Part shown: positions 1 through 64,000 of the stretch, piece by piece
Numbering within the stretch: position 1 is the first letter of the stretch
Layout: each line of letters opens with the position of its first letter
NCBI GenBank assembly: GCA_947460615.1
Contig: CANHHG010000003.1
Location: 1 to 64,000, forward strand
DNA: 64,000 bases
DNA from: Bacteroidota bacterium
GTDB taxonomy: Bacteria; Bacteroidota; Bacteroidia; Flavobacteriales; Flavobacteriaceae
Direction of reading: 5' to 3'
Translations under genes and position numbers: made by a program
Notes under the pieces: model-generated
Seen by the model: only the letters and a program-made list of their open reading frames with translations
Told to the model about the DNA's origin: nothing
Database searches by the model: none

Positions 1-131
1 CTGACGGTTGGTACACAGATATCCTTGGAAAAGGAAGTGTAGATGTAGCTTACAACATTGCTGATGCAATTAACAAAATTGGATTTGGTCTTGTAATTTA
101 TAGCTTAGCTCAAAAATCTCAAAACGATTAA
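1..131 (+). CDS. microbial rhodopsin (proteorhodopsin-like), C-terminal fragment truncated by window edge
   Basis: Frame 3 reads DGWYTDILGKGSVDVAYNIADAINKIGFGLVIYSLAQKSQND*. The D-A-I-N-K spacing matches helix G of proteorhodopsins (YNLADFVNKILFGL; Schiff-base Lys four residues after Asp). Confidence 0.8.
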   Translation, partial: DGWYTDILGKGSVDVAYNIADAINKIGFGLVIYSLAQKSQND

Positions 132-147
132 TCAGCATCCTAAAATA

Positions 148-183
148 AAAAAACCGTCTTATGAAAATAAGACGGTTTTTTTT
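148..183. terminator. bidirectional intrinsic terminator between convergent genes
   Basis: AAAAAACCGTCTTATGAAAATAAGACGGTTTTTTT stem-loop with A/T tracts on both sides. Confidence 0.85.
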
Positions 184-202
184 ATATTATAATCTCAAGT
201 CT

Positions 203-1252
203 TTATTCAGGAACCGAAATTTCAAATAGTTTTTCCCATTTTTTTCCAGTTACAAAAATAGTTTTCGTTTTAGGATTATAGGCAATTCCATTCAATACTT
301 CAGCCTCAGAATACTTAATAAATTTCCGTAAGCCCGCTAAATTGATAATGCTTTCTACTTTACCATTCTCAGGGTTTACTATTGCAATAGCGTCTTTTTG
401 CCAGATATTGCAATAAATTTTTCCATTGATATATTCCAATTCATTAACACTTTTTATCTTGCTACTGCCAGAATAGACATTCACATAATCAATCATTTTT
501 TGATTTGCCGGATTCATCTTCCAGATTTTTTCCGTTCCATCCGATTGATAAATCACTTTTCCATCATTGGTCATTCCCCATCCTTCAATTGGTTTGTCAT
601 AGGCAAAGGTTTTTTCCACTTTCCAAGTATCAACATTGTAAATAAAACCTTTTTTTTCTTCCCAAGTTAATTGGAACAATTGGTTGTTAATAAAGGTAAT
701 TCCTTCCCCAAAATCCTGATCTTCTAATTTTAACGACTTCAGAATTTTCCCTGTTTTATAATCTGTTTTCAATAATTTTGAAAATCCACGTAGTCCCGTT
801 CCTTCATATAAAGTATCTCTAAAAAACTCCAAACCTTCAGTAAAAGAAGAAGTATCATGAGGAAAAGTATTCACGATTTTATAGTTCAATAACTTCGGAG
901 TCACATTCGAAACCAATTCTATACGAGAAGTTATTTCTTGGTTTTCACCTTCAAAGTAAACTAAGGCCTTCAAATTTTGATACCCCAATTTTTGATCTTT
1001 TAAGCTAAATGTTAGGTTGTCCAAATTCTTTTTAGAACCTATATTCTTGTCATTTACAAAGTAAACAATGCTGTCAATTTTTTTGTTTTCACCATTCAAT
1101 AATCGCAGTGAAAGACTGTCGTCATTGTTATATTCGCTTTTAAACTTACTTTCGTCAAAACTAAAATATTTTTCAGTCGCCGATTTTGAACCGTTGCATC
1201 CAATAAAAAGGGAGCTTAATAAAATGATGGTGAGTAGGTTGTGATTTTTCAT
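203..1252 (-). CDS. glutaminyl-peptide cyclotransferase (glutamine cyclotransferase family), lipoprotein
   Basis: 349 aa; lipobox LFIGC; FTEGLEFF...YEGTGLRGFS...LTWEEKKGFIY...GWGMTNDG...LNGIAYN motifs of the glutamine cyclotransferase family. Confidence 0.88.
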   Translation of the reverse strand: MKNHNLLTIILLSSLFIGCNGSKSATEKYFSFDESKFKSEYNNDDSLSLRLLNGENKKIDSIVYFVNDKNIGSKKNLDNLTFSLKDQKLGYQNLKALVYFEGENQEITSRIELVSNVTPKLLNYKIVNTFPHDTSSFTEGLEFFRDTLYEGTGLRGFSKLLKTDYKTGKILKSLKLEDQDFGEGITFINNQLFQLTWEEKKGFIYNVDTWKVEKTFAYDKPIEGWGMTNDGKVIYQSDGTEKIWKMNPANQKMIDYVNVYSGSSKIKSVNELEYINGKIYCNIWQKDAIAIVNPENGKVESIINLAGLRKFIKYSEAEVLNGIAYNPKTKTIFVTGKKWEKLFEISVPE

Positions 1253-1303
1253 AATGAGTTTTATTTGCGAGGAAAGTTACAACACAAAAGTTTATAAATT
1301 GAG

Positions 1304-1333
1304 TTGCAAAAATACAAATTTATTGTATATTTG
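1304..1333 (+). promoter_or_regulatory. Bacteroidota sigma-A-type promoter for SRP RNA
   Basis: TTG (1304-1306), 19-nt spacer, TATATTTG (1326-1333), about 5 nt before the predicted RNA start. Confidence 0.7.
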
Positions 1334-1337
1334 CAAC

Positions 1338-1430
1338 GGCAAGTCCTACACGATCTGCTCCTGCAAAATCCCCCAGGATGGGAACGTAGCAAGGGTCCGT
1401 GGTTGAGCGATGCGATGTAGGCCGCTTGCC
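1338..1430 (+). ncRNA. ffs: bacterial small signal recognition particle RNA (4.5S-like)
   Basis: Apical-domain consensus TCCTGCAAAATCCCCCAGGATGGGAACGTAGCAAGGGTC, closed by terminal pairing GGCAAG...CTTGCC, with promoter upstream and T tract downstream. Confidence 0.9.
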
Positions 1431-1445
1431 TTTTTTAAATTAAGT

Positions 1446-1472
1446 AATCTTCCTTTTGGAGGATTTTTTTTT
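1446..1472 (+). terminator. intrinsic terminator-like hairpin downstream of SRP RNA
   Basis: AATCTTCCTTTTGGAGGATTTTTTTTT. Confidence 0.55.
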
Positions 1473-1501
1473 GGAGTAAAGCGATCCGACTTCCAAATGT
1501 T

Positions 1502-1567
1502 CTTATACCCGCTTTCCGCTACAATCCACGCCAAAAAGCGTGGGATTTTCACTGCAATCGGGACTAA
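1502..1567 (-). repeat. dispersed hairpin (REP-like) repeat, copy 1
   Basis: Reverse complement TTAGTCCCGATTGCAGTGAAAATCCCACGCTTTTTGGCGTGGATTGTAGCGGAAAGCGGG aligns with copy 2 at 20649-20722; the core is a long stem. Confidence 0.75.
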
Positions 1568-1631
1568 TTTTGAAATTTCAGTTTTCTAAATATCAGAATT
1601 AACTATATTTACATTCTAAAACAATTCGTTA

Positions 1632-2435
1632 ATGAATAAAGTAGTATTAATAACAGGAGCTTCATCTGGAATAGGGAAATCTATTGCTGAGTTTTTGCAT
1701 TATAAGGGGTTTATAGTTTATGGAACCAGCAGAAATCCCCACAAAATAATCAACTCCGTTTTTCCATTACTTGAATTAGACGTTAGAAATACGGAATCAA
1801 TTCATAATGCCGTTAAAAAAATAATTGAGCTTTCCGGAGCTATAGATATCGTAATTAATAATGCTGGTGTAGGAATTACCGGTCCCATTGAAGAAATTCC
1901 ATCTAAAGAAATAAAGAATAATTTTGAAACCAATTTCTTTGGTCCTATAGAAGTGATTAAAGCTGTTTTACCTCAAATGCGAGCTCAAAAATCGGGTTTA
2001 ATTATTAATATAACTTCCATTGCAGGTTATATGGGATTGCCCTACCGCGGAATTTATTCTGCATCAAAAGGCGCGCTAGAATTAATTACAGAATCTTTAA
2101 GCATGGAAGTGAAGCCATTTGGAATTAACATTGCCAATGTTGCTCCGGGAGATTATGCTACCAATATTGCTGCCGGACGGTTTCATTCTCCTGTAATAAA
2201 AGGATCAGATTATGAAAATTCTTATGGCGCTACTCTAAAGATGATGAATGATCAAGTAGATAGTGGTAACAACCCAATAGAAATGGCCGAAGCTATATTT
2301 GATATTATCAATTCAGCCAACCCAAAAATACATTATAAAGTGGGAAGTTTTATACAGAAATTTTCTATCGTATTAAAGAGAATATTGCCTGATAAAGTCT
2401 ATGAAAAAATTTTAATGAACCATTATAAATTGTAA
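1632..2435 (+). CDS. SDR family oxidoreductase
   Basis: TGASSGIG, NNAG, YxASK (YSASKGALE) motifs. Confidence 0.92.
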   Translation: MNKVVLITGASSGIGKSIAEFLHYKGFIVYGTSRNPHKIINSVFPLLELDVRNTESIHNAVKKIIELSGAIDIVINNAGVGITGPIEEIPSKEIKNNFETNFFGPIEVIKAVLPQMRAQKSGLIINITSIAGYMGLPYRGIYSASKGALELITESLSMEVKPFGINIANVAPGDYATNIAAGRFHSPVIKGSDYENSYGATLKMMNDQVDSGNNPIEMAEAIFDIINSANPKIHYKVGSFIQKFSIVLKRILPDKVYEKILMNHYKL

Positions 2436-2474
2436 CTTAGCGTACCTTAAAATAATATTTAAAATCAATCAATT

Positions 2475-3131
2475 ATGAAGTTTTTTATTGATACTGCCAA
2501 CTTAACGGAGATTAAAGCGGCGCAAGCACTCGGAGTACTTGATGGAGTAACCACGAATCCATCATTAATGGCAAAAGAGGGGATTACAGGGAAAAATAAT
2601 ATTTTGAAACACTACGTCGACATTTGCAATAGCGTGGAAGGAGATGTAAGCGCAGAAGTTAACGCTGTCGATTACGATGGAATGATTCGAGAAGGAGAGG
2701 AATTAGTTGATTTACACCCGCAAATTGTCGTTAAATTACCAATGACTAAAGAAGGAATTATGGCCTGCAAATATTTCTCCGATAAGGGAATCAAAACTAA
2801 TGTAACTTTAGTTTTTTCTGCCGGTCAAGCTATTTTAGCTGCAAAAGCAGGAGCAACTTACGTGTCTCCTTTTGTAGGTAGGTTAGATGATATTTCAACT
2901 GATGGATTAGCTCTAATTGAAGAAATCCGATTGATATATGATAATTACGGCTTTGAAACTCAAATATTGGCTGCTTCTGTTCGTCATACCATGCACATTG
3001 TAAATTGTGCTAAGATAGGTGCTGATGTAATGACAGGTCCGCTTTCTGCAATTTTGGGATTACTTAAGCACCCTTTAACAGATATTGGCTTGGCTCAATT
3101 CATCGCCGACTTTGAAAAAGGAAATAAATAA
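2475..3131 (+). CDS. fsa: fructose-6-phosphate aldolase / TalC-type transaldolase
   Basis: 218 aa; [14 protein letters not shown]...GVTTNPSL...VKLPMT...[15 protein letters not shown]...SPFVGRLDD. Confidence 0.92.
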
Positions 3132-3145
3132 AACTATTTAAGCAT

Positions 3146-3183
3146 AAAAAAAAGCGGTACCGTTTATTGGTACCGCTTTTTTT
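3146..3183. terminator. bidirectional intrinsic terminator
   Basis: AAAAAGCGGTACCGTTTATTGGTACCGCTTTTTT, perfect stem. Confidence 0.92.
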
Positions 3184-3194
3184 ATTAATGTTTT

Positions 3195-4610
3195 TTATTT
3201 CAATTTATCAGCAAATTTAACCTCAAACAAGTTGGTGAATGCATCTTTTATTTTACCTGAACTGTCTAAAATCAACGTTCTGTTTATTTTTGTTATAGCC
3301 CATTTGTTTTTGACATCTTCAAAATTAGCACACCGATATTCTTGAATCCCTTCAAATTTATAATTTCTCAATAAGTCAACCCAACTTTTTTGATCTTCGT
3401 CTAAATTGATCGCTATGTATTGGTATTCTGGGTGTTCTAATTTAAAAGCCAAAGCCTTTTTATGAGCCGCTGCTAGATGTGTTAATGCCTCTTTGGTCCA
3501 GAAAAAAAGGACGGTCTTTTTATTAATTATAGAATTAGATGGCACGTTAACGCCGTCTTTATTAATCAAAAGTACTGATGGCAATTGATTCCCAACTTTT
3601 AGAAGTTTAATTGCATTTTCTATTTTTAAAATTTCGTTTTTACTGCTGTTATCGGTGGAGTATTTTCTATAAATATCTAAAAACTTTTGGTTGTTTGCCA
3701 TATTTTGATCTTCCAGTAAATAGGAAAAAGCAATGTTGTTAAGGATACTGTTTTTTACTTTTTCATTTCTTATTAATGTATCAGCAATATTTAATTTGTT
3801 AATATTGGTTGTCAATGCTAAATCAATATCTGAGAAATGATTATGGTATTTTACGGAACCAACATTGTTCAACAAGTGAGATAAATAAACTACAAATGGA
3901 GAATAAGTGGCTAATTCAACATTATTAAAATCGATATTTTTTCTATAGTTATAATATTTTGCCGGTAACTTTTCAAATAGGTCTTCCGCGGTTCTTAATT
4001 TGTGAATTATAGGATACAATTCTTTTTTTGAATAATAATTAAAGTCTAACTCAGCTTTTGCAAATAAATCAAATTCCTTACTCCAATTAATATCTTTTTT
4101 ATGACTCAAATAGCTTTTCTTATTTTTATTATAAGTCGAGTCGATATTGGAATTAAATTTTCTAAAATCATAATCAAAAACATCAAACATTTTCTCTTTT
4201 TCCGCTTCGTTTTTTAAATAAGCTTCCATTAAATAGTTATTTTTTGCATCACCACGTCCACAAAAAATTACTGATTCATCAAAATTATTTGAATTTAGAC
4301 GAACCATGATACTGTCATTTTTATCAAAATAGACATATTGGTATTCGGGATCGTGCTTGAAAGTATACATTCCCGGTGATAAGGAGTCGAATTCAACGAA
4401 AAAGGTATTGTCTTTTTGAAGCGGAATAGTGTCAATTACAACGCCGTCTTTTGAAAAATAGATGTACCTATTAGTAGGATTTAATACTTCTCCACCAAAA
4501 TAGGCTCGATAGTCATCTTTCTTAAAATCTTTGTTGCAAGAAATTAAGGAAAGGAAAAAAAGAGTCGTAAAAATTCTTAATAAGGGAGAATTAGGCATAT
4601 TAAAATTCAT
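3195..4610 (-). CDS. TlpA-like/thioredoxin-fold lipoprotein without CXXC
   Basis: Lipobox SLISC; C-terminal redoxin-like VLFFWTKEALTHLAAAHKKALAF...YQYIAINLDED...NRTLILDSSGKI. Confidence 0.65.
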   Translation of the reverse strand: MNFNMPNSPLLRIFTTLFFLSLISCNKDFKKDDYRAYFGGEVLNPTNRYIYFSKDGVVIDTIPLQKDNTFFVEFDSLSPGMYTFKHDPEYQYVYFDKNDSIMVRLNSNNFDESVIFCGRGDAKNNYLMEAYLKNEAEKEKMFDVFDYDFRKFNSNIDSTYNKNKKSYLSHKKDINWSKEFDLFAKAELDFNYYSKKELYPIIHKLRTAEDLFEKLPAKYYNYRKNIDFNNVELATYSPFVVYLSHLLNNVGSVKYHNHFSDIDLALTTNINKLNIADTLIRNEKVKNSILNNIAFSYLLEDQNMANNQKFLDIYRKYSTDNSSKNEILKIENAIKLLKVGNQLPSVLLINKDGVNVPSNSIINKKTVLFFWTKEALTHLAAAHKKALAFKLEHPEYQYIAINLDEDQKSWVDLLRNYKFEGIQEYRCANFEDVKNKWAITKINRTLILDSSGKIKDAFTNLFEVKFADKLK

Positions 4611-4747
4611 TGCAATACTTACAAAAATATTTAGACCATTTTAATTTAGGTGTTAATAGTTAGTTAAATTAAAGTTTTACTCTTATTTCAAACAATGAAT
4701 TGGCTGTGATTGAGGGATTTTTTCTACTTTTGCAAAAAAATAAATAA

Positions 4748-6373
<1,626 letters not shown>

Positions 6374-6385
6374 TCTAAATAATTT

Positions 6386-6413
6386 AACTCTCGAGAAATC
6401 GAGAGTTTTTTTT
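6386..6413 (+). terminator. intrinsic terminator
   Basis: AACTCTCGAGAAATCGAGAGTTTTTTTT. Confidence 0.88.
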
Positions 6414-6479
6414 GATATTAATTGAAATAATTTTTTTTGAGTTCTCGATCAATCGATGATAAAATCTGTAAAAAAATTA

Positions 6480-6487
6480 TATATTTG
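6480..6487 (+). promoter_or_regulatory. -7 element (TATATTTG) upstream of pyrR
   Basis: TATATTTG located 24 nt before the preferred pyrR ATG. Confidence 0.5.
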
Positions 6488-6511
6488 CATAACCAAACAA
6501 AAAACTTCAAT

Positions 6512-7069
6512 ATGAGTCAAAAAATATTGCTTACTTCCAAAGAAGTCAATATCATTCTCCATCGTTTGGCTTGTCAATTGATTGAAAAGCATTTAGATTT
6601 TTCAGAAACTATTCTAATTGGTATTCAACCCAGAGGGACTTTTTTGGCAGAGAGATTAAAAGAATTACTTGAAAACGAATATAAAATTTCAAACATCCTT
6701 TTAGGTTACTTAGACATCACTTTTTTTAGAGATGATTTCCGAAGAAATGACAAGCAATTAGAAGCTAATAGAACCCAAATAGATTTTTTAGTTGAAAATA
6801 AAAAAGTAATCTTTATAGATGATGTATTGTACACTGGAAGAAGTATACGTGCTGCACTAACTGCGATACAGTCTTTTGGAAGGCCTGCATCTATTGAGCT
6901 TCTCACATTGATTGACCGAAGATTTAGTCGTGATCTACCAATTCAGCCTGATTATCGGGGTCGTCAAGTAGATGCGATTAATGATGAAAAAGTAAAAGTA
7001 TGCTGGCAAGAGCAAGACGGCGAAGACGCAGTATATTTAATACCAACAAACAAAAAACAAATTGTATAG
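6512..7069 (+). CDS. pyrR: bifunctional pyr regulator / uracil phosphoribosyltransferase PyrR
   Basis: IGIQPRGTFLAERL...FIDDVLYTGRSIRAAL PRTase motif; start moved from 6437 to the ATG downstream of the TATATTTG element. Confidence 0.9.
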   Translation: MSQKILLTSKEVNIILHRLACQLIEKHLDFSETILIGIQPRGTFLAERLKELLENEYKISNILLGYLDITFFRDDFRRNDKQLEANRTQIDFLVENKKVIFIDDVLYTGRSIRAALTAIQSFGRPASIELLTLIDRRFSRDLPIQPDYRGRQVDAINDEKVKVCWQEQDGEDAVYLIPTNKKQIV

Positions 7070-7071
7070 AA

Positions 7072-7998
7072 ATGAGCGAATTAAGTGTAAATCATTTATT
7101 AGGAATTAAAAATATCAACAAAAATGATATTGACCTTATTTTTGAAACCGCCGATCATTTTAAAGAAGTAATCAACCGTCCAATAAAGAAAGTTCCTTCC
7201 TTACGAGACATTACGATTGCTAATATTTTCTTCGAAAACAGTACGCGAACCAAATTATCATTTGAACTAGCGCAAAAAAGACTTTCTGCAGATGTAATTA
7301 GTTTTTCTGCAGCTCAATCCTCAGTTAAAAAAGGAGAAACTTTAATTGATACCGTAAATAATATTTTATCAATGAAAGTGGATATGGTAGTGATGCGACA
7401 TGCTAATCCTGGCGCGGCTCATTTTTTATCACAAAACGTAAAGGCTAGTATCATTAACGCTGGAGACGGAGCACACGAACATCCTACCCAAGCGCTTTTA
7501 GATAGTTATTCAATTAGAGAAAAACTAGGAGAAGTGGCAGGTAAAAAAGTAGTTATTGTGGGTGATATTTTACACTCTCGGGTAGCGCTTTCTAACATTT
7601 ATGCCTTGCAAATGCAAGGAGCAGAAGTGAAGGTTTGCGGACCAAAAACGCTAATCCCAAGACACATTGAATCACTTGGAGTAAAAGTAGAATCAAATAT
7701 ACGTAAAGCTCTGGAATGGTGTGATGTAGCGAATATGCTTAGAGTTCAAAACGAAAGAATGGATGTGAATTTTTTCCCTTCAACAAGAGAATACGCTCAT
7801 CAATATGGATTAGATAAAACCTTGTTGGATTCCCTAAATAAAGAGATTGTAATAATGCATCCAGGACCCATAAATCGTGGTGTTGAAATTACTTCTGAAG
7901 TGGCTGATTCTAATCAATCATTGATATTAAATCAAGTGGAAAATGGAGTGGCAGTTCGAATGGCAGTGATCTATTTATTGGCTTCTAAAATCCAATAA
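7072..7998 (+). CDS. pyrB: aspartate carbamoyltransferase catalytic subunit
   Basis: FFENSTRTKLSFELAQKRL, HPTQALLD, HPGPINRGVEI; start moved from 7000 to ATG 7072 after the pyrR stop. Confidence 0.95.
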   Translation: MSELSVNHLLGIKNINKNDIDLIFETADHFKEVINRPIKKVPSLRDITIANIFFENSTRTKLSFELAQKRLSADVISFSAAQSSVKKGETLIDTVNNILSMKVDMVVMRHANPGAAHFLSQNVKASIINAGDGAHEHPTQALLDSYSIREKLGEVAGKKVVIVGDILHSRVALSNIYALQMQGAEVKVCGPKTLIPRHIESLGVKVESNIRKALEWCDVANMLRVQNERMDVNFFPSTREYAHQYGLDKTLLDSLNKEIVIMHPGPINRGVEITSEVADSNQSLILNQVENGVAVRMAVIYLLASKIQ

Positions 7999-8002
7999 TT
8001 TA

Positions 8003-8335
8003 ATGAAAGTAGTTGCTAATGGTCACACCACAATTTTAAAAGATACTCAGGGAGATTGTGGTTTATTTTTAGACAATGTGACTAGCCAACACGAATGTTA
8101 CAAAAATCAGAATTTGATTTTGGATCTATCGCATAATAATTCTTATACTATCCAATCTATAAAAGCATTTTCGGATTTGTCTAAATTGCATTGTAAAGGG
8201 AAAAAATCTTTCGTAATAGTTGCTGAAAATATCGATTATAACGCCCTTTCTAAATCATTAATAGTAGTTCCTTCCGTTTTAGAAGCACACGATATTATTG
8301 ATATGGACGAAATTGAAAGAGATTTAGGGTTTTAG
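8003..8335 (+). CDS. conserved hypothetical protein, possibly STAS-like
   Basis: 110 aa ORF between pyrB and rnz in the same direction. Confidence 0.65.
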   Translation: MKVVANGHTTILKDTQGDCGLFLDNVTSQHECYKNQNLILDLSHNNSYTIQSIKAFSDLSKLHCKGKKSFVIVAENIDYNALSKSLIVVPSVLEAHDIIDMDEIERDLGF

Positions 8336-8348
8336 AGGTATATTTGTT

Positions 8349-8410
8349 AATTCGGTTATTTGTTTAATCGGCAACAAACTACTTTTCAAGAATTACCAAA
8401 TAACCAAATT
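8349..8410. repeat. inverted repeat with 34-nt loop upstream of rnz
   Basis: AATTCGGTTATTTG (8349-8362) / CAAATAACCAAATT (8397-8410), 13 of 14 bp pair. Confidence 0.6.
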
Positions 8411-8427
8411 AAAGAATAAACAATAAA

Positions 8428-9333
8428 TTGAATCTAACTGTACTTGGTTGCTACGCTGCAACACCACGAACGATTACTAATCCGACGGCACAAGTTTTAG
8501 AAATCAGAAATCGTCTGTTTCTAATTGATTGTGGCGAAGGAACTCAGGTTCAATTGCGCAAAAATAAAATCCGTTTTTCAAAAATTAATCACATTTTTAT
8601 TTCTCATTTGCATGGCGATCATTTTTATGGTTTAGTAGGTTTAGTTTCTACTTTTATGTTGCTTAATCGTACCAACGATTTACACATTTATGGTCCGAAA
8701 GGAATAGAAGAAGTGATCAAATTACAGTTAAAATTATCCAATTCCTGGACCAATTACGGTTTGTTTTTCCATGAACTGAATGCTGATAAAAGTGAAATCA
8801 TTTACGAAGACGATAAAGTATTCGTAAAGACAATCCCTTTAAAACACAGAGTTTATACCAATGGATTCTTATTTCAGGAGAAAGTAGGTGATCGTAAATT
8901 GAATTTAGATGCGGTTCAAAATTTCGAAATAGATTCTTGTTATTATCAGAAAATTAAAAATGGAAGAGACATCACTTTAGAGGACGGACGGGTAATTGAA
9001 AATGAAAAACTGACCTTTGATCCAATTCCAACTAAAAGTTATGCTTTTTGTTCAGATACCGTCTATAATGAAGACATTATTCCGATAATTGAGAATGCAG
9101 ATGTATTGTATCATGAGTCTACATTTCTAGATTCCGAGGAGCAGTTGGCCCATAAAACAATGCATTGTACAGCTAAACAAGCGGCAAAAATAGCCTTGAA
9201 AGCTAATGTTAAACAATTGGTTTTGGGTCATTATTCCACTCGATATGACAATATCAATTTGTTTAGAGAAGAAGCACTAACCATTTTTCCAGAAGTGCTT
9301 TTGGCAGATGACGGAGTTAGTTTTGAATTCTAA
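8428..9333 (+). CDS. rnz: ribonuclease Z (TTG start)
   Basis: LIDCGEGTQVQLRK, SHLHGDHFYGL, LGHYSTRY motifs. Confidence 0.94.
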   Translation: MNLTVLGCYAATPRTITNPTAQVLEIRNRLFLIDCGEGTQVQLRKNKIRFSKINHIFISHLHGDHFYGLVGLVSTFMLLNRTNDLHIYGPKGIEEVIKLQLKLSNSWTNYGLFFHELNADKSEIIYEDDKVFVKTIPLKHRVYTNGFLFQEKVGDRKLNLDAVQNFEIDSCYYQKIKNGRDITLEDGRVIENEKLTFDPIPTKSYAFCSDTVYNEDIIPIIENADVLYHESTFLDSEEQLAHKTMHCTAKQAAKIALKANVKQLVLGHYSTRYDNINLFREEALTIFPEVLLADDGVSFEF

Positions 9334-9348
9334 TTATTAATAGTAATT

Positions 9349-10026
9349 TTGGAATATATTCTAAAATCTAAAACATATTCAATGGAAGATTTAAGCGATT
9401 ACCGAAAATCATATGAAAAGAGCGCTCTTTTGGAAACTTCAATTCCAGAAGATCCGATTAATTTGTTTCATCAATGGTTTCATGAAGTGGAAGATTTCGG
9501 CGGAATAGAAGAGGTAAATGCGATGACCGTTTCTACAATAGGTTTGGATGGTTTTCCTAAATCAAGAGTAGTTCTACTTAAAAAATACTCCGAAGAAGGT
9601 TTTATTTTTTATACCAATTATAACTCAGAAAAAGGAAAAGCAATTATTAATAATTCAAATGTTTGTCTGTCTTTCTTTTGGCATTCCATGGAAAGACAAG
9701 TAATTATTAAAGGAATTGCAGAAAAAACACCAACGAATATTTCTGATGGTTATTTTGAGTCTAGACCTGATGGAAGTAAGCTTGGGGCTATAGTTTCTAA
9801 TCAAAGTGAAGTGATTCCTTCTCGAGCTTCATTGGAAGAAAAATTGAAACAATTAGAAATAGATTACCAGGGTAAAGAAATACTACGACCTGAATTTTGG
9901 GGCGGTTTCCTTATTAAACCCGTTGAAGTAGAATTTTGGCAAGGACGTCCAAACCGACTTCATGACCGTATTAGATACCAATTGCAAGATGATTATTCTT
10001 GGAAAACGGATCGCTTATCTCCTTAA
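9349..10026 (+). CDS. pdxH: pyridoxamine 5'-phosphate oxidase (TTG start; ATG at 9382 is an alternative)
   Basis: SRVVLLKKYSEEGFIFYTNYNSEKG...ERQVIIKG...EFWQGRPNRLHDRIRY. Confidence 0.94.
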   Translation: MEYILKSKTYSMEDLSDYRKSYEKSALLETSIPEDPINLFHQWFHEVEDFGGIEEVNAMTVSTIGLDGFPKSRVVLLKKYSEEGFIFYTNYNSEKGKAIINNSNVCLSFFWHSMERQVIIKGIAEKTPTNISDGYFESRPDGSKLGAIVSNQSEVIPSRASLEEKLKQLEIDYQGKEILRPEFWGGFLIKPVEVEFWQGRPNRLHDRIRYQLQDDYSWKTDRLSP

Positions 10027-10031
10027 AATTA

Positions 10032-11741
10032 TTATTCAATATTTTCAAACACTTTGATTTTATCTCGGAATAAAAAGAACTGAAGTAATAAAGCTACTAC
10101 TATTGTCATAATTGCGCCTATAAAATTCAACCATAGGAAACTTACAATATCTAGGTAAAATATATAAAATATCATTAATTGAGTGAAAATAGCTCCCCAG
10201 AAAATGGCTTTTGCACGAATGTATTTTATGTAAAAACCAACTAAGAAAATGCCTAAAACGGTACCATAGAAAATGGATCCAATTATATTCACCAACTGAA
10301 TTAAATTCTCAAACAAGGTTCCAATACAAGCAAACAGAATCGCTACTATTCCCCAAAATACTGTAAATACTCTGGTTGCATTTACATAATGTTTATCGGA
10401 TTTTTCTACTTTTAAATTACGTTTGTAAATATCGATTGCTGTGGTTGACGCTAATGCAGTTAATCCTGAAGCGGTCGACGACATGGCAGCCGATAATATT
10501 ACCGCTAATAAAAGTCCAATTAATCCTTTAGGTAAGTAGTTCAGAATAAAATTTATAAACACATAATCTTTATCATTCGTCTCTGCTTTTGCATCCGCTT
10601 TTGAAATTAATTCCTTGGCTTGATCTCTCAGGTCATTTTCCTTGTAAGATAATGCGGTGAGTTTTTTTCTCAATATTGGATTGTCATAATTCTGATTTAA
10701 ATGGTCAATATACAAAAGATTGAACTCCTTTTTTTCTTCGGACAAATCCACAAGCTGTTTTTCTAATTGGTGGTATTCTTCCTTGTAAATGGATTTTTCA
10801 ATTACCACTTTATTGTTCGGATTAAAATTCAATGGAACCGGATTGAATTGGAAAAACACGAAAACCATGACTCCAATTAAAAGAATAAAAAACTGCATTG
10901 GGACTTTTAAAAAGCCATTCATAATTAATCCCATTTGACTTTCTCGAATAGATTTACCTGATAAATAACGACCTACCTGAGATTGATCGGTACCAAAATA
11001 GGACAAAGCAAGGAAAAACCCTCCAGTAATTCCACTCCAAAAAGTGTATCGTGTTTCTGGATCAAATGAGAAATCGACTATATTCATTTTGTCATTTGCA
11101 CCAGCTATGTGAAGCGCATTTCCAAAAGTCATGTCGTTGGGTAATAAATGTAAAATCAAGAAAAAGGTGGCTATCATTCCAAACATAATGACAAACATTT
11201 GGTGTTTTTGCGTTACGTTTACAGCCTTGGTACCTCCAGAAAACGTGTAAATAATTACCAGTGAACCAATAATAATATTCAGTTGGGTTAAATTCCAACC
11301 CAATATAGAAGATAGTATGATGGATGGTGCGTAAATAGTTATTCCAGTTCCTAAACCGCGTTGTACCAAAAATAAAATAGAGGCTAAGGAACGCGTTTTT
11401 AGATCGAAACGCTCTTCTAAATATTCATAGGCAGTAAATACTTTTAACTTATGGTAAATTGGGATAAAGGTCATGCTAATCACCACCATCGCAATAGGTA
11501 ACCCAAAATAAAACTGCACAAATCCCATTCCGTCATGATACGCTTGGCCAGGCGTAGAAAGGAACGTAATTGCGCTAGCTTGAGTGGCCATCACGGAAAG
11601 TCCTACGGTCCACCAAGGTGTTTCATTATTTCCTAAAATGTACTCTTTTACATTTGCAGTGCTGCCTTTTGTTTTCCAAACGCCATAAATAACGATAAAA
11701 AGCAGGGTGATTACGAGTATTATCCAATCAATTTGTTGCAT
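10032..11741 (-). CDS. sodium:solute symporter (SSS family)
   Basis: Multi-TM; EYILGNNETPWWTVGLSVMATQASAITFLSTPGQAY; hydrophilic insertion LEKQLVDLSEEKKEF... Confidence 0.9.
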   Translation of the reverse strand: MQQIDWIILVITLLFIVIYGVWKTKGSTANVKEYILGNNETPWWTVGLSVMATQASAITFLSTPGQAYHDGMGFVQFYFGLPIAMVVISMTFIPIYHKLKVFTAYEYLEERFDLKTRSLASILFLVQRGLGTGITIYAPSIILSSILGWNLTQLNIIIGSLVIIYTFSGGTKAVNVTQKHQMFVIMFGMIATFFLILHLLPNDMTFGNALHIAGANDKMNIVDFSFDPETRYTFWSGITGGFFLALSYFGTDQSQVGRYLSGKSIRESQMGLIMNGFLKVPMQFFILLIGVMVFVFFQFNPVPLNFNPNNKVVIEKSIYKEEYHQLEKQLVDLSEEKKEFNLLYIDHLNQNYDNPILRKKLTALSYKENDLRDQAKELISKADAKAETNDKDYVFINFILNYLPKGLIGLLLAVILSAAMSSTASGLTALASTTAIDIYKRNLKVEKSDKHYVNATRVFTVFWGIVAILFACIGTLFENLIQLVNIIGSIFYGTVLGIFLVGFYIKYIRAKAIFWGAIFTQLMIFYIFYLDIVSFLWLNFIGAIMTIVVALLLQFFLFRDKIKVFENIE

Positions 11742-11744
11742 ATT

Positions 11745-11852
11745 CTAGGAAAATAGTTGCATTATAATCAAGTAAAATAAAATATAAATCGCATTTGCAA
11801 TCAACACCCAAGAGTAATTTTTTTTCCATAATTTATTTTCATTATCGTTCAT
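11745..11852 (-). CDS. 35-aa single-TM micro-protein between PIG-L deacetylase and SSS symporter genes
   Basis: MNDNENKLWKKNYSWVLIANAIYILFYLIIMQLFS*; starts 2 nt after the upstream stop and ends 3 nt before the SSS start; not in the supplied ORF track. Confidence 0.65.
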   Translation of the reverse strand: MNDNENKLWKKNYSWVLIANAIYILFYLIIMQLFS

Positions 11853-11854
11853 AA

Positions 11855-14380
11855 TTACTTTATTGAAATTAGGTTAGAAATCAAACGGTACGCTCCAGAA
11901 ACTCCTTCTGGTAACTCTCTAAAAAAGCTTAACCCGGTATAGATGTAGTTTCCTTTTCCGTATTTAGCAACCAATAAAGCTCCATTTTTTGGTGATTCCC
12001 CTTTGTCATTAGTAGATAAAATAGGAGTGAAAGCTGGGTCCCATTCACTTGGATAATACAATCCTTGTTCTTGTGTCCAACCCTCAAAATCTTTTGTTGA
12101 AATCTTGTTAGGATAGTTTAATACAGGATGTTCGGGAGCTAAAAAGCGCACTTTGGCATTTTCATCCGTTACCCGATCTCTTGAAATTTTAATTGGAAAT
12201 GGGGCAATATTATTAGTTACTAATTCATCCGTGGTATTGTATTGAACTATCATGGTTTTGCCTTCTTTTACGAAATCTAAAAGAACATCTTGCTTAAATT
12301 TCAATTCTTTAACCGTGTTATAAGCTCTTATCCCAGTCATAAATACATCAAAATACTCCAGTTTTTCTTTTGTAATTTCACTCGGATTAATTTCGGTCAC
12401 TTCATAACCCATTTGCTTCAAGCTTTTTGGAACTTCGTCACCAGCTCCCATTAAATAAGCAATTTTTTCATTTCCGTTTTTTATATCCAATTTAATGAAT
12501 CTTGCTTCCGAAGTTCTAAGTATTTGCTGCTTTGAAATGTGCTCGTAATTGATATTTATTTGCTCTTTGTCAAACAGTTTCCCATTTACAATAGCGATTG
12601 CTTTCACTGTAATTTCATCCGCATTTTTTGGAGGAAATACTTCGAAGTGTACTGTTTGTTCTTCTCCTTTTTTGCTCAAGGCAAATGCAATCTCGATTGG
12701 ATTTACTTTCCAATTTGATGGAACATCTAATTTTATTTTTCCATTTTCTATTTCTTTTCCAGCTTTGATTTTAATATCAATTATTTTTGATTTACCTGAA
12801 TTAAATAAGGCTACTTTATCAACTATTAACAAGGATATTTCGGGAACAATATTTAAAGGATTGTAAATTTCTCCTTTGGTAGGGTCGTTGTATTTATAAA
12901 TTATATTTCGTTCAAACGGAATGGTAACACCATTAATTTCAATATTAAACACCAATTTAACTTCTCTTATAATATCTGCAATTCCAATGTTTTGTTGCTC
13001 ATTAACATTATACATTCCAACAGTCCCTTTTTCGTTTAACCAATAAGGATTGGTATGGCTTATCGTTTCTGGTAGTTGAATATCGATTTTATTATTTAAA
13101 GAGATATTGTATTTTAATTCGCTATTAATAATCGTGTTTTTACCCTCTGGCATGGAAAAAATGCTCTTTAAAATCATTGGATTGACACTTCTATTGATCG
13201 TTTCAATTTTCACATTCAGGGAGCTATTAGGAGTTGCGGTTTGATTTTCTGTAACACCTTCAAGATACAAACCGGAACAAGCAGTAATTACCTTTTTAAG
13301 TTCTTCTGTTTTTATAGTTTTCCAATGCTCTTCTTCTAATAATTGAATCATAGAATAGGCTTTCACTAAATTCGGAATGCTTAAAGCTGGGTTTTTGAAA
13401 TCATATTCTTTCAATATTTTTTGAATTAATTCACCTACAGCTGCGCCGCCTTTCACACGATTCCATGAGGTGTCAACTCCTTCAAATAGGTTACTTTTGT
13501 TATTTAATGAAGTTCCTTTCAGAAATTCCAAATATTCCATTTCTTCTCCACGACTACCGGTGCTTCCAAATCCTTGTGATTGATGACAACTTCTGCTTAA
13601 TGCTGCAATTTCTTGATTTGATTTTCCGATTGAAGGGTAATAAACGCCTATTTGTAAAGAAGATAAGTTGGTTTTATCGGCTGCGTCAAATTTTTCTTTA
13701 CTTCCATAAAACCACCAGGAGGTATTAAAAAATTGTCTTTTTGGCTGCCAAGGTTTCACCCATTTTAACTGATTTGGAAATACATTCGCATTGTTAGCCA
13801 AATCGAAACTTTCCACACTCAATAGGGCAGAAGCGGTATGATGTCCATGGGTTGTACCTGGAGAACGATGATCAAAACGATTGATGATGACATCGGGTTG
13901 AAATTTTCGAATAGCCCAAACAACATCACTTAAAACTTGGTTTTTATCCCAGATTTGCAAAGTCTCCTCTGGATTTTTAGAGTATCCAAAATCATTGGCC
14001 CGGGAAAAAAATTGCTCTCCACCATCTATTTTTCGGGCTTCAAGTAGTTCTTGTGTTCGAATCACGCCCAATTGCTCTCGTAATTCTGGACCAATTAAAT
14101 TCTGTCCTCCGTCACCACGTGTTAATGATAAGTAACCGGTTCTAGCCATTTTCTCGTTGGATAAATAGGAAATCAATCGGGTGTTTTCATCGTCGGGATG
14201 CGCTGCAATGTACAACACCGAACCTAAGAAATTTAGTTTTTCAATTTGGTTGTAAATAGCGGCAGAATTGGGTTTTACAGGCTGCTGTCCAAAAGATATT
14301 TGTGCAAAACAATAGAAAATTAATAGTTTTATTGCAATCGGTTTTTTCATTATTGAAATCATTATTTGCTTTAGCTTCAA
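11855..14380 (-). CDS. PIG-L (LmbE) family deacetylase, large multidomain, secreted
   Basis: AAHPDDENTRLISYLSNEK...TRGDGGQN...HGHHTASA; signal peptide; C-terminal domain VFMTGIRAYNTV... Confidence 0.9.
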   Translation of the reverse strand: MKLKQIMISIMKKPIAIKLLIFYCFAQISFGQQPVKPNSAAIYNQIEKLNFLGSVLYIAAHPDDENTRLISYLSNEKMARTGYLSLTRGDGGQNLIGPELREQLGVIRTQELLEARKIDGGEQFFSRANDFGYSKNPEETLQIWDKNQVLSDVVWAIRKFQPDVIINRFDHRSPGTTHGHHTASALLSVESFDLANNANVFPNQLKWVKPWQPKRQFFNTSWWFYGSKEKFDAADKTNLSSLQIGVYYPSIGKSNQEIAALSRSCHQSQGFGSTGSRGEEMEYLEFLKGTSLNNKSNLFEGVDTSWNRVKGGAAVGELIQKILKEYDFKNPALSIPNLVKAYSMIQLLEEEHWKTIKTEELKKVITACSGLYLEGVTENQTATPNSSLNVKIETINRSVNPMILKSIFSMPEGKNTIINSELKYNISLNNKIDIQLPETISHTNPYWLNEKGTVGMYNVNEQQNIGIADIIREVKLVFNIEINGVTIPFERNIIYKYNDPTKGEIYNPLNIVPEISLLIVDKVALFNSGKSKIIDIKIKAGKEIENGKIKLDVPSNWKVNPIEIAFALSKKGEEQTVHFEVFPPKNADEITVKAIAIVNGKLFDKEQININYEHISKQQILRTSEARFIKLDIKNGNEKIAYLMGAGDEVPKSLKQMGYEVTEINPSEITKEKLEYFDVFMTGIRAYNTVKELKFKQDVLLDFVKEGKTMIVQYNTTDELVTNNIAPFPIKISRDRVTDENAKVRFLAPEHPVLNYPNKISTKDFEGWTQEQGLYYPSEWDPAFTPILSTNDKGESPKNGALLVAKYGKGNYIYTGLSFFRELPEGVSGAYRLISNLISIK

Positions 14381-14489
14381 ATGTAATAATTAAAATGCTT
14401 TTTTTATATAGAAATTATTGAATTTATCATATGTTGATTTAATTAAATAAAAACTATTCTTTACTTTTGTAGCTCACAACACCACCACC

Positions 14490-15515
14490 ATGTACAAACT
14501 GTTAATTCGCCCTTTACTTTTTTGGTTTAATCCTGAAGAAGTCCATTATTTTACCTTTTCTGCCATTCGTTTTATCTCTAAAATACCAGGATTTTCAAGT
14601 GTTTTCAGAGCTATTTATGTAATTGAAGATAAAAGATTAGAGACAGAAGTATTTGGTTTAAAGTTCAAAAATCCCGTTGGCTTAGCCGCTGGTTTTGATA
14701 AAGATGCCGTCCTTTATAATGAGCTTTCTAATTTTGGTTTCGGTTTTATTGAAATTGGAACGCTAACTCCAAAAGCCCAAGATGGTAATCCTAAAAAGAG
14801 ATTGTTCCGATTGAAACAAGACGCCGCCATCATCAATAGGATGGGTTTTAACAATAAAGGAATTCAAGCAGCAATTGAGAAATTAAATCAAAATAAAGCA
14901 GTTTTAATTGGGGGTAACATCGGAAAAAATAAGCTGACTCCAAATGAAAATGCCGTCGATGATTACGTAATTTGCTTTGAAGCTCTATATGATTATGTTG
15001 ATTATTTTGTGGTAAATGTAAGTTCTCCCAACACACCCAATTTAAGAGAACTACAAGAAAAAGCACCGTTAACTAAATTATTACAAACCCTACAAGATCT
15101 TAATTTGGCTCGACCAGAACAAAAACCAATCTTACTAAAAATAGCACCCGATTTAACTAATGAGCAGTTATTGGATATTATCGATATTGTAAACACTACA
15201 AAAATTGCTGGGGTCATTGCAACCAATACCACTATTTCTAGAGAAGGTTTGCAATCTGAAAATAAAGAGCAAGCAGGCGGGTTGTCGGGCAAACCATTAA
15301 CTTCGAGATCTACCGAGGTGATCCGATTTTTATCTCAAAAAAGCAATAAATCATTTCCTATCATTGGAGTAGGAGGTATTCATTCTGCACAAGAGGCTAT
15401 AGATAAATTAGAAGCCGGAGCAAGTTTAATCCAACTTTACACCGGTTTTATTTACGAAGGACCTGCATTAGTGAAAGCCATAAATAAAAAAATCTTAGAA
15501 TCGGTAGCGCAATAA
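14490..15515 (+). CDS. pyrD: quinone-dependent dihydroorotate dehydrogenase
   Basis: [48 protein letters not shown]. Confidence 0.95.
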
Positions 15516-15567
15516 TTTATTCTAATTCATCGGCCTGAACTGCTGCATTTTTTCTATATTTGAACCA

Positions 15568-16431
15568 ATGAATTCAATAAAAATAATAGAATGCCCTCGA
15601 GATGCTATGCAAGGAATAAAGTCGTTTATTCCAACTGCAAGAAAGGTGGCATATATACAATCGCTGCTTCGCGTAGGGTTTGATACTATTGATTTTGGAA
15701 GTTTTGTTTCGGCAAAGGCCATTCCTCAAATGCAAGATACCGCCGAAGTTTTATCGCAATTGGATTTATCAAAAACCAATAGTAAATTACTCGCAATTAT
15801 TGCCAATACACAAGGGGCAATAGCTGCATCAGCACATAAAGAAATTCAATATTTAGGATTCCCTTTTTCGATATCTGAGAATTTCCAAATGCGAAACACC
15901 CATAAAACCATTGAAGAATCATTGGTTACTTTAAACGAAATTCTAGAAATTGCCGATAAAACCAATAAGCAAGTCGTTGCCTATTTATCTATGGGATTTG
16001 GAAATCCATATGGAGACCCATGGAATGTAGATGTTGTGAGCAATTGGACAGAAAATTTAGCCAATCGTGGCGTTAAAATCCTATCGCTTTCGGATACAAT
16101 TGGAAGTTCAACGCCAGAGGTCATTCAGTATTTATTTTCTAATTTAATTCCGAAATACTCTAATATTGAATTTGGAGCTCATCTTCATACCACATCAGAA
16201 AAATGGTTTGAGAAAGTAGATGCTGCTTACAACGCAGGTTGCCGCCGATTTGATGGAGCCATCCAAGGTTTTGGAGGTTGTCCCATGGCAAAAGATACGC
16301 TTACAGGAAATATGCCAACAGAAAAATTACTTTCTTTTTTTACTTCCCAAAAGGAGCAAACGAATACCAGTCCAATGAGTTTTGAAAGTGCCTATAATGA
16401 GGCCACGAAATTGTTTGGTGAATTCCATTGA
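15568..16431 (+). CDS. hydroxymethylglutaryl-CoA lyase
   Basis: IIECPRDAMQGI...FIPTARKVAYIQSLLRVGFDTIDFGSFVS...LSDTIGSSTP...GAHLHTT...FGGCPMAKD. Confidence 0.92.
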   Translation: MNSIKIIECPRDAMQGIKSFIPTARKVAYIQSLLRVGFDTIDFGSFVSAKAIPQMQDTAEVLSQLDLSKTNSKLLAIIANTQGAIAASAHKEIQYLGFPFSISENFQMRNTHKTIEESLVTLNEILEIADKTNKQVVAYLSMGFGNPYGDPWNVDVVSNWTENLANRGVKILSLSDTIGSSTPEVIQYLFSNLIPKYSNIEFGAHLHTTSEKWFEKVDAAYNAGCRRFDGAIQGFGGCPMAKDTLTGNMPTEKLLSFFTSQKEQTNTSPMSFESAYNEATKLFGEFH

Positions 16432-16472
16432 TTTATTGGAATGAATTCAAAGAAAAGCCTTGGTACTTAGTT

Positions 16473-16503
16473 TTGCCATATCTAATATTATTTACTATCT
16501 TTG
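16473..16503 (+). promoter_or_regulatory. promoter for guaB
   Basis: TTG (16473-16475), 20-nt spacer, TATCTTTG (16496-16503). Confidence 0.65.
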
Positions 16504-16527
16504 CACGCAATTCAACTACAAATTGCA

Positions 16528-18000
16528 ATGATCGCACACAACACAAAAATTATTGGAGAAGGATTAACCTACGATGACGTATTGTTAGTTCCAAATTATT
16601 CTAACGTTCTTCCAAGAGAAGTTAGTATTCAATCAAAATTTTCTCGTAACATTACCCTTAATGTACCTATAGTGTCTGCAGCAATGGATACTGTAACTGA
16701 AAGTGCTATGGCAATTGCAATGGCTCAAGAAGGAGGGATTGGGGTATTGCATAAAAACATGACCATTGAGCAACAAGCGGCTAAAGTAAGAAAAGTAAAA
16801 CGTGCAGAATCAGGAATGATCATCGATCCGGTAACACTGCCTCTTTCTTCTACTGTTGCTGATGCAAAAAATGCGATGAAAGAATTTGGTATTGGAGGTA
16901 TTCCAATTGTAGATGAAAATAAAACCCTAAAAGGAATTGTTACCAATCGGGACTTGCGTTTTGAGAAAAATAATACTCGACCAATTATCGAAGTAATGAC
17001 TTCGGAAAATTTGGTTACGGTAGCCGAGGGAACTTCCTTAGAGCAAGCAGAAGTGGTTTTGCAAGGCAACAAAATTGAAAAATTACCAGTAGTTAACGCC
17101 GATTATAAATTAGTGGGTTTAATTACATTCAGAGATATTACTAAATTAACACAAAAACCAATTGCCAACAAAGATTCTTTCGGTCGCTTGCGAGTAGCTG
17201 CTGCCATAGGAGTTACAGGCGATGCAGTTCAAAGAGCAGAAGCTTTAGTAAATGCAGGTGTTGATGCTATTATTATAGATACTGCTCACGGACATACACA
17301 AGGAGTAGTCAATGTATTGAAAGAAGTAAAAGCAAAATTCCCAAAATTAGATGTTATTGTTGGAAATATAGCCACACCAGAAGCGGCAAAATACTTAGTT
17401 GAAAATGGAGCGGATGGGGTTAAAGTGGGAATTGGACCGGGTTCAATTTGCACCACCCGTATTGTTGCTGGTGTTGGATTCCCTCAGTTTTCGGCCGTAT
17501 TAGAAGTCGCTGCAGCCATAAAAGGATCAGGAGTTCCAGTAATTGCTGATGGTGGAATTCGTTACACAGGAGATATTCCAAAGGCAATAGCCGCCGGTGC
17601 CGATTGTGTAATGTTAGGATCATTATTGGCAGGAACCAAGGAATCACCTGGTGAAACGATTATTTTCGAAGGTCGTAAATTCAAATCTTATCGCGGAATG
17701 GGATCTGTAGAAGCCATGCAAGAAGGATCTAAAGACCGTTATTTCCAAGATGTAGAAGACGATGTGAAGAAATTAGTACCAGAAGGAATTGTAGGTCGTG
17801 TTCCCTATAAAGGAGAATTGAACGAAAGCATGCAACAATTCATAGGTGGTTTAAGAGCAGGAATGGGTTATTGTGGTTCGAAAGACATTCCTACTTTACA
17901 AGCCACGGGACGATTTGTTCGCATTACTGCTAGCGGAATCAATGAAAGTCATCCACATAATGTGACCATAACTAAGGAAGCACCAAACTATTCTAGATAA
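16528..18000 (+). CDS. guaB: IMP dehydrogenase
   Basis: [16 protein letters not shown] domains, [23 protein letters not shown]; start moved from 16501 to MIAHNT downstream of the promoter. Confidence 0.96.
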
Positions 18001-18003
18001 AAC

Positions 18004-18031
18004 AAAAAAGTCGCTAATTAGCGACTTTTTT
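18004..18031 (+). terminator. intrinsic terminator
   Basis: AAAAAAGTCGCTAATTAGCGACTTTTTT. Confidence 0.9.
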
Positions 18032-18137
18032 AATGCAGTAAACTTCCGCGAATTGTCGTAGTATCGGCTTGTAGTAAGTATTTTTTTATTTTGTATAATC
18101 TACAGAGAAAATCCGGATGTGTAGTTAATTGTAAATT

Positions 18138-18314
18138 TTATTTGTCCTTGTTGTATTTATAAATTGCATAAGCAGGAATAAATAAAAATGCAATACCAGC
18201 AATTCCTAAAATTATGAATATTGAGCCACCTACCCAATATTGAATTTTAAATAGCACACCAATTAATGTCAAGCTTGAAAAGAAAGCTCCTGTGATAAAT
18301 GTAAATTTTTTCAT
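18138..18314 (-). CDS. 58-aa two-TM membrane protein resembling the GldL N-terminal domain
   Basis: MKKFTFITGAFFSSLTLIGVLFKIQYWVGGSIFIILGIAGIAFLFIPAYAIYKYNKDK*; not in the ORF track (below 60 aa). Confidence 0.7.
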   Translation of the reverse strand: MKKFTFITGAFFSSLTLIGVLFKIQYWVGGSIFIILGIAGIAFLFIPAYAIYKYNKDK

Positions 18315-18485
18315 CTTAATAATTTATTTCAACTCAAAAGGATTTACGGATAAGAACCCTTTTTTAGTTGTAAAGTTTATACCAAATATAAAAAACAATT
18401 TAAATTTTACAAATTAATTTTAAAGAAAAATCAATTATTTGTGTTTTGAATTCAAATATTAAAATTATGCAGTTATATAGCTCTT

Positions 18486-19058
18486 TTAAATCTTCTTTAC
18501 ATATTGTGTGATAATAACAATTGTTTGACCCTCTACACGGCCTTCAATGTATTCGGCATTTTCATGATCCAATCGAATGTTTCTAACCGAAGTGCCTTGT
18601 TTTGCAACCATGCTTGACCCTTTTACTTTCAAATCTTTGATTAAAACCACTGAATCTCCAGTAGCTAAAACAACGCCATTCACATCGCGGTGAATTACCT
18701 TGTTTTCATCGTCTTCTCCTTCGCCAGTTGCTTGCGCCCAGGCTAAAGTATCGTCGTCAAGATACATCATATCCAATAATTCTTTTGGCCATCCTGCTGC
18801 TCGTAAACGACTTAACATTCTCCAAGCCACGACCTGAACAGCTACGTTTTCGTTCCACATGCTTTCGTTTAAACAACGCCAATGGTTTAAATCTTCATTT
18901 CCTGGGTTCTCAATTTGCTCGATACAAGTTTTACAGGCCAATATATTTTCGTCTAATCCGCCTTTTTTTGTTGGTAAAACCGTGAATACTTTTAAGGTTT
19001 CAGTTGCTGCACACAATTCACATTTTGAATCGCTGCGTTTGTTTAAGGCTCTTTCCAT
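18486..19058 (-). CDS. PhnA/YjdM domain-containing protein
   Basis: CELC...ILACKTCIEQI zinc-ribbon-like N-term; DVNGVVLATGDSVVLIKDLKVKGSS C-term PhnA motif. Confidence 0.88.
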   Translation of the reverse strand: MERALNKRSDSKCELCAATETLKVFTVLPTKKGGLDENILACKTCIEQIENPGNEDLNHWRCLNESMWNENVAVQVVAWRMLSRLRAAGWPKELLDMMYLDDDTLAWAQATGEGEDDENKVIHRDVNGVVLATGDSVVLIKDLKVKGSSMVAKQGTSVRNIRLDHENAEYIEGRVEGQTIVIITQYVKKI

Positions 19059-19122
19059 AATTAAATTTTAGGTTGCGAAAGTACATTTATATAAACGCTT
19101 CCGCAATGGTTATTTAGTTTTT

Positions 19123-19578
19123 TTATTTTACTCTAACAGCCTCTGGAACGAGTTTGTCATATTCTCCGCCATTTCTAATCACGTCGCGAACAATACTGGA
19201 ACTGATATAGGAAGTTTTAGCTGCCGTTAGTAAAAACACAGTTTCTATTTTGGAGAGTTTTCTATTGGTGTGGGCAATGGCTTTTTCAAATTCAAAGTCG
19301 GCAGGATTTCTCAAACCACGAAGGATATAGTTGGCCTTAATTTTTGCACATAAATCAATGGTCAAACCCTCATAAGTGATAACCGAAACTTTAGGTTCGT
19401 TTTTGAAAGTTTCCTCAATGAATCTCTTGCGTTCCGCTAAGGAAAACATGTATTTTTTTTCAGCATTCACCCCAATAGCAATTACAATTTCATGAAATAA
19501 TGGAATGGCTCTTTTGATAATGTCTTCGTGTCCTAATGTTAATGGATCAAATGATCCAGGGAAAACGGCTTTTTTCAT
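19123..19578 (-). CDS. coaD: pantetheine-phosphate adenylyltransferase
   Basis: AVFPGSFDPLTLGHEDII...RGLRNPADFEFE...ISSSIVRDV. Confidence 0.96.
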   Translation of the reverse strand: MKKAVFPGSFDPLTLGHEDIIKRAIPLFHEIVIAIGVNAEKKYMFSLAERKRFIEETFKNEPKVSVITYEGLTIDLCAKIKANYILRGLRNPADFEFEKAIAHTNRKLSKIETVFLLTAAKTSYISSSIVRDVIRNGGEYDKLVPEAVRVK

Positions 19579-19642
19579 AAGTTTATTAATAGCTATAGAA
19601 GTTTAAAGGTTTAAGAATTCCAAGATTAAATTATAACTTTAA

Positions 19643-20614
19643 TTATTTCAACGCCAACTCAATTGCGTTAGTGAACAAATCTTCTAAAGAAATGCCGGCA
19701 ACTTTAGCTTGTTGTGGAATTAAACTCTCGGTGGTTAAACCAGGAATAGTATTCATTTCTAGCATGTGAGGTTCTTCATTTACAATGATGAATTCGCTTC
19801 TTGAGAATCCTTTCATTTTCAAAACTTCATAGGCTCTTTTTGCAATTTCGCCAACTTTTGCTGTCATTTCATCAGAAATTCTAGCCGGCGTAATTTCCTG
19901 AGATTTCCCTAGATATTTGGCTTCATAATCGAAGAAGTCGTTTTCTGAAACTATTTCTGTAATTGGTAAAACGGTAATTTTTCCTTGGTAATTGATTACT
20001 CCCACTGAAACTTCAGTTCCATCCAGGAAGCTCTCAATAATAATTTCATTATCTTCTTTATAAGCTACTTCAATGGCAATAGGGAGTTCGGCAGCAGTTT
20101 TTACTTTTGAAATTCCAAAGCTCGATCCTGATTTATTTGGTTTTACAAAACAAGGCAGTCCTACTTTATTCACAATTTCGACAGTATCAATAAAATCTCC
20201 TTTATTCAAATAAAAGGAAGTAGCGGTTTTAATTCCGTAGGGTTTTAATACCGATAATAAATCGCGTTTGTTGAAGGTAAGCGCTGCTTGGTAATAATCG
20301 CATGAGGTTTGTGGTATTCCCAATAATTCGAAATAGGCTTGCATTAATCCGTCTTCTCCCGGAGTTCCATGAATGGCATTAAATACTGAGTCAAAGGTTA
20401 TTTTTGTTCCGTTTACTGTGGTTGAAAAATCGTTTTTATCAATTGGAAATTCGGAATCATTGTCATCTACATAAACCCATTTTTCTTTGAAAATATGAAT
20501 GCGATAACCTATAAATTTCGATTGATCTAAAAAGTTATACACTACGTTTCCGCTGACCAACGAAATTTTATATTCGCTGGAATAGCCTCCCATGATAATT
20601 GCAATATTTTTCAT
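19643..20614 (-). CDS. ddl: D-alanine--D-alanine ligase
   Basis: IMGGYSSEYKISLVSG...GTPGEDGLMQAYFELLGIP...EMNTIPGLT. Confidence 0.95.
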   Translation of the reverse strand: MKNIAIIMGGYSSEYKISLVSGNVVYNFLDQSKFIGYRIHIFKEKWVYVDDNDSEFPIDKNDFSTTVNGTKITFDSVFNAIHGTPGEDGLMQAYFELLGIPQTSCDYYQAALTFNKRDLLSVLKPYGIKTATSFYLNKGDFIDTVEIVNKVGLPCFVKPNKSGSSFGISKVKTAAELPIAIEVAYKEDNEIIIESFLDGTEVSVGVINYQGKITVLPITEIVSENDFFDYEAKYLGKSQEITPARISDEMTAKVGEIAKRAYEVLKMKGFSRSEFIIVNEEPHMLEMNTIPGLTTESLIPQQAKVAGISLEDLFTNAIELALK

Positions 20615-20648
20615 TTTATACTCTTAATTTAAATTTATTTCAAATGCC

Positions 20649-20722
20649 TTAGCCCTGACAGAAGGGAAAATCCCACGTTTTTTTGCGTGGATTGGAATGA
20701 TGGCAGGAAATAGCTCCTAATA
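20649..20722 (+). repeat. dispersed hairpin (REP-like) repeat, copy 2
   Basis: TTAGCCCTGACAGAAGGGAAAATCCCACGTTTTTTTGCGTGGATTGGAATGATGGCAGGAAATAGCTCCTAATA; homologous to the reverse complement of 1502-1567. Confidence 0.78.
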
Positions 20723-20796
20723 ATTAACAAAAATATCATTTTTTTTCAAACGAATTACCTTTACAATTTTTATATCTTTGCAGGAAATCTAATACT

Positions 20797-21402
20797 ATGA
20801 GTTTAAAAGAATATTTAAAGAGTAAAGTTTTTGCGGTCCAGGTTTTTGTAGCTTTGATAATGATATTTGTTTTAGGTTATTTATTTATGCATTGGTTGAC
20901 ATTTACTACTGATCATGGGAATGAAATTACGGTTCCGAATTTAAGTAAAATGTCTGAAGAACAAGTGGAAGAAACGGTGGACGATTTGGATTTGGAATAC
21001 GTTCTTTTAGATAGTGTTGATTTTAATCCTGCGTTTCCCAAGCATACAGTTGTTGAACAAGATCCTTTGCCTGGTGCTAGAGTAAAGAAAAACAGAAAGA
21101 TTTATATAAAGATAAATTCATCGGGTTTCACGATGGTTAGAATTCCGAATTTAATTCAGAAAACCTATCGTCAAGCGGTTCCAACTCTTAAATCATTGGG
21201 ACTGGAGCCGGGAGAGATTACTTATAAACCAGATTTAGCTAAAGACATGGTTTTAGAAATGCACTGTAATGGTAAGAAATTAAATCCTGGAGATAAAATT
21301 TTCAAGTCTTCTAAAATAGACTTGGTTTTGGGTGATGGAAATGAAGGATTTGTTGAGACTGTTGATAGTTTAGGCGTTGAAACACCTCCGAATGAAGAAT
21401 AA
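20797..21402 (+). CDS. PASTA domain-containing membrane protein (no kinase domain)
   Basis: N-terminal TM, then VPNLSKMSEEQVEETVDDLDLEYVLLDS...VVEQDPLPGARVKKNRKIYI and IPNLIQKTYRQAVPTLKSLGLEPG. Confidence 0.88.
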   Translation: MSLKEYLKSKVFAVQVFVALIMIFVLGYLFMHWLTFTTDHGNEITVPNLSKMSEEQVEETVDDLDLEYVLLDSVDFNPAFPKHTVVEQDPLPGARVKKNRKIYIKINSSGFTMVRIPNLIQKTYRQAVPTLKSLGLEPGEITYKPDLAKDMVLEMHCNGKKLNPGDKIFKSSKIDLVLGDGNEGFVETVDSLGVETPPNEE

Positions 21403-22438
21403 TAATAACGATATTGAAGAATTAGAAGAGGAGTTATTTGAGCATTTTAGATTTGATGTTCCTAAAGGGCAATTGCTTTTAAGGATTGACAAGTTTTTAA
21501 TGAATTTAATCCCTAATGCCACTCGAAATAAAATTCAAAATGCGGCTTCTGCTGGAGATATTTATGTGAATGACGTCCCTGTAAAATCCAATTACCGGGT
21601 GAAACCTTTGGATGTGGTTCGGATCATGTTATCGCACCCTCCATTTGAAAACCGCGTAGATCCTGAGAATATTCCGCTAAATATAGTTTATGAAGACGAC
21701 ACTTTATTGCTCATAAACAAGCCTTCTGATTTTGTAGTTCATCCTGGACATGGAAATTATACGGGTACTTTGGTGAATGCTTTAGCGTATCATTTTGAGA
21801 ATTTGCCAATGAATTCTAGTGAACGTCCTGGACTAGTGCACCGAATTGATAAAGACACTACTGGACTTCTAGTAATTGCAAAAACTGAAGCGGCAATGAC
21901 GCATTTGGCTAAGCAATTTGAATCTAAAACTACTGAAAGAGAATACATTGCATTAGTTTGGGGAACCGTGAAAGAAGACGAGGGTATCATTGAAGGAAAT
22001 ATAGCACGACATGTAAAAGACCGAATGCAAATGGCGGTTTTTGAAGATCCTACCATTGGAAAACCAGCGGTTACGCATTACAAAGTTTTGGAACGTTTTG
22101 GATATGTAACCTTGGTTTCTTGCATTTTAGAAACCGGACGTACACATCAAATTCGCGTTCACATGAAACATTTAGGACATCCGCTTTTCAATGATGCTCG
22201 TTATGGTGGAGATTTAATTTTGAAGGGAACTACGTTTACTAAATACAAGCAATTTATTGACAATTGTTTTAAGATATTACCAAGACAAGCTTTACACGCT
22301 AAAACACTTGGATTTGTTCATCCTACCACAGGTAAAATGATGCGATTTGATACTGAATTACCTCAAGACATGCAGGATTGCATTGAAAAATGGAGAAATT
22401 ATTCGAAGTCACACGAAGTGATGGAAGAGGAGCAATAG
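21392..22438 (+). CDS. RluA/RluD family 23S rRNA pseudouridine synthase
   Basis: S4 domain, VHRIDKDTTGLLVIAKT, GRTHQIRVHMKHLGHPLFND; ATG 21392 overlaps the PASTA gene end by 11 nt. Confidence 0.92.
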   Translation: MKNNNNDIEELEEELFEHFRFDVPKGQLLLRIDKFLMNLIPNATRNKIQNAASAGDIYVNDVPVKSNYRVKPLDVVRIMLSHPPFENRVDPENIPLNIVYEDDTLLLINKPSDFVVHPGHGNYTGTLVNALAYHFENLPMNSSERPGLVHRIDKDTTGLLVIAKTEAAMTHLAKQFESKTTEREYIALVWGTVKEDEGIIEGNIARHVKDRMQMAVFEDPTIGKPAVTHYKVLERFGYVTLVSCILETGRTHQIRVHMKHLGHPLFNDARYGGDLILKGTTFTKYKQFIDNCFKILPRQALHAKTLGFVHPTTGKMMRFDTELPQDMQDCIEKWRNYSKSHEVMEEEQ

Positions 22439-22443
22439 AACAT

Positions 22444-22477
22444 AAAAAAAGGGGAGTCAAATTGACCCCCTTTTTTT
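22444..22477. terminator. bidirectional intrinsic terminator
   Basis: AAAAAAAGGGGAGTCAAATTGACCCCCTTTTTTT. Confidence 0.88.
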
Positions 22478-22482
22478 ATTTT

Positions 22483-23049
22483 TTAGAAACTATATCCTAC
22501 TCTAATTCCTACTCTTGGGACTAAGCTTGAAAAAGATCTGTTGTCAACATTGTCTGTACCTCTCCATTCTATTTTCCAAAGACATCCCATTGAGGGATCA
22601 ATACTTAACTCTTTTGAAACTTGCCATTTATAGCCCACCTCAGGGTTGAAAAAGGAAATGTATTTATAAGTTCCAGAATAGTTCTCTTCTTTAAAACGGA
22701 TGTATCCAAATTCCAAACTGTTTTGGTAATAAAAATCATTCCAACTTTCTTTCTTTAAATACGTTCTAGAACCTGATGATAATAGTATTCCTGTTCCTAC
22801 ATATTTTTCTCCGCCAACATTTACTACAGTTCTTCCGTAGCCTAATTTTAAAATATTCGAACTGTTATAACCAAAAAGACTTTTCAAAAGGTTTTTTTTC
22901 TCTCCGGTTAATTCGAATGCGCTAGGTTCAGAAGCGCTAAATCCTAAACTCATGGTTCTTCTTTGTTCAATAACTCTTGCATTTTTTATTTTGTCTTGTG
23001 CAAAACCAAAGCTGCAAATTAAAAGTGCTAATACTACAATTTTTTTCAT
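22483..23049 (-). CDS. hypothetical secreted/outer-membrane beta-barrel-like protein
   Basis: 188 aa with signal peptide; alternating aromatic strands and C-terminal aromatic (RVGIRVGYSF). Confidence 0.65.
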   Translation of the reverse strand: MKKIVVLALLICSFGFAQDKIKNARVIEQRRTMSLGFSASEPSAFELTGEKKNLLKSLFGYNSSNILKLGYGRTVVNVGGEKYVGTGILLSSGSRTYLKKESWNDFYYQNSLEFGYIRFKEENYSGTYKYISFFNPEVGYKWQVSKELSIDPSMGCLWKIEWRGTDNVDNRSFSSLVPRVGIRVGYSF

Positions 23050-23174
23050 TTTGATAAATTTAGGGTTATAGTCACAAATGTAATCAAATTATATAATTAT
23101 AGAAAAATACTATTGTAAAGAATTAGCAAACTTATATTGTTATTTGTATTTTTGAATTTAGATAATCTATTTGT

Positions 23175-23933
23175 ATGAAAATTGTAATTTCACCAGCTAA
23201 GTCCTTAAATTTTGAATCTGATTTGCCAACTCAGAATTTCTCGGAAGCTTCCTTTTTAAAAGAAGCGAGCCAGATTCATAGGGTATTGAAAAAATTAAAG
23301 CCTAAAGATTTATCTGGATTGATGTCAATTTCAGATAATTTGGCCCAACTCAATTGGGAGCGCAATCAAAGTTGGAAAATCCCATTCACCCCTGATAATT
23401 CCAGACCTGCAATTTATGCTTTTGATGGAGAAGTCTACACTGGAGTGGATGCATATACGATTCCGATGGATAAAATGGAAGACTTGCAAAACCGTTTGTT
23501 TATTCTCTCAGGTTTGTACGGCTTGTTAAAACCACTGGATTTAATTCAAGCCTACCGATTGGAAATGGGTACTTCAATTGCTATTGGTGAATCCAAAAAT
23601 TTATATGCTTTTTGGAAATCAAAGATTACTAAAGCATTAAATAAATCAATTTCTAAAGGAGATTTTTTATTGAATTTAGCCAGTAACGAATATTTCTCAG
23701 CGGTAGATATTAAATCGCTTAAAGTTAAAGTCATCACTCCAGAATTTAAAGATTACAAAGAAGGTAAACTCACCATGATTAGTTTCTTTGCTAAAAAGGC
23801 TAGGGGTTTAATGGTGCGTTATATTATTGACACCAATGCTCAAACTATAGAGGATATCAAAGGCTTTAATTATGAAGGTTATGCTTTTGATGCAAATTTG
23901 TCGGACGATTCAAAATTAGTTTTCACTAGATAA
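23175..23933 (+). CDS. yaaA: peroxide stress protein YaaA
   Basis: MKIVISPAKSLNFES...AIYAFDGEVYTGVDA...LSGLYGLLKPLDLIQAYRLEMGT. Confidence 0.95.
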   Translation: MKIVISPAKSLNFESDLPTQNFSEASFLKEASQIHRVLKKLKPKDLSGLMSISDNLAQLNWERNQSWKIPFTPDNSRPAIYAFDGEVYTGVDAYTIPMDKMEDLQNRLFILSGLYGLLKPLDLIQAYRLEMGTSIAIGESKNLYAFWKSKITKALNKSISKGDFLLNLASNEYFSAVDIKSLKVKVITPEFKDYKEGKLTMISFFAKKARGLMVRYIIDTNAQTIEDIKGFNYEGYAFDANLSDDSKLVFTR

Positions 23934-23935
23934 TA

Positions 23936-25489
23936 TTAATTTCTTTTCTTGATCAATAATACAAACGGAATACAGAATAAAAACAGTAAACCTAGATAAT
24001 TAAAAATGTCGATATAAGTCAATACTGAACTTTGCTTCATTACATTAAATTCCAAAATTTTATAGGCTTTATTTAAAGATTCGTTAAAGCTATATCCTTT
24101 ACTCATTAACCCTTGTTGTAATTGAACTACCCGTTGTTGCACTTCATAACTGGTGTTTTCAAGGTGAGAAATTAAATTAATTCTATGAACTTGATTTAAC
24201 CTTGCTATTAATGTAGTGATGATCGCAATTCCAAACGAACCTCCTAATTGTCGCATCATTCCCGTAAAAGCCGCTCCTTCACCAATTTCTCTACCTTTTA
24301 AAGTGGATAATGACAGTGTAGTTATAGGTACAAAAAGTAGCCCTAAACCGATTCCTCGTAATATCAACGGCCAGAAGATATGTTCCGTTCCTGTGTCAGG
24401 TGTTAGTACATTGTGCATCCAAAAAGAAAATATGAAAAAGGCTAAAAATCCTGCTGCCACCATATAGGCTTGTGGTACTCCCCGTTGTATCAATTTTCCT
24501 ATCATTGGCATCATAAATCCTGTGGTAATAGAACTAGGAATAAGAATCAAACCAGCATCTAACGCACTCCATCCAAGTATTGATTGAGTGTAAATAGGTA
24601 TAATAAAAGTAGAACTGTAAAGCCCGAAACCAAGAACAAAACTCATGACTACACCCACTCGCAAGTTGGTATTTTTAAGTACTCTTAAATTTACAATTGG
24701 ATGTTTGTAATTGAGTTCTCGCCAAATAAATAAGATAAAACTCACCGAAGATACTAAGGTTAAAATATTGATAATTCTGTCGTTAAACCAGTCGTCTTGC
24801 TGACCGTGTTCCAATATATATTGAAGAGAACCCACAAAACCTGCAAGTAAAGCAATTCCCCACCAATCGACTTGGGAAGCTCTTAGTTTTTCACCAAATT
24901 TAGGACTTCTAACAAAAGTTAAAGTTAGAAATGCAGCGATGATTCCAATTGGGATATTAATATAAAATATATAAGGCCAAGAAAAATGATCCACAAAATA
25001 ACCCCCTAATGGTGGTCCTAATGTGGGTCCTACAATTACACCCATTCCATATATTGCTTGTGCCATTCCGCGTTTTGCAACTGGATAGCTTTCTGTAATA
25101 ATCGTTTGAGCAGTAACTAATAATGCGCCCCCACCTAAACCTTGAATGAATCTAAAAAATACTAGTTCCCAAATATTAGTTGCATTTCCACAAAGGAAAG
25201 AAGCAATGGTAAAAATGATAATTGAAGTAGCAAAATAGTTTCTACGTCCAAATTGTTGGGACAACCAACTTGTCATAGGAATAATGATCACATTTGCTAT
25301 AGCATAAGCTGTAATGACCCAGGCAACATCAGTTAAAGTTGCTCCTAAACTTCCACGCATGTTGTTCAATGCTACGTTTACAATAGTGGTGTCTACAATT
25401 TCTAATAAGGCGCAAAGCACCGCCGTAATGGTGATAATTATCCTTCTGAAACCATATTCAACTAAACTATCTGGATCTTGTTGTACCAT
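23936..25489 (-). CDS. DHA2 family MFS multidrug transporter (EmrB-like)
   Basis: LEIVDTTIVNVALNNMRGSLGATLTDVAWVITAY; 14-TM pattern. Confidence 0.92.
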   Translation of the reverse strand: MVQQDPDSLVEYGFRRIIITITAVLCALLEIVDTTIVNVALNNMRGSLGATLTDVAWVITAYAIANVIIIPMTSWLSQQFGRRNYFATSIIIFTIASFLCGNATNIWELVFFRFIQGLGGGALLVTAQTIITESYPVAKRGMAQAIYGMGVIVGPTLGPPLGGYFVDHFSWPYIFYINIPIGIIAAFLTLTFVRSPKFGEKLRASQVDWWGIALLAGFVGSLQYILEHGQQDDWFNDRIINILTLVSSVSFILFIWRELNYKHPIVNLRVLKNTNLRVGVVMSFVLGFGLYSSTFIIPIYTQSILGWSALDAGLILIPSSITTGFMMPMIGKLIQRGVPQAYMVAAGFLAFFIFSFWMHNVLTPDTGTEHIFWPLILRGIGLGLLFVPITTLSLSTLKGREIGEGAAFTGMMRQLGGSFGIAIITTLIARLNQVHRINLISHLENTSYEVQQRVVQLQQGLMSKGYSFNESLNKAYKILEFNVMKQSSVLTYIDIFNYLGLLFLFCIPFVLLIKKRN

Positions 25490-25515
25490 ATTTGATTGGG
25501 TTCAAATGCTATTAA

Positions 25516-26592
25516 TTAGTTTAAATGCACGTCTACATCAACATTCATTCCTGGACGTAATAATTTAATTTTTTCAGGATCATTTGCAGTATTCAAGCTA
25601 ATTTTAACTGGCAATCGTTGAATGGTTTTCACAAAGTTTCCTGTTGCATTATCTGGTGGAAGTAAAGAAAATTTAGAACCTGTAGCTGGTGAAAAAGAAG
25701 TGATTTCTCCTTCAAAATCGGTGTCAGGATATGCGTCTACTTTTACAGTCACTTTTTGCCCCATTTTCATCTTGTTCAATTGCGTTTCTTTGAAATTGGC
25801 AATTACCCATGCTTCTTGATTGTTAATGATGTAAAATAAAGCTTGTCCAGGTTGTATCAATTGCCCAGGTTGTAAAGCAATTTTTGAAACTTGCCCGTCA
25901 ATTGCAGCGGTAACAATTGTATAGCCTACGTTTAGTTTTGCGGCTTCGAGCATCGCTTCAGCGCGCTTAATATTTGCTGAAGCTACTTCGCTTTGTTTAT
26001 TGGAAGCCTTAGATTTTGCAACGATAACCGATTTTTGAAAGGCACTCGCTTTTTGTTGGTCTTGCAATATTCTCAATTGGCTTTCTGCCTCTTGTTTTGT
26101 TGCTAAAGCTTGCTCAAATTGTTGTTTAGTGATGGAGTGATTTTTATATAAATTATTGTAACGGTCAAAATCGTTGGTTGCTCTTTCTAATCTAATTTTT
26201 GATGTTTCTATAGTTCCACCTGCCGATTGTACATTAGCATCTGATACAGAAACACTGGCAAGGGCACTTCCAATATCTGCTTTGGAAACTTCAAAATTTC
26301 CCTGTGCTGCTACTAATGCTGCCTTCGCATCCTCTAGTTTAATAATATAATCATTGTTATCGATGGTAAAAAGGGTATCTCCTTTTTTTACAAAATCGTT
26401 GTCTTTGATGTATACTTTGGTAACATAACCCATTACTCTTGGGATAATTGGGTTCATGTTTTTCTCAATTTGAGCATCATCAGTGGTCTCATGAGAAAGT
26501 GAATGTACATATTTAAATATTCCATAGCTCAATCCTGAAAGAATTAATACTGCAATAATGATACTTTTCTTGTTGCTTTTTTGATTTTCCAT
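25516..26592 (-). CDS. HlyD family secretion periplasmic adaptor (EmrA-like)
   Basis: HETTDDAQIEKNMNPIIPRVMGYVTKVYIKDNDFVKKGDTLFTID; N-terminal TM; coiled coil. Confidence 0.92.
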   Translation of the reverse strand: MENQKSNKKSIIIAVLILSGLSYGIFKYVHSLSHETTDDAQIEKNMNPIIPRVMGYVTKVYIKDNDFVKKGDTLFTIDNNDYIIKLEDAKAALVAAQGNFEVSKADIGSALASVSVSDANVQSAGGTIETSKIRLERATNDFDRYNNLYKNHSITKQQFEQALATKQEAESQLRILQDQQKASAFQKSVIVAKSKASNKQSEVASANIKRAEAMLEAAKLNVGYTIVTAAIDGQVSKIALQPGQLIQPGQALFYIINNQEAWVIANFKETQLNKMKMGQKVTVKVDAYPDTDFEGEITSFSPATGSKFSLLPPDNATGNFVKTIQRLPVKISLNTANDPEKIKLLRPGMNVDVDVHLN

Positions 26593-26603
26593 GATAGGTA
26601 ATA

Positions 26604-27932
26604 TTAGTTTTTTGTTAGTTGGAATGATTGTATTAATTGACCTGCTGCAAATTGCATTTCGTAATATTTTAGCATTACGTTAGCTCTAGAATAGGCGTAA
26701 TTTATTTTAGAATTTAATTGCTCTACATCTGCCTCTAAGAGTTCTGTAGTATTGGAAAGTCCGTTCTCGTATTTGTCTTTTACAATTCTGAAATTCTCTT
26801 TCGCTTGTTCAATAGCTTGTTCGTAAACTAAATTTTGTTTCAAGGCTAAGTTATAATTTTCATTTGCTTCATGCACTTGAGTTTTAATTTTCTCAGATAA
26901 GATGCTTTCCGTTTCTAGAACTTCTAATGCCTTACTTGTTGCTGTTTTTACATTCGTTCCGTTTTTGAAGATACTAGCAAAGTCGTAAGATAAACCAACA
27001 CCAAAATTCATTGCGTTGGAAACGGTTAAGGTATTTTTCAAATCCAAATAAATCAAACCGCCAGTTAAATTAATAGTCGGAAAATAGGCGCTTTTTGCAA
27101 TTTTAATATTGTTTTCGCTTGCCTTTTGTAAGAAATGTATTGCTTCAAGATCTTTGCGATTTTTTAGTGCAATTTCAATATCATTGGTAGTATTTATTGG
27201 TTGATTATTTCCAAATTGATTCTCGTCAATATCAATTTTGAAATCGGCTGGTAGTTTTAAAATTGTAATTAAATCGTAATTAAAAACGGAAACGTTTTTA
27301 TATGCTTCGTCCAATGCCAATTGAACTTTGGATTGTTGCAATTGTGCTTTAAGCAAATCATTCCGTGCTATAATTCCATTTTTTTCTAATGCTGTAAAGT
27401 CGGTAACACGTTGCGCTGCACTTTTTAAATTATCAGTAATTAGTATAACTGCTTTTTGAGCTCGGTATAAATTCGCATAATTTTCAATTATTTCCATTGC
27501 TGTATTTTCCTTCGTCTGCTCCAATCTTGCTTTTTCAGAAGAATACAAGTGAGAGGAAGCTTTAACGCTATTTCGCAATTTAAATCCTGAGAATAGGGGT
27601 AAGCCAGTGCTTATTTGACCAAGCATTACTTGATTGACAGCAATTGGCGAATTAGAATTGGAAGAATTGGAATTCAAATTAGAGTTGATACGTGCATTGG
27701 AGAGGTGTAAAAACTGCCCTGACGTTCTCAAATCTGGATAATGATTGTTTTTTATCGATTGAGATTCGTAATTTTTAGTTTCGACTTTTGCTGTTGCTAA
27801 AGCTATATTGCTACTTTTTGAAATGGCAATATTGATAGCTTCATTAAGTGTTAGTCCTTTTTTCTCTTGTGCTTTAACCGACTGGATTCCTACTGAGATG
27901 AATCCGATAAGCAAAAATTTAGTTATTTTCAT
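26604..27932 (-). CDS. TolC family outer membrane efflux protein
   Basis: Signal peptide; LTLNEAINIAISKSSNIALA... helical-repeat pattern; adjacent to HlyD/MFS genes. Confidence 0.9.
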   Translation of the reverse strand: MKITKFLLIGFISVGIQSVKAQEKKGLTLNEAINIAISKSSNIALATAKVETKNYESQSIKNNHYPDLRTSGQFLHLSNARINSNLNSNSSNSNSPIAVNQVMLGQISTGLPLFSGFKLRNSVKASSHLYSSEKARLEQTKENTAMEIIENYANLYRAQKAVILITDNLKSAAQRVTDFTALEKNGIIARNDLLKAQLQQSKVQLALDEAYKNVSVFNYDLITILKLPADFKIDIDENQFGNNQPINTTNDIEIALKNRKDLEAIHFLQKASENNIKIAKSAYFPTINLTGGLIYLDLKNTLTVSNAMNFGVGLSYDFASIFKNGTNVKTATSKALEVLETESILSEKIKTQVHEANENYNLALKQNLVYEQAIEQAKENFRIVKDKYENGLSNTTELLEADVEQLNSKINYAYSRANVMLKYYEMQFAAGQLIQSFQLTKN

Positions 27933-27994
27933 TTAGAAAAAGTGATTTTAAAGTTTGTTAATTACGTGCTATCTATCCGTTTTTTATATAAATA

Positions 27995-28564
27995 TTATAG
28001 GTTCAACCAATTTTCTAAAATCTGTTTACCATTCGGAGTTAATAGACTTTCAGGATGAAATTGCACTCCTCGAACATCTAATTCACGATGTCTTAAAGAC
28101 ATAATTTGATTGTTTTCATCAATAGAAGTAATCTCTAATACCTCAGGTAAATCAACTGGATTCACCACCCACGAATGATATCTTCCAACTTCCATTATAG
28201 TTGGTAAATTATGAAACAATGGTTCACCAGGGGCAACAATGGTAATGATACTTGAAACTCCGTGATGTACTTTGTTTAAATTAATAAGGCTACCGCCAAA
28301 AAAATCTGCAATTGCTTGTTGACCTAAACAAACTCCAAGAATACTTTTTGTTTTTGCATAAGTTTTAATGACTTCAAGAAGTAATCCGGCTTCTTTTGGA
28401 ACGCCTGGACCTGGGGAAAGTAAAATTTTATCAAATTTTTGTAATTCATCAATATCAAATTCATCATTTCTATAAACGGTAACATCAGCATTTAGATCTT
28501 CTAAATAGTGCACCAAGTTATAGGTAAAACTATCATAATTATCGATAATTATTATTTTTTTCAT
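27995..28564 (-). CDS. anthranilate/aminodeoxychorismate synthase component II (glutamine amidotransferase)
   Basis: IDNYDSFTYNLVHYLEDL, SPGPGVPKEAG, GVCLGQQA, QFHPES. Confidence 0.92.
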   Translation of the reverse strand: MKKIIIIDNYDSFTYNLVHYLEDLNADVTVYRNDEFDIDELQKFDKILLSPGPGVPKEAGLLLEVIKTYAKTKSILGVCLGQQAIADFFGGSLINLNKVHHGVSSIITIVAPGEPLFHNLPTIMEVGRYHSWVVNPVDLPEVLEITSIDENNQIMSLRHRELDVRGVQFHPESLLTPNGKQILENWLNL

Positions 28565-28634
28565 TTACAATCTATATAAATTTTGTTGTTCCAATTTTGT
28601 CTCGCAATTTATGATTAATTAAATAATTAATTAT

Positions 28635-28663
28635 AAAAAAACCCTAACATTTGCTAGGGCTTT
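28635..28663 (-). terminator. intrinsic terminator downstream of the YceI gene
   Basis: Minus strand: AAAGCCCTAGCAAATGTTAGGGTTTTTTT. Confidence 0.78.
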
Positions 28664-28684
28664 AATTTGTATATTATTATGAAA

Positions 28685-29248
28685 TTAGAATTTCAAAGCT
28701 ACTGTTAATTCAAATTCATCATCAATTGCTCGGTCAGCAATAGTGTCAGCTAAAGATTTAGAACCATATTTAATTCCAAATTTAGTTCTATCGATAATTA
28801 ATTTTGCTGAACCAGTATTTGAAGCAGCTGTAAGCTCAAAATTAACTGAATTGGTTACTCCTTTAATAGTTAAATCGGCTGTTACTGAATAAACTCCAGC
28901 GCTTTTTTCGCCAATAGATTTGAAAACTAAAGTAGCAGTCGGGAATTTTTCAGTACCAAAAAAATCCTCTGATTTCAAGTGGCCGTCTAATTTTTCTTTA
29001 CCTTGACCTGCTTTTAAATCAGTAGTTGTCATAGAAGTCATGTCAACCCTAAAATTACCACCAACCACTTTTTTTCCTTTGAAAATTAGGTTTCCTTCTT
29101 TTAAGTTAACAGTTCCTTCATGTTGGCCGGTAACTTTTTTACCTACCCATGAAATAGAACTTTTGGTTACATCTACTTTTTTTGTTTGTGCATTAACGGT
29201 TCCAAATGCCACTAATAATGCAAGTGCCATAGTTTTTAAATTTTTCAT
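28685..29248 (-). CDS. YceI family protein
   Basis: Signal peptide; SSISWVGKKVTGQHEGTVNLKEG...HLKSEDFFGTEKFPTATLVFKSI...DLTIKGVTNSVNFEL. Confidence 0.92.
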   Translation of the reverse strand: MKNLKTMALALLVAFGTVNAQTKKVDVTKSSISWVGKKVTGQHEGTVNLKEGNLIFKGKKVVGGNFRVDMTSMTTTDLKAGQGKEKLDGHLKSEDFFGTEKFPTATLVFKSIGEKSAGVYSVTADLTIKGVTNSVNFELTAASNTGSAKLIIDRTKFGIKYGSKSLADTIADRAIDDEFELTVALKF

Positions 29249-29274
29249 TGTTTTAATTTGATTTTAGTTAATAA

Positions 29275-29907
29275 TTATAGTGTGATAAATAAATCCTCGT
29301 TTGATTTCCTTACTTTTTTATAATGTTGGGTAGCGTCTTCTTCATGACGGTAACCAATGGTAGCTATTACAGCTGCATTTAGGTTTAATGAATCTAATCC
29401 TAAAATTTCGTTGAATTGTTTTGCATTAAATCCTTCCATCGGAGTTACGTCAATTTTCAATTCTGCTGCAGCATTAAGTAAATTTCCTAAGGCTAAGTAA
29501 GTTTGTTTTGCCATCCAAATCGCTTTTTGTTCTGCTGGAATAGGATTTATATTTCCTTTCATATAATCACCGAAACCAGACAAAGAATCTACAGGAATAC
29601 CTCTAGTTTCACTGATATTTTTTATGTAGGAATCTATATCAGCCTCAGAGGCTGAGGTTTGATTTGCAAAAACAATTACTTGAGAAGCATCTACAATTTG
29701 AGTTTGACCATAAGCTGCAGGAAGTAGTTTTGCTCTTAATTCAGGATTTTCAATAATAAACACTTTGTAAAGTTGTAACCCATAGGATGAAGTACTTAGG
29801 CGGATAGCTTCTTTAAGTAAGTTTAAATCTTCTGTTGAGATTTTTTTAGTAGCGTCGAATTTTTTTGTTGCATAACGCCAGTTCTGATTTTCAATGAAAG
29901 TGCTCAT
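29275..29907 (-). CDS. NAD(P)H-dependent oxidoreductase (nitroreductase family, NfsB-like)
   Basis: WRYATKKFDATKKI...LSTSSYGLQLYKVFII...EGFNAKQFNEILGL...ATIGYRHEED. Confidence 0.92.
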   Translation of the reverse strand: MSTFIENQNWRYATKKFDATKKISTEDLNLLKEAIRLSTSSYGLQLYKVFIIENPELRAKLLPAAYGQTQIVDASQVIVFANQTSASEADIDSYIKNISETRGIPVDSLSGFGDYMKGNINPIPAEQKAIWMAKQTYLALGNLLNAAAELKIDVTPMEGFNAKQFNEILGLDSLNLNAAVIATIGYRHEEDATQHYKKVRKSNEDLFITL

Positions 29908-29929
29908 AATTTTGGGTTTTTATTATTTG

Positions 29930-30385
29930 TTATTTAATTCTAATTTTTTCTAAAAGATGGTTTAATTGTTCTAATTCACCCGAAGTTAAATTAGCTACAA
30001 TATCTTTTTCATAATGGTCTACTTTAGGATCTAATTCTTTCAATATGGCTAATCCTTTTTCAGTAATTAATACTTCAATTTTTCTGCGATTTTCTTTGCA
30101 AACTTTTCGTGTAACCAATTCTTTTACTAGTAATTTATCTACTAATCGGGTAGTGTTGCTTGTTTTTGCAATCATTCGCTCTTGAATCACACACATATTA
30201 GCAGGACTTCCTTTTTGACCTCTTAAAATTCGTAAAACATTATATTGTTCGTTTGACAAATCATAGGGTTTAAGAATTTCAATCAATCGCTCGTTTATAT
30301 TATTTTGTGTGTAAATAATATTTAATACCGCTTTTTGAGATAATCCCATACTTACACTAGATTTTACAACTTCTTCAATTTTCAT
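29930..30385 (-). CDS. MarR family transcriptional regulator
   Basis: QYNVLRILRG...VIQERMIAKTSNTTRLVDKLLVKELVTRKVCKENRRKIEVLITEKG wHTH. Confidence 0.92.
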   Translation of the reverse strand: MKIEEVVKSSVSMGLSQKAVLNIIYTQNNINERLIEILKPYDLSNEQYNVLRILRGQKGSPANMCVIQERMIAKTSNTTRLVDKLLVKELVTRKVCKENRRKIEVLITEKGLAILKELDPKVDHYEKDIVANLTSGELEQLNHLLEKIRIK

Positions 30386-30416
30386 ATTTGTTATTACAAA
30401 ATTTGTAGATACAAAT
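30386..30416. promoter_or_regulatory. tandem palindromes, putative MarR operator
   Basis: ATTTGTTATTACAAAATTTGTAGATACAAAT; includes perfect ATTTGTA-GA-TACAAAT (30401-30416) and near-palindrome ATTTGTTATTACAAAA (30386-30401), abutting the marR start codon. Confidence 0.55.
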
Positions 30417-30569
30417 GTAATTTTATTTTCATTGCCTATTTATTTTACCTTGTTATTTTTATGTTAATATTTTTACCGCTAAATGATTTATTAACTTCTA
30501 ATTTTAAATGTGATGAATTATTAATATATTCGCTTTAGATTATTAATAAGTAACAAATTAACATAGGGA

Positions 30570-30875
30570 ATGAATTTAGAGCAAGAAGTCTGGAGAGATC
30601 AACTAAAAAACGATGCTAATGCTATAGTTTTAGATGTAAGAACTGAAGAGGAGTTTAATGAAGGTTTTATTCCTGAAGCCATTAACATTGATATTTATAA
30701 AGGGCAGGGGTTTATTTATGCCATTGAAGAGTTAGATAAATCCAAGAATTATTATGTTTATTGTAGGTCAGGTGGACGAAGCGGTCAAGCTTGTTCCATT
30801 ATGAATCAGTTGGGTTTTGATAACTCCTTTAATTTACTTGGAGGAATTATGAATTGGGAAGGTGAAATTATATAA
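30570..30875 (+). CDS. rhodanese-like domain-containing protein
   Basis: LDVRTEEEFNEGFIPEAINID...YVYCRSGGRSGQAC. Confidence 0.92.
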   Translation: MNLEQEVWRDQLKNDANAIVLDVRTEEEFNEGFIPEAINIDIYKGQGFIYAIEELDKSKNYYVYCRSGGRSGQACSIMNQLGFDNSFNLLGGIMNWEGEII

Positions 30876-30963
30876 TTACATTCCCATTTTATTAGTTTGT
30901 TCAGTTGGGTGATTTCTCTCCAAAAAAGAAGGAATTGATTTTTGAAAAATTTTACAATTTATT

Positions 30964-32244
30964 ATGTCAGTTATAGAAAAAACAAATGAGGAGAGATTAA
31001 TTGGATTAGAAAATAAATTTGGAGCGCATAATTATCATCCTCTTCCTGTAGTTTTAAATAGAGGAGAAGGAGTTTATGTTTGGGATGTGGAAGGTAAACG
31101 TTACTATGATTTTTTATCTGCTTATTCCGCTGTAAATCAAGGTCATTGTCATCCAAAAATCATAGAAGCGTTAGTAAATCAAGCTCAAAAATTAACTTTA
31201 ACTTCTCGAGCTTTTTACAACGATCAACTAGGTTTATTTGAAGAGTTCATTACTAATTACTTTGGATTTGATAAGGTATTACCAATGAATACAGGTGCTG
31301 AAGCAGTAGAAACCGCTCTTAAACTTTGTAGGAAATGGGCCTATGAAGTAAAGGGGATTCAAGAACAAAAAGCGCAAATAATTGTTTGTGATGGTAACTT
31401 TCATGGCAGAACCACTACTATTATCTCTTTTTCTAATGATGAAAATGCTAGAAAGAATTTCGGTCCCTACACTGAAGGGTTTATCAAAATACCTTATAAT
31501 GACCTAGAAGCATTAGAAAATACCCTAAAATCATCCGATTCAATTGCTGGGTTTTTAGTAGAGCCTATTCAAGGAGAAGCTGGAGTTTATACCCCTGGAG
31601 ACGATTACATGTTAAAAGCAAAAGAACTTTGTAGTCAATACAATGTTTTATTTATTGCCGATGAAATTCAAACAGGAATTGCAAGAACAGGTTCGTTACT
31701 TGCGGTATGTGGAAATTGTAATTGCGAAAATAAATGCGAGAAACAAAGTACCTATGCTACTCCAGATATATTAATTTTAGGAAAAGCGTTGTCCGGTGGT
31801 GTTTATCCAGTTTCAGCTGTTTTAGCTAACAATTCTATAATGAATGTGATTAAGCCGGGCCAACATGGTTCAACTTTTGGGGGAAATCCTATAGCAGCAT
31901 CAGTTGCTATTGCGGCCCTTAAAGTAGTTAATGAAGAATATTTAATCAAGAACGCTCGTGTTTTAGGGAATCTTTTTAGAATTAAACTGAATGAATATAT
32001 CCCTAATTCAAATGTTGCTATTTTAGTTCGTGGCCGAGGCTTGTTAAACGCAATTGTGATCAATGATACTGAAGAAAGCGATACTGCTTGGAATATTTGT
32101 ATGGCTTTACGCGACAATGGATTGTTAGCAAAACCAACTCACGGTAATATCATCCGTTTTGCACCGCCATTGGTAATTAATGAAGCACAATTGTTAGATT
32201 GTGTAGACATAATAATTAGAACCTTAAAACAATTTGATCGATAA
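30964..32244 (+). CDS. rocD: ornithine--oxo-acid transaminase
   Basis: [24 protein letters not shown]...[13 protein letters not shown]...[13 protein letters not shown]...[15 protein letters not shown]. Confidence 0.95.
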
Positions 32245-32245
32245 A

Positions 32246-32277
32246 TAAAAAAAAACCTCTATATAGAGGGTTTTTTT
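32246..32277. terminator. bidirectional intrinsic terminator
   Basis: AAAAAAAAACCTCTATATAGAGGGTTTTTTT. Confidence 0.88.
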
Positions 32278-32286
32278 ATTAAATAT

Positions 32287-32625
32287 TTATTGACTTTGTT
32301 CTTGCTGGTATTTGGCTTTAGCTTCCAAATTCTTCTGGAATTCTAATAATTTTTCTGGACCAAGGGAATATAAATATACAAATGCAAGTAGAGTCAATGC
32401 ACTTAAAACTATCCCTACCATCCCTAAAATTCTTCCAACATTCAAATTCTTATAATTTAAATACAATTCAGGATTTTCTTTATACATTTTTAAATCTTTG
32501 TTGGCTAAAACAACTGCTATAATCCCAAAGGTTAAGCCAATAAAACCATAGCAACAACAAGTTACAATTGATAATATTCCTAAAACAAGAACTGCGGTTC
32601 CGTTGGGTAGATTTCTTTTTTCCAT
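32287..32625 (-). CDS. CCC motif membrane protein (DUF4190-like)
   Basis: VLGILSIVTCCCYGFIGLTFGIIAVVLANKDLKMYKENPELY. Confidence 0.88.
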   Translation of the reverse strand: MEKRNLPNGTAVLVLGILSIVTCCCYGFIGLTFGIIAVVLANKDLKMYKENPELYLNYKNLNVGRILGMVGIVLSALTLLAFVYLYSLGPEKLLEFQKNLEAKAKYQQEQSQ

Positions 32626-32636
32626 AGAAGTAATAA

Positions 32637-32921
32637 TTAAATATTTGTTAATTTGTAAATATAGGAAATAATCATAATTAATGCATTAGTTATGGCTAAT
32701 CCTATTATTAATTTTTGGTAGTTTCTTTTTTTATCAATTAAATGTAAACCTATCAAACCAAAAAGGAGTAGGGTTGAATAAATTGCCGGAAACTGATAAA
32801 ACGCCTTAGTAAATTCGCCATTCAGAAGTAAAAGTAAAGAACGCTGAGTTCCACAACCAATACAATCGAATCCAAATAGCGATTTGTTCATACAGGGCAA
32901 CATATATTTTTCGACATTCAA
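32637..32921 (-). CDS. DUF2752 domain-containing protein
   Basis: FGFDCIGCGTQRSLLLLLNGEFTKAFYQFPAIY. Confidence 0.9.
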   Translation of the reverse strand: MNVEKYMLPCMNKSLFGFDCIGCGTQRSLLLLLNGEFTKAFYQFPAIYSTLLLFGLIGLHLIDKKRNYQKLIIGLAITNALIMIISYIYKLTNI

Positions 32922-32999
32922 ACCTTAGTTATTTAGAGTTGCAATTTAATACTATTTATATTCAATACCTTAATTGCTTGTTATTATTTCAAAGTTACC

Positions 33000-33007
33000 T
33001 ACTTTTG
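33000..33007 (+). promoter_or_regulatory. -7 element (TACTTTTG)
   Basis: TACTTTTG located 19 nt upstream of the 33027 ATG. Confidence 0.4.
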
Positions 33008-33026
33008 AATTATTAAAAAATACACT

Positions 33027-33209
33027 ATGAAAAAAGTCTTACTTCCAATAATGATAATTGCTATTTTAATTGCTTTTTATGAGCAAAGTTTGGATAAAAA
33101 AAACGTTTATATTCAGGTAATTTCAATTGTAATTTTTATGATTGGAATGATGAAATTAAGCGCTAAAGTACCAAGTAAAAATCAAGATAAAGAAGAGAAA
33201 GATGTTTAG
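33027..33209 (+). CDS. small membrane protein
   Basis: 60 aa, two hydrophobic stretches; 8-nt overlap with the downstream Smr gene. Confidence 0.65.
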   Translation: MKKVLLPIMIIAILIAFYEQSLDKKNVYIQVISIVIFMIGMMKLSAKVPSKNQDKEEKDV

Positions 33210-33753
33210 TATAGGGGATAAGGTTGCTGTGCTTGATGATGCTATTAATGGTGTTGTGGTTTTAATTAAAAACAGTGAAGTTTCTATCGAAACCACCGAT
33301 GGATTTACGATGACATTTTTTGTCAATGAATTAATTAAAATAAACGATACCAGTATTTTAAGTAAAGATATAGGAAGTTTTAATTCAACTAAAATTAAAT
33401 TTGAAAAAGAAGAGTCCAAACCTCGAAGTTTTGTAAAAGTTAAGAAGAATAAGAACGAAATTCCCGCTCCTGAATTTGATTTGCACATCGAAAAATTGGT
33501 TCCGAATTTCAGAGGAATGAGTAATTATGATATTCTTACTTTGCAAACGGAAACAGCAAAAAGACACCTTGAATTTGCGATCAGAAATCGCATTCCAAAA
33601 ATTGTATTTATTCATGGAGTTGGGGAAGGAATTTTAAAAGCAGAACTTGATTTTCTTATGGGAAGATACGATCAGATTTTCTTCCAAGAAGCCAATTACC
33701 AAAAATATGGCCAGGGCGCAACGGAAGTTTTTATCAAGCATAATGTGAAATAA
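33202..33753 (+). CDS. Smr (MutS2 C-terminal-like) domain-containing protein
   Basis: FDLHIEKLVPN...HLEFAIRNRIPKIVFIHGVGEGILKAEL...YQKYGQGATEVFIK. Confidence 0.88.
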   Translation: MFSIGDKVAVLDDAINGVVVLIKNSEVSIETTDGFTMTFFVNELIKINDTSILSKDIGSFNSTKIKFEKEESKPRSFVKVKKNKNEIPAPEFDLHIEKLVPNFRGMSNYDILTLQTETAKRHLEFAIRNRIPKIVFIHGVGEGILKAELDFLMGRYDQIFFQEANYQKYGQGATEVFIKHNVK

Positions 33754-33764
33754 TTTGACTTTAT

Positions 33765-34295
33765 TTAAGGAGCTGTTACGTAGTTTCCATAAATAAAATT
33801 CTCATAGGTAAAAGTATTCACACCATTTGAAAAAGTGATATTTTTAAATACCACATAATGGTTGTAACCTGTTACAGTATTTGTAGTTGGATTTAATATT
33901 TGTGTAGTAGTTACTTCAATTAGTCCGCTGGTTCCTGTAACACCATCGGTAGCATACCATTCGTTAATAACTGAAGGGGTAGCAGGAGGTAGAGTTTCAC
34001 AAAAATAAGATGTGTTAACTGTGGAATTGAATGATCTGTAAATTACTTGATTACTACTGTTGATTACTATTGTTCTTGGTGAATTTGAAGCAGTTACGGA
34101 GTTTGCAAATGTTGTAATTGGAGTTCTTAATATTAGCGCTTCGTTGTTTTTCACTTTAAAAAACAATCCGTTATTGGGAGTGCAGCTATTAATCGCTGCA
34201 GCTGGATCAAAATTAAAAGTGTCGAATGAAATTTCTCCATCATCACAACTATTGAAAATAAAAATGCAAATAAGTAAAGTAATAATTTTTTTCAT
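33765..34295 (-). CDS. hypothetical lipoprotein
   Basis: MKKIITLLICIFIFNSCDDGEISFD lipobox; start trimmed from 34373. Confidence 0.72.
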   Translation of the reverse strand: MKKIITLLICIFIFNSCDDGEISFDTFNFDPAAAINSCTPNNGLFFKVKNNEALILRTPITTFANSVTASNSPRTIVINSSNQVIYRSFNSTVNTSYFCETLPPATPSVINEWYATDGVTGTSGLIEVTTTQILNPTTNTVTGYNHYVVFKNITFSNGVNTFTYENFIYGNYVTAP

Positions 34296-34467
34296 GATTA
34301 TGTATTTGACACAAAAATATAATTTTATTTGCAGGTATTCTGTAGTTTGAAGAATCAATTTTTTATAAGACAATTTATTTATTGTAAATACTATTCCACA
34401 TTGATTTGATTTCCTATTTTTGTATTCAAAATTGATGAGAGTTTATCAATAAAAGTTAATAAAATTT

Positions 34468-35592
34468 ATGAATAAAGTATATTTAGATAACGCAGCCACT
34501 ACACAAATTCGTGAAGAAGTAATTCGAGAAATGGTTGAAGTAATGTCAAATGATTTTGGAAACCCCTCATCTACTCATAGTTTTGGTAGAAATGCAAAAA
34601 ATATAATTGAGCTTTCTAGAAAAGCCATAGCTAAAGAATTGAATTGTAATGCTCAGGAAATTATATTTACCTCCGGTGGAACAGAATCGAATAATATTAT
34701 CCTTCGTTCTTGTGTTAAAGATTTACAAGTGAAGAGAATTATTACTTCCAAAATTGAGCACCATGCCGTTTTGCATACTATTGAAGCTTTGCAAAAAGAA
34801 TTTGGAATTCAAGTAGATTATGTAGCAGTTAAAAAGGATGGCAGTATCGATGTTAATAACTTGGTAGAATTACTTTCTCAAAATATTAAAACGTTAGTGA
34901 GTTTGATGCATGTTAATAATGAGGTTGGAGCAGTATTAGATATTGACTTGGTGGCAAGAATTTGTCAACAGAATCAGGCCTTATTCCATTCAGATACCGT
35001 ACAATCCGTGGCTAAAACAGAATTGGATTTACAAAATACTCCTGTAGATTTTATTGTAGCTGCAGCACATAAATTCCATGGACCAAAAGGGATAGGATTT
35101 GCATTTATTAGAAAAAATTCAGGATTACAACCGCTAATTTATGGAGGAGAACAAGAAAAAGGTTTGCGTCCTGGAACTGAAGCTGTTCACCAAATAGCAG
35201 GAATGGCTAAGGCAGTTGAATTAGCGTTAGCTAATTTAGACGAAGAAAGAAATGGAATTTTAGCACTTAAGAATTATCTTATCGATAGATTAGAAAATGA
35301 GTTTCCTGATTTTAAAATCAATGGTTCTAAAGACGGTTTTTACAATGTATTGAATATTATTTTACCCTTTTCAGAAGATAAATCAGCAATGATTTTATTT
35401 GGATTAGACATAAAAGGAATCGCTGTTTCTCGAGGCAGCGCTTGCCAATCAGGAAGTGCTAAGCCATCACATGTTTTGGCTGAATTTTTATCAGAGGAAG
35501 ATTTGAAAAAACCAAGTTTACGTGTTTCTTTTAGTCATTACAATACCAAAAACGACATCGATTTATTAATTGATGGATTAAAGGGAGTTTAA
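34468..35592 (+). CDS. cysteine desulfurase (NifS/IscS family)
   Basis: YLDNAATTQIREEV...SGGTESNNII...HKFHGPKGIGF...SRGSACQSGSAKPSHVL. Confidence 0.94.
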   Translation: MNKVYLDNAATTQIREEVIREMVEVMSNDFGNPSSTHSFGRNAKNIIELSRKAIAKELNCNAQEIIFTSGGTESNNIILRSCVKDLQVKRIITSKIEHHAVLHTIEALQKEFGIQVDYVAVKKDGSIDVNNLVELLSQNIKTLVSLMHVNNEVGAVLDIDLVARICQQNQALFHSDTVQSVAKTELDLQNTPVDFIVAAAHKFHGPKGIGFAFIRKNSGLQPLIYGGEQEKGLRPGTEAVHQIAGMAKAVELALANLDEERNGILALKNYLIDRLENEFPDFKINGSKDGFYNVLNIILPFSEDKSAMILFGLDIKGIAVSRGSACQSGSAKPSHVLAEFLSEEDLKKPSLRVSFSHYNTKNDIDLLIDGLKGV

Positions 35593-35607
35593 TTTCCAAA
35601 TTAAAAA

Positions 35608-37158
35608 TTAAAACGGTACCTCGCTATCGTCTTCCTCGAAATCATTTAAATTACTTCCAAATGCTTCATTAGGGGTAGGTAAATTTTTAGTTTGAAAAGG
35701 ATTGTCGTCATGGTTCATTTTTGAAGGTAAATCATCAAAAGTACCACTATAGGTTTCTAAGTTTTCGAATTTTCCAAGGTTACCAACGAATTTCAATTTC
35801 ACACTCTCTAAACTACCATTACGGTGTTTTGCAATAATAAATTCTGCTTGACCTTGAGTAGGTGAGTTTCCTTCGTCATCCCATTCATCTAATTTGTAAT
35901 ACTCCGGACGATAAATAAACGATACAATGTCGGCATCTTGCTCAATGGCTCCTGATTCTCTAAGGTCTGACAATAGTGGTCTTTTATGTCCTGGACGAGT
36001 TTCTACCGCACGAGATAATTGTGAAAGTGCAATTACAGGAACTCCAAGCTCTTTTGCTAATGCTTTTAAGTTTCTTGAAATAGTGGATATTTCTTGCTCT
36101 CTGTTTCCAGATCCTTTTCCGTTGTTTCCTCCGGCAGTCATTAATTGAAGGTAATCCACTATAATCAGTTTAATCCCGTGTTGTGAAGCCAAACGTCTCG
36201 ATTTTGCTCTTAAATCAAAAATGGATAGGGAAGGGGTGTCGTCAATAAATAAAGGGGCTTTCTCTAAGTTTTTCACCTTTATACTCAATTGTTCCCATTC
36301 GTGTTTTTCTAATTTACCTGTTCTTAATTTTTCTGAAGAAAGTCCTGTTTCAGAGGAGATCAATCTGGTGATCAATTGAACCGAGGACATTTCAAGAGAA
36401 AATAGTGCCACTGGGTGACCATAATCGATCGCGACGTTTCTAGCCATAGAAAGTACGAATGCCGTTTTTCCCATACCTGGTCGTGCTGCTATGATAATTA
36501 AATCACTTGGCTGCCAACCGGAGGTTACTTTGTCCAAACTATCAAATCCAGTTGCAATTCCACTCAAACCTTCTTTTCCAGCAATTTCTTCAATTCTCTT
36601 TTTGGCTTGAATCACCAAACTTTGAGCAGTTTCAGAACTACGTTTAATGTTTCCTTGCGTTACTTCGTATAATTTAGATTCTGCTTTGTCTAATAAATCA
36701 AAAACATCCGTTGATTCATCATAAGAATCTTCAATTATTTCAGATGAAATGCGAATCAAACTACGTTGAATAAATTTTTGTAAAATAATTCTCGAGTGAA
36801 ATTCAATATGTGCCGAAGAAGATATTTTTTGGGTAAGTTGAATTAAATAATAATCACCTCCAGCCAATTCTAGCTTCCCATTTTTTCTAAGTTGTGCCGA
36901 TACGGTCAATAAATCTACAGGTTGTGAATCGGTAAACAACTGAAATATAGATTCGAAAATATATTTATGGGCGTCTTTATAAAACGCTTCAGGCTGTAAA
37001 ATATCAATAACTTCATCCACCCCTTTTTTATCAATCATCATCGCTCCCAATACCGCTTCCTCTAATTCTAGAGTTTGTGGTGGGAGTTTTCCTTTTTCTA
37101 AATTAATAATGGTAGTTTTTTCTACTTTTATAGGGTTGAGGTTGAGCGATTTTTCCAT
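35608..37158 (-). CDS. dnaB: replicative DNA helicase
   Basis: PPQTLELEEAVLGAMM...AARPGMGKTAFVLSMARN...VDYLQLM...LSQLSRAVETRPGHKRPLLSDLRESGAIEQDAD. Confidence 0.97.
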   Translation of the reverse strand: MEKSLNLNPIKVEKTTIINLEKGKLPPQTLELEEAVLGAMMIDKKGVDEVIDILQPEAFYKDAHKYIFESIFQLFTDSQPVDLLTVSAQLRKNGKLELAGGDYYLIQLTQKISSSAHIEFHSRIILQKFIQRSLIRISSEIIEDSYDESTDVFDLLDKAESKLYEVTQGNIKRSSETAQSLVIQAKKRIEEIAGKEGLSGIATGFDSLDKVTSGWQPSDLIIIAARPGMGKTAFVLSMARNVAIDYGHPVALFSLEMSSVQLITRLISSETGLSSEKLRTGKLEKHEWEQLSIKVKNLEKAPLFIDDTPSLSIFDLRAKSRRLASQHGIKLIIVDYLQLMTAGGNNGKGSGNREQEISTISRNLKALAKELGVPVIALSQLSRAVETRPGHKRPLLSDLRESGAIEQDADIVSFIYRPEYYKLDEWDDEGNSPTQGQAEFIIAKHRNGSLESVKLKFVGNLGKFENLETYSGTFDDLPSKMNHDDNPFQTKNLPTPNEAFGSNLNDFEEDDSEVPF

Positions 37159-37245
37159 TGAGCGAATTTACCAAAAAAATAAAAAAAATCCTGAAGGAGT
37201 TATTAGTAATATTTGTTGATAACTAACTATTTTATGTTTATAAGT

Positions 37246-37280
37246 AAAAAAAAATCCGAAACGGTAAGGCTTCGGATTTT
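37246..37280 (-). terminator. intrinsic terminator downstream of accA
   Basis: ATCCGAAACGGTAAGGCTTCGGAT with a T tract on the minus strand. Confidence 0.82.
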
Positions 37281-37298
37281 ATAATGATTTTAACTAGT

Positions 37299-38252
37299 TT
37301 ATTCTTTATATTCACCCATCTTACTGTATTTGTCCATTCTTTTTGCTACTAATTCAGTTGTTGATAAGTCTTTTAGTTCATTGTAACCTTTCAAGATGTA
37401 TTTTTCTACTGTTTTAAAGGTAGTTTCACGATCATAATGAGCTCCTCCAAGAGGTTCTGGAATAATGTCATCTACTAATTTTTGCTTTTTCATATCGGCA
37501 GAAGTCAGTTTTAATGCGTCAGCCGCTTGTTCTTTGTATTCCCAGCTTTTCCATAAAATTGACGAACAAGATTCAGGTGATATTACTGAGTACCAAGTGT
37601 TTTCCAACATATATACTTTATCTCCAACACCTATTCCTAATGCACCACCAGAAGCTCCTTCACCTACAATTACAGTAATAATTGGCACTTTTAATCGCAT
37701 CATTTCAAGAATGTTTCTTGCAATTGCTTCACCTTGTCCACGTTCTTCCGCTTCTAAACCTGGGTATGCGCCTGGAGTATCAATTAAGGTAACCACAGGA
37801 ATTCCAAATTTTTCAGCCATTTTCATTAAACGTAAGGCTTTTCTGTATCCTTCAGGATTTGCCATACCGAAGTTACGGTATTGACGCGTTTTGGTATTGT
37901 ACCCTTTTTGTTGGCCTACAATCATGAAAGATTGTCCTCCAATTTTCCCTAATCCACCGATCATGGCTTTATCGTCTTTGAAATTCCTATCACCAAACAT
38001 TTCAAGAAAAGTGTCTCCGCACAAAGCGTTAACATGGTCCATAGTATAAGGACGGTTTGGATGACGAGACAATTGAACGCGTTGCCAAGCAGTTAGGTTT
38101 TTATATATTTCGCGTTTAGTTTCTTCTAATTTTTTTGCGATCTGCTTACATGGGTCTGAAACATCAACATCTGATTCTTGACCAATGATTTCACATTTGT
38201 CTAATTGATCTTCTAATTCTTTTATAGGTAGTTCAAAATCTAAATATTCCAT
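37299..38252 (-). CDS. accA: acetyl-CoA carboxylase carboxyltransferase subunit alpha
   Basis: [12 protein letters not shown]...[25 protein letters not shown]...[15 protein letters not shown]...[10 protein letters not shown]. Confidence 0.97.
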
Positions 38253-38375
38253 AGGGTATGTGCATTTATATTTTATAAGGCAAATATAGTTTTTAATTTA
38301 AAGATTGAAAAATTTAATAGATGGAAAATGACAATAATTCGAACGAAGTTGATATTTGGAATGTAATATTATAGA

Positions 38376-39272
38376 TTACTTTTTCATCCTTTTATTAGTT
38401 TTAAGAAAATACTTAATTACTCCATTTAGGATTACTGTTGAAAGAATTAGTAATGCACCGATATAGAAATTAACGCTCATTTTTTCCGTTTCTTTAAATA
38501 CAATCACAGCCAAAATAATTCCGTAAATAGGTTCTAAATTAATAGTCAGCATTACGGTATACGGACTTAAAAACTTCATAACCTTCACTGAAGCAATGAA
38601 AGCATAAGCGGTACAAAAAGTACTTAGAATGATAAGACAAACCCAATCCGAATTTGAAATTTCAAAGAATTTAGAATTGAAACTCCCGGAAAACATCAGG
38701 AATATAGAAAAGAATAAAACGCCACCCAAAAGTTCGTAAAAGGAAATTATTGACGAATCATATTCTTTAGCATACTTGCCATTAATCATGGAAAATAAAG
38801 CGGATAAAAACGCCGAGCTTAACGCTAATAATATTCCGTTAATGAACTGCCCGTCGATATTAAAAATAATATAAAGCCCCAGAAAAACAATGATTCCAAA
38901 GACAACTTCATACCATATTATTTTTCTACCAAAGAATAGGGGTTCCATTAATGATGCGAAAAAAGCGCCTGTAGATAAACAGGCTAATGTGACTGAAATA
39001 TTGGACACCTTGATTGCCTTAAAAAAGGTAAACCAGTGTAAGGCAATTATTAAACCCGCAAATAAAAACCCGATTATTGTTTTAATAGGTATTTTTAGGG
39101 AGGTTTTTTTAATCCAAATGTAAACTAGTATAAAGCCAACGGCCAACAGCATTCTGAACCAAACTAAAGGCAAGGCATCTAGAGAAATTAGTTTTCCTAA
39201 CACCGCTGTAAATCCCCAAACAAAAACTATAAAATGGAGGTGTAAGTAACTTTTTAGGTTATCGTTTTGCAT
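38376..39272 (-). CDS. DMT family (EamA) transporter
   Basis: FVWGFTAVLGKLISLDALPLVWFRMLLA...NLEPIYGIILAVIVFKE; about 10 TM. Confidence 0.9.
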   Translation of the reverse strand: MQNDNLKSYLHLHFIVFVWGFTAVLGKLISLDALPLVWFRMLLAVGFILVYIWIKKTSLKIPIKTIIGFLFAGLIIALHWFTFFKAIKVSNISVTLACLSTGAFFASLMEPLFFGRKIIWYEVVFGIIVFLGLYIIFNIDGQFINGILLALSSAFLSALFSMINGKYAKEYDSSIISFYELLGGVLFFSIFLMFSGSFNSKFFEISNSDWVCLIILSTFCTAYAFIASVKVMKFLSPYTVMLTINLEPIYGIILAVIVFKETEKMSVNFYIGALLILSTVILNGVIKYFLKTNKRMKK

Positions 39273-40341
39273 TTCTAAGCAGATAGATTGCTAAAATTCC
39301 AAATAATACATTGGGTAACCATACCGCAATAAGTGGGTTTATAGTAGATTTTTCGGCTAAGGCACCAAATATTTTGTCAAAAAACACAAAGGCAAATGCA
39401 ATGGCAATACCGATAGCTAAATTGATTCCCATTCCACCTCTTCTTTTCATTGAAGAAACCGAAAGTGCAATTATGGTAAGTATAAATGCTGAAACAGGTA
39501 AGCTATATTTCTTGTAAAGTACTACTAAATAAACGCTAATATTAGCATTTCCTCTTTTTATTTCTTTATCGATAAAGTGATTTAACTCTAAAATGGATAA
39601 AGTTTCGGCTACATAAACAGTTGGAGTTAAATCTTCCAGATCAAAACTAAAAACGGTATCTTTTTTCTCAGACATTTCAATTTTATCTGACAGCTCTCCA
39701 ACTGTTCTTTTAGTGTAATCAAAAAGAGTATAATTTTTTTGCTTTGGATTCCATTGTATCCTACTGGCTGTAATTTTATATTTTAATTGGTCTCTATCAA
39801 ATTTTTCCATAGAAAAATTAAACGCCATATTTGAAACTTGATTGAAACTACCTACATAAATGTATTCCTCTTTACTTATTTGTCTAAAAACATCTGAATT
39901 CTCTCGCATTATTTCTTTACCGCCAGTTCTTAGATAAGTATATCTAAAGTTATTAAAACCTTCACTGGCTTTTGGCAACAAGAATATTCCCATTAAGAAC
40001 GCTAAAACAGAAACGATTGTAGCTCCAATTAAGTAGGGACGCATGAATCTTGTAAATGAGATTCCAGAACTCAAAATAGCAATTACTTCGGTATTATTCG
40101 CCAATTTTGAGGTAAACCAAATTATTGACAAGAATAAAAATATTGGAAAAAGTAGGTTTGAAAAGTAAATGGTAAAGTGAAAATAATACAATGCAATAGC
40201 CGAAAAGGGGATATTGTTTTCAAGCATCTTATCTATTTTTTCTGATACATCAATAATAATTCCAATAGGAATAAACATGATTAGCATCACAAAAAAGTTA
40301 CTTAGATAGCGTTTTAATATGTATTTATCGATTATTTTCAT
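39259..40341 (-). CDS. LptF/LptG family permease
   Basis: IDKYILKRYLSNFFVMLIMF...FISIIWFTSKLANNTEVIAILSSGISFTRFMRP...KRRGGMGINLAIGI. Confidence 0.92.
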   Translation of the reverse strand: MKIIDKYILKRYLSNFFVMLIMFIPIGIIIDVSEKIDKMLENNIPFSAIALYYFHFTIYFSNLLFPIFLFLSIIWFTSKLANNTEVIAILSSGISFTRFMRPYLIGATIVSVLAFLMGIFLLPKASEGFNNFRYTYLRTGGKEIMRENSDVFRQISKEEYIYVGSFNQVSNMAFNFSMEKFDRDQLKYKITASRIQWNPKQKNYTLFDYTKRTVGELSDKIEMSEKKDTVFSFDLEDLTPTVYVAETLSILELNHFIDKEIKRGNANISVYLVVLYKKYSLPVSAFILTIIALSVSSMKRRGGMGINLAIGIAIAFAFVFFDKIFGALAEKSTINPLIAVWLPNVLFGILAIYLLRNAKR

Positions 40342-40347
40342 CCTATT

Positions 40348-41478
40348 TTACAATCTCTGGCTCATGTTTTTCACCATCATTTCCTTCCAAACTTTGAAAT
40401 CTCCCGCTAAGATATGTTTTCTAGCTTCACGAACCAACCACATGTAGAAACCTAGGTTATGAATCGTTGCAATTTGCTTTCCTAGATATTCATTGGCGGC
40501 AAAAAGGTGACGCAAATAGGCTTTCGAATATTCTCTATCTACAAAGGTGATGCCCATTTCGTCAACTGGTGAAAAATCATCTTCCCACTTTTTATTTTTG
40601 ATATTTATAGTTCCATTTGCAGTAAATAACATTCCGTTTCTTGCATTTCTTGTTGGCATCACGCAATCAAACATATCAATTCCCAGCGCTATATTTTCTA
40701 ATATATTAATTGGAGTTCCAACACCCATTAAATACCTCGGTTTATCTTGGGGTAAAATTGCCGTAACAATTTCAGTCATGGCATACATTTCTTCAGCGGG
40801 TTCTCCCACAGATAGTCCGCCAATGGCATTTCCTTGCGCGCCAGCATTGGCAATATATTCTGCTGATTGCATGCGCAAATCTTTATAAGTGCTTCCCTGA
40901 ACAATTGGGAAAAAAGTTTGATCGTATCCGTATTTTACAGGCACTTTTTCCAAGTGATTGATACAACGATCCAACCAACGATGCGTCATGTGCATCGAGC
41001 GTTGTGCATATCTATAATCGCAGGGGTAAGGGGTGCATTCATCAAAAGCCATAATAATATCAGCCCCAATGGTGCGTTGAATTTCCATTACATTTTCTGG
41101 CGTAAAAAAGTGATAAGATCCGTCAATATGAGATTTAAATTTTACTCCTTCCTCTTTAATTTTTCTATTTGCCGAAAGGGAATATACCTGATAACCGCCA
41201 GAATCAGTCAAAATATTTCTATCCCAATTCATGAATTTATGTAAACCTCCCGCTTTTTCTAAAATTTCTGTTTGCGGCCGTAAATACAAATGATAGGTAT
41301 TTCCAAGAATAATATCAGGGTTAATCTCTTCTTTTAATTCTCGTTGGTGTACCCCTTTTACAGATGCAACTGTCCCAACAGGCATAAAAATAGGGGTTTC
41401 AATGACACCGTGATCGGTTGTAATCGTTCCCGCACGAGCTTGAGATTGCGGATCAGTCTTTAATAAATCAAACTTCAT
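40348..41478 (-). CDS. tgt: tRNA guanosine(34) transglycosylase
   Basis: GNTYHLYLRPQTEILEKAGGLHKFMNWDRNILTDSGGYQVYSL...DSGGYQ...CVMPTRNARNG. Confidence 0.97.
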   Translation of the reverse strand: MKFDLLKTDPQSQARAGTITTDHGVIETPIFMPVGTVASVKGVHQRELKEEINPDIILGNTYHLYLRPQTEILEKAGGLHKFMNWDRNILTDSGGYQVYSLSANRKIKEEGVKFKSHIDGSYHFFTPENVMEIQRTIGADIIMAFDECTPYPCDYRYAQRSMHMTHRWLDRCINHLEKVPVKYGYDQTFFPIVQGSTYKDLRMQSAEYIANAGAQGNAIGGLSVGEPAEEMYAMTEIVTAILPQDKPRYLMGVGTPINILENIALGIDMFDCVMPTRNARNGMLFTANGTINIKNKKWEDDFSPVDEMGITFVDREYSKAYLRHLFAANEYLGKQIATIHNLGFYMWLVREARKHILAGDFKVWKEMMVKNMSQRL

Positions 41479-41766
41479 ATTGGCTTTTTTCAGTCAGCAA
41501 ATATAAGAGAATTGTATTTTACGAGTGGGGAAATACCAAATAAATTAACATGAATTTTATGTTATAGCAGTTTTTGGGTGTACCCATGTTTAGATCGATC
41601 CAAGAGAATGCGAACTTCGGTTTAAACTAGGATTTCCATTTTCATCGCTTGTACAATTTTCAATGGTTTTTATAATTTGGTTATCAATTTACTTTATTTT
41701 AATATTAACTTTACCTTAAATTAATTGTAATATATTTGCAACTATTTTCTAATAATTCCTTTTAAT

Positions 41767-43695
41767 ATGAGGCAACACTTGCGCTTAAACGAATATAAAG
41801 TACTGTTTTACAGGCTCTCACTTGCTTATATTTTTTATTTTTTTGCTCGAGTATTATTTTACATTTATAACTTCCAACTCCTAAAAGTGGATTCAGTAAC
41901 TGAATTCCTAACACTTTGCTATTACGGATTGGCTTTTGACACTACCGCTATTTTATACGCTAATTTGCTGTTTATAGTATTCTCCGTTTTTCCAGTATAT
42001 AAAAATACGAATCAAGGCTATCAGAAGTTCTTATTCTATTTGTATTTTTCATTGAATTTATTGGCTTATGCAACTAATTTTATTGATTTTATCTATTATA
42101 AATTTACTTTCGCAAGGACCACAATCGTAGTTTTAAATGTCCTAGAACACGAAACTAACAAAGCAGTTTTGTTTTCAAGTTTTCTATTGCAATATTGGCA
42201 TGTATTTATATTGTTTTTATTGTTCTCCGCAGTTTGGATTTACTTTTACAAAAAAGTTACTGTAAAACAATTTATACCCTCAAAGAAAATTCCTTACATC
42301 GGTTTTTCCATCCTGGGCTTTTTGTTTGTGGTACTTTTAACAATTGGCGGAATTCGTGGGGGTGATTTTAAAAAATCAACAAGACCAATCAATCTTCTCG
42401 ATGCAAGTCGACACGTGAAAAATATTGTGCATTCCGATATTGTTTTAAATACTCCGTTTGCTATTATTAGAACTTTATTTAGTAACAGCTTTAAAAAACC
42501 TGATTATAAAGAGGTCAATGAACAAATCATTAATTCATTGGTTCAGCCAGTAAAATTCTACCATAATAATCCAGAATCTAAGCCTAATGTGGTGGTATTT
42601 ATTTTGGAGAGTTATGGGCGTGAATACATAGGAGCACTCAATAAAAATGTCAAAATACCAAATTATAAAAGTCATGCTCCTTTTCTAGATTCCTTATCGC
42701 AACACAGTATGATTTTTACAAATGCTTACGCAAATGGACGTCAGTCTATTCATGGAATGTCTTCTGTTTTAGCAGGAATTCCTTCTTTTAAAGACGCATT
42801 TACTTCCTCACCATATCCTAAACAAAAAATAGAATCCTTAGTTTCTACCTTGAAAAGTGAGGGTTATAATACGTCATTTTTTCACGGTGCTGCCAACGGT
42901 TCCATGGGTTTTTTGGGTTTTGCAAATATCTTAGGAGTTGATAATTACTATGGTAGAACAGAATACAATGACGATTCACAATTTGATGGTTTTTGGGGAA
43001 TTTGGGACGAGCCATTCTTGCAATTCATGAAAAAGACATTGGACAAAAAGAAGCCTCCCTTTTTCGCTTCTGTGTTTACTGTTTCTTCTCATGAACCTTA
43101 TATTATTCCAAAAAAATATAAAAACAAATTTCGCGAAGGGGGTGTTCCTATTCATAAGTGTGCAGAATACACCGATTATTCTTTAAAGCAGTTTTTTAAC
43201 GAAGCGAAGAAGGAAGCTTGGTTCAACAACACTATATTTGTTTTTGTAGCCGATCACTGTAACCAAATATATTATGATGAATTCCAAAAACCAATAAATA
43301 GGTATGCTGTACCAATTATTATTTATAAACCAAATAGTAATTTGATAGGAGTAAATAATGATTTGGCCCAGCAAATTGACATTTACCCTACAATCTTAGA
43401 TTTGATTGGTTACAAAAAACCTTTTAGAAGTTGGGGTAGAAGTCTACTTGATACCAAAACTAGCACTCCATTTGTAGTCAATTCAACGGGTACTATTTAT
43501 CAATTTTCTAGAGGGAATTACATTTGTACTTTTGACGGAACAAATGCAATTGGTTTTTATGATAAAGAAGATAAGGCTCTGAAAACAAATTTAATAGCTT
43601 ATAGAAATACCGAAATGAATACTTTGGAACTCAACTGCAAAGCCTTTATACAAGATTACATGAATCGGGTGGTTGATCAAAAATTGGCCAATTAA
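41767..43695 (+). CDS. LTA synthase family (alkaline phosphatase superfamily/sulfatase) membrane protein
   Basis: Five N-terminal TMs, then PNVVVFILESYGREYIGALN...NAYANGRQSIHGMSSVLAGIPSF...FHGAANGSMGF...VADHCNQ. Confidence 0.9.
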   Translation: MRQHLRLNEYKVLFYRLSLAYIFYFFARVLFYIYNFQLLKVDSVTEFLTLCYYGLAFDTTAILYANLLFIVFSVFPVYKNTNQGYQKFLFYLYFSLNLLAYATNFIDFIYYKFTFARTTIVVLNVLEHETNKAVLFSSFLLQYWHVFILFLLFSAVWIYFYKKVTVKQFIPSKKIPYIGFSILGFLFVVLLTIGGIRGGDFKKSTRPINLLDASRHVKNIVHSDIVLNTPFAIIRTLFSNSFKKPDYKEVNEQIINSLVQPVKFYHNNPESKPNVVVFILESYGREYIGALNKNVKIPNYKSHAPFLDSLSQHSMIFTNAYANGRQSIHGMSSVLAGIPSFKDAFTSSPYPKQKIESLVSTLKSEGYNTSFFHGAANGSMGFLGFANILGVDNYYGRTEYNDDSQFDGFWGIWDEPFLQFMKKTLDKKKPPFFASVFTVSSHEPYIIPKKYKNKFREGGVPIHKCAEYTDYSLKQFFNEAKKEAWFNNTIFVFVADHCNQIYYDEFQKPINRYAVPIIIYKPNSNLIGVNNDLAQQIDIYPTILDLIGYKKPFRSWGRSLLDTKTSTPFVVNSTGTIYQFSRGNYICTFDGTNAIGFYDKEDKALKTNLIAYRNTEMNTLELNCKAFIQDYMNRVVDQKLAN

Positions 43696-43716
43696 AATAT
43701 TACAGAATTGTTAATA

Positions 43717-43748
43717 AAATGTCCTACTTTGTTAGGATTTTTTATTTT
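43717..43748 (+). terminator. intrinsic terminator
   Basis: TCCTACTTTGTTAGGATTTTTTATTTTTT. Confidence 0.65.
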
Positions 43749-43755
43749 TTGAATC

Positions 43756-43784
43756 TTGCCGACCGAGTTATCTGATTATCTTTG
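43756..43784 (+). promoter_or_regulatory. promoter for transketolase N-subunit
   Basis: TTG (43756-43758), 18-nt spacer, TATCTTTG (43777-43784). Confidence 0.65.
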
Positions 43785-43809
43785 CATAAGTTTAACTATA
43801 ACTCATACA

Positions 43810-44658
43810 ATGAAACCCAACACACAACAATTAAACGATTTAACAATCCAAGTTAGAAGAGACATTCTTCGAATGGTACACGCAGTAAATTCAGGTCATC
43901 CCGGGGGTTCTTTAGGTTGCGCAGAATTTATTGTTGCTCTTTACCAAAGTATCATGAATAGAAAAGATACTTTTAATATGGACGGAATTGACGAAGACCT
44001 TTTCTTTCTTTCCAACGGTCATATATCACCTGTTTTTTACAGCGTATTAGCAAGAAGCGGTTATTTCCCTGTTAAGGAATTAGCTACCTTCAGAAAAATT
44101 AATTCTAGATTACAAGGACATCCAACCACACATGATAATTTGCCAGGAGTAAGAATGGCTTCAGGTTCTTTAGGACAAGGTTTATCTGTGGGCATCGGCG
44201 CTGCATTGGCTAAAAAATTGAACGGAGATAAAAACCTAATTTATACTCTTCACGGTGATGGAGAATTACAAGAAGGTCAAAACTGGGAGGCAATTATGTA
44301 TGCCTCTGCTTATAAAGTAGATAATTTAATTGCTACAATTGACTTAAATGGTAAACAAATTGATGGTTCTACCGATGAGGTTTTACCAATGGGAAGTATT
44401 CGTGCCAAATTTGAATCTTTCGACTGGGATGTATTAGAAATTAAAGAAGGAAACAATATTGAAGCTATTATTGCTGGAATGCAAGAAGCGAAATCAAGAA
44501 CTGGAAATGGAAAACCGGTTGGTGTTTTACTACATACCGAAATGGGTAACGGTGTTGATTACATGATGTTTAGTCACGCATGGCACGGAAAAGCTCCAAA
44601 TGACGCGCAATTAGAAACTGCATTGGCTCAAAACCCTGAAACACTAGGAGACTACTAA
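43810..44658 (+). CDS. transketolase, N-terminal (TPP-binding) subunit
   Basis: GHPGGSLGCAEFIVALY...GQGLSVGIGAALA...HGDGELQEGQNWEA...DLNGKQIDG; start trimmed from 43756. Confidence 0.94.
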   Translation: MKPNTQQLNDLTIQVRRDILRMVHAVNSGHPGGSLGCAEFIVALYQSIMNRKDTFNMDGIDEDLFFLSNGHISPVFYSVLARSGYFPVKELATFRKINSRLQGHPTTHDNLPGVRMASGSLGQGLSVGIGAALAKKLNGDKNLIYTLHGDGELQEGQNWEAIMYASAYKVDNLIATIDLNGKQIDGSTDEVLPMGSIRAKFESFDWDVLEIKEGNNIEAIIAGMQEAKSRTGNGKPVGVLLHTEMGNGVDYMMFSHAWHGKAPNDAQLETALAQNPETLGDY

Positions 44659-44741
44659 ATCAGATTGTAGATTTTTAATTCTAGATTTTCATAGGAATCT
44701 TTAAATTATTAAATCTTTAAATCTTACAATTTTAAAAAACA

Positions 44742-45695
44742 ATGAAAAAATATACAAATACAGGAAGTAAAGACACCCGTTCTGGTTTTGGGGCTGGAAT
44801 GACAGAATTAGGACAAAGTAATGAAAAAGTGGTTGCACTTTGTGCCGACTTAATAGGTTCCTTAAAATTTGAGGATTTTAAGAAAAATCACCCAGAGCGT
44901 TTTTTTCAAATCGGGATTGCTGAGGCAAATATGATTGGGATTGCCGCTGGTTTAACTATCGGAGGTAAAATTCCATTCACCGGTACCTTCGCTAATTTCT
45001 CCACTGGTAGAGTTTACGATCAAATTCGTCAATCGGTTGCTTATTCAGATAAAAATGTAAAAATATGTGCTTCGCATGCCGGTTTAACTCTTGGAGAAGA
45101 TGGTGCTACTCACCAAATTTTAGAGGACATCGGGTTAATGAAAATGTTGCCAGGAATGACGGTTATAAACACATGTGATTATAATCAAACGAAAGCAGCA
45201 ACTATTGCTATTGCAGATCATCATGGTCCAGTTTATTTGCGATTTGGTCGTCCTGTGGTTCCTAATTTTATGCCAGCTGACGAACCGTTTGTTATTGGAA
45301 AAGCAATAGTGTTAAATGAAGGCACTGATGTAACTATTGTAGCAACGGGTCATTTAGTATGGGAGGCATTATTAGCTGCCGAAGCTCTTGAAGAAAAAGG
45401 AATTTCAGCAGAGGTAATTAACATTCATACTATAAAACCATTAGATGAAGCTGCTATTTTGAAATCATTAGCTAAAACAAAATGCATTGTAACCGCCGAA
45501 GAACACAATATTTTAGGTGGGTTAGGAGAAAGCATTGCACGAGTATTGTCATCTAATCATCCTGCACCTCAGGAATTTGTTGCGGTGCATGATTCTTTTG
45601 GAGAAAGTGGTACTCCATCTCAATTAATGGAAAAATATAAATTGAATAATCAAGCGATTGTTGAAGCGGTAGAAAAAGTAATTGCTAGAAAATAA
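44742..45695 (+). CDS. transketolase, C-terminal (Pyr + C) subunit
   Basis: RSGFGAGMTELGQSNEKVVALCADL...FFQIGIAEANMIGIAAGL...HAGLTLGEDGATHQ. Confidence 0.94.
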   Translation: MKKYTNTGSKDTRSGFGAGMTELGQSNEKVVALCADLIGSLKFEDFKKNHPERFFQIGIAEANMIGIAAGLTIGGKIPFTGTFANFSTGRVYDQIRQSVAYSDKNVKICASHAGLTLGEDGATHQILEDIGLMKMLPGMTVINTCDYNQTKAATIAIADHHGPVYLRFGRPVVPNFMPADEPFVIGKAIVLNEGTDVTIVATGHLVWEALLAAEALEEKGISAEVINIHTIKPLDEAAILKSLAKTKCIVTAEEHNILGGLGESIARVLSSNHPAPQEFVAVHDSFGESGTPSQLMEKYKLNNQAIVEAVEKVIARK

Positions 45696-45713
45696 TTTTA
45701 AATTTTATACTAT

Positions 45714-45746
45714 AAAAAAAACCTTTCAAACTGAAAGGTTTTTTTT
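45714..45746. terminator. bidirectional intrinsic terminator
   Basis: AAAAAAAACCTTTCAAACTGAAAGGTTTTTTTT. Confidence 0.9.
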
Positions 45747-45748
45747 AT

Positions 45749-46270
45749 TTAGAATAAGTATTTGACTTCGTTTTTAATGTAGGATAACGCTACAGCTGAA
45801 GGCGATTGTTTTTCCATTAAATCATTCATGATAACTTCTCGAAGTTTATTCGCTGAATCCACTCGATCGCTCATATTGGTTCGTCTAATCATTTGGATTG
45901 TAGCATTTTTTGCGGTAACAATTATGGTCCAGCACTCATCTGACATGTATATTTGTTGAGTTAAATTGTGCTCAAACTCCTGCTCAATATTTGAAATTAA
46001 TAAATTTTCGTAATCGTTTTTATCTTCTGTATTAGGAGAAATTCTAATTAATAATTTTCCGGGATTAATTCGCTCCAAAAATAAAGTCATTCTTTCAAAG
46101 GCCTGTAAACGTAATGGTAAAGCGTCTTTTTGAGTGTCTTTGTTCAATAAATACCTACGTCTACCTTCTTCGTTTTTTGTATGTAAGTTGAAAAAATAAT
46201 AGGCTACAATACCAGTAATAATTGCTGGTAAGGTATAACATAATAATTCGATCAATTTTGATGTGTCCAT
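45749..46270 (-). CDS. conserved hypothetical membrane-anchored protein
   Basis: N-terminal TM (LLCYTLPAIITGIVAYYFF); LPLRLQAFERMTLFLERINPGKLLIR; start trimmed from 46303. Confidence 0.75.
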   Translation of the reverse strand: MDTSKLIELLCYTLPAIITGIVAYYFFNLHTKNEEGRRRYLLNKDTQKDALPLRLQAFERMTLFLERINPGKLLIRISPNTEDKNDYENLLISNIEQEFEHNLTQQIYMSDECWTIIVTAKNATIQMIRRTNMSDRVDSANKLREVIMNDLMEKQSPSAVALSYIKNEVKYLF

Positions 46271-46357
46271 TTTATTACAAATTTTTATAATTAAAAAAAA
46301 CAAATTAACGAATAAACAAATAAACTTATAGCTTACTTTTGATAAAATTTTAATTAA

Positions 46358-47128
46358 ATGGATATTCTAGTAATAATATTGTTATGTATTGCAGCTTTTT
46401 TAGCTGGTTTCATTGATGCTATTGTTGGAGGCGGAGGATTAATCCAAACCCCTATGGGAATGATATTGTTACCCGGTCTTCCTGTTTCAACTGTTATCGG
46501 CACACTAAAAGTCCCTTCGTTTAGCGGAACTTTTTTTGCAGCAATACAATATTTGAAAAAAATTGAAATGGACTGGAAGCTACTAATTGCTATGATGTTA
46601 TTGGCGGTTCCTTCTGCTTTTTTAGGGTCCACCTTGTTGACCTATATGAGTAATGATTTTATGAAACCTTTGCTTTTAGTAATTTTATCTTTATTATTGA
46701 TTTACACCTATGTAAAGAAAAATTTTGGAATGAATTCTGAGAAATCACATTCCTCCAAACAACAATTACTATATGCAGTATTAATTTCTTTTTTTATTGG
46801 ATTCTATGATGGCTTTATAGGTCCTGGCACTGGTAGTTTTTTGGTATTAGCCTTTGTAATTATTCTTGGGTTTGATTTTCTACAAGCTTCCGCAAATGCC
46901 AAAATGGTTAATTTAGCTACTAATTTTGGTTCGATTTGTTTGTTTATAATTAAAGGTAAAATCCTATGGATGATAGCAATTCCAATGTCTATTTGTAATG
47001 CTTTGGGAGGTTATATTGGTGCCAAGTTGGCAATCAATAAAGGAAATAAATTTATTAGAATATTCTTTTTGGTTGTTGTTTTAGGCACCTTAGTTCGGTT
47101 TGCCTATGATGTTTTTCAAGGAAAATAA
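46358..47128 (+). CDS. TSUP family (TauE/SafE) transporter
   Basis: AGFIDAIVGGGGLIQTP...GFYDGFIGPGTGSFL duplicated TauE motifs. Confidence 0.93.
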   Translation: MDILVIILLCIAAFLAGFIDAIVGGGGLIQTPMGMILLPGLPVSTVIGTLKVPSFSGTFFAAIQYLKKIEMDWKLLIAMMLLAVPSAFLGSTLLTYMSNDFMKPLLLVILSLLLIYTYVKKNFGMNSEKSHSSKQQLLYAVLISFFIGFYDGFIGPGTGSFLVLAFVIILGFDFLQASANAKMVNLATNFGSICLFIIKGKILWMIAIPMSICNALGGYIGAKLAINKGNKFIRIFFLVVVLGTLVRFAYDVFQGK

Positions 47129-47225
47129 GCGTTCTGAAAATATCATAAAATTGTTTAGATATAGTTTGTTTTCATAACTAAATCCTCATTCTAAATTCCT
47201 ATTTTTGTATTCCTATAAAATAAAA

Positions 47226-49550
47226 ATGCAAAAATACATTAGCCAACTTAACTCAGCGCAACAAGAGCCAGTTCTACAAAAGGACGGGCCAATGATTATT
47301 ATTGCTGGTGCAGGTTCAGGAAAAACACGTGTTTTAACTATTAGAATCGCTTATCTAATGAGTTTAGGTGTTGACGCCTTTAGTATTTTAGCATTGACAT
47401 TCACGAACAAAGCGGCTCGTGAAATGAAAAAAAGAATCTCAGATATTGTTGGGACTAATGAAGCAAAAAATCTATGGATGGGAACATTCCACTCCGTTTT
47501 TGCAAGAATTCTTCGTTCGGAATCGGATAAACTGGGTTATCCTTCCAATTTCACTATTTATGACACCCAAGATTCGGTACGATTGATATCTGCGGTAATT
47601 AAAGAAATGCAGCTGGATAAAGATATCTATAAACCAAAACAGGTTTTAGGTAGAATCTCCTCTTATAAAAACAGTTTGATTACGGTAAAAGCCTATTTCA
47701 ATAATCCTGAATTGATGGAAGCCGATGCCATGTCTAAAAAACCTCGATTAGGAGAAATTTATCAAAATTATGTGGATCGTTGTTTTAAAGCGGGAGCCAT
47801 GGATTTTGATGATTTACTATTAAAAACAAACGAATTATTGACTCGTTTCCCTGAAGTTTTAGCGAAATACCAAGATCGATTTAGATATATTTTGGTTGAT
47901 GAGTATCAAGATACTAATCATTCTCAATACCTAATTGTTCGCGCTTTATCAGATAAATTTCAAAATATATGTGTGGTTGGCGATGATGCGCAAAGTATTT
48001 ACGCTTTCCGTGGCGCCAACATAAATAACATATTGAATTTTCAAAAAGATTATGATGGAGTTAAAACCTATCGTTTAGAGCAAAATTACCGTTCTACTAA
48101 AAATATTGTTGAAGCAGCGAATTCCATTATTGAAAAAAACAAAACCAAATTAGATAAAATTGTTTGGACAGCAAATGATTCAGGATCTAAAATAAAAGTG
48201 CATCGTAGTTTGACGGATGGAGAGGAAGGCCGCTTTGTAGCCAGCACCATTTGGGAGCAGAAAATGCAAAACCAAATGATGAATGGGCAATTTGCAATTC
48301 TATATCGTACCAATGCGCAATCTCGTGCTATGGAAGATGCGCTTCGAAAAAGAGATATTCCCTATCGTATTTATGGTGGTTTGTCTTTCTACCAAAGGAA
48401 AGAAATAAAGGATGTTTTGTGTTATTTGCGTTTGATTATCAATCCAAAAGATGAAGAAGCGTTAATTCGCGTAATCAATTATCCAGCACGTGGAATAGGG
48501 GATACAACGGTTGAAAAACTAACCATTGCGGCCAATCATTACAAAAGATCAATATTTGAAGTAATGCAAAATATTGATAAAATTGATTTAAAACTGAATT
48601 CTGGTGCAAAACAAAAACTCACTGATTTTGTTACGATGATCCAGAGTTTTCAAGTGATAAACGAAAATCAAGATGCCTTTTATATTGCCGATCATGTGGC
48701 GAAGAAAACAGGATTGGTTCAAGAATTAAAAAAAGATGGAACTCCTGAGGGAATTGCCAGAATTGAGAATATAGAAGAACTGTTGAACGGGATTAAAGAT
48801 TTTACCGAAGGCCAAAAAGAAATTGATGGTGCGAGAGGTTCGTTGGGCGAATTTATGGAAGACGTGGCTTTGGCAACCGATTTAGATAAAGATACTGGAG
48901 ATGATGATCGAGTAGCTTTAATGACGATTCACTTGGCAAAAGGATTGGAATTTCCAACCGTTTTTGTAGTGGGAATGGAGGAAGACTTGTTTCCAAGTGC
49001 GATGAGTATGAGTACTCGAAGTGAATTAGAAGAGGAACGACGCTTGTTTTATGTAGCATTAACTCGTGCCGAGCACCAAGCTTATTTGACCTATGCGCAA
49101 TCTCGTTACCGATGGGGAAAATTAACTGACAGCGAACCTTCCCGATTTATTGAGGAAATTGACGGCCAATATTTGGAATATTTAACCCCGGAAGAAAATA
49201 ATTATCGTTATAAACCAATGATTGATAGCGATATTTTTGGTGATGTCGATAAGTCAAAATTGCGTTTGGCTAAGCCAATAGGAGGAACGCCACCAAAACA
49301 ATATGGTGATGAACAACCAGCAACAGTAAGAAAATTGAAACCAATGAATTCCGATACTCCTTCAGGTGCTGCGAATCTATTTGACAATAAATTAACCATT
49401 GGAAATGTTGTGATGCACGAACGTTTCGGAAAAGGCGAAGTCATCAATCTAGAAGGCGTTGGCGCTGATAAAAAAGCCGAAATAAAATTTGAGGTAGGAG
49501 GAATCAAGAAATTATTACTTCGTTTTGCAAAATTAGACATAATCGGATAA
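47226..49550 (+). CDS. UvrD/PcrA-type ATP-dependent DNA helicase
   Basis: LNSAQQEPV...AGAGSGKTRVLTIRIAYL...VDEYQDTNHSQY...LMTIHLAKGLEFPTVFVVGMEEDLFPS; start trimmed below TATTTTTG at 47200. Confidence 0.95.
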   Translation: MQKYISQLNSAQQEPVLQKDGPMIIIAGAGSGKTRVLTIRIAYLMSLGVDAFSILALTFTNKAAREMKKRISDIVGTNEAKNLWMGTFHSVFARILRSESDKLGYPSNFTIYDTQDSVRLISAVIKEMQLDKDIYKPKQVLGRISSYKNSLITVKAYFNNPELMEADAMSKKPRLGEIYQNYVDRCFKAGAMDFDDLLLKTNELLTRFPEVLAKYQDRFRYILVDEYQDTNHSQYLIVRALSDKFQNICVVGDDAQSIYAFRGANINNILNFQKDYDGVKTYRLEQNYRSTKNIVEAANSIIEKNKTKLDKIVWTANDSGSKIKVHRSLTDGEEGRFVASTIWEQKMQNQMMNGQFAILYRTNAQSRAMEDALRKRDIPYRIYGGLSFYQRKEIKDVLCYLRLIINPKDEEALIRVINYPARGIGDTTVEKLTIAANHYKRSIFEVMQNIDKIDLKLNSGAKQKLTDFVTMIQSFQVINENQDAFYIADHVAKKTGLVQELKKDGTPEGIARIENIEELLNGIKDFTEGQKEIDGARGSLGEFMEDVALATDLDKDTGDDDRVALMTIHLAKGLEFPTVFVVGMEEDLFPSAMSMSTRSELEEERRLFYVALTRAEHQAYLTYAQSRYRWGKLTDSEPSRFIEEIDGQYLEYLTPEENNYRYKPMIDSDIFGDVDKSKLRLAKPIGGTPPKQYGDEQPATVRKLKPMNSDTPSGAANLFDNKLTIGNVVMHERFGKGEVINLEGVGADKKAEIKFEVGGIKKLLLRFAKLDIIG

Positions 49551-49570
49551 TAGTTGGTTGGTTAATTTTT

Positions 49571-49598
49571 AAATCTAAATTCATAAATCTAAATTCAT
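49571..49598 (+). repeat. perfect 14-bp tandem duplication before the Sua5-like start codon
   Basis: AAATCTAAATTCAT x2, ending 2 nt before ATG 49601. Confidence 0.8.
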
Positions 49599-49600
49599 CC

Positions 49601-50221
49601 ATGGCTCAATTCATAAAAATATACGAAAACAATCCCAACGAAGTCGCTATAAAAAAAGTAGTGGAGGTATTGAAAAATGGAGGTTTAGTGATTTATCCTA
49701 CCGATACCGTTTATGGTTTGGGTTGTGATATTACCAATACCAAAGCCTTGGAGCGCGTTGCAAAAATAAAAGGAGTTAAGTTGGAGAAAGCCAATTTTTC
49801 ATTTATTTGCTCCGATTTAAGTCACATTTCCGATTATATTAAGCAAATTGACACTGCAACTTTTAAAATCTTAAAAAGAGCATTACCAGGGCCATATACT
49901 TTTATTCTCCCAGGAAATAATAACTTACCAAAAGAATTTAAGAAAAAAATAACTGTTGGAATTCGAGTTCCTGATAATGCAATTGCTTTAGAGATGGTTC
50001 GACTACTAGGTAATCCTATTGTATCAACCTCCATTCATGATGAGGATGAAGTTTTAGAGTATTCTACCGATCCAGAATTAATATTTGAAAAATGGCAAAA
50101 TCTTGTGGATTTAGTAATTGATGGGGGTTACGGAGATAATATTGGTTCAACCATTATAGATTTATCCGGATTTGAGCCTGTTGTAATAAGAGAAGGTAAA
50201 GGAAGTTTAGAAGTACTTTAA
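49601..50221 (+). CDS. L-threonylcarbamoyladenylate synthase (Sua5/YciO/YrdC)
   Basis: GGLVIYPTDTVYGLGCDITN...KANFSFICSDLS...PGPYTFIL. Confidence 0.94.
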   Translation: MAQFIKIYENNPNEVAIKKVVEVLKNGGLVIYPTDTVYGLGCDITNTKALERVAKIKGVKLEKANFSFICSDLSHISDYIKQIDTATFKILKRALPGPYTFILPGNNNLPKEFKKKITVGIRVPDNAIALEMVRLLGNPIVSTSIHDEDEVLEYSTDPELIFEKWQNLVDLVIDGGYGDNIGSTIIDLSGFEPVVIREGKGSLEVL

Positions 50222-50246
50222 ATTATATTATCATAATTAATTGCAT

Positions 50247-50279
50247 AAAAAAAACGTCTTGAAATTTCAAGACGTTTTT
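50247..50279. terminator. bidirectional intrinsic terminator
   Basis: AAAAAAAACGTCTTGAAATTTCAAGACGTTTTT. Confidence 0.9.
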
Positions 50280-50313
50280 GTATTTCTGAACAATCTAACA
50301 GCTGAAACCTATG

Positions 50314-51144
50314 TTACTGTTTCTTCATTTCTTTTTCGATCATTTCGTAAAACTCATCTATTTTTGGTAGAATTACGATTCGAGTTCTTCTATTAGTTGC
50401 ACGGTTTTTCACCGAGTTATTTTCAACTAAAGGAATAAATTCTCCTCGACCAGCAGCAATTAACTGTTTTGGATTTACTTTTAAGTCTTTAGTTAGAACA
50501 CGAACAATAGCAGTAGATCGTTTAGCACTTAAATCCCAATTGTCAATTAATATATTGTTACCAATAAAAGGGACATTATCTGTATGACCTTCAACCATAC
50601 ATTCAAATGTAGGTTTGTCATTTATAATTTTTGCTACTTTAGCAAGTACTTCTTTAGCACGATCGCTAACTAAGTAACTTCCACTTTTAAAAAGTAATTT
50701 ATCAGCAATTGAAATGAAAACTACTCCTTTTTCAACATTTACTTCAATATCAGGATCAGAAACACCCACTGAACTTTTAATACTAGTAACCAATGCTAAA
50801 GTAACACTATCTTTTTTGGTTAATGCGTCTTGCATTCTAGAAATTTTGATATCTTTTTCTTTAATTGTTTCTAAAGCTTTTTCAATATTTTGAGCCCCTT
50901 TAGTAGATAATGTAGTCATATTATCCATGTTTTGAATCAAATTTTCATTATTCTTCTTTAGAAATTCTATTTGATTTGCAAGCCCTTCTTTTTCAGTCAA
51001 ACACATATTTAATTTAACGGTACAAGAATTTAGTAAGTCTTGAGTTTCTTTGTTTTTTGCTTCTAAAGCAACAAATTTTTTCTTCGAAACACAAGAAGTT
51101 GACATTAAAGCAACTACTGACAATGCTAATATGATTCTTTTCAT
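50314..51144 (-). CDS. OmpA family lipoprotein (peptidoglycan-binding)
   Basis: Lipobox STSC; coiled coil; VEGHTDNVPF...NWDLSAKRSTAIVRVL...NRATNRRTRIVILPK. Confidence 0.93.
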   Translation of the reverse strand: MKRIILALSVVALMSTSCVSKKKFVALEAKNKETQDLLNSCTVKLNMCLTEKEGLANQIEFLKKNNENLIQNMDNMTTLSTKGAQNIEKALETIKEKDIKISRMQDALTKKDSVTLALVTSIKSSVGVSDPDIEVNVEKGVVFISIADKLLFKSGSYLVSDRAKEVLAKVAKIINDKPTFECMVEGHTDNVPFIGNNILIDNWDLSAKRSTAIVRVLTKDLKVNPKQLIAAGRGEFIPLVENNSVKNRATNRRTRIVILPKIDEFYEMIEKEMKKQ

Positions 51145-51203
51145 AGGGATTTATTTTTTTTACAAAATTAAATAAAAAAATAATATAATCGAACTTAATT
51201 TTT

Positions 51204-52184
51204 TCAAAATTTATGTCGCTTTTTTAGGTAATAATTAACTACAATGCTCTCTCTTTCGAAATAGTTATTTACTTGATATTCACTTCTTTTATTTAAATTA
51301 TTATTTATAAAATGATAATAATAAAAGTGCGCTTTTAGCACAGCAAATAAATGAGTAAACTTACCTTGAAATAAAAACCGAAGCCCAGCAATACCATCTA
51401 AAACCATTCTGATTAATAGTATTTTAAATAGTTTTTCTTTAGGTAGATTTTTAGTTAACATAAATAAGGAATTTCTAAAATTTAAAAATGTTTTTTTAGG
51501 ATTTTCATCATTTAAAGTCGCTCCGCCAATGTGATATACTGTAGAGGACCCATTGTATTTTATGGAGTATTTTTTGTTTTTTGCTCGCCAACATAAATCT
51601 ATTTCTTCTTGATGGGCAAAGAAATCAACATCAAATCCATTCAATTCTTTAAAAACAGAACTTCTTATAAAAAAACAAGCTCCAGAGGCCCAAAAAATTT
51701 CGCAATTATCATTGTATTGTCCTAGGTCTTTTTCTATTGTTTCAAATATTCGCCCCCGACAAAAAGGGTAACCGAACTTATCAATAAAACCCCCGCCAGC
51801 TCCTGCATATTCGAAGTAATCCTTACGTTTATAGTCTAGTATTTTGGGTTGTATAATTGCGGTTTGTGGATAGTTTTGGAAGGTTTCTATTATTGGCTGT
51901 AACCAATTTGGAGTTACTTCAACATCGGAATTTACCAAAGCAAAAATTTCAGCGTCAACTTCTTTTAGTGCCTCATTATAACCTTGAGCAAAACCAAAGT
52001 TCCATGCGTTTTTAATTATTTTAATAGTTGGAAATTCAGAGGTAACAAAAGAAATGGAGTCGTCACTAGATGCATTATCGGCTAAATATACCGTTGCTTC
52101 AGGTGAATTTTTTACAACGGAAGGAAGAAACTGTTCTAACAATTTCTTACCATTCCAATTTAATATTACAACTGCAATTTTCAT
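51204..52184 (-). CDS. glycosyltransferase family 2 protein
   Basis: VILNWNGKKLLEQFLPSV...LADNASSDDSI...LVNSDVEVTPNWL...GFDVDFFAHQEEIDLCWRAK. Confidence 0.95.
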   Translation of the reverse strand: MKIAVVILNWNGKKLLEQFLPSVVKNSPEATVYLADNASSDDSISFVTSEFPTIKIIKNAWNFGFAQGYNEALKEVDAEIFALVNSDVEVTPNWLQPIIETFQNYPQTAIIQPKILDYKRKDYFEYAGAGGGFIDKFGYPFCRGRIFETIEKDLGQYNDNCEIFWASGACFFIRSSVFKELNGFDVDFFAHQEEIDLCWRAKNKKYSIKYNGSSTVYHIGGATLNDENPKKTFLNFRNSLFMLTKNLPKEKLFKILLIRMVLDGIAGLRFLFQGKFTHLFAVLKAHFYYYHFINNNLNKRSEYQVNNYFERESIVVNYYLKKRHKF

Positions 52185-52189
52185 TTTTC

Positions 52190-52639
52190 CTATTTATTTT
52201 GATAATTAGGTAATTCTGAAAGGAAATCATACTTTTCATTTACATAATCCATTTTGCAAAAGTAATGATTAAGTCCGTTAGTTACCATTAAATAATCGGC
52301 ATTCAAAGTCATATTATACCTTGCAATTTGATCAAAAGTACTTTGAGTAATTTTAACTTCCGGAGCTTTACATTCCACTAATATTGTAATATCACCATTG
52401 GGTTTATAAACTACTACATCGTATCTTTTAGTTAGATGGTTGATTTTTAATAACTTTTCCACATTAATATGTGACTTAGGGTATTTTTTATCTTGTAATA
52501 GAAATTGAATAACATGTTGTCGAACCCATTCTTCCGGAGTAATAATTATAAATTTTTTCCTAATTTCATCGAAAATAGCTACTTTATTTTCACTATTTTT
52601 GAATCGGAAAGAATAAGTTGGAAATTGCAATTGCTTCAT
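52190..52639 (-). CDS. orphan type I restriction HsdR N-terminal domain protein (PD-(D/E)XK-like)
   Basis: PEEWVRQHVIQFLL...KRYDVVVYKPNGDITILVECKAPEVKI; D...ECK nuclease signature; stand-alone. Confidence 0.88.
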   Translation of the reverse strand: MKQLQFPTYSFRFKNSENKVAIFDEIRKKFIIITPEEWVRQHVIQFLLQDKKYPKSHINVEKLLKINHLTKRYDVVVYKPNGDITILVECKAPEVKITQSTFDQIARYNMTLNADYLMVTNGLNHYFCKMDYVNEKYDFLSELPNYQNK

Positions 52640-52726
52640 ATAGCAAAAGTATAAAATTAGTTTAAAAATTTAAGGTTTAAGTTTAAGGATTCAAACAACT
52701 TTTTACTTTAAATAATAATATAAATA

Positions 52727-53731
52727 ATGGATGAAGTTGTAAAAATTGTAAATGACATAAAGGCAGGGAAAATAAAACCCATCTATTTTTTAATGGGTGA
52801 GGAGCCGTATTATATAGATAAACTTTCAGATTATATTGAAAAGAATGTTCTTACTGAAGAAGAAAAGGGATTTAATCAAACGGTATTGTATGGAAGAGAT
52901 GTGTCGGTTGACGATGTAGTTTCAGCAGCTAAACGATATCCAATGATGGCTGAAAGACAAGTGATAATTGTTAAAGAAGCTCAAGATTTAGCAAAATCAA
53001 TTGACAAATTTGAAAGCTATGCTTCAGAACCCATGCCTTCGACTGTATTGGTAATTTGTTATAAATATAAATCTTTAGACAAGCGAAAAAAAGTAACCAA
53101 ATTATTTGAAAAATCGGGATTGGTATTTGAAAGCAAGAAATTATATGAAAACCAAGTCGGTCAATGGATTAATAGAGTATTGCAATCTAAAAATTATTCT
53201 ATTGAACCTAAAGCTTCTGCAATGCTAGTGGAGTTTTTAGGTACAAATTTGGAAAAAATCAATAATGAATTAGAAAAACTACAAATTATTTTACCTGTTG
53301 GGAGTACTATTTCTGCCAATGATATTGAAGAGAATATAGGTTTCAGTAAGGATTATAATATTTTTGAATTACGAAAAGCAATCGGTGAAAGAAATCAGCT
53401 AAAATCATATAAGATAGCACAGTATTTTTCAGAAAACCCAAAAGACCATCCTTTAGTTATGACTACTGGTATGCTATTTAGCTTCTTTGTGCAATTGCTT
53501 CAATACCATGGATTGAAAAATAAAAACCCTAATAATGTGGCATCTATTTTAAAGGTAAACCCATTTTTTCTTAAAGATTATGATGTAGCTTTAAGAAATT
53601 ATCCTATGAAAAAATTAAGTAGAATAGTAACTCTTCTTAGGGATATTGATATAAAGAGCAAAGGAGTTGGTGCCAATTCATTACCGCAACACGAATTGTT
53701 AAAAGAAATGTTAGTGGGAATTTTCAATTAA
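52727..53731 (+). CDS. holA: DNA polymerase III subunit delta
   Basis: KIKPIYFLMGEEPYYIDKLSDYIE...YPMMAERQVIIVKEAQDL...NNELEKLQI. Confidence 0.94.
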   Translation: MDEVVKIVNDIKAGKIKPIYFLMGEEPYYIDKLSDYIEKNVLTEEEKGFNQTVLYGRDVSVDDVVSAAKRYPMMAERQVIIVKEAQDLAKSIDKFESYASEPMPSTVLVICYKYKSLDKRKKVTKLFEKSGLVFESKKLYENQVGQWINRVLQSKNYSIEPKASAMLVEFLGTNLEKINNELEKLQIILPVGSTISANDIEENIGFSKDYNIFELRKAIGERNQLKSYKIAQYFSENPKDHPLVMTTGMLFSFFVQLLQYHGLKNKNPNNVASILKVNPFFLKDYDVALRNYPMKKLSRIVTLLRDIDIKSKGVGANSLPQHELLKEMLVGIFN

Positions 53732-53817
53732 TTCACACAGATTGTTACTATCATAATTACATTTGAAATAATAACTATTTTAACGATATTTGCCTTTCTA
53801 ATTTTTAAATTTCAGTT

Positions 53818-54000
53818 ATGGGAATGAATAAAAATACAGTTTTAGGTTGGGCCACTTTACTCATGGTTGTTATGGGTTTATTACTAATTGGATTAGGAAT
53901 TTTTAAATATAGTGAAATCTCAGGATGGGGATTTGTAGCTGCTGGATTTGGTTTTCTAGCTAATGCATGGGTTTTTAATGCTTTAAAAGGTAGGATTTGA
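53818..54000 (+). CDS. CAL67264-type small membrane protein
   Basis: MGMNKNTVLGWATLLMVVMGLLLIGLGIFKYSEISGWGFVAAGFGFLANAWVFNALKGRI. Confidence 0.85.
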   Translation: MGMNKNTVLGWATLLMVVMGLLLIGLGIFKYSEISGWGFVAAGFGFLANAWVFNALKGRI

Positions 54001-54035
54001 TTTTTTTAATAGCATTTCTAAATATAATATAAAAC

Positions 54036-54053
54036 TAAATAAAATAAAATAAA
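54036..54053 (+). repeat. 5-mer AT-rich microsatellite immediately before the ettA ATG
   Basis: TAAATAAAATAAAATAAA then ATG. Confidence 0.6.
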
Positions 54054-55748
54054 ATGTCAGACGATAAAAAAGTAATATTTTCAATGCAAAAATTGAGTAA
54101 AACTTACTCAAGCAGTGATAAACAGGTATTAAAAAACATCTATTTAAGTTTCTTTTATGGAGCTAAAATTGGTATTCTTGGACTTAATGGTTCTGGTAAA
54201 TCATCATTATTAAGAATTATAGCTGGTGTTGATAAAAATTATCAAGGGGATGTTGTTTTCCAGCCTGGTTACACAGTGGGTTATTTAGAGCAAGAACCAA
54301 TTCTAGACGACACCAAAACAGTAATTGAAATTGTTAAAGAAGGAGTAGCGGAAACGATGGCAGTTTTGGATGAATTCAATCAAATTAATGATAGTTTTGG
54401 TTTGCCTGAAGTATACGAAAACCCAGATAAAATGCAACAATTAATGGATCGCCAAGCGGATTTGCAAGATAAAATTGATGCTCTTGGGGCATGGGAAATC
54501 GACACTAAATTAGAGATTGCGATGGATGCGCTTAGAACTCCAGAAGGGGATACTCCAATCAAGAATTTATCTGGAGGAGAAAGACGTCGTGTGGCTTTAT
54601 GTAGATTGCTCTTAAAACAACCCGATATTTTATTATTAGATGAGCCTACAAACCACTTGGATGCGGAAAGTGTACTTTGGTTAGAACAACATTTAGCTCA
54701 ATATTCTGGAACCGTGATAGCGGTTACTCACGATCGCTATTTCTTGGATAATGTTGCGGGTTGGATTTTAGAATTGGATAGAGGGGAAGGCATACCTTGG
54801 AAAGGAAATTATTCTTCCTGGTTGAATCAAAAATCTATTAGAATGGCTCAAGAAGAAAAAGTAGCATCTAAACGTAGAAAAACATTAGAGAGAGAGTTGG
54901 ATTGGGTTAGGCAAGGATCTAAAGGACGTCAAACAAAACAAAAAGCTCGTTTACAGAATTACGACAAACTTCTAAATGAAGATCAAAAACAGTTGGATGA
55001 AAATTTAGAGATCTACATACCTAATGGTCCTCGATTGGGAACTAATGTTATTGAAGCCAATAGTGTTGCCAAATCTTTTGGTGATAAATTATTATATGAC
55101 AACTTGAATTTCACTCTTCCACAAGCAGGAATTGTAGGTATTATTGGGCCGAATGGTGCTGGTAAATCTACTATTTTCAAAATGATCATGGGAGAAGAAA
55201 AATCAGATGCGGGAGATTTTAAGATTGGCGAAACAGTAAAAATCGCTTATGTAGATCAATCGCATTCCAATATAGATCCAAATAAATCAATTTGGGAAAA
55301 TTTTGCTGACGGGCAAGAATTAATCATGATGGGGGGACGTCAAGTGAATTCGCGTGCTTATTTAAGTCGATTTAATTTTGGTGGGAGTGATCAAAATAAA
55401 AAAGTGTCTATGTTGTCTGGAGGGGAAAGAAATCGTTTGCATTTAGCAATGACTTTAAAAGAAGAAGGAAACGTATTATTATTAGATGAGCCAACCAACG
55501 ATTTGGATATTAATACGCTTCGAGCCTTGGAAGAGGGGCTTGAAAATTTCGCTGGATGTGCCGTAGTAATTTCCCATGACAGGTGGTTCTTGGATAGAAT
55601 TTGTACTCATATTTTAGCATTTGAAGGAAACTCTGAAGTTTATTATTTTGAAGGTGGATTCTCTGAATATGAGGAAAATAAGAAGAAACGTTTGGGAGGT
55701 GATTTAACACCAAAGCGTTTAAAATATAGAAAATTAATTAGAAATTAA
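54054..55748 (+). CDS. ettA: energy-dependent translational throttle protein EttA (ABC-F)
   Basis: Two intact NBDs (GLNGSGKSS...LSGGERRR; GPNGAGKST...LSGGERNR); GNYSSWLNQK...ERELDWVRQGSKGRQTKQKARL. Confidence 0.96.
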   Translation: MSDDKKVIFSMQKLSKTYSSSDKQVLKNIYLSFFYGAKIGILGLNGSGKSSLLRIIAGVDKNYQGDVVFQPGYTVGYLEQEPILDDTKTVIEIVKEGVAETMAVLDEFNQINDSFGLPEVYENPDKMQQLMDRQADLQDKIDALGAWEIDTKLEIAMDALRTPEGDTPIKNLSGGERRRVALCRLLLKQPDILLLDEPTNHLDAESVLWLEQHLAQYSGTVIAVTHDRYFLDNVAGWILELDRGEGIPWKGNYSSWLNQKSIRMAQEEKVASKRRKTLERELDWVRQGSKGRQTKQKARLQNYDKLLNEDQKQLDENLEIYIPNGPRLGTNVIEANSVAKSFGDKLLYDNLNFTLPQAGIVGIIGPNGAGKSTIFKMIMGEEKSDAGDFKIGETVKIAYVDQSHSNIDPNKSIWENFADGQELIMMGGRQVNSRAYLSRFNFGGSDQNKKVSMLSGGERNRLHLAMTLKEEGNVLLLDEPTNDLDINTLRALEEGLENFAGCAVVISHDRWFLDRICTHILAFEGNSEVYYFEGGFSEYEENKKKRLGGDLTPKRLKYRKLIRN

Positions 55749-55752
55749 ATTT

Positions 55753-55779
55753 AAAGAGACCAATTAGGTCTCTTTTTTT
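55753..55779 (+). terminator. intrinsic terminator
   Basis: AAAGAGACCAATTAGGTCTCTTTTTTT. Confidence 0.88.
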
Positions 55780-55852
55780 AAATATAAACTTGCCATTTTA
55801 ACAAAATTGAAATAGGTTTTATATATTCGTAAACTTAATACTAGTTTTCTTT

Positions 55853-58045
55853 ATGCAGAAAAAAATATTTATCCTGTTTTTACTTTTCATTGTGCAATTG
55901 CATTTTGCTCAAACAGAAACTCCTCAAGTAAAAGAGATTAAAGCTATTATCGCAAAATCTGGAGAGTACTTAACTAAACTAGAGTGTGAAAAATCATTGG
56001 GATTAGCCAAATCAGCGCTTGAAAAAGCATTAAAATTGGATGATCATGAACAAACTGCTAGAGCCTATAATTTAATAGGTTTGAACTTAGAACAATATTC
56101 CGATTTTAAAAAAGCCATTTTTTTCTATCAAAAGGGATTGAAATACGTAGATAAATCTTCAAATAGTTTCATGCAATATGCAATTCATACCAATTTAGCA
56201 AATTGTTATTGTTTTAAAAAAATAGATTTTAAAAAAGGAATTTACCATTATAAAAAAGCATTGTATTTTGTTAATTTAACGAAAGATGATTACCAGGTCA
56301 TGTATGCTAATTTAAATATTACTTCAGCTTATTTTGCCGTTGGAGATTATTCTAATGGGATCGGTTATTTAAAAACGGCTGAAAAATTAATTATCAGTCA
56401 AGATGATTTAGAATCCAAAATCATGTATAATTCGTTGCAAGGAGATTATTTTTCATATAAAAATGATTTTACAAAATCGGAACGATACTACAAAACGGCT
56501 TTAAAATTTTGTAATGAAAATACCACTGAATTTTTAGAAAGTAATGCAGCCGAGGTTTATGATGATATTGCTAGAATGTATGAAAAGAAAAAAGACTTTT
56601 CAAATGCATTTGTATACATGGAAAAATACAGCGCATTAAAAGATAAATTGTATGAAGAGGAACACTCACAAGTGGAGCGTCAGTCGGGAATTTCTTCTGT
56701 ATTAAAAGAATATAAAAGACAAATAAACCACATTGAATTTGAAAAAAACCAACAATTAGAACTTATTAATCAAAATAAAAAAACAACAATTTTATTATTT
56801 ATTATTTCCATAATCCTAGTTTTACTATTATTATCCTTGTATAAAAATTATTTATTCAAACAAAAAACCAATTTATTTTTGGTTAAAACCAATAAAGAAA
56901 TTAAAATAGCTAAAGAAAAAGCAGAGGAGTTACTTACTTTAAAATCTCAATTTATTTCTACCATAAGTCATGAACTTAGAACCCCATTGTATGGTGTGAT
57001 TGGAATTATTGACATTATTAAGGATGAAAATCCTAAATTGGCAAAAAGTGATTATATGAAATCTCTTACTTTTTCTTCCAACTACTTAATGTCTTTGGTT
57101 AACGATGTACTTCAGTTGAGTAAATTTGAAAGTAGAAATATAAAATTGGAAGAAAATGAGTTCAATATTTTTGAAGAAGTTGACGCTATTTTTAGTTCTT
57201 CAAATATAATTTACAATAAAAACAGCAACAAAATTAATTTTTATCTGGATCCAAACATTCCTGAGTTTTTAATTGGAGATAGTAGTAGATTATCACAAAT
57301 TTTAATAAATCTTTTAGATAATTCATTAAAATTTACTGATGGAGGTGAAGTGACTTTAACCATTAATTTAGTTAAAAAAGAGGAGGATTATTCGTACTTA
57401 AAATTTGAAGTTACAGATACAGGAATTGGTATTGCACCAGAAAATCATAAAATAATTTTCGAAAATTTCGTACAGCTGAAAAATAAAAAAATGTCCTATC
57501 AAGGATCAGGAATAGGACTTTCGATTGTACGTTATTTAATTGAAATGTTTGGTAGTAAAATTCAAATTAAAAGTGAATTAACAAAAGGATGTACCTTTTC
57601 ATTTACATTAAAATTTAAAAATTGTAATCAAGAGAATCAATTGATTTCAAACAATACAAACCAAACCGCATTAGAACCAATTAATGTTCTATTAATTGAG
57701 GATAATAAAATTAATCAATTGGTTACACAAAAATCGTTGATGAAATTGAATTGTAATTTAGAAATTGTTGAAAATGGTTTGGATGCTTTAAATTTATTAA
57801 ATAAAACTACTTTCGATTTGATACTAACAGACATTAATCTTCCTGACCTATCAGGCTTTGAAATTACCAAAAAAATTAAAGAACTTAATATTCAAACACC
57901 AGTATTTGCAGTAACTGCTTACTCTTATGAAGAGATTAAGCTACAGGCAATTGAGTCAGGTATTGATGAAGTTTTTGTAAAACCGTTCAAAATCCGAGAA
58001 TTATCTGCTAAAATCAATGAAATTGTACGTAAAATAGAAAATTAA
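55853..58045 (+). CDS. TPR-containing hybrid histidine kinase with C-terminal receiver
   Basis: Signal peptide; TPRs; TM TILLFIISIILVLLLLSLY; HisKA FISTISHELRTPLYGVIG; HATPase DTGIGIAPEN...GSGIGLSIV; REC ILTDINLPDLSGFE. Confidence 0.93.
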   Translation: MQKKIFILFLLFIVQLHFAQTETPQVKEIKAIIAKSGEYLTKLECEKSLGLAKSALEKALKLDDHEQTARAYNLIGLNLEQYSDFKKAIFFYQKGLKYVDKSSNSFMQYAIHTNLANCYCFKKIDFKKGIYHYKKALYFVNLTKDDYQVMYANLNITSAYFAVGDYSNGIGYLKTAEKLIISQDDLESKIMYNSLQGDYFSYKNDFTKSERYYKTALKFCNENTTEFLESNAAEVYDDIARMYEKKKDFSNAFVYMEKYSALKDKLYEEEHSQVERQSGISSVLKEYKRQINHIEFEKNQQLELINQNKKTTILLFIISIILVLLLLSLYKNYLFKQKTNLFLVKTNKEIKIAKEKAEELLTLKSQFISTISHELRTPLYGVIGIIDIIKDENPKLAKSDYMKSLTFSSNYLMSLVNDVLQLSKFESRNIKLEENEFNIFEEVDAIFSSSNIIYNKNSNKINFYLDPNIPEFLIGDSSRLSQILINLLDNSLKFTDGGEVTLTINLVKKEEDYSYLKFEVTDTGIGIAPENHKIIFENFVQLKNKKMSYQGSGIGLSIVRYLIEMFGSKIQIKSELTKGCTFSFTLKFKNCNQENQLISNNTNQTALEPINVLLIEDNKINQLVTQKSLMKLNCNLEIVENGLDALNLLNKTTFDLILTDINLPDLSGFEITKKIKELNIQTPVFAVTAYSYEEIKLQAIESGIDEVFVKPFKIRELSAKINEIVRKIEN

Positions 58046-59295
58046 TACCAGCGTTTTTTATTTTGCTTTGAGTTGGATGACTTTCTAGATTTATTTGCTT
58101 CACCACTTCTGTTTGAATTTTTCTGAGAAGCAGCAGGTGCTGTTTCAGGACTTCCACTATGCCATGGGTAGGGATGATCAGAAACTGTTTTCACTTCTAC
58201 TTTTATCAATTTCATGATATCTTTCCAATACGGATGTTCGTCTTTGCCACAAAAAGAAATCGCGATTCCACCATTTCCTGCTCTTCCTGTTCTACCGATT
58301 CTGTGAACATAAGTTTCAGGGATATTAGGTAAATCAAAGTTGATTACAAATGGTAACTGGTCAATATCAATTCCCCTAGCTGCAATATCAGTAGCTACTA
58401 AAACGCCTACTTCTTTATTTTTAAATGCTTCTAAAACTCGTTGACGTGCATTTTGAGATTTGTCACCATGAATTGCTTCAGCGGCAATATTATTCTTTCT
58501 TAAAGCTTTTACCACATTATCAGCACCGTGTTTGGTTCTTGAAAACACCAATACATCCGATAAATTTTCATTTTTAATTAAATGATAAAGTAAGTTTCTT
58601 TTTTCTGTTTTCTCTACAAAATAAACGCGTTGCTCGACATTTTCAGCTGTGGAAGAAACGGGTGAGACAGAAACTTTGGCAGGATCTTGCAGGAACATCT
58701 CTGCTAATTCTCTTATCGCAATGGGCATTGTAGCTGAAAACAATAAGGTTTGTCTGTTTTTTGGGGTTAATTTTACAATTTTCTTTACATCATTTACAAA
58801 TCCCATATCCAACATTTGATCTGCTTCATCAAGTACCAAAGTATGTAATTGATCTAAATCAATAAAACCTTGTTTGTGTAAATCTAATAATCGTCCCGGA
58901 GTTGCAATTAAAACATCAACACCCGATCTTAAATTATCTACTTGTGGATTTTGAGAAACGCCACCAAATATTGTTAACTGATTGATGTTAGTATATTTTG
59001 AGTAAGCGTCGAAATTTTGTCCAATTTGTACTGCTAATTCCCTAGTTGGAGTAACTACTAAAGCTCTAATTTGTTTAGATTTTTTCGAAGATCCCACAAT
59101 TCGGTGCAATTGATGAATTATAGGAATGGCAAAAGCTGCGGTTTTTCCAGTGCCGGTTTGAGCACAACCGATGATGTCTTTTCCAGATAAAACTATTGGG
59201 ATTGCTTGTTCCTGAATAGGTGTTGCTTCTATATAACCTAATTCAAATACTGCTTTTTGGATACTTTTTGAAAGTGATAATTCTTCGAATAACAT
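58042..59295 (-). CDS. DEAD/DEAH box RNA helicase (RhlE-like)
   Basis: AQTGTGKTAAFAIPI, PTRELAVQI, LDEADQMLDMGF, SATMP, HRIGRTGRAG; basic C-terminal tail. Confidence 0.95.
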   Translation of the reverse strand: MLFEELSLSKSIQKAVFELGYIEATPIQEQAIPIVLSGKDIIGCAQTGTGKTAAFAIPIIHQLHRIVGSSKKSKQIRALVVTPTRELAVQIGQNFDAYSKYTNINQLTIFGGVSQNPQVDNLRSGVDVLIATPGRLLDLHKQGFIDLDQLHTLVLDEADQMLDMGFVNDVKKIVKLTPKNRQTLLFSATMPIAIRELAEMFLQDPAKVSVSPVSSTAENVEQRVYFVEKTEKRNLLYHLIKNENLSDVLVFSRTKHGADNVVKALRKNNIAAEAIHGDKSQNARQRVLEAFKNKEVGVLVATDIAARGIDIDQLPFVINFDLPNIPETYVHRIGRTGRAGNGGIAISFCGKDEHPYWKDIMKLIKVEVKTVSDHPYPWHSGSPETAPAASQKNSNRSGEANKSRKSSNSKQNKKRWY

Positions 59296-59404
59296 ATTTT
59301 TGATATTTAGAATTTAATTTAAAATACTTAAATTCTTGACAAAGATAGGTTATATTAATGAAAACCCATTTTAGGATAATAATTCAACTATTATTTTAAA
59401 TAAA

Positions 59405-60454
59405 TTATAGGTTTTTGATTGAGTTATCAAAATTCGATTTTATGAAATCAGTGACAAGATATCCGATTAGTTTACCTATCAAATGATTGTTTTTTTCTTC
59501 ACCAAGTTCTGGGGCTCCTTCACAAAGATGTAGGTAGGCGACATTTTTATTATTTCCAAAAAAGTAAATAAATTGACGCAATTTTTCAATAGAAAAACCA
59601 CTTAAAGTCATGGCGCTACTGGCAATGTTTGGAATTGCATCAAGGTCAATTTCTAACCCAAAACGTTCCTCTTTTATAAAATCTAAGGCTAGATTCATTT
59701 CAGATTCAAACTTTTTCTGTTTTCTAATTTGAATTTCATCATAAGTATTAAATTTAACCCGATCATCAATTTTCTTAAGAGAATCCAATACACTCTTAGA
59801 GGTATAATTTTCGTGCAATCCAAAAATAAAATATCGATTTAAAAATCCTTCTTCAAAGGCATAAGAAAATCCATTTCCGCTATGTCTTCCCTCTAGAATT
59901 CTAAAATCAGAATGGGCATCAAAATTGATTGCATTAATAGGCTTGCCAAAAGCTAGAGCAGAACCCTTAATATTTCCATACGCATTATTGTGACCGCCAC
60001 CAATAATTATTGGAATTTTCCCAGCTTTAATAATATTACAAATAATATGAGAAACTTCTTTGTCAATTTTTTGAACTAATTGATTCAATATTTTACGATC
60101 ACTATCAGTATTAACATCTAAATGCTGACTTTCAGCCATTTCTTCACTTACATCGAGAGTACCTAAAACTAATAGTTGGCTTCCTTTACAAAAACGATTG
60201 TGTTGAATATTTGCAATACTTTTTATTGCACTTTCCCATGCAGAAGCTGCGCCAGTTCTACCATGATTGGCTCTAATTCCAATATCTTCAGGAATTCCAA
60301 ATAGTACGTATTTTGCATCGCAAGTAGATAAAAAAACACCAGCATCTGTATTTTTTGGCACAGTTAACATTTTCTCACCAAATTTAACCTCTCCAGATCT
60401 GAAGTTAGTTACTTTCGCTAGTTCGTTAATTGTGAAGGGAACCAATTTTTCCAT
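59405..60454 (-). CDS. arginase/formimidoylglutamase family protein
   Basis: GIPEDIGIRANHGRTGA...IIGGGHNNAYGN...INFDAHSDFR...GLEIDLDAIP. Confidence 0.9.
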   Translation of the reverse strand: MEKLVPFTINELAKVTNFRSGEVKFGEKMLTVPKNTDAGVFLSTCDAKYVLFGIPEDIGIRANHGRTGAASAWESAIKSIANIQHNRFCKGSQLLVLGTLDVSEEMAESQHLDVNTDSDRKILNQLVQKIDKEVSHIICNIIKAGKIPIIIGGGHNNAYGNIKGSALAFGKPINAINFDAHSDFRILEGRHSGNGFSYAFEEGFLNRYFIFGLHENYTSKSVLDSLKKIDDRVKFNTYDEIQIRKQKKFESEMNLALDFIKEERFGLEIDLDAIPNIASSAMTLSGFSIEKLRQFIYFFGNNKNVAYLHLCEGAPELGEEKNNHLIGKLIGYLVTDFIKSNFDNSIKNL

Positions 60455-60543
60455 ACCATATTTGTTTTACCAAAAATAATATATTTTAATTACTTACGTT
60501 GTTAGAATATTAATTATTATTTTCGTAAAAATTTTAATACATT

Positions 60544-61419
60544 ATGGAAAATCAAAACAACAATTCAAGTCTCAAATCATTAATTATTGTACTATCTGTA
60601 CTTTTTGCTTTAAGCTTAGTATATATATACAAATTGACTACGGATGTCAATACTACGGAACAAAAGTTAACAACTACTTTATCTGAAAAAGAACAAGTAT
60701 TGAAAGATCTTAACGATCTAAAAACGACTTATGATACTGCAATTGCAGAAAATACCTCAATCTCAGACGAGTTAATTGCAGAAAGAGATAAAGTAGTCGC
60801 TTTAATGGAGAAATTAAAAAATTCAAATGGTGATGTAGCTAAATTTAAAAAGCAATATTTAGCATTGGAATCAAAAATGAAAGGTTTAGTTGCTGAAAAT
60901 GAAACTTTAAAGAAAGACAACACCGTTTTAAAAGTCCAACGCGACAGTACTATTGTGGTTCTTGACGAATCAAAAAAGACAAACAAAGAACTAACGGGTC
61001 AAAATGAAGATCTAAGCAAAACAGTTGAAAAAGGTTCTAAATTGGCAATTGTAAATTTAAAAACAGCGGCATTTATTGTTAGAAGTTCAGGTAAAGAAAT
61101 TGCCACTGATAAAGCAAGTCGAGCTGATATTCTAAAAGTAAGTTTCACTATTGCAGAAAATTCTATTGCTAAATCTGGAGATAGAAAATACTACGTTCAA
61201 GTAATTGATGGTAAAAACAATGTAATGGGAGAGCGTCAAACTGAAAAATTTGCTGATAAATCGTTAACATATAGTTACATTGCAAATGTTAAATACGCAA
61301 ATAAAACACTTGATATAGTGCAAAACATACCTTCAGATAAATTTGAAAAAGGAACTTACTACGTGAATGTTTTTGATAATGGTCAGTTGGTTTCTAATAC
61401 CACTTTTACACTCAAATAA
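60544..61419 (+). CDS. membrane-anchored coiled-coil protein
   Basis: N-terminal TM SLIIVLSVLFALSLVYIY, long coiled coil, C-terminal beta-rich domain. Confidence 0.78.
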   Translation: MENQNNNSSLKSLIIVLSVLFALSLVYIYKLTTDVNTTEQKLTTTLSEKEQVLKDLNDLKTTYDTAIAENTSISDELIAERDKVVALMEKLKNSNGDVAKFKKQYLALESKMKGLVAENETLKKDNTVLKVQRDSTIVVLDESKKTNKELTGQNEDLSKTVEKGSKLAIVNLKTAAFIVRSSGKEIATDKASRADILKVSFTIAENSIAKSGDRKYYVQVIDGKNNVMGERQTEKFADKSLTYSYIANVKYANKTLDIVQNIPSDKFEKGTYYVNVFDNGQLVSNTTFTLK

Positions 61420-61437
61420 TACATTGTATAAATTATT

Positions 61438-61469
61438 AAAAGGGGTTTGTTTTACAATCCCCTTTTTTT
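61438..61469. terminator. bidirectional intrinsic terminator
   Basis: AAAAGGGGTTTGTTTTACAATCCCCTTTTTTT. Confidence 0.85.
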
Positions 61470-62706
61470 ATATTATAACTTTCCCTTCAATAATTACCGA
61501 ATCAATTAAGTTGCTTCCAAAAGCATAAGGCAACTCATAAATAGAATTTAGGGGTTTGGTAATTATAATACTTGCTTTTTTACCAATGGTTATACTTCCA
61601 TGGGTTTTTGAAATCGCCATAGCGAAAGCACCATTTAGGGTGGCTGCATTTATTGCTTCTTCAGGAGTCATTTTCATTTTTATGCATGCCGTTGCAACTA
61701 CAAAATTCATATTTCCCGAAGGACTAGAACCTGGATTAAAATCGGTGGCTAAAGCCAATGGAAGTCCAGCTTCAATCATTTTACGAGCGGGAGTATAAGG
61801 AATTCCTAAAAAGTAAGAACAGCTGGGTAAAGCAACGGGCATGGTTTTGGAATTTTTCAAAATTTCAATATCCTCATTACTAATAACTTCTAAATGATCA
61901 ACTGAAAGTGCTTTATTATCAATTGCAACTTTTACTCCTCCAATTGAGTTAAATTGGTTCACATGAATTTTTGAAATAAGCCCAAATTTATTTCCAGCTT
62001 TCATGATTTGTTCAGTTTCTGAAACTGAAAAATAACCCAATTCGCAAAAAACATCTATAAAATCTGCTAATTTTTCACTTGAAATTGTGGGAAGCATTTC
62101 ATTGATAATTAAATCAATATAACCTTGGTGATTTTCTTTAAATTCGGTTGGAAATGCATGGGCGCCCAGAAACGAAGCTTTAATTTCTATTGGATAATTT
62201 GATTTTAATTTTTGAATTACTCGTAGCATTTTTAATTCACCCTCAACAGATAATCCATAACCTGATTTAATTTCCACTGCTCCAGTACCCAATTTCATTA
62301 TTTCTTCCAATCGGTTTTTGGATTGATAGTAGAGTTCTTGTTCAGAAGTTTCGTTTAATTTCTTTGCTGAATTAAGTATTCCGCCTCCACGGTTTGCTAT
62401 TTCCTCATACGACATTCCGTTTATTCGATCTACAAATTCTTGTTCTCGATTTCCAGCATATACAATATGTGTGTGGCTATCACACCAAGTTGGAAGTACC
62501 ATTTTACCCTTTACATCAATGGTTATGTCAATATTTGTGGAAGGGCAATTAATCATTTCACCATAATCAGCAATAAGATCATCCTCAATCAATAAATAGG
62601 CATTTTTTATAGTCGGCAACTGACTCATTTCGGCCCCTGACACCTTTAAAATGTCATTTTCTCGAACTTGAACTAGTTCTTTAATATTGATTAATAGCGT
62701 TTTCAT
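61468..62706 (-). CDS. hutI: imidazolonepropionase
   Basis: LPTWCDSHTHIVYAGNREQEFVDRINGMSYEEIANRGGGI...EIKSGYGLSVEGELKMLRVI...ATDFNPGSSP; start trimmed from 62763. Confidence 0.95.
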   Translation of the reverse strand: MKTLLINIKELVQVRENDILKVSGAEMSQLPTIKNAYLLIEDDLIADYGEMINCPSTNIDITIDVKGKMVLPTWCDSHTHIVYAGNREQEFVDRINGMSYEEIANRGGGILNSAKKLNETSEQELYYQSKNRLEEIMKLGTGAVEIKSGYGLSVEGELKMLRVIQKLKSNYPIEIKASFLGAHAFPTEFKENHQGYIDLIINEMLPTISSEKLADFIDVFCELGYFSVSETEQIMKAGNKFGLISKIHVNQFNSIGGVKVAIDNKALSVDHLEVISNEDIEILKNSKTMPVALPSCSYFLGIPYTPARKMIEAGLPLALATDFNPGSSPSGNMNFVVATACIKMKMTPEEAINAATLNGAFAMAISKTHGSITIGKKASIIITKPLNSIYELPYAFGSNLIDSVIIEGKVII

Positions 62707-62774
62707 AAAATGATTTTTAGTAAAAATACTTTGAATTTTGGAATATTTCCTAAATTTATACAAAATTAGATATT

Positions 62775-63845
62775 GTGAGAAAAATTAAATATAAAAAAGG
62801 AAGAAAAGTTCAACCTTCTGTTTTGGAATATACAGGAGTATATAAAGACCTTCATACTCAAATGCAACTTTTTGTTTATAGTGAGGAAGATTTAATTGAG
62901 TATCATGATTTTAATGTCTCTAATTTATCTAAAACCCTTGATTTAACAAAAGTAAATTGGTTAAATATCCATGGATTAAATGATGCCGAACTCATTAAAT
63001 CGGTTGGTGCTTATTTAGAGGTTGATAATTTTATTTTAGGAGATATATTAAACACTACAAGAAGAACAAAATTAGATGAACTTCATGATTTGCTTTTTTT
63101 TAATGTAAAATCGTTACTTCCAGCAGAAAATTCAGATAACATATCTGTGGAACAAATTAGTTTTTTAATTAAAGAGGGAGTTTTAGTTTCATTTCAAGAG
63201 AAAAGAAGTGATTTTTTTACTCATATTCGAGAACGAATCAGAACACATTCAGGAATAGTAAGATCCAAAAAAGCGGATTATCTTTTATTTTTATTGCTTG
63301 ACGCGATTATGGAGAATTTTTACATTACCATTGAGGCTGAAGAAAATAAAGTGGAATTACTGATCAACTTATCAAAAACAAGTACAGATCCATTAATACT
63401 AGTGCAAATCGAGAAGCATAGAGATAATTTTAATTTTCTTAAACGTTCCATTATTCCATTAAGAGACTCTTTATATTCAATTAAAAGTATCAAAGATGAC
63501 GATGTTTTTAATGCAATAGCACATGAAAATTTCAGTTTTTTCTCCCGCTTACATCAAAAGAGCTTGGAACTTTTAGATCAAATTGATGACGATATGGTGA
63601 CACTTGATAGTGCGTCTAATTTCTTTTTCTCTTCTCAGAATCATAAAATGAATGAGGTGATGAAAACACTAACGGTTATATCGGCGATTTTTATTCCGCT
63701 AACATTTATAGTTGGGGTTTATGGAATGAATTTTGAAAATATGCCGGAATTGAAATATACCTATGGCTATTACATTGTAATTGGTGCTATGTTTACAATT
63801 GCTTTAGGAATGGTTTATTATTTTAAAAAACGCAATTGGTTTTAA
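62775..63845 (+). CDS. corA: magnesium/cobalt transporter CorA (GTG start)
   Basis: C-terminal MKTLTVISAIFIPLTFIVGVYGMNFENMPEL with the GMN motif. Confidence 0.96.
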   Translation: MRKIKYKKGRKVQPSVLEYTGVYKDLHTQMQLFVYSEEDLIEYHDFNVSNLSKTLDLTKVNWLNIHGLNDAELIKSVGAYLEVDNFILGDILNTTRRTKLDELHDLLFFNVKSLLPAENSDNISVEQISFLIKEGVLVSFQEKRSDFFTHIRERIRTHSGIVRSKKADYLLFLLLDAIMENFYITIEAEENKVELLINLSKTSTDPLILVQIEKHRDNFNFLKRSIIPLRDSLYSIKSIKDDDVFNAIAHENFSFFSRLHQKSLELLDQIDDDMVTLDSASNFFFSSQNHKMNEVMKTLTVISAIFIPLTFIVGVYGMNFENMPELKYTYGYYIVIGAMFTIALGMVYYFKKRNWF

Positions 63846-63848
63846 TCA

Positions 63849-64000
63849 TCACATCCATTTTAATATTTTTCTGATCAAAGTCAGTTTTCCTTTGTAAGGG
63901 GCATATCTCAAGGGTAAATCAAGCCAGTTTGCCTTTTTTACAATTGCTTTTTTATGTGAAAAAGTATCAAAGCTCATTTTACCATGATAGGCTCCAATTC
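63849..64000 (-). CDS. aldehyde dehydrogenase family protein, C-terminal fragment (truncated by window edge)
   Basis: Minus-strand frame: AYHGKMSFDTFSHKKAIVKKANWLDLPLRYAPYKGKLTLIRKILKWM*, the ALDH class 3 C-terminal pattern (YHGKxSFDTFSH). Confidence 0.85.
   Translation of the reverse strand, partial: IGAYHGKMSFDTFSHKKAIVKKANWLDLPLRYAPYKGKLTLIRKILKWM

Follow-up and report, generated by a model that had tools for sequence, protein, structure and literature searches.

Genomic context of the small gene

The locus studied here lies in a window of 64,000 nucleotides (the whole stretch of DNA analysed) and contains three closely spaced genes on the minus strand:

10032..11741, minus strand: partner gene, a sodium:solute symporter (SSS/SSF) of 569 aa, whose closest solved structures are SiaT, NIS and SMCT1
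11745..11852, minus strand: small gene, a 35-aa single-helix membrane protein with a charged N-tail, a putative W9-x3-Y13 interface motif and one TM helix reaching the C-terminus; its product is the proposed accessory subunit
11855..14350, minus strand: upstream gene, a large exported PIG-L family deacetylase of 831 aa, a frequent, non-obligatory neighbour

The small gene runs from an ATG at 11852 to a TAG stop at 11747-11745 and encodes MNDNENKLWKKNYSWVLIANAIYILFYLIIMQLFS (35 aa). Its start follows the PIG-L stop (TAA, 11857-11855) after only two nucleotides (TT), and its own stop is separated from the SSS ATG at 11741 by 3 nt (AAT), exactly as given in the initial annotation of this DNA. The flanking genes had also been named correctly, as the SSS protein matched PF00474 (SSF; E=4e-40) and TIGR00813 (1.4e-70) and the upstream protein matched PIG-L PF02585 (6.5e-14) in searches of Pfam and NCBIfam. 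The SSS protein is nearest to SiaT, NIS and SMCT1 in both sequence and fold, and shares 95% identity with its nearest named relative in the genome collection; the assembly is Flavobacterium-like. In the open-access literature, we found neither a described function for the PIG-L-SSS pair nor any paper on the small gene. A search of Rfam gave no match, and a promoter and terminator scan gave no excess over shuffled sequences.

Two features of the neighbouring proteins were also observed. Residues of about 315-390 of the SSS protein (gene 10032-11741) form a charged, probably helical insertion of ~75 residues between core TM helices, which varies among clades. The PIG-L neighbour (11855-14350), which is exported, is unusually large with 831 aa, and a similar protein precedes the SSS orthologue in many families of Bacteroidota.

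Conservation and selection

The size of the small gene by itself is no better than chance: 95 ORFs of at least 30 aa were present within a 13-kb stretch, and a 33-aa ORF in another frame (11728-11829) overlaps the small gene and occupies the same gap. Since chance ORFs of this size are common, the case for a gene rests on comparison. The family was sampled with one genome per genus (201 in all), and 165 of these genomes gave matches to the small gene at a lax threshold. At the best 30 loci of the family, a small ORF was located immediately upstream of the orthologous SSS gene in all 30, with PIG-L as the upstream neighbour in 29; W9, L17, N20 and Y23 were invariant among the 30 aligned small proteins. 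Within the genus, 54 of 61 genomes had the small gene, and the good-quality genomes that lacked it also lacked the SSS orthologue.

An independent scan of named genomes, which started from the SSS gene, covered 80 loci from Flavobacterium to Saprospiraceae. A homologous small ORF was present upstream of SSS at every one of them (80/80; at one locus without a clear start codon), with a length of 28-50 aa (28-43 aa in nearly all), a charged N-terminus, a single helix and the W-x3-Y motif. Thus, the reading frame was kept at the same place in the best 30 loci of the family and in all 80 named loci. The gap between small gene and SSS was usually 1 or 3 nt at the named loci, and ATGA overlaps occurred in many distant families; such spacing would indicate co-translation of the two genes.

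The initial annotation had also pointed to dN/dS as a check on this micro-ORF. In comparison with its closest relative, the small gene had 7 synonymous and 5 non-synonymous differences (dN/dS 0.12), and the pooled dN/dS over 39 independent pairs was 0.19, with 173, 104 and 346 differences at codon positions 1, 2 and 3, respectively. These figures are approximate because synonymous distances are large; they imply purifying selection and are not near 1. On such comparative grounds, the small ORF is a real gene. The idea that the ORF arose by chance in an AT-rich stretch between genes, favoured by the abundance of thirty-codon ORFs there, is refuted: sequence, place and frame are conserved in some dozen families or more, and dN/dS is well below 1. 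We consider its probability practically nil.

The symporter, not the deacetylase, is the constant neighbour

To the initial annotation, the spacing of the three genes suggested a translationally coupled three-gene operon. This is the usual arrangement, but it is not obligatory, as PIG-L was absent at about half of the distant loci. Among 40 distant loci, the SSS gene was directly downstream of the small gene in 38 and displaced in 2, whereas PIG-L was upstream in 20. With PIG-L missing from half of these loci and SSS from none, the small gene tracks SSS and not PIG-L. It is therefore very improbable that the small protein really works with PIG-L or some other protein and that SSS is a passive neighbour, even though PIG-L lies upstream in 29 of the 30 family loci mentioned above; in addition, the sequence of the exported PIG-L protein is not that of a membrane partner.

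Distribution across Bacteroidota

We examined a phylum sample of 396 Bacteroidota genomes with a profile of the small gene (A2). Relatives were detected in 126 genomes, belonging to families f1, f3, f4, f5, f8, f9, f10, f15, f17, f24, f25, f35 and f48 (codes that carry no family names). All 102 matches with E<=5.7e-4 were at the SSS locus, on the same strand and directly upstream, except four that were ~15 kb upstream. The adjacent arrangement of small gene and SSS was found in 108 genomes of this sample and the SSS orthologue in 145, which leaves 37 SSS-bearing genomes with no adjacent profile match, including the four displaced cases. Of the remaining 33, 28 were inspected, and in 25 of these a divergent one-helix ORF adjoined the SSS start or overlapped it, such as MNKKLKNWNTWYLLLTAALILQIAFYYWFTKFWA in f2. 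In a few of these divergent ORFs (f38, f51 and f34), W-x3-Y is not complete, and they may be analogous in position only. In total, the small gene accompanies about 137 of the 140 SSS orthologues examined among the 145, counts that come partly from by-eye reading of short upstream ORFs. On the other hand, it was upstream of none of 20 SSS paralogues (24-35% identity).

Four genomes have cleanly lost the small gene but retained SSS, three in the phylum sample (G354, G336 and G308) and one in another sample (G065), which shows that the small gene is dispensable in some lineages. In f38, four loci (L292, L293, L294 and L299) have a one-helix ORF without W-x3-Y before SSS, e.g. MTELDQKSSESYIRTLIRVFAAQGIIMLILWLLHAIYN, which is either a homologue or a positional analogue.

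Small genes separated from the symporter gene

The four displaced cases (G225, G236, G251 and G297) belong to one genus of f24, in which the small gene is 14.6-15.3 kb upstream of SSS. In G236 and G251, the inserts carry, on the opposite strand, genes for an SLC13-type symporter, a PcRGLX-like enzyme, a ROK kinase, an MFS transporter, a SusC/D pair and PIG-L; that of G236 also carries a NagB-like isomerase. At loci L300 (1938-17086) and L301 (1805-16097), such a cluster of amino-sugar utilisation genes, in opposite orientation, is placed exactly between the small gene and SSS, with the NagB-like isomerase in L300; the spacing is alike in four species of the genus. The displaced small gene is intact, with dN/dS of 0.05-0.28 (based on few substitutions). 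A different kind of separation was seen at L023, where an ORF of ~120 aa (MVSLESYILRSDPLLEFILYQ..., 1600-1970) lies between the two genes.

These cases bear on the possibility that the short ORF is a cis-acting leader, whose translation would only set the translation rate of SSS and whose peptide would have no role of its own. The gaps of 1 or 3 nt at most loci and the ATGA overlaps would suit such a leader. However, selection acts at the amino-acid level (dN/dS 0.12-0.19), the small gene has been kept across ~15 kb of oppositely oriented genes and in L023 across another ORF, and SSS keeps a short-gap start in lineages that have lost the small gene. Because the displaced gene remains intact under selection, it would act in trans as a protein and not as a leader, and we regard the leader explanation as improbable, if less so than a PIG-L partnership.

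Topology and structural modelling

The window peptide has one hydrophobic stretch, modelled by AlphaFold as a helix of residues 11-34 with low confidence. Across the small proteins, the N-tail has a mean of 4.0 K/R residues vs 0.27 in the C-tail. By the positive-inside rule, a K/R-rich tail stays in the cytoplasm, so we infer an N-in orientation from the charge pattern. Known SSS proteins have a periplasmic N-terminus; an N-in small protein would therefore end on the side where SSS begins.

In the window, the small ORF and SSS are in the same frame (TAG AAT ATG). A tethered AlphaFold model of the read-through chain of small protein and SSS (73 rows) reached a pLDDT of 74, with only 54-60 for the small helix, and the folds that it matched were SSS structures. 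A read-through or fused product was rejected as a general explanation, as 41 of the 80 named loci had no clean in-frame read-through, mostly owing to a gap length that changes the frame, and as different stop codons are used; no natural fusion of small gene and SSS was found. We also considered mutual information between the two proteins (195 unique pairs, Meff 70) as a guide to contacts. Its top pairs, N20/Y23 with SSS positions 483/487/490 and position 33 with the loop at 325-391, were not read as contacts: they mirror the split between clades, which confounds the signal.

Comparison with known small membrane proteins

Neither the window peptide nor 20 of its relatives matched any Pfam or NCBIfam model, and a profile search of the structure database gave no match to the small protein. 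The initial annotation had likened it to two small partners of SSS transporters. The first, DUF4212 or Na_symport_sm (PF13937, TIGR03647), is the small subunit beside SSS proteins of the VC_2705 type; it is likewise a small membrane protein encoded just upstream of SSS on the same strand, and has a W-K-x-x-aromatic/aliphatic segment before its first helix. However, DUF4212 proteins have ~80-90 aa, two helices and a core, GGFKLGFWFAQQGS, conserved among the nine DUF4212 proteins read, whereas the window peptide stops after one helix, and their partner is a different SSS, for TIGR03648 scores 57 on the window SSS against a cut-off of 321. The window peptide matches neither PF13937 nor TIGR03647. 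Comparison by hhalign of the small gene with the first DUF4212 helix aligned W to W, at a probability of 5.7% (E 0.0067 for one comparison). This likeness of the first helix is at best suggestive, although in the right register, and does not establish homology. PF13937 was not found in the genome of the window, and there are genomes that encode both the DUF4212 and the small-gene family.

The second, Escherichia coli YhdT (DUF997), is also a small membrane protein, encoded by a gene that overlaps with the beginning of the SSS gene panF, but it has 80 aa, and the proposed likeness did not hold: hhalign gave a probability of 0.2%, and the small protein did not match the DUF997 model. Another small ORF that shares an operon with an SSS gene encodes the DUF3311 protein beside MctP in rhizobia; the DUF3311 model was absent from 61 Bacteroidota genomes searched. 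The small gene showed no relation to DUF3311 or DUF997.

The closest known functional analogue of the small protein is found with human SGLT2 (SLC5A2), a kidney glucose transporter with 14 TM helices, which is also an SSS-family symporter tied to a protein with one TM helix, MAP17 (PDZK1IP1). MAP17 places its single helix on TM13 of SGLT2 as an essential auxiliary subunit; SGLT2 depends on it for robust activity or expression at the surface, and later work favours a role in folding, stability or surface expression (PMC10803289). The profile search of the structure database detected no sequence relation between MAP17 and the small protein. As SiaT, NIS and SMCT1, to which the window SSS is nearest, are of the 13-TM type, the docking site must differ from that of MAP17, and no identical site would exist if TM13 is lacking. 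One-helix proteins of ~30-50 aa, such as MgtS, MgtR and AcrZ, also act on transporters (PMC10710835). Their targets are P-type ATPases, RND pumps and PitA, not SSS, and no sequence relation to the small protein is known.

Proposed function and its main alternative

Based on these comparisons, we propose, with a probability of roughly 75%, that the small protein is a one-helix inner-membrane accessory subunit that stabilises or tunes a 13-TM-type SSS symporter in a way similar to MAP17 and SGLT2. It would be made from the SSS message, just ahead of one particular SSS. Its lysine-rich N-tail would stay in the cytoplasm, W-x3-Y would lie where the membrane surface faces the cytoplasm, and the helix would end almost at the periplasmic face. 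Packed against SSS in the membrane, it may aid folding, stability or cycling, as MAP17 does for SGLT2. The minimal one-helix subunit suggested in the initial annotation is well in line with the conserved frame, the low dN/dS and the N-in charge pattern, with physical binding as the inferred step; the small gene is also tied to the SSS orthologue, not to its paralogues or to PIG-L, and is kept after separation from SSS. Against this proposal, the four clean losses indicate that SSS can do without the small gene in some lineages, the tethered AlphaFold model has low confidence for the small helix, and covariation with SSS is confounded by clade. Moreover, the DUF3311 protein beside MctP, a better-studied small protein encoded next to a different SSS, had a negligible deletion phenotype for growth on pyruvate (PMC9100948).

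The main rival to a subunit is a small non-stoichiometric membrane regulator of the symporter, which might, for example, serve as an adaptor for proteolysis or a protector, in the manner of MgtR or MgtU, or inhibit its target as MgtS does PitA. Known one-helix proteins act on transporters in this way (PMC10710835), and size and topology would fit equally well. However, such regulators are often expressed apart from their targets, whereas the small gene is encoded together with SSS, just before it, in nearly all genomes; a constitutive partner fits this better, and we consider a regulator unlikely, albeit the least unlikely of the alternatives.

The substrate of this symporter is probably an amino sugar or a similar compound, considering its PIG-L neighbours and the cluster of PIG-L, NagB, ROK and SusCD genes inserted at the locus in one genus.

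It is customary to treat SSS symporters as transporters with a single chain. If the subunit proposal is true, a conserved one-helix partner that has no family model and accompanies this SSS across Bacteroidota would call for a different approach to cloning, assaying and modelling these transporters, and would offer a bacterial counterpart to MAP17-SGLT2, whose role remains debated. More tentatively, and at somewhat less than even odds, this may be a phylum-wide unnamed family of one-helix SSS subunits that was ancestral in Bacteroidota and is a structural part of the symporter, possibly replacing the extra C-terminal helix of 14-TM SGLTs, so that single-helix subunits would be recurrent in SSS transporters from bacteria to humans.

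Natural experiments are available in the lineages that have SSS and lost the small gene and in the genus that has 15 kb of DNA between them. At the clean-loss loci (L110, L282, L296 and L297), PIG-L and SSS now abut or overlap, which makes these loci a useful contrast for finding the interface.
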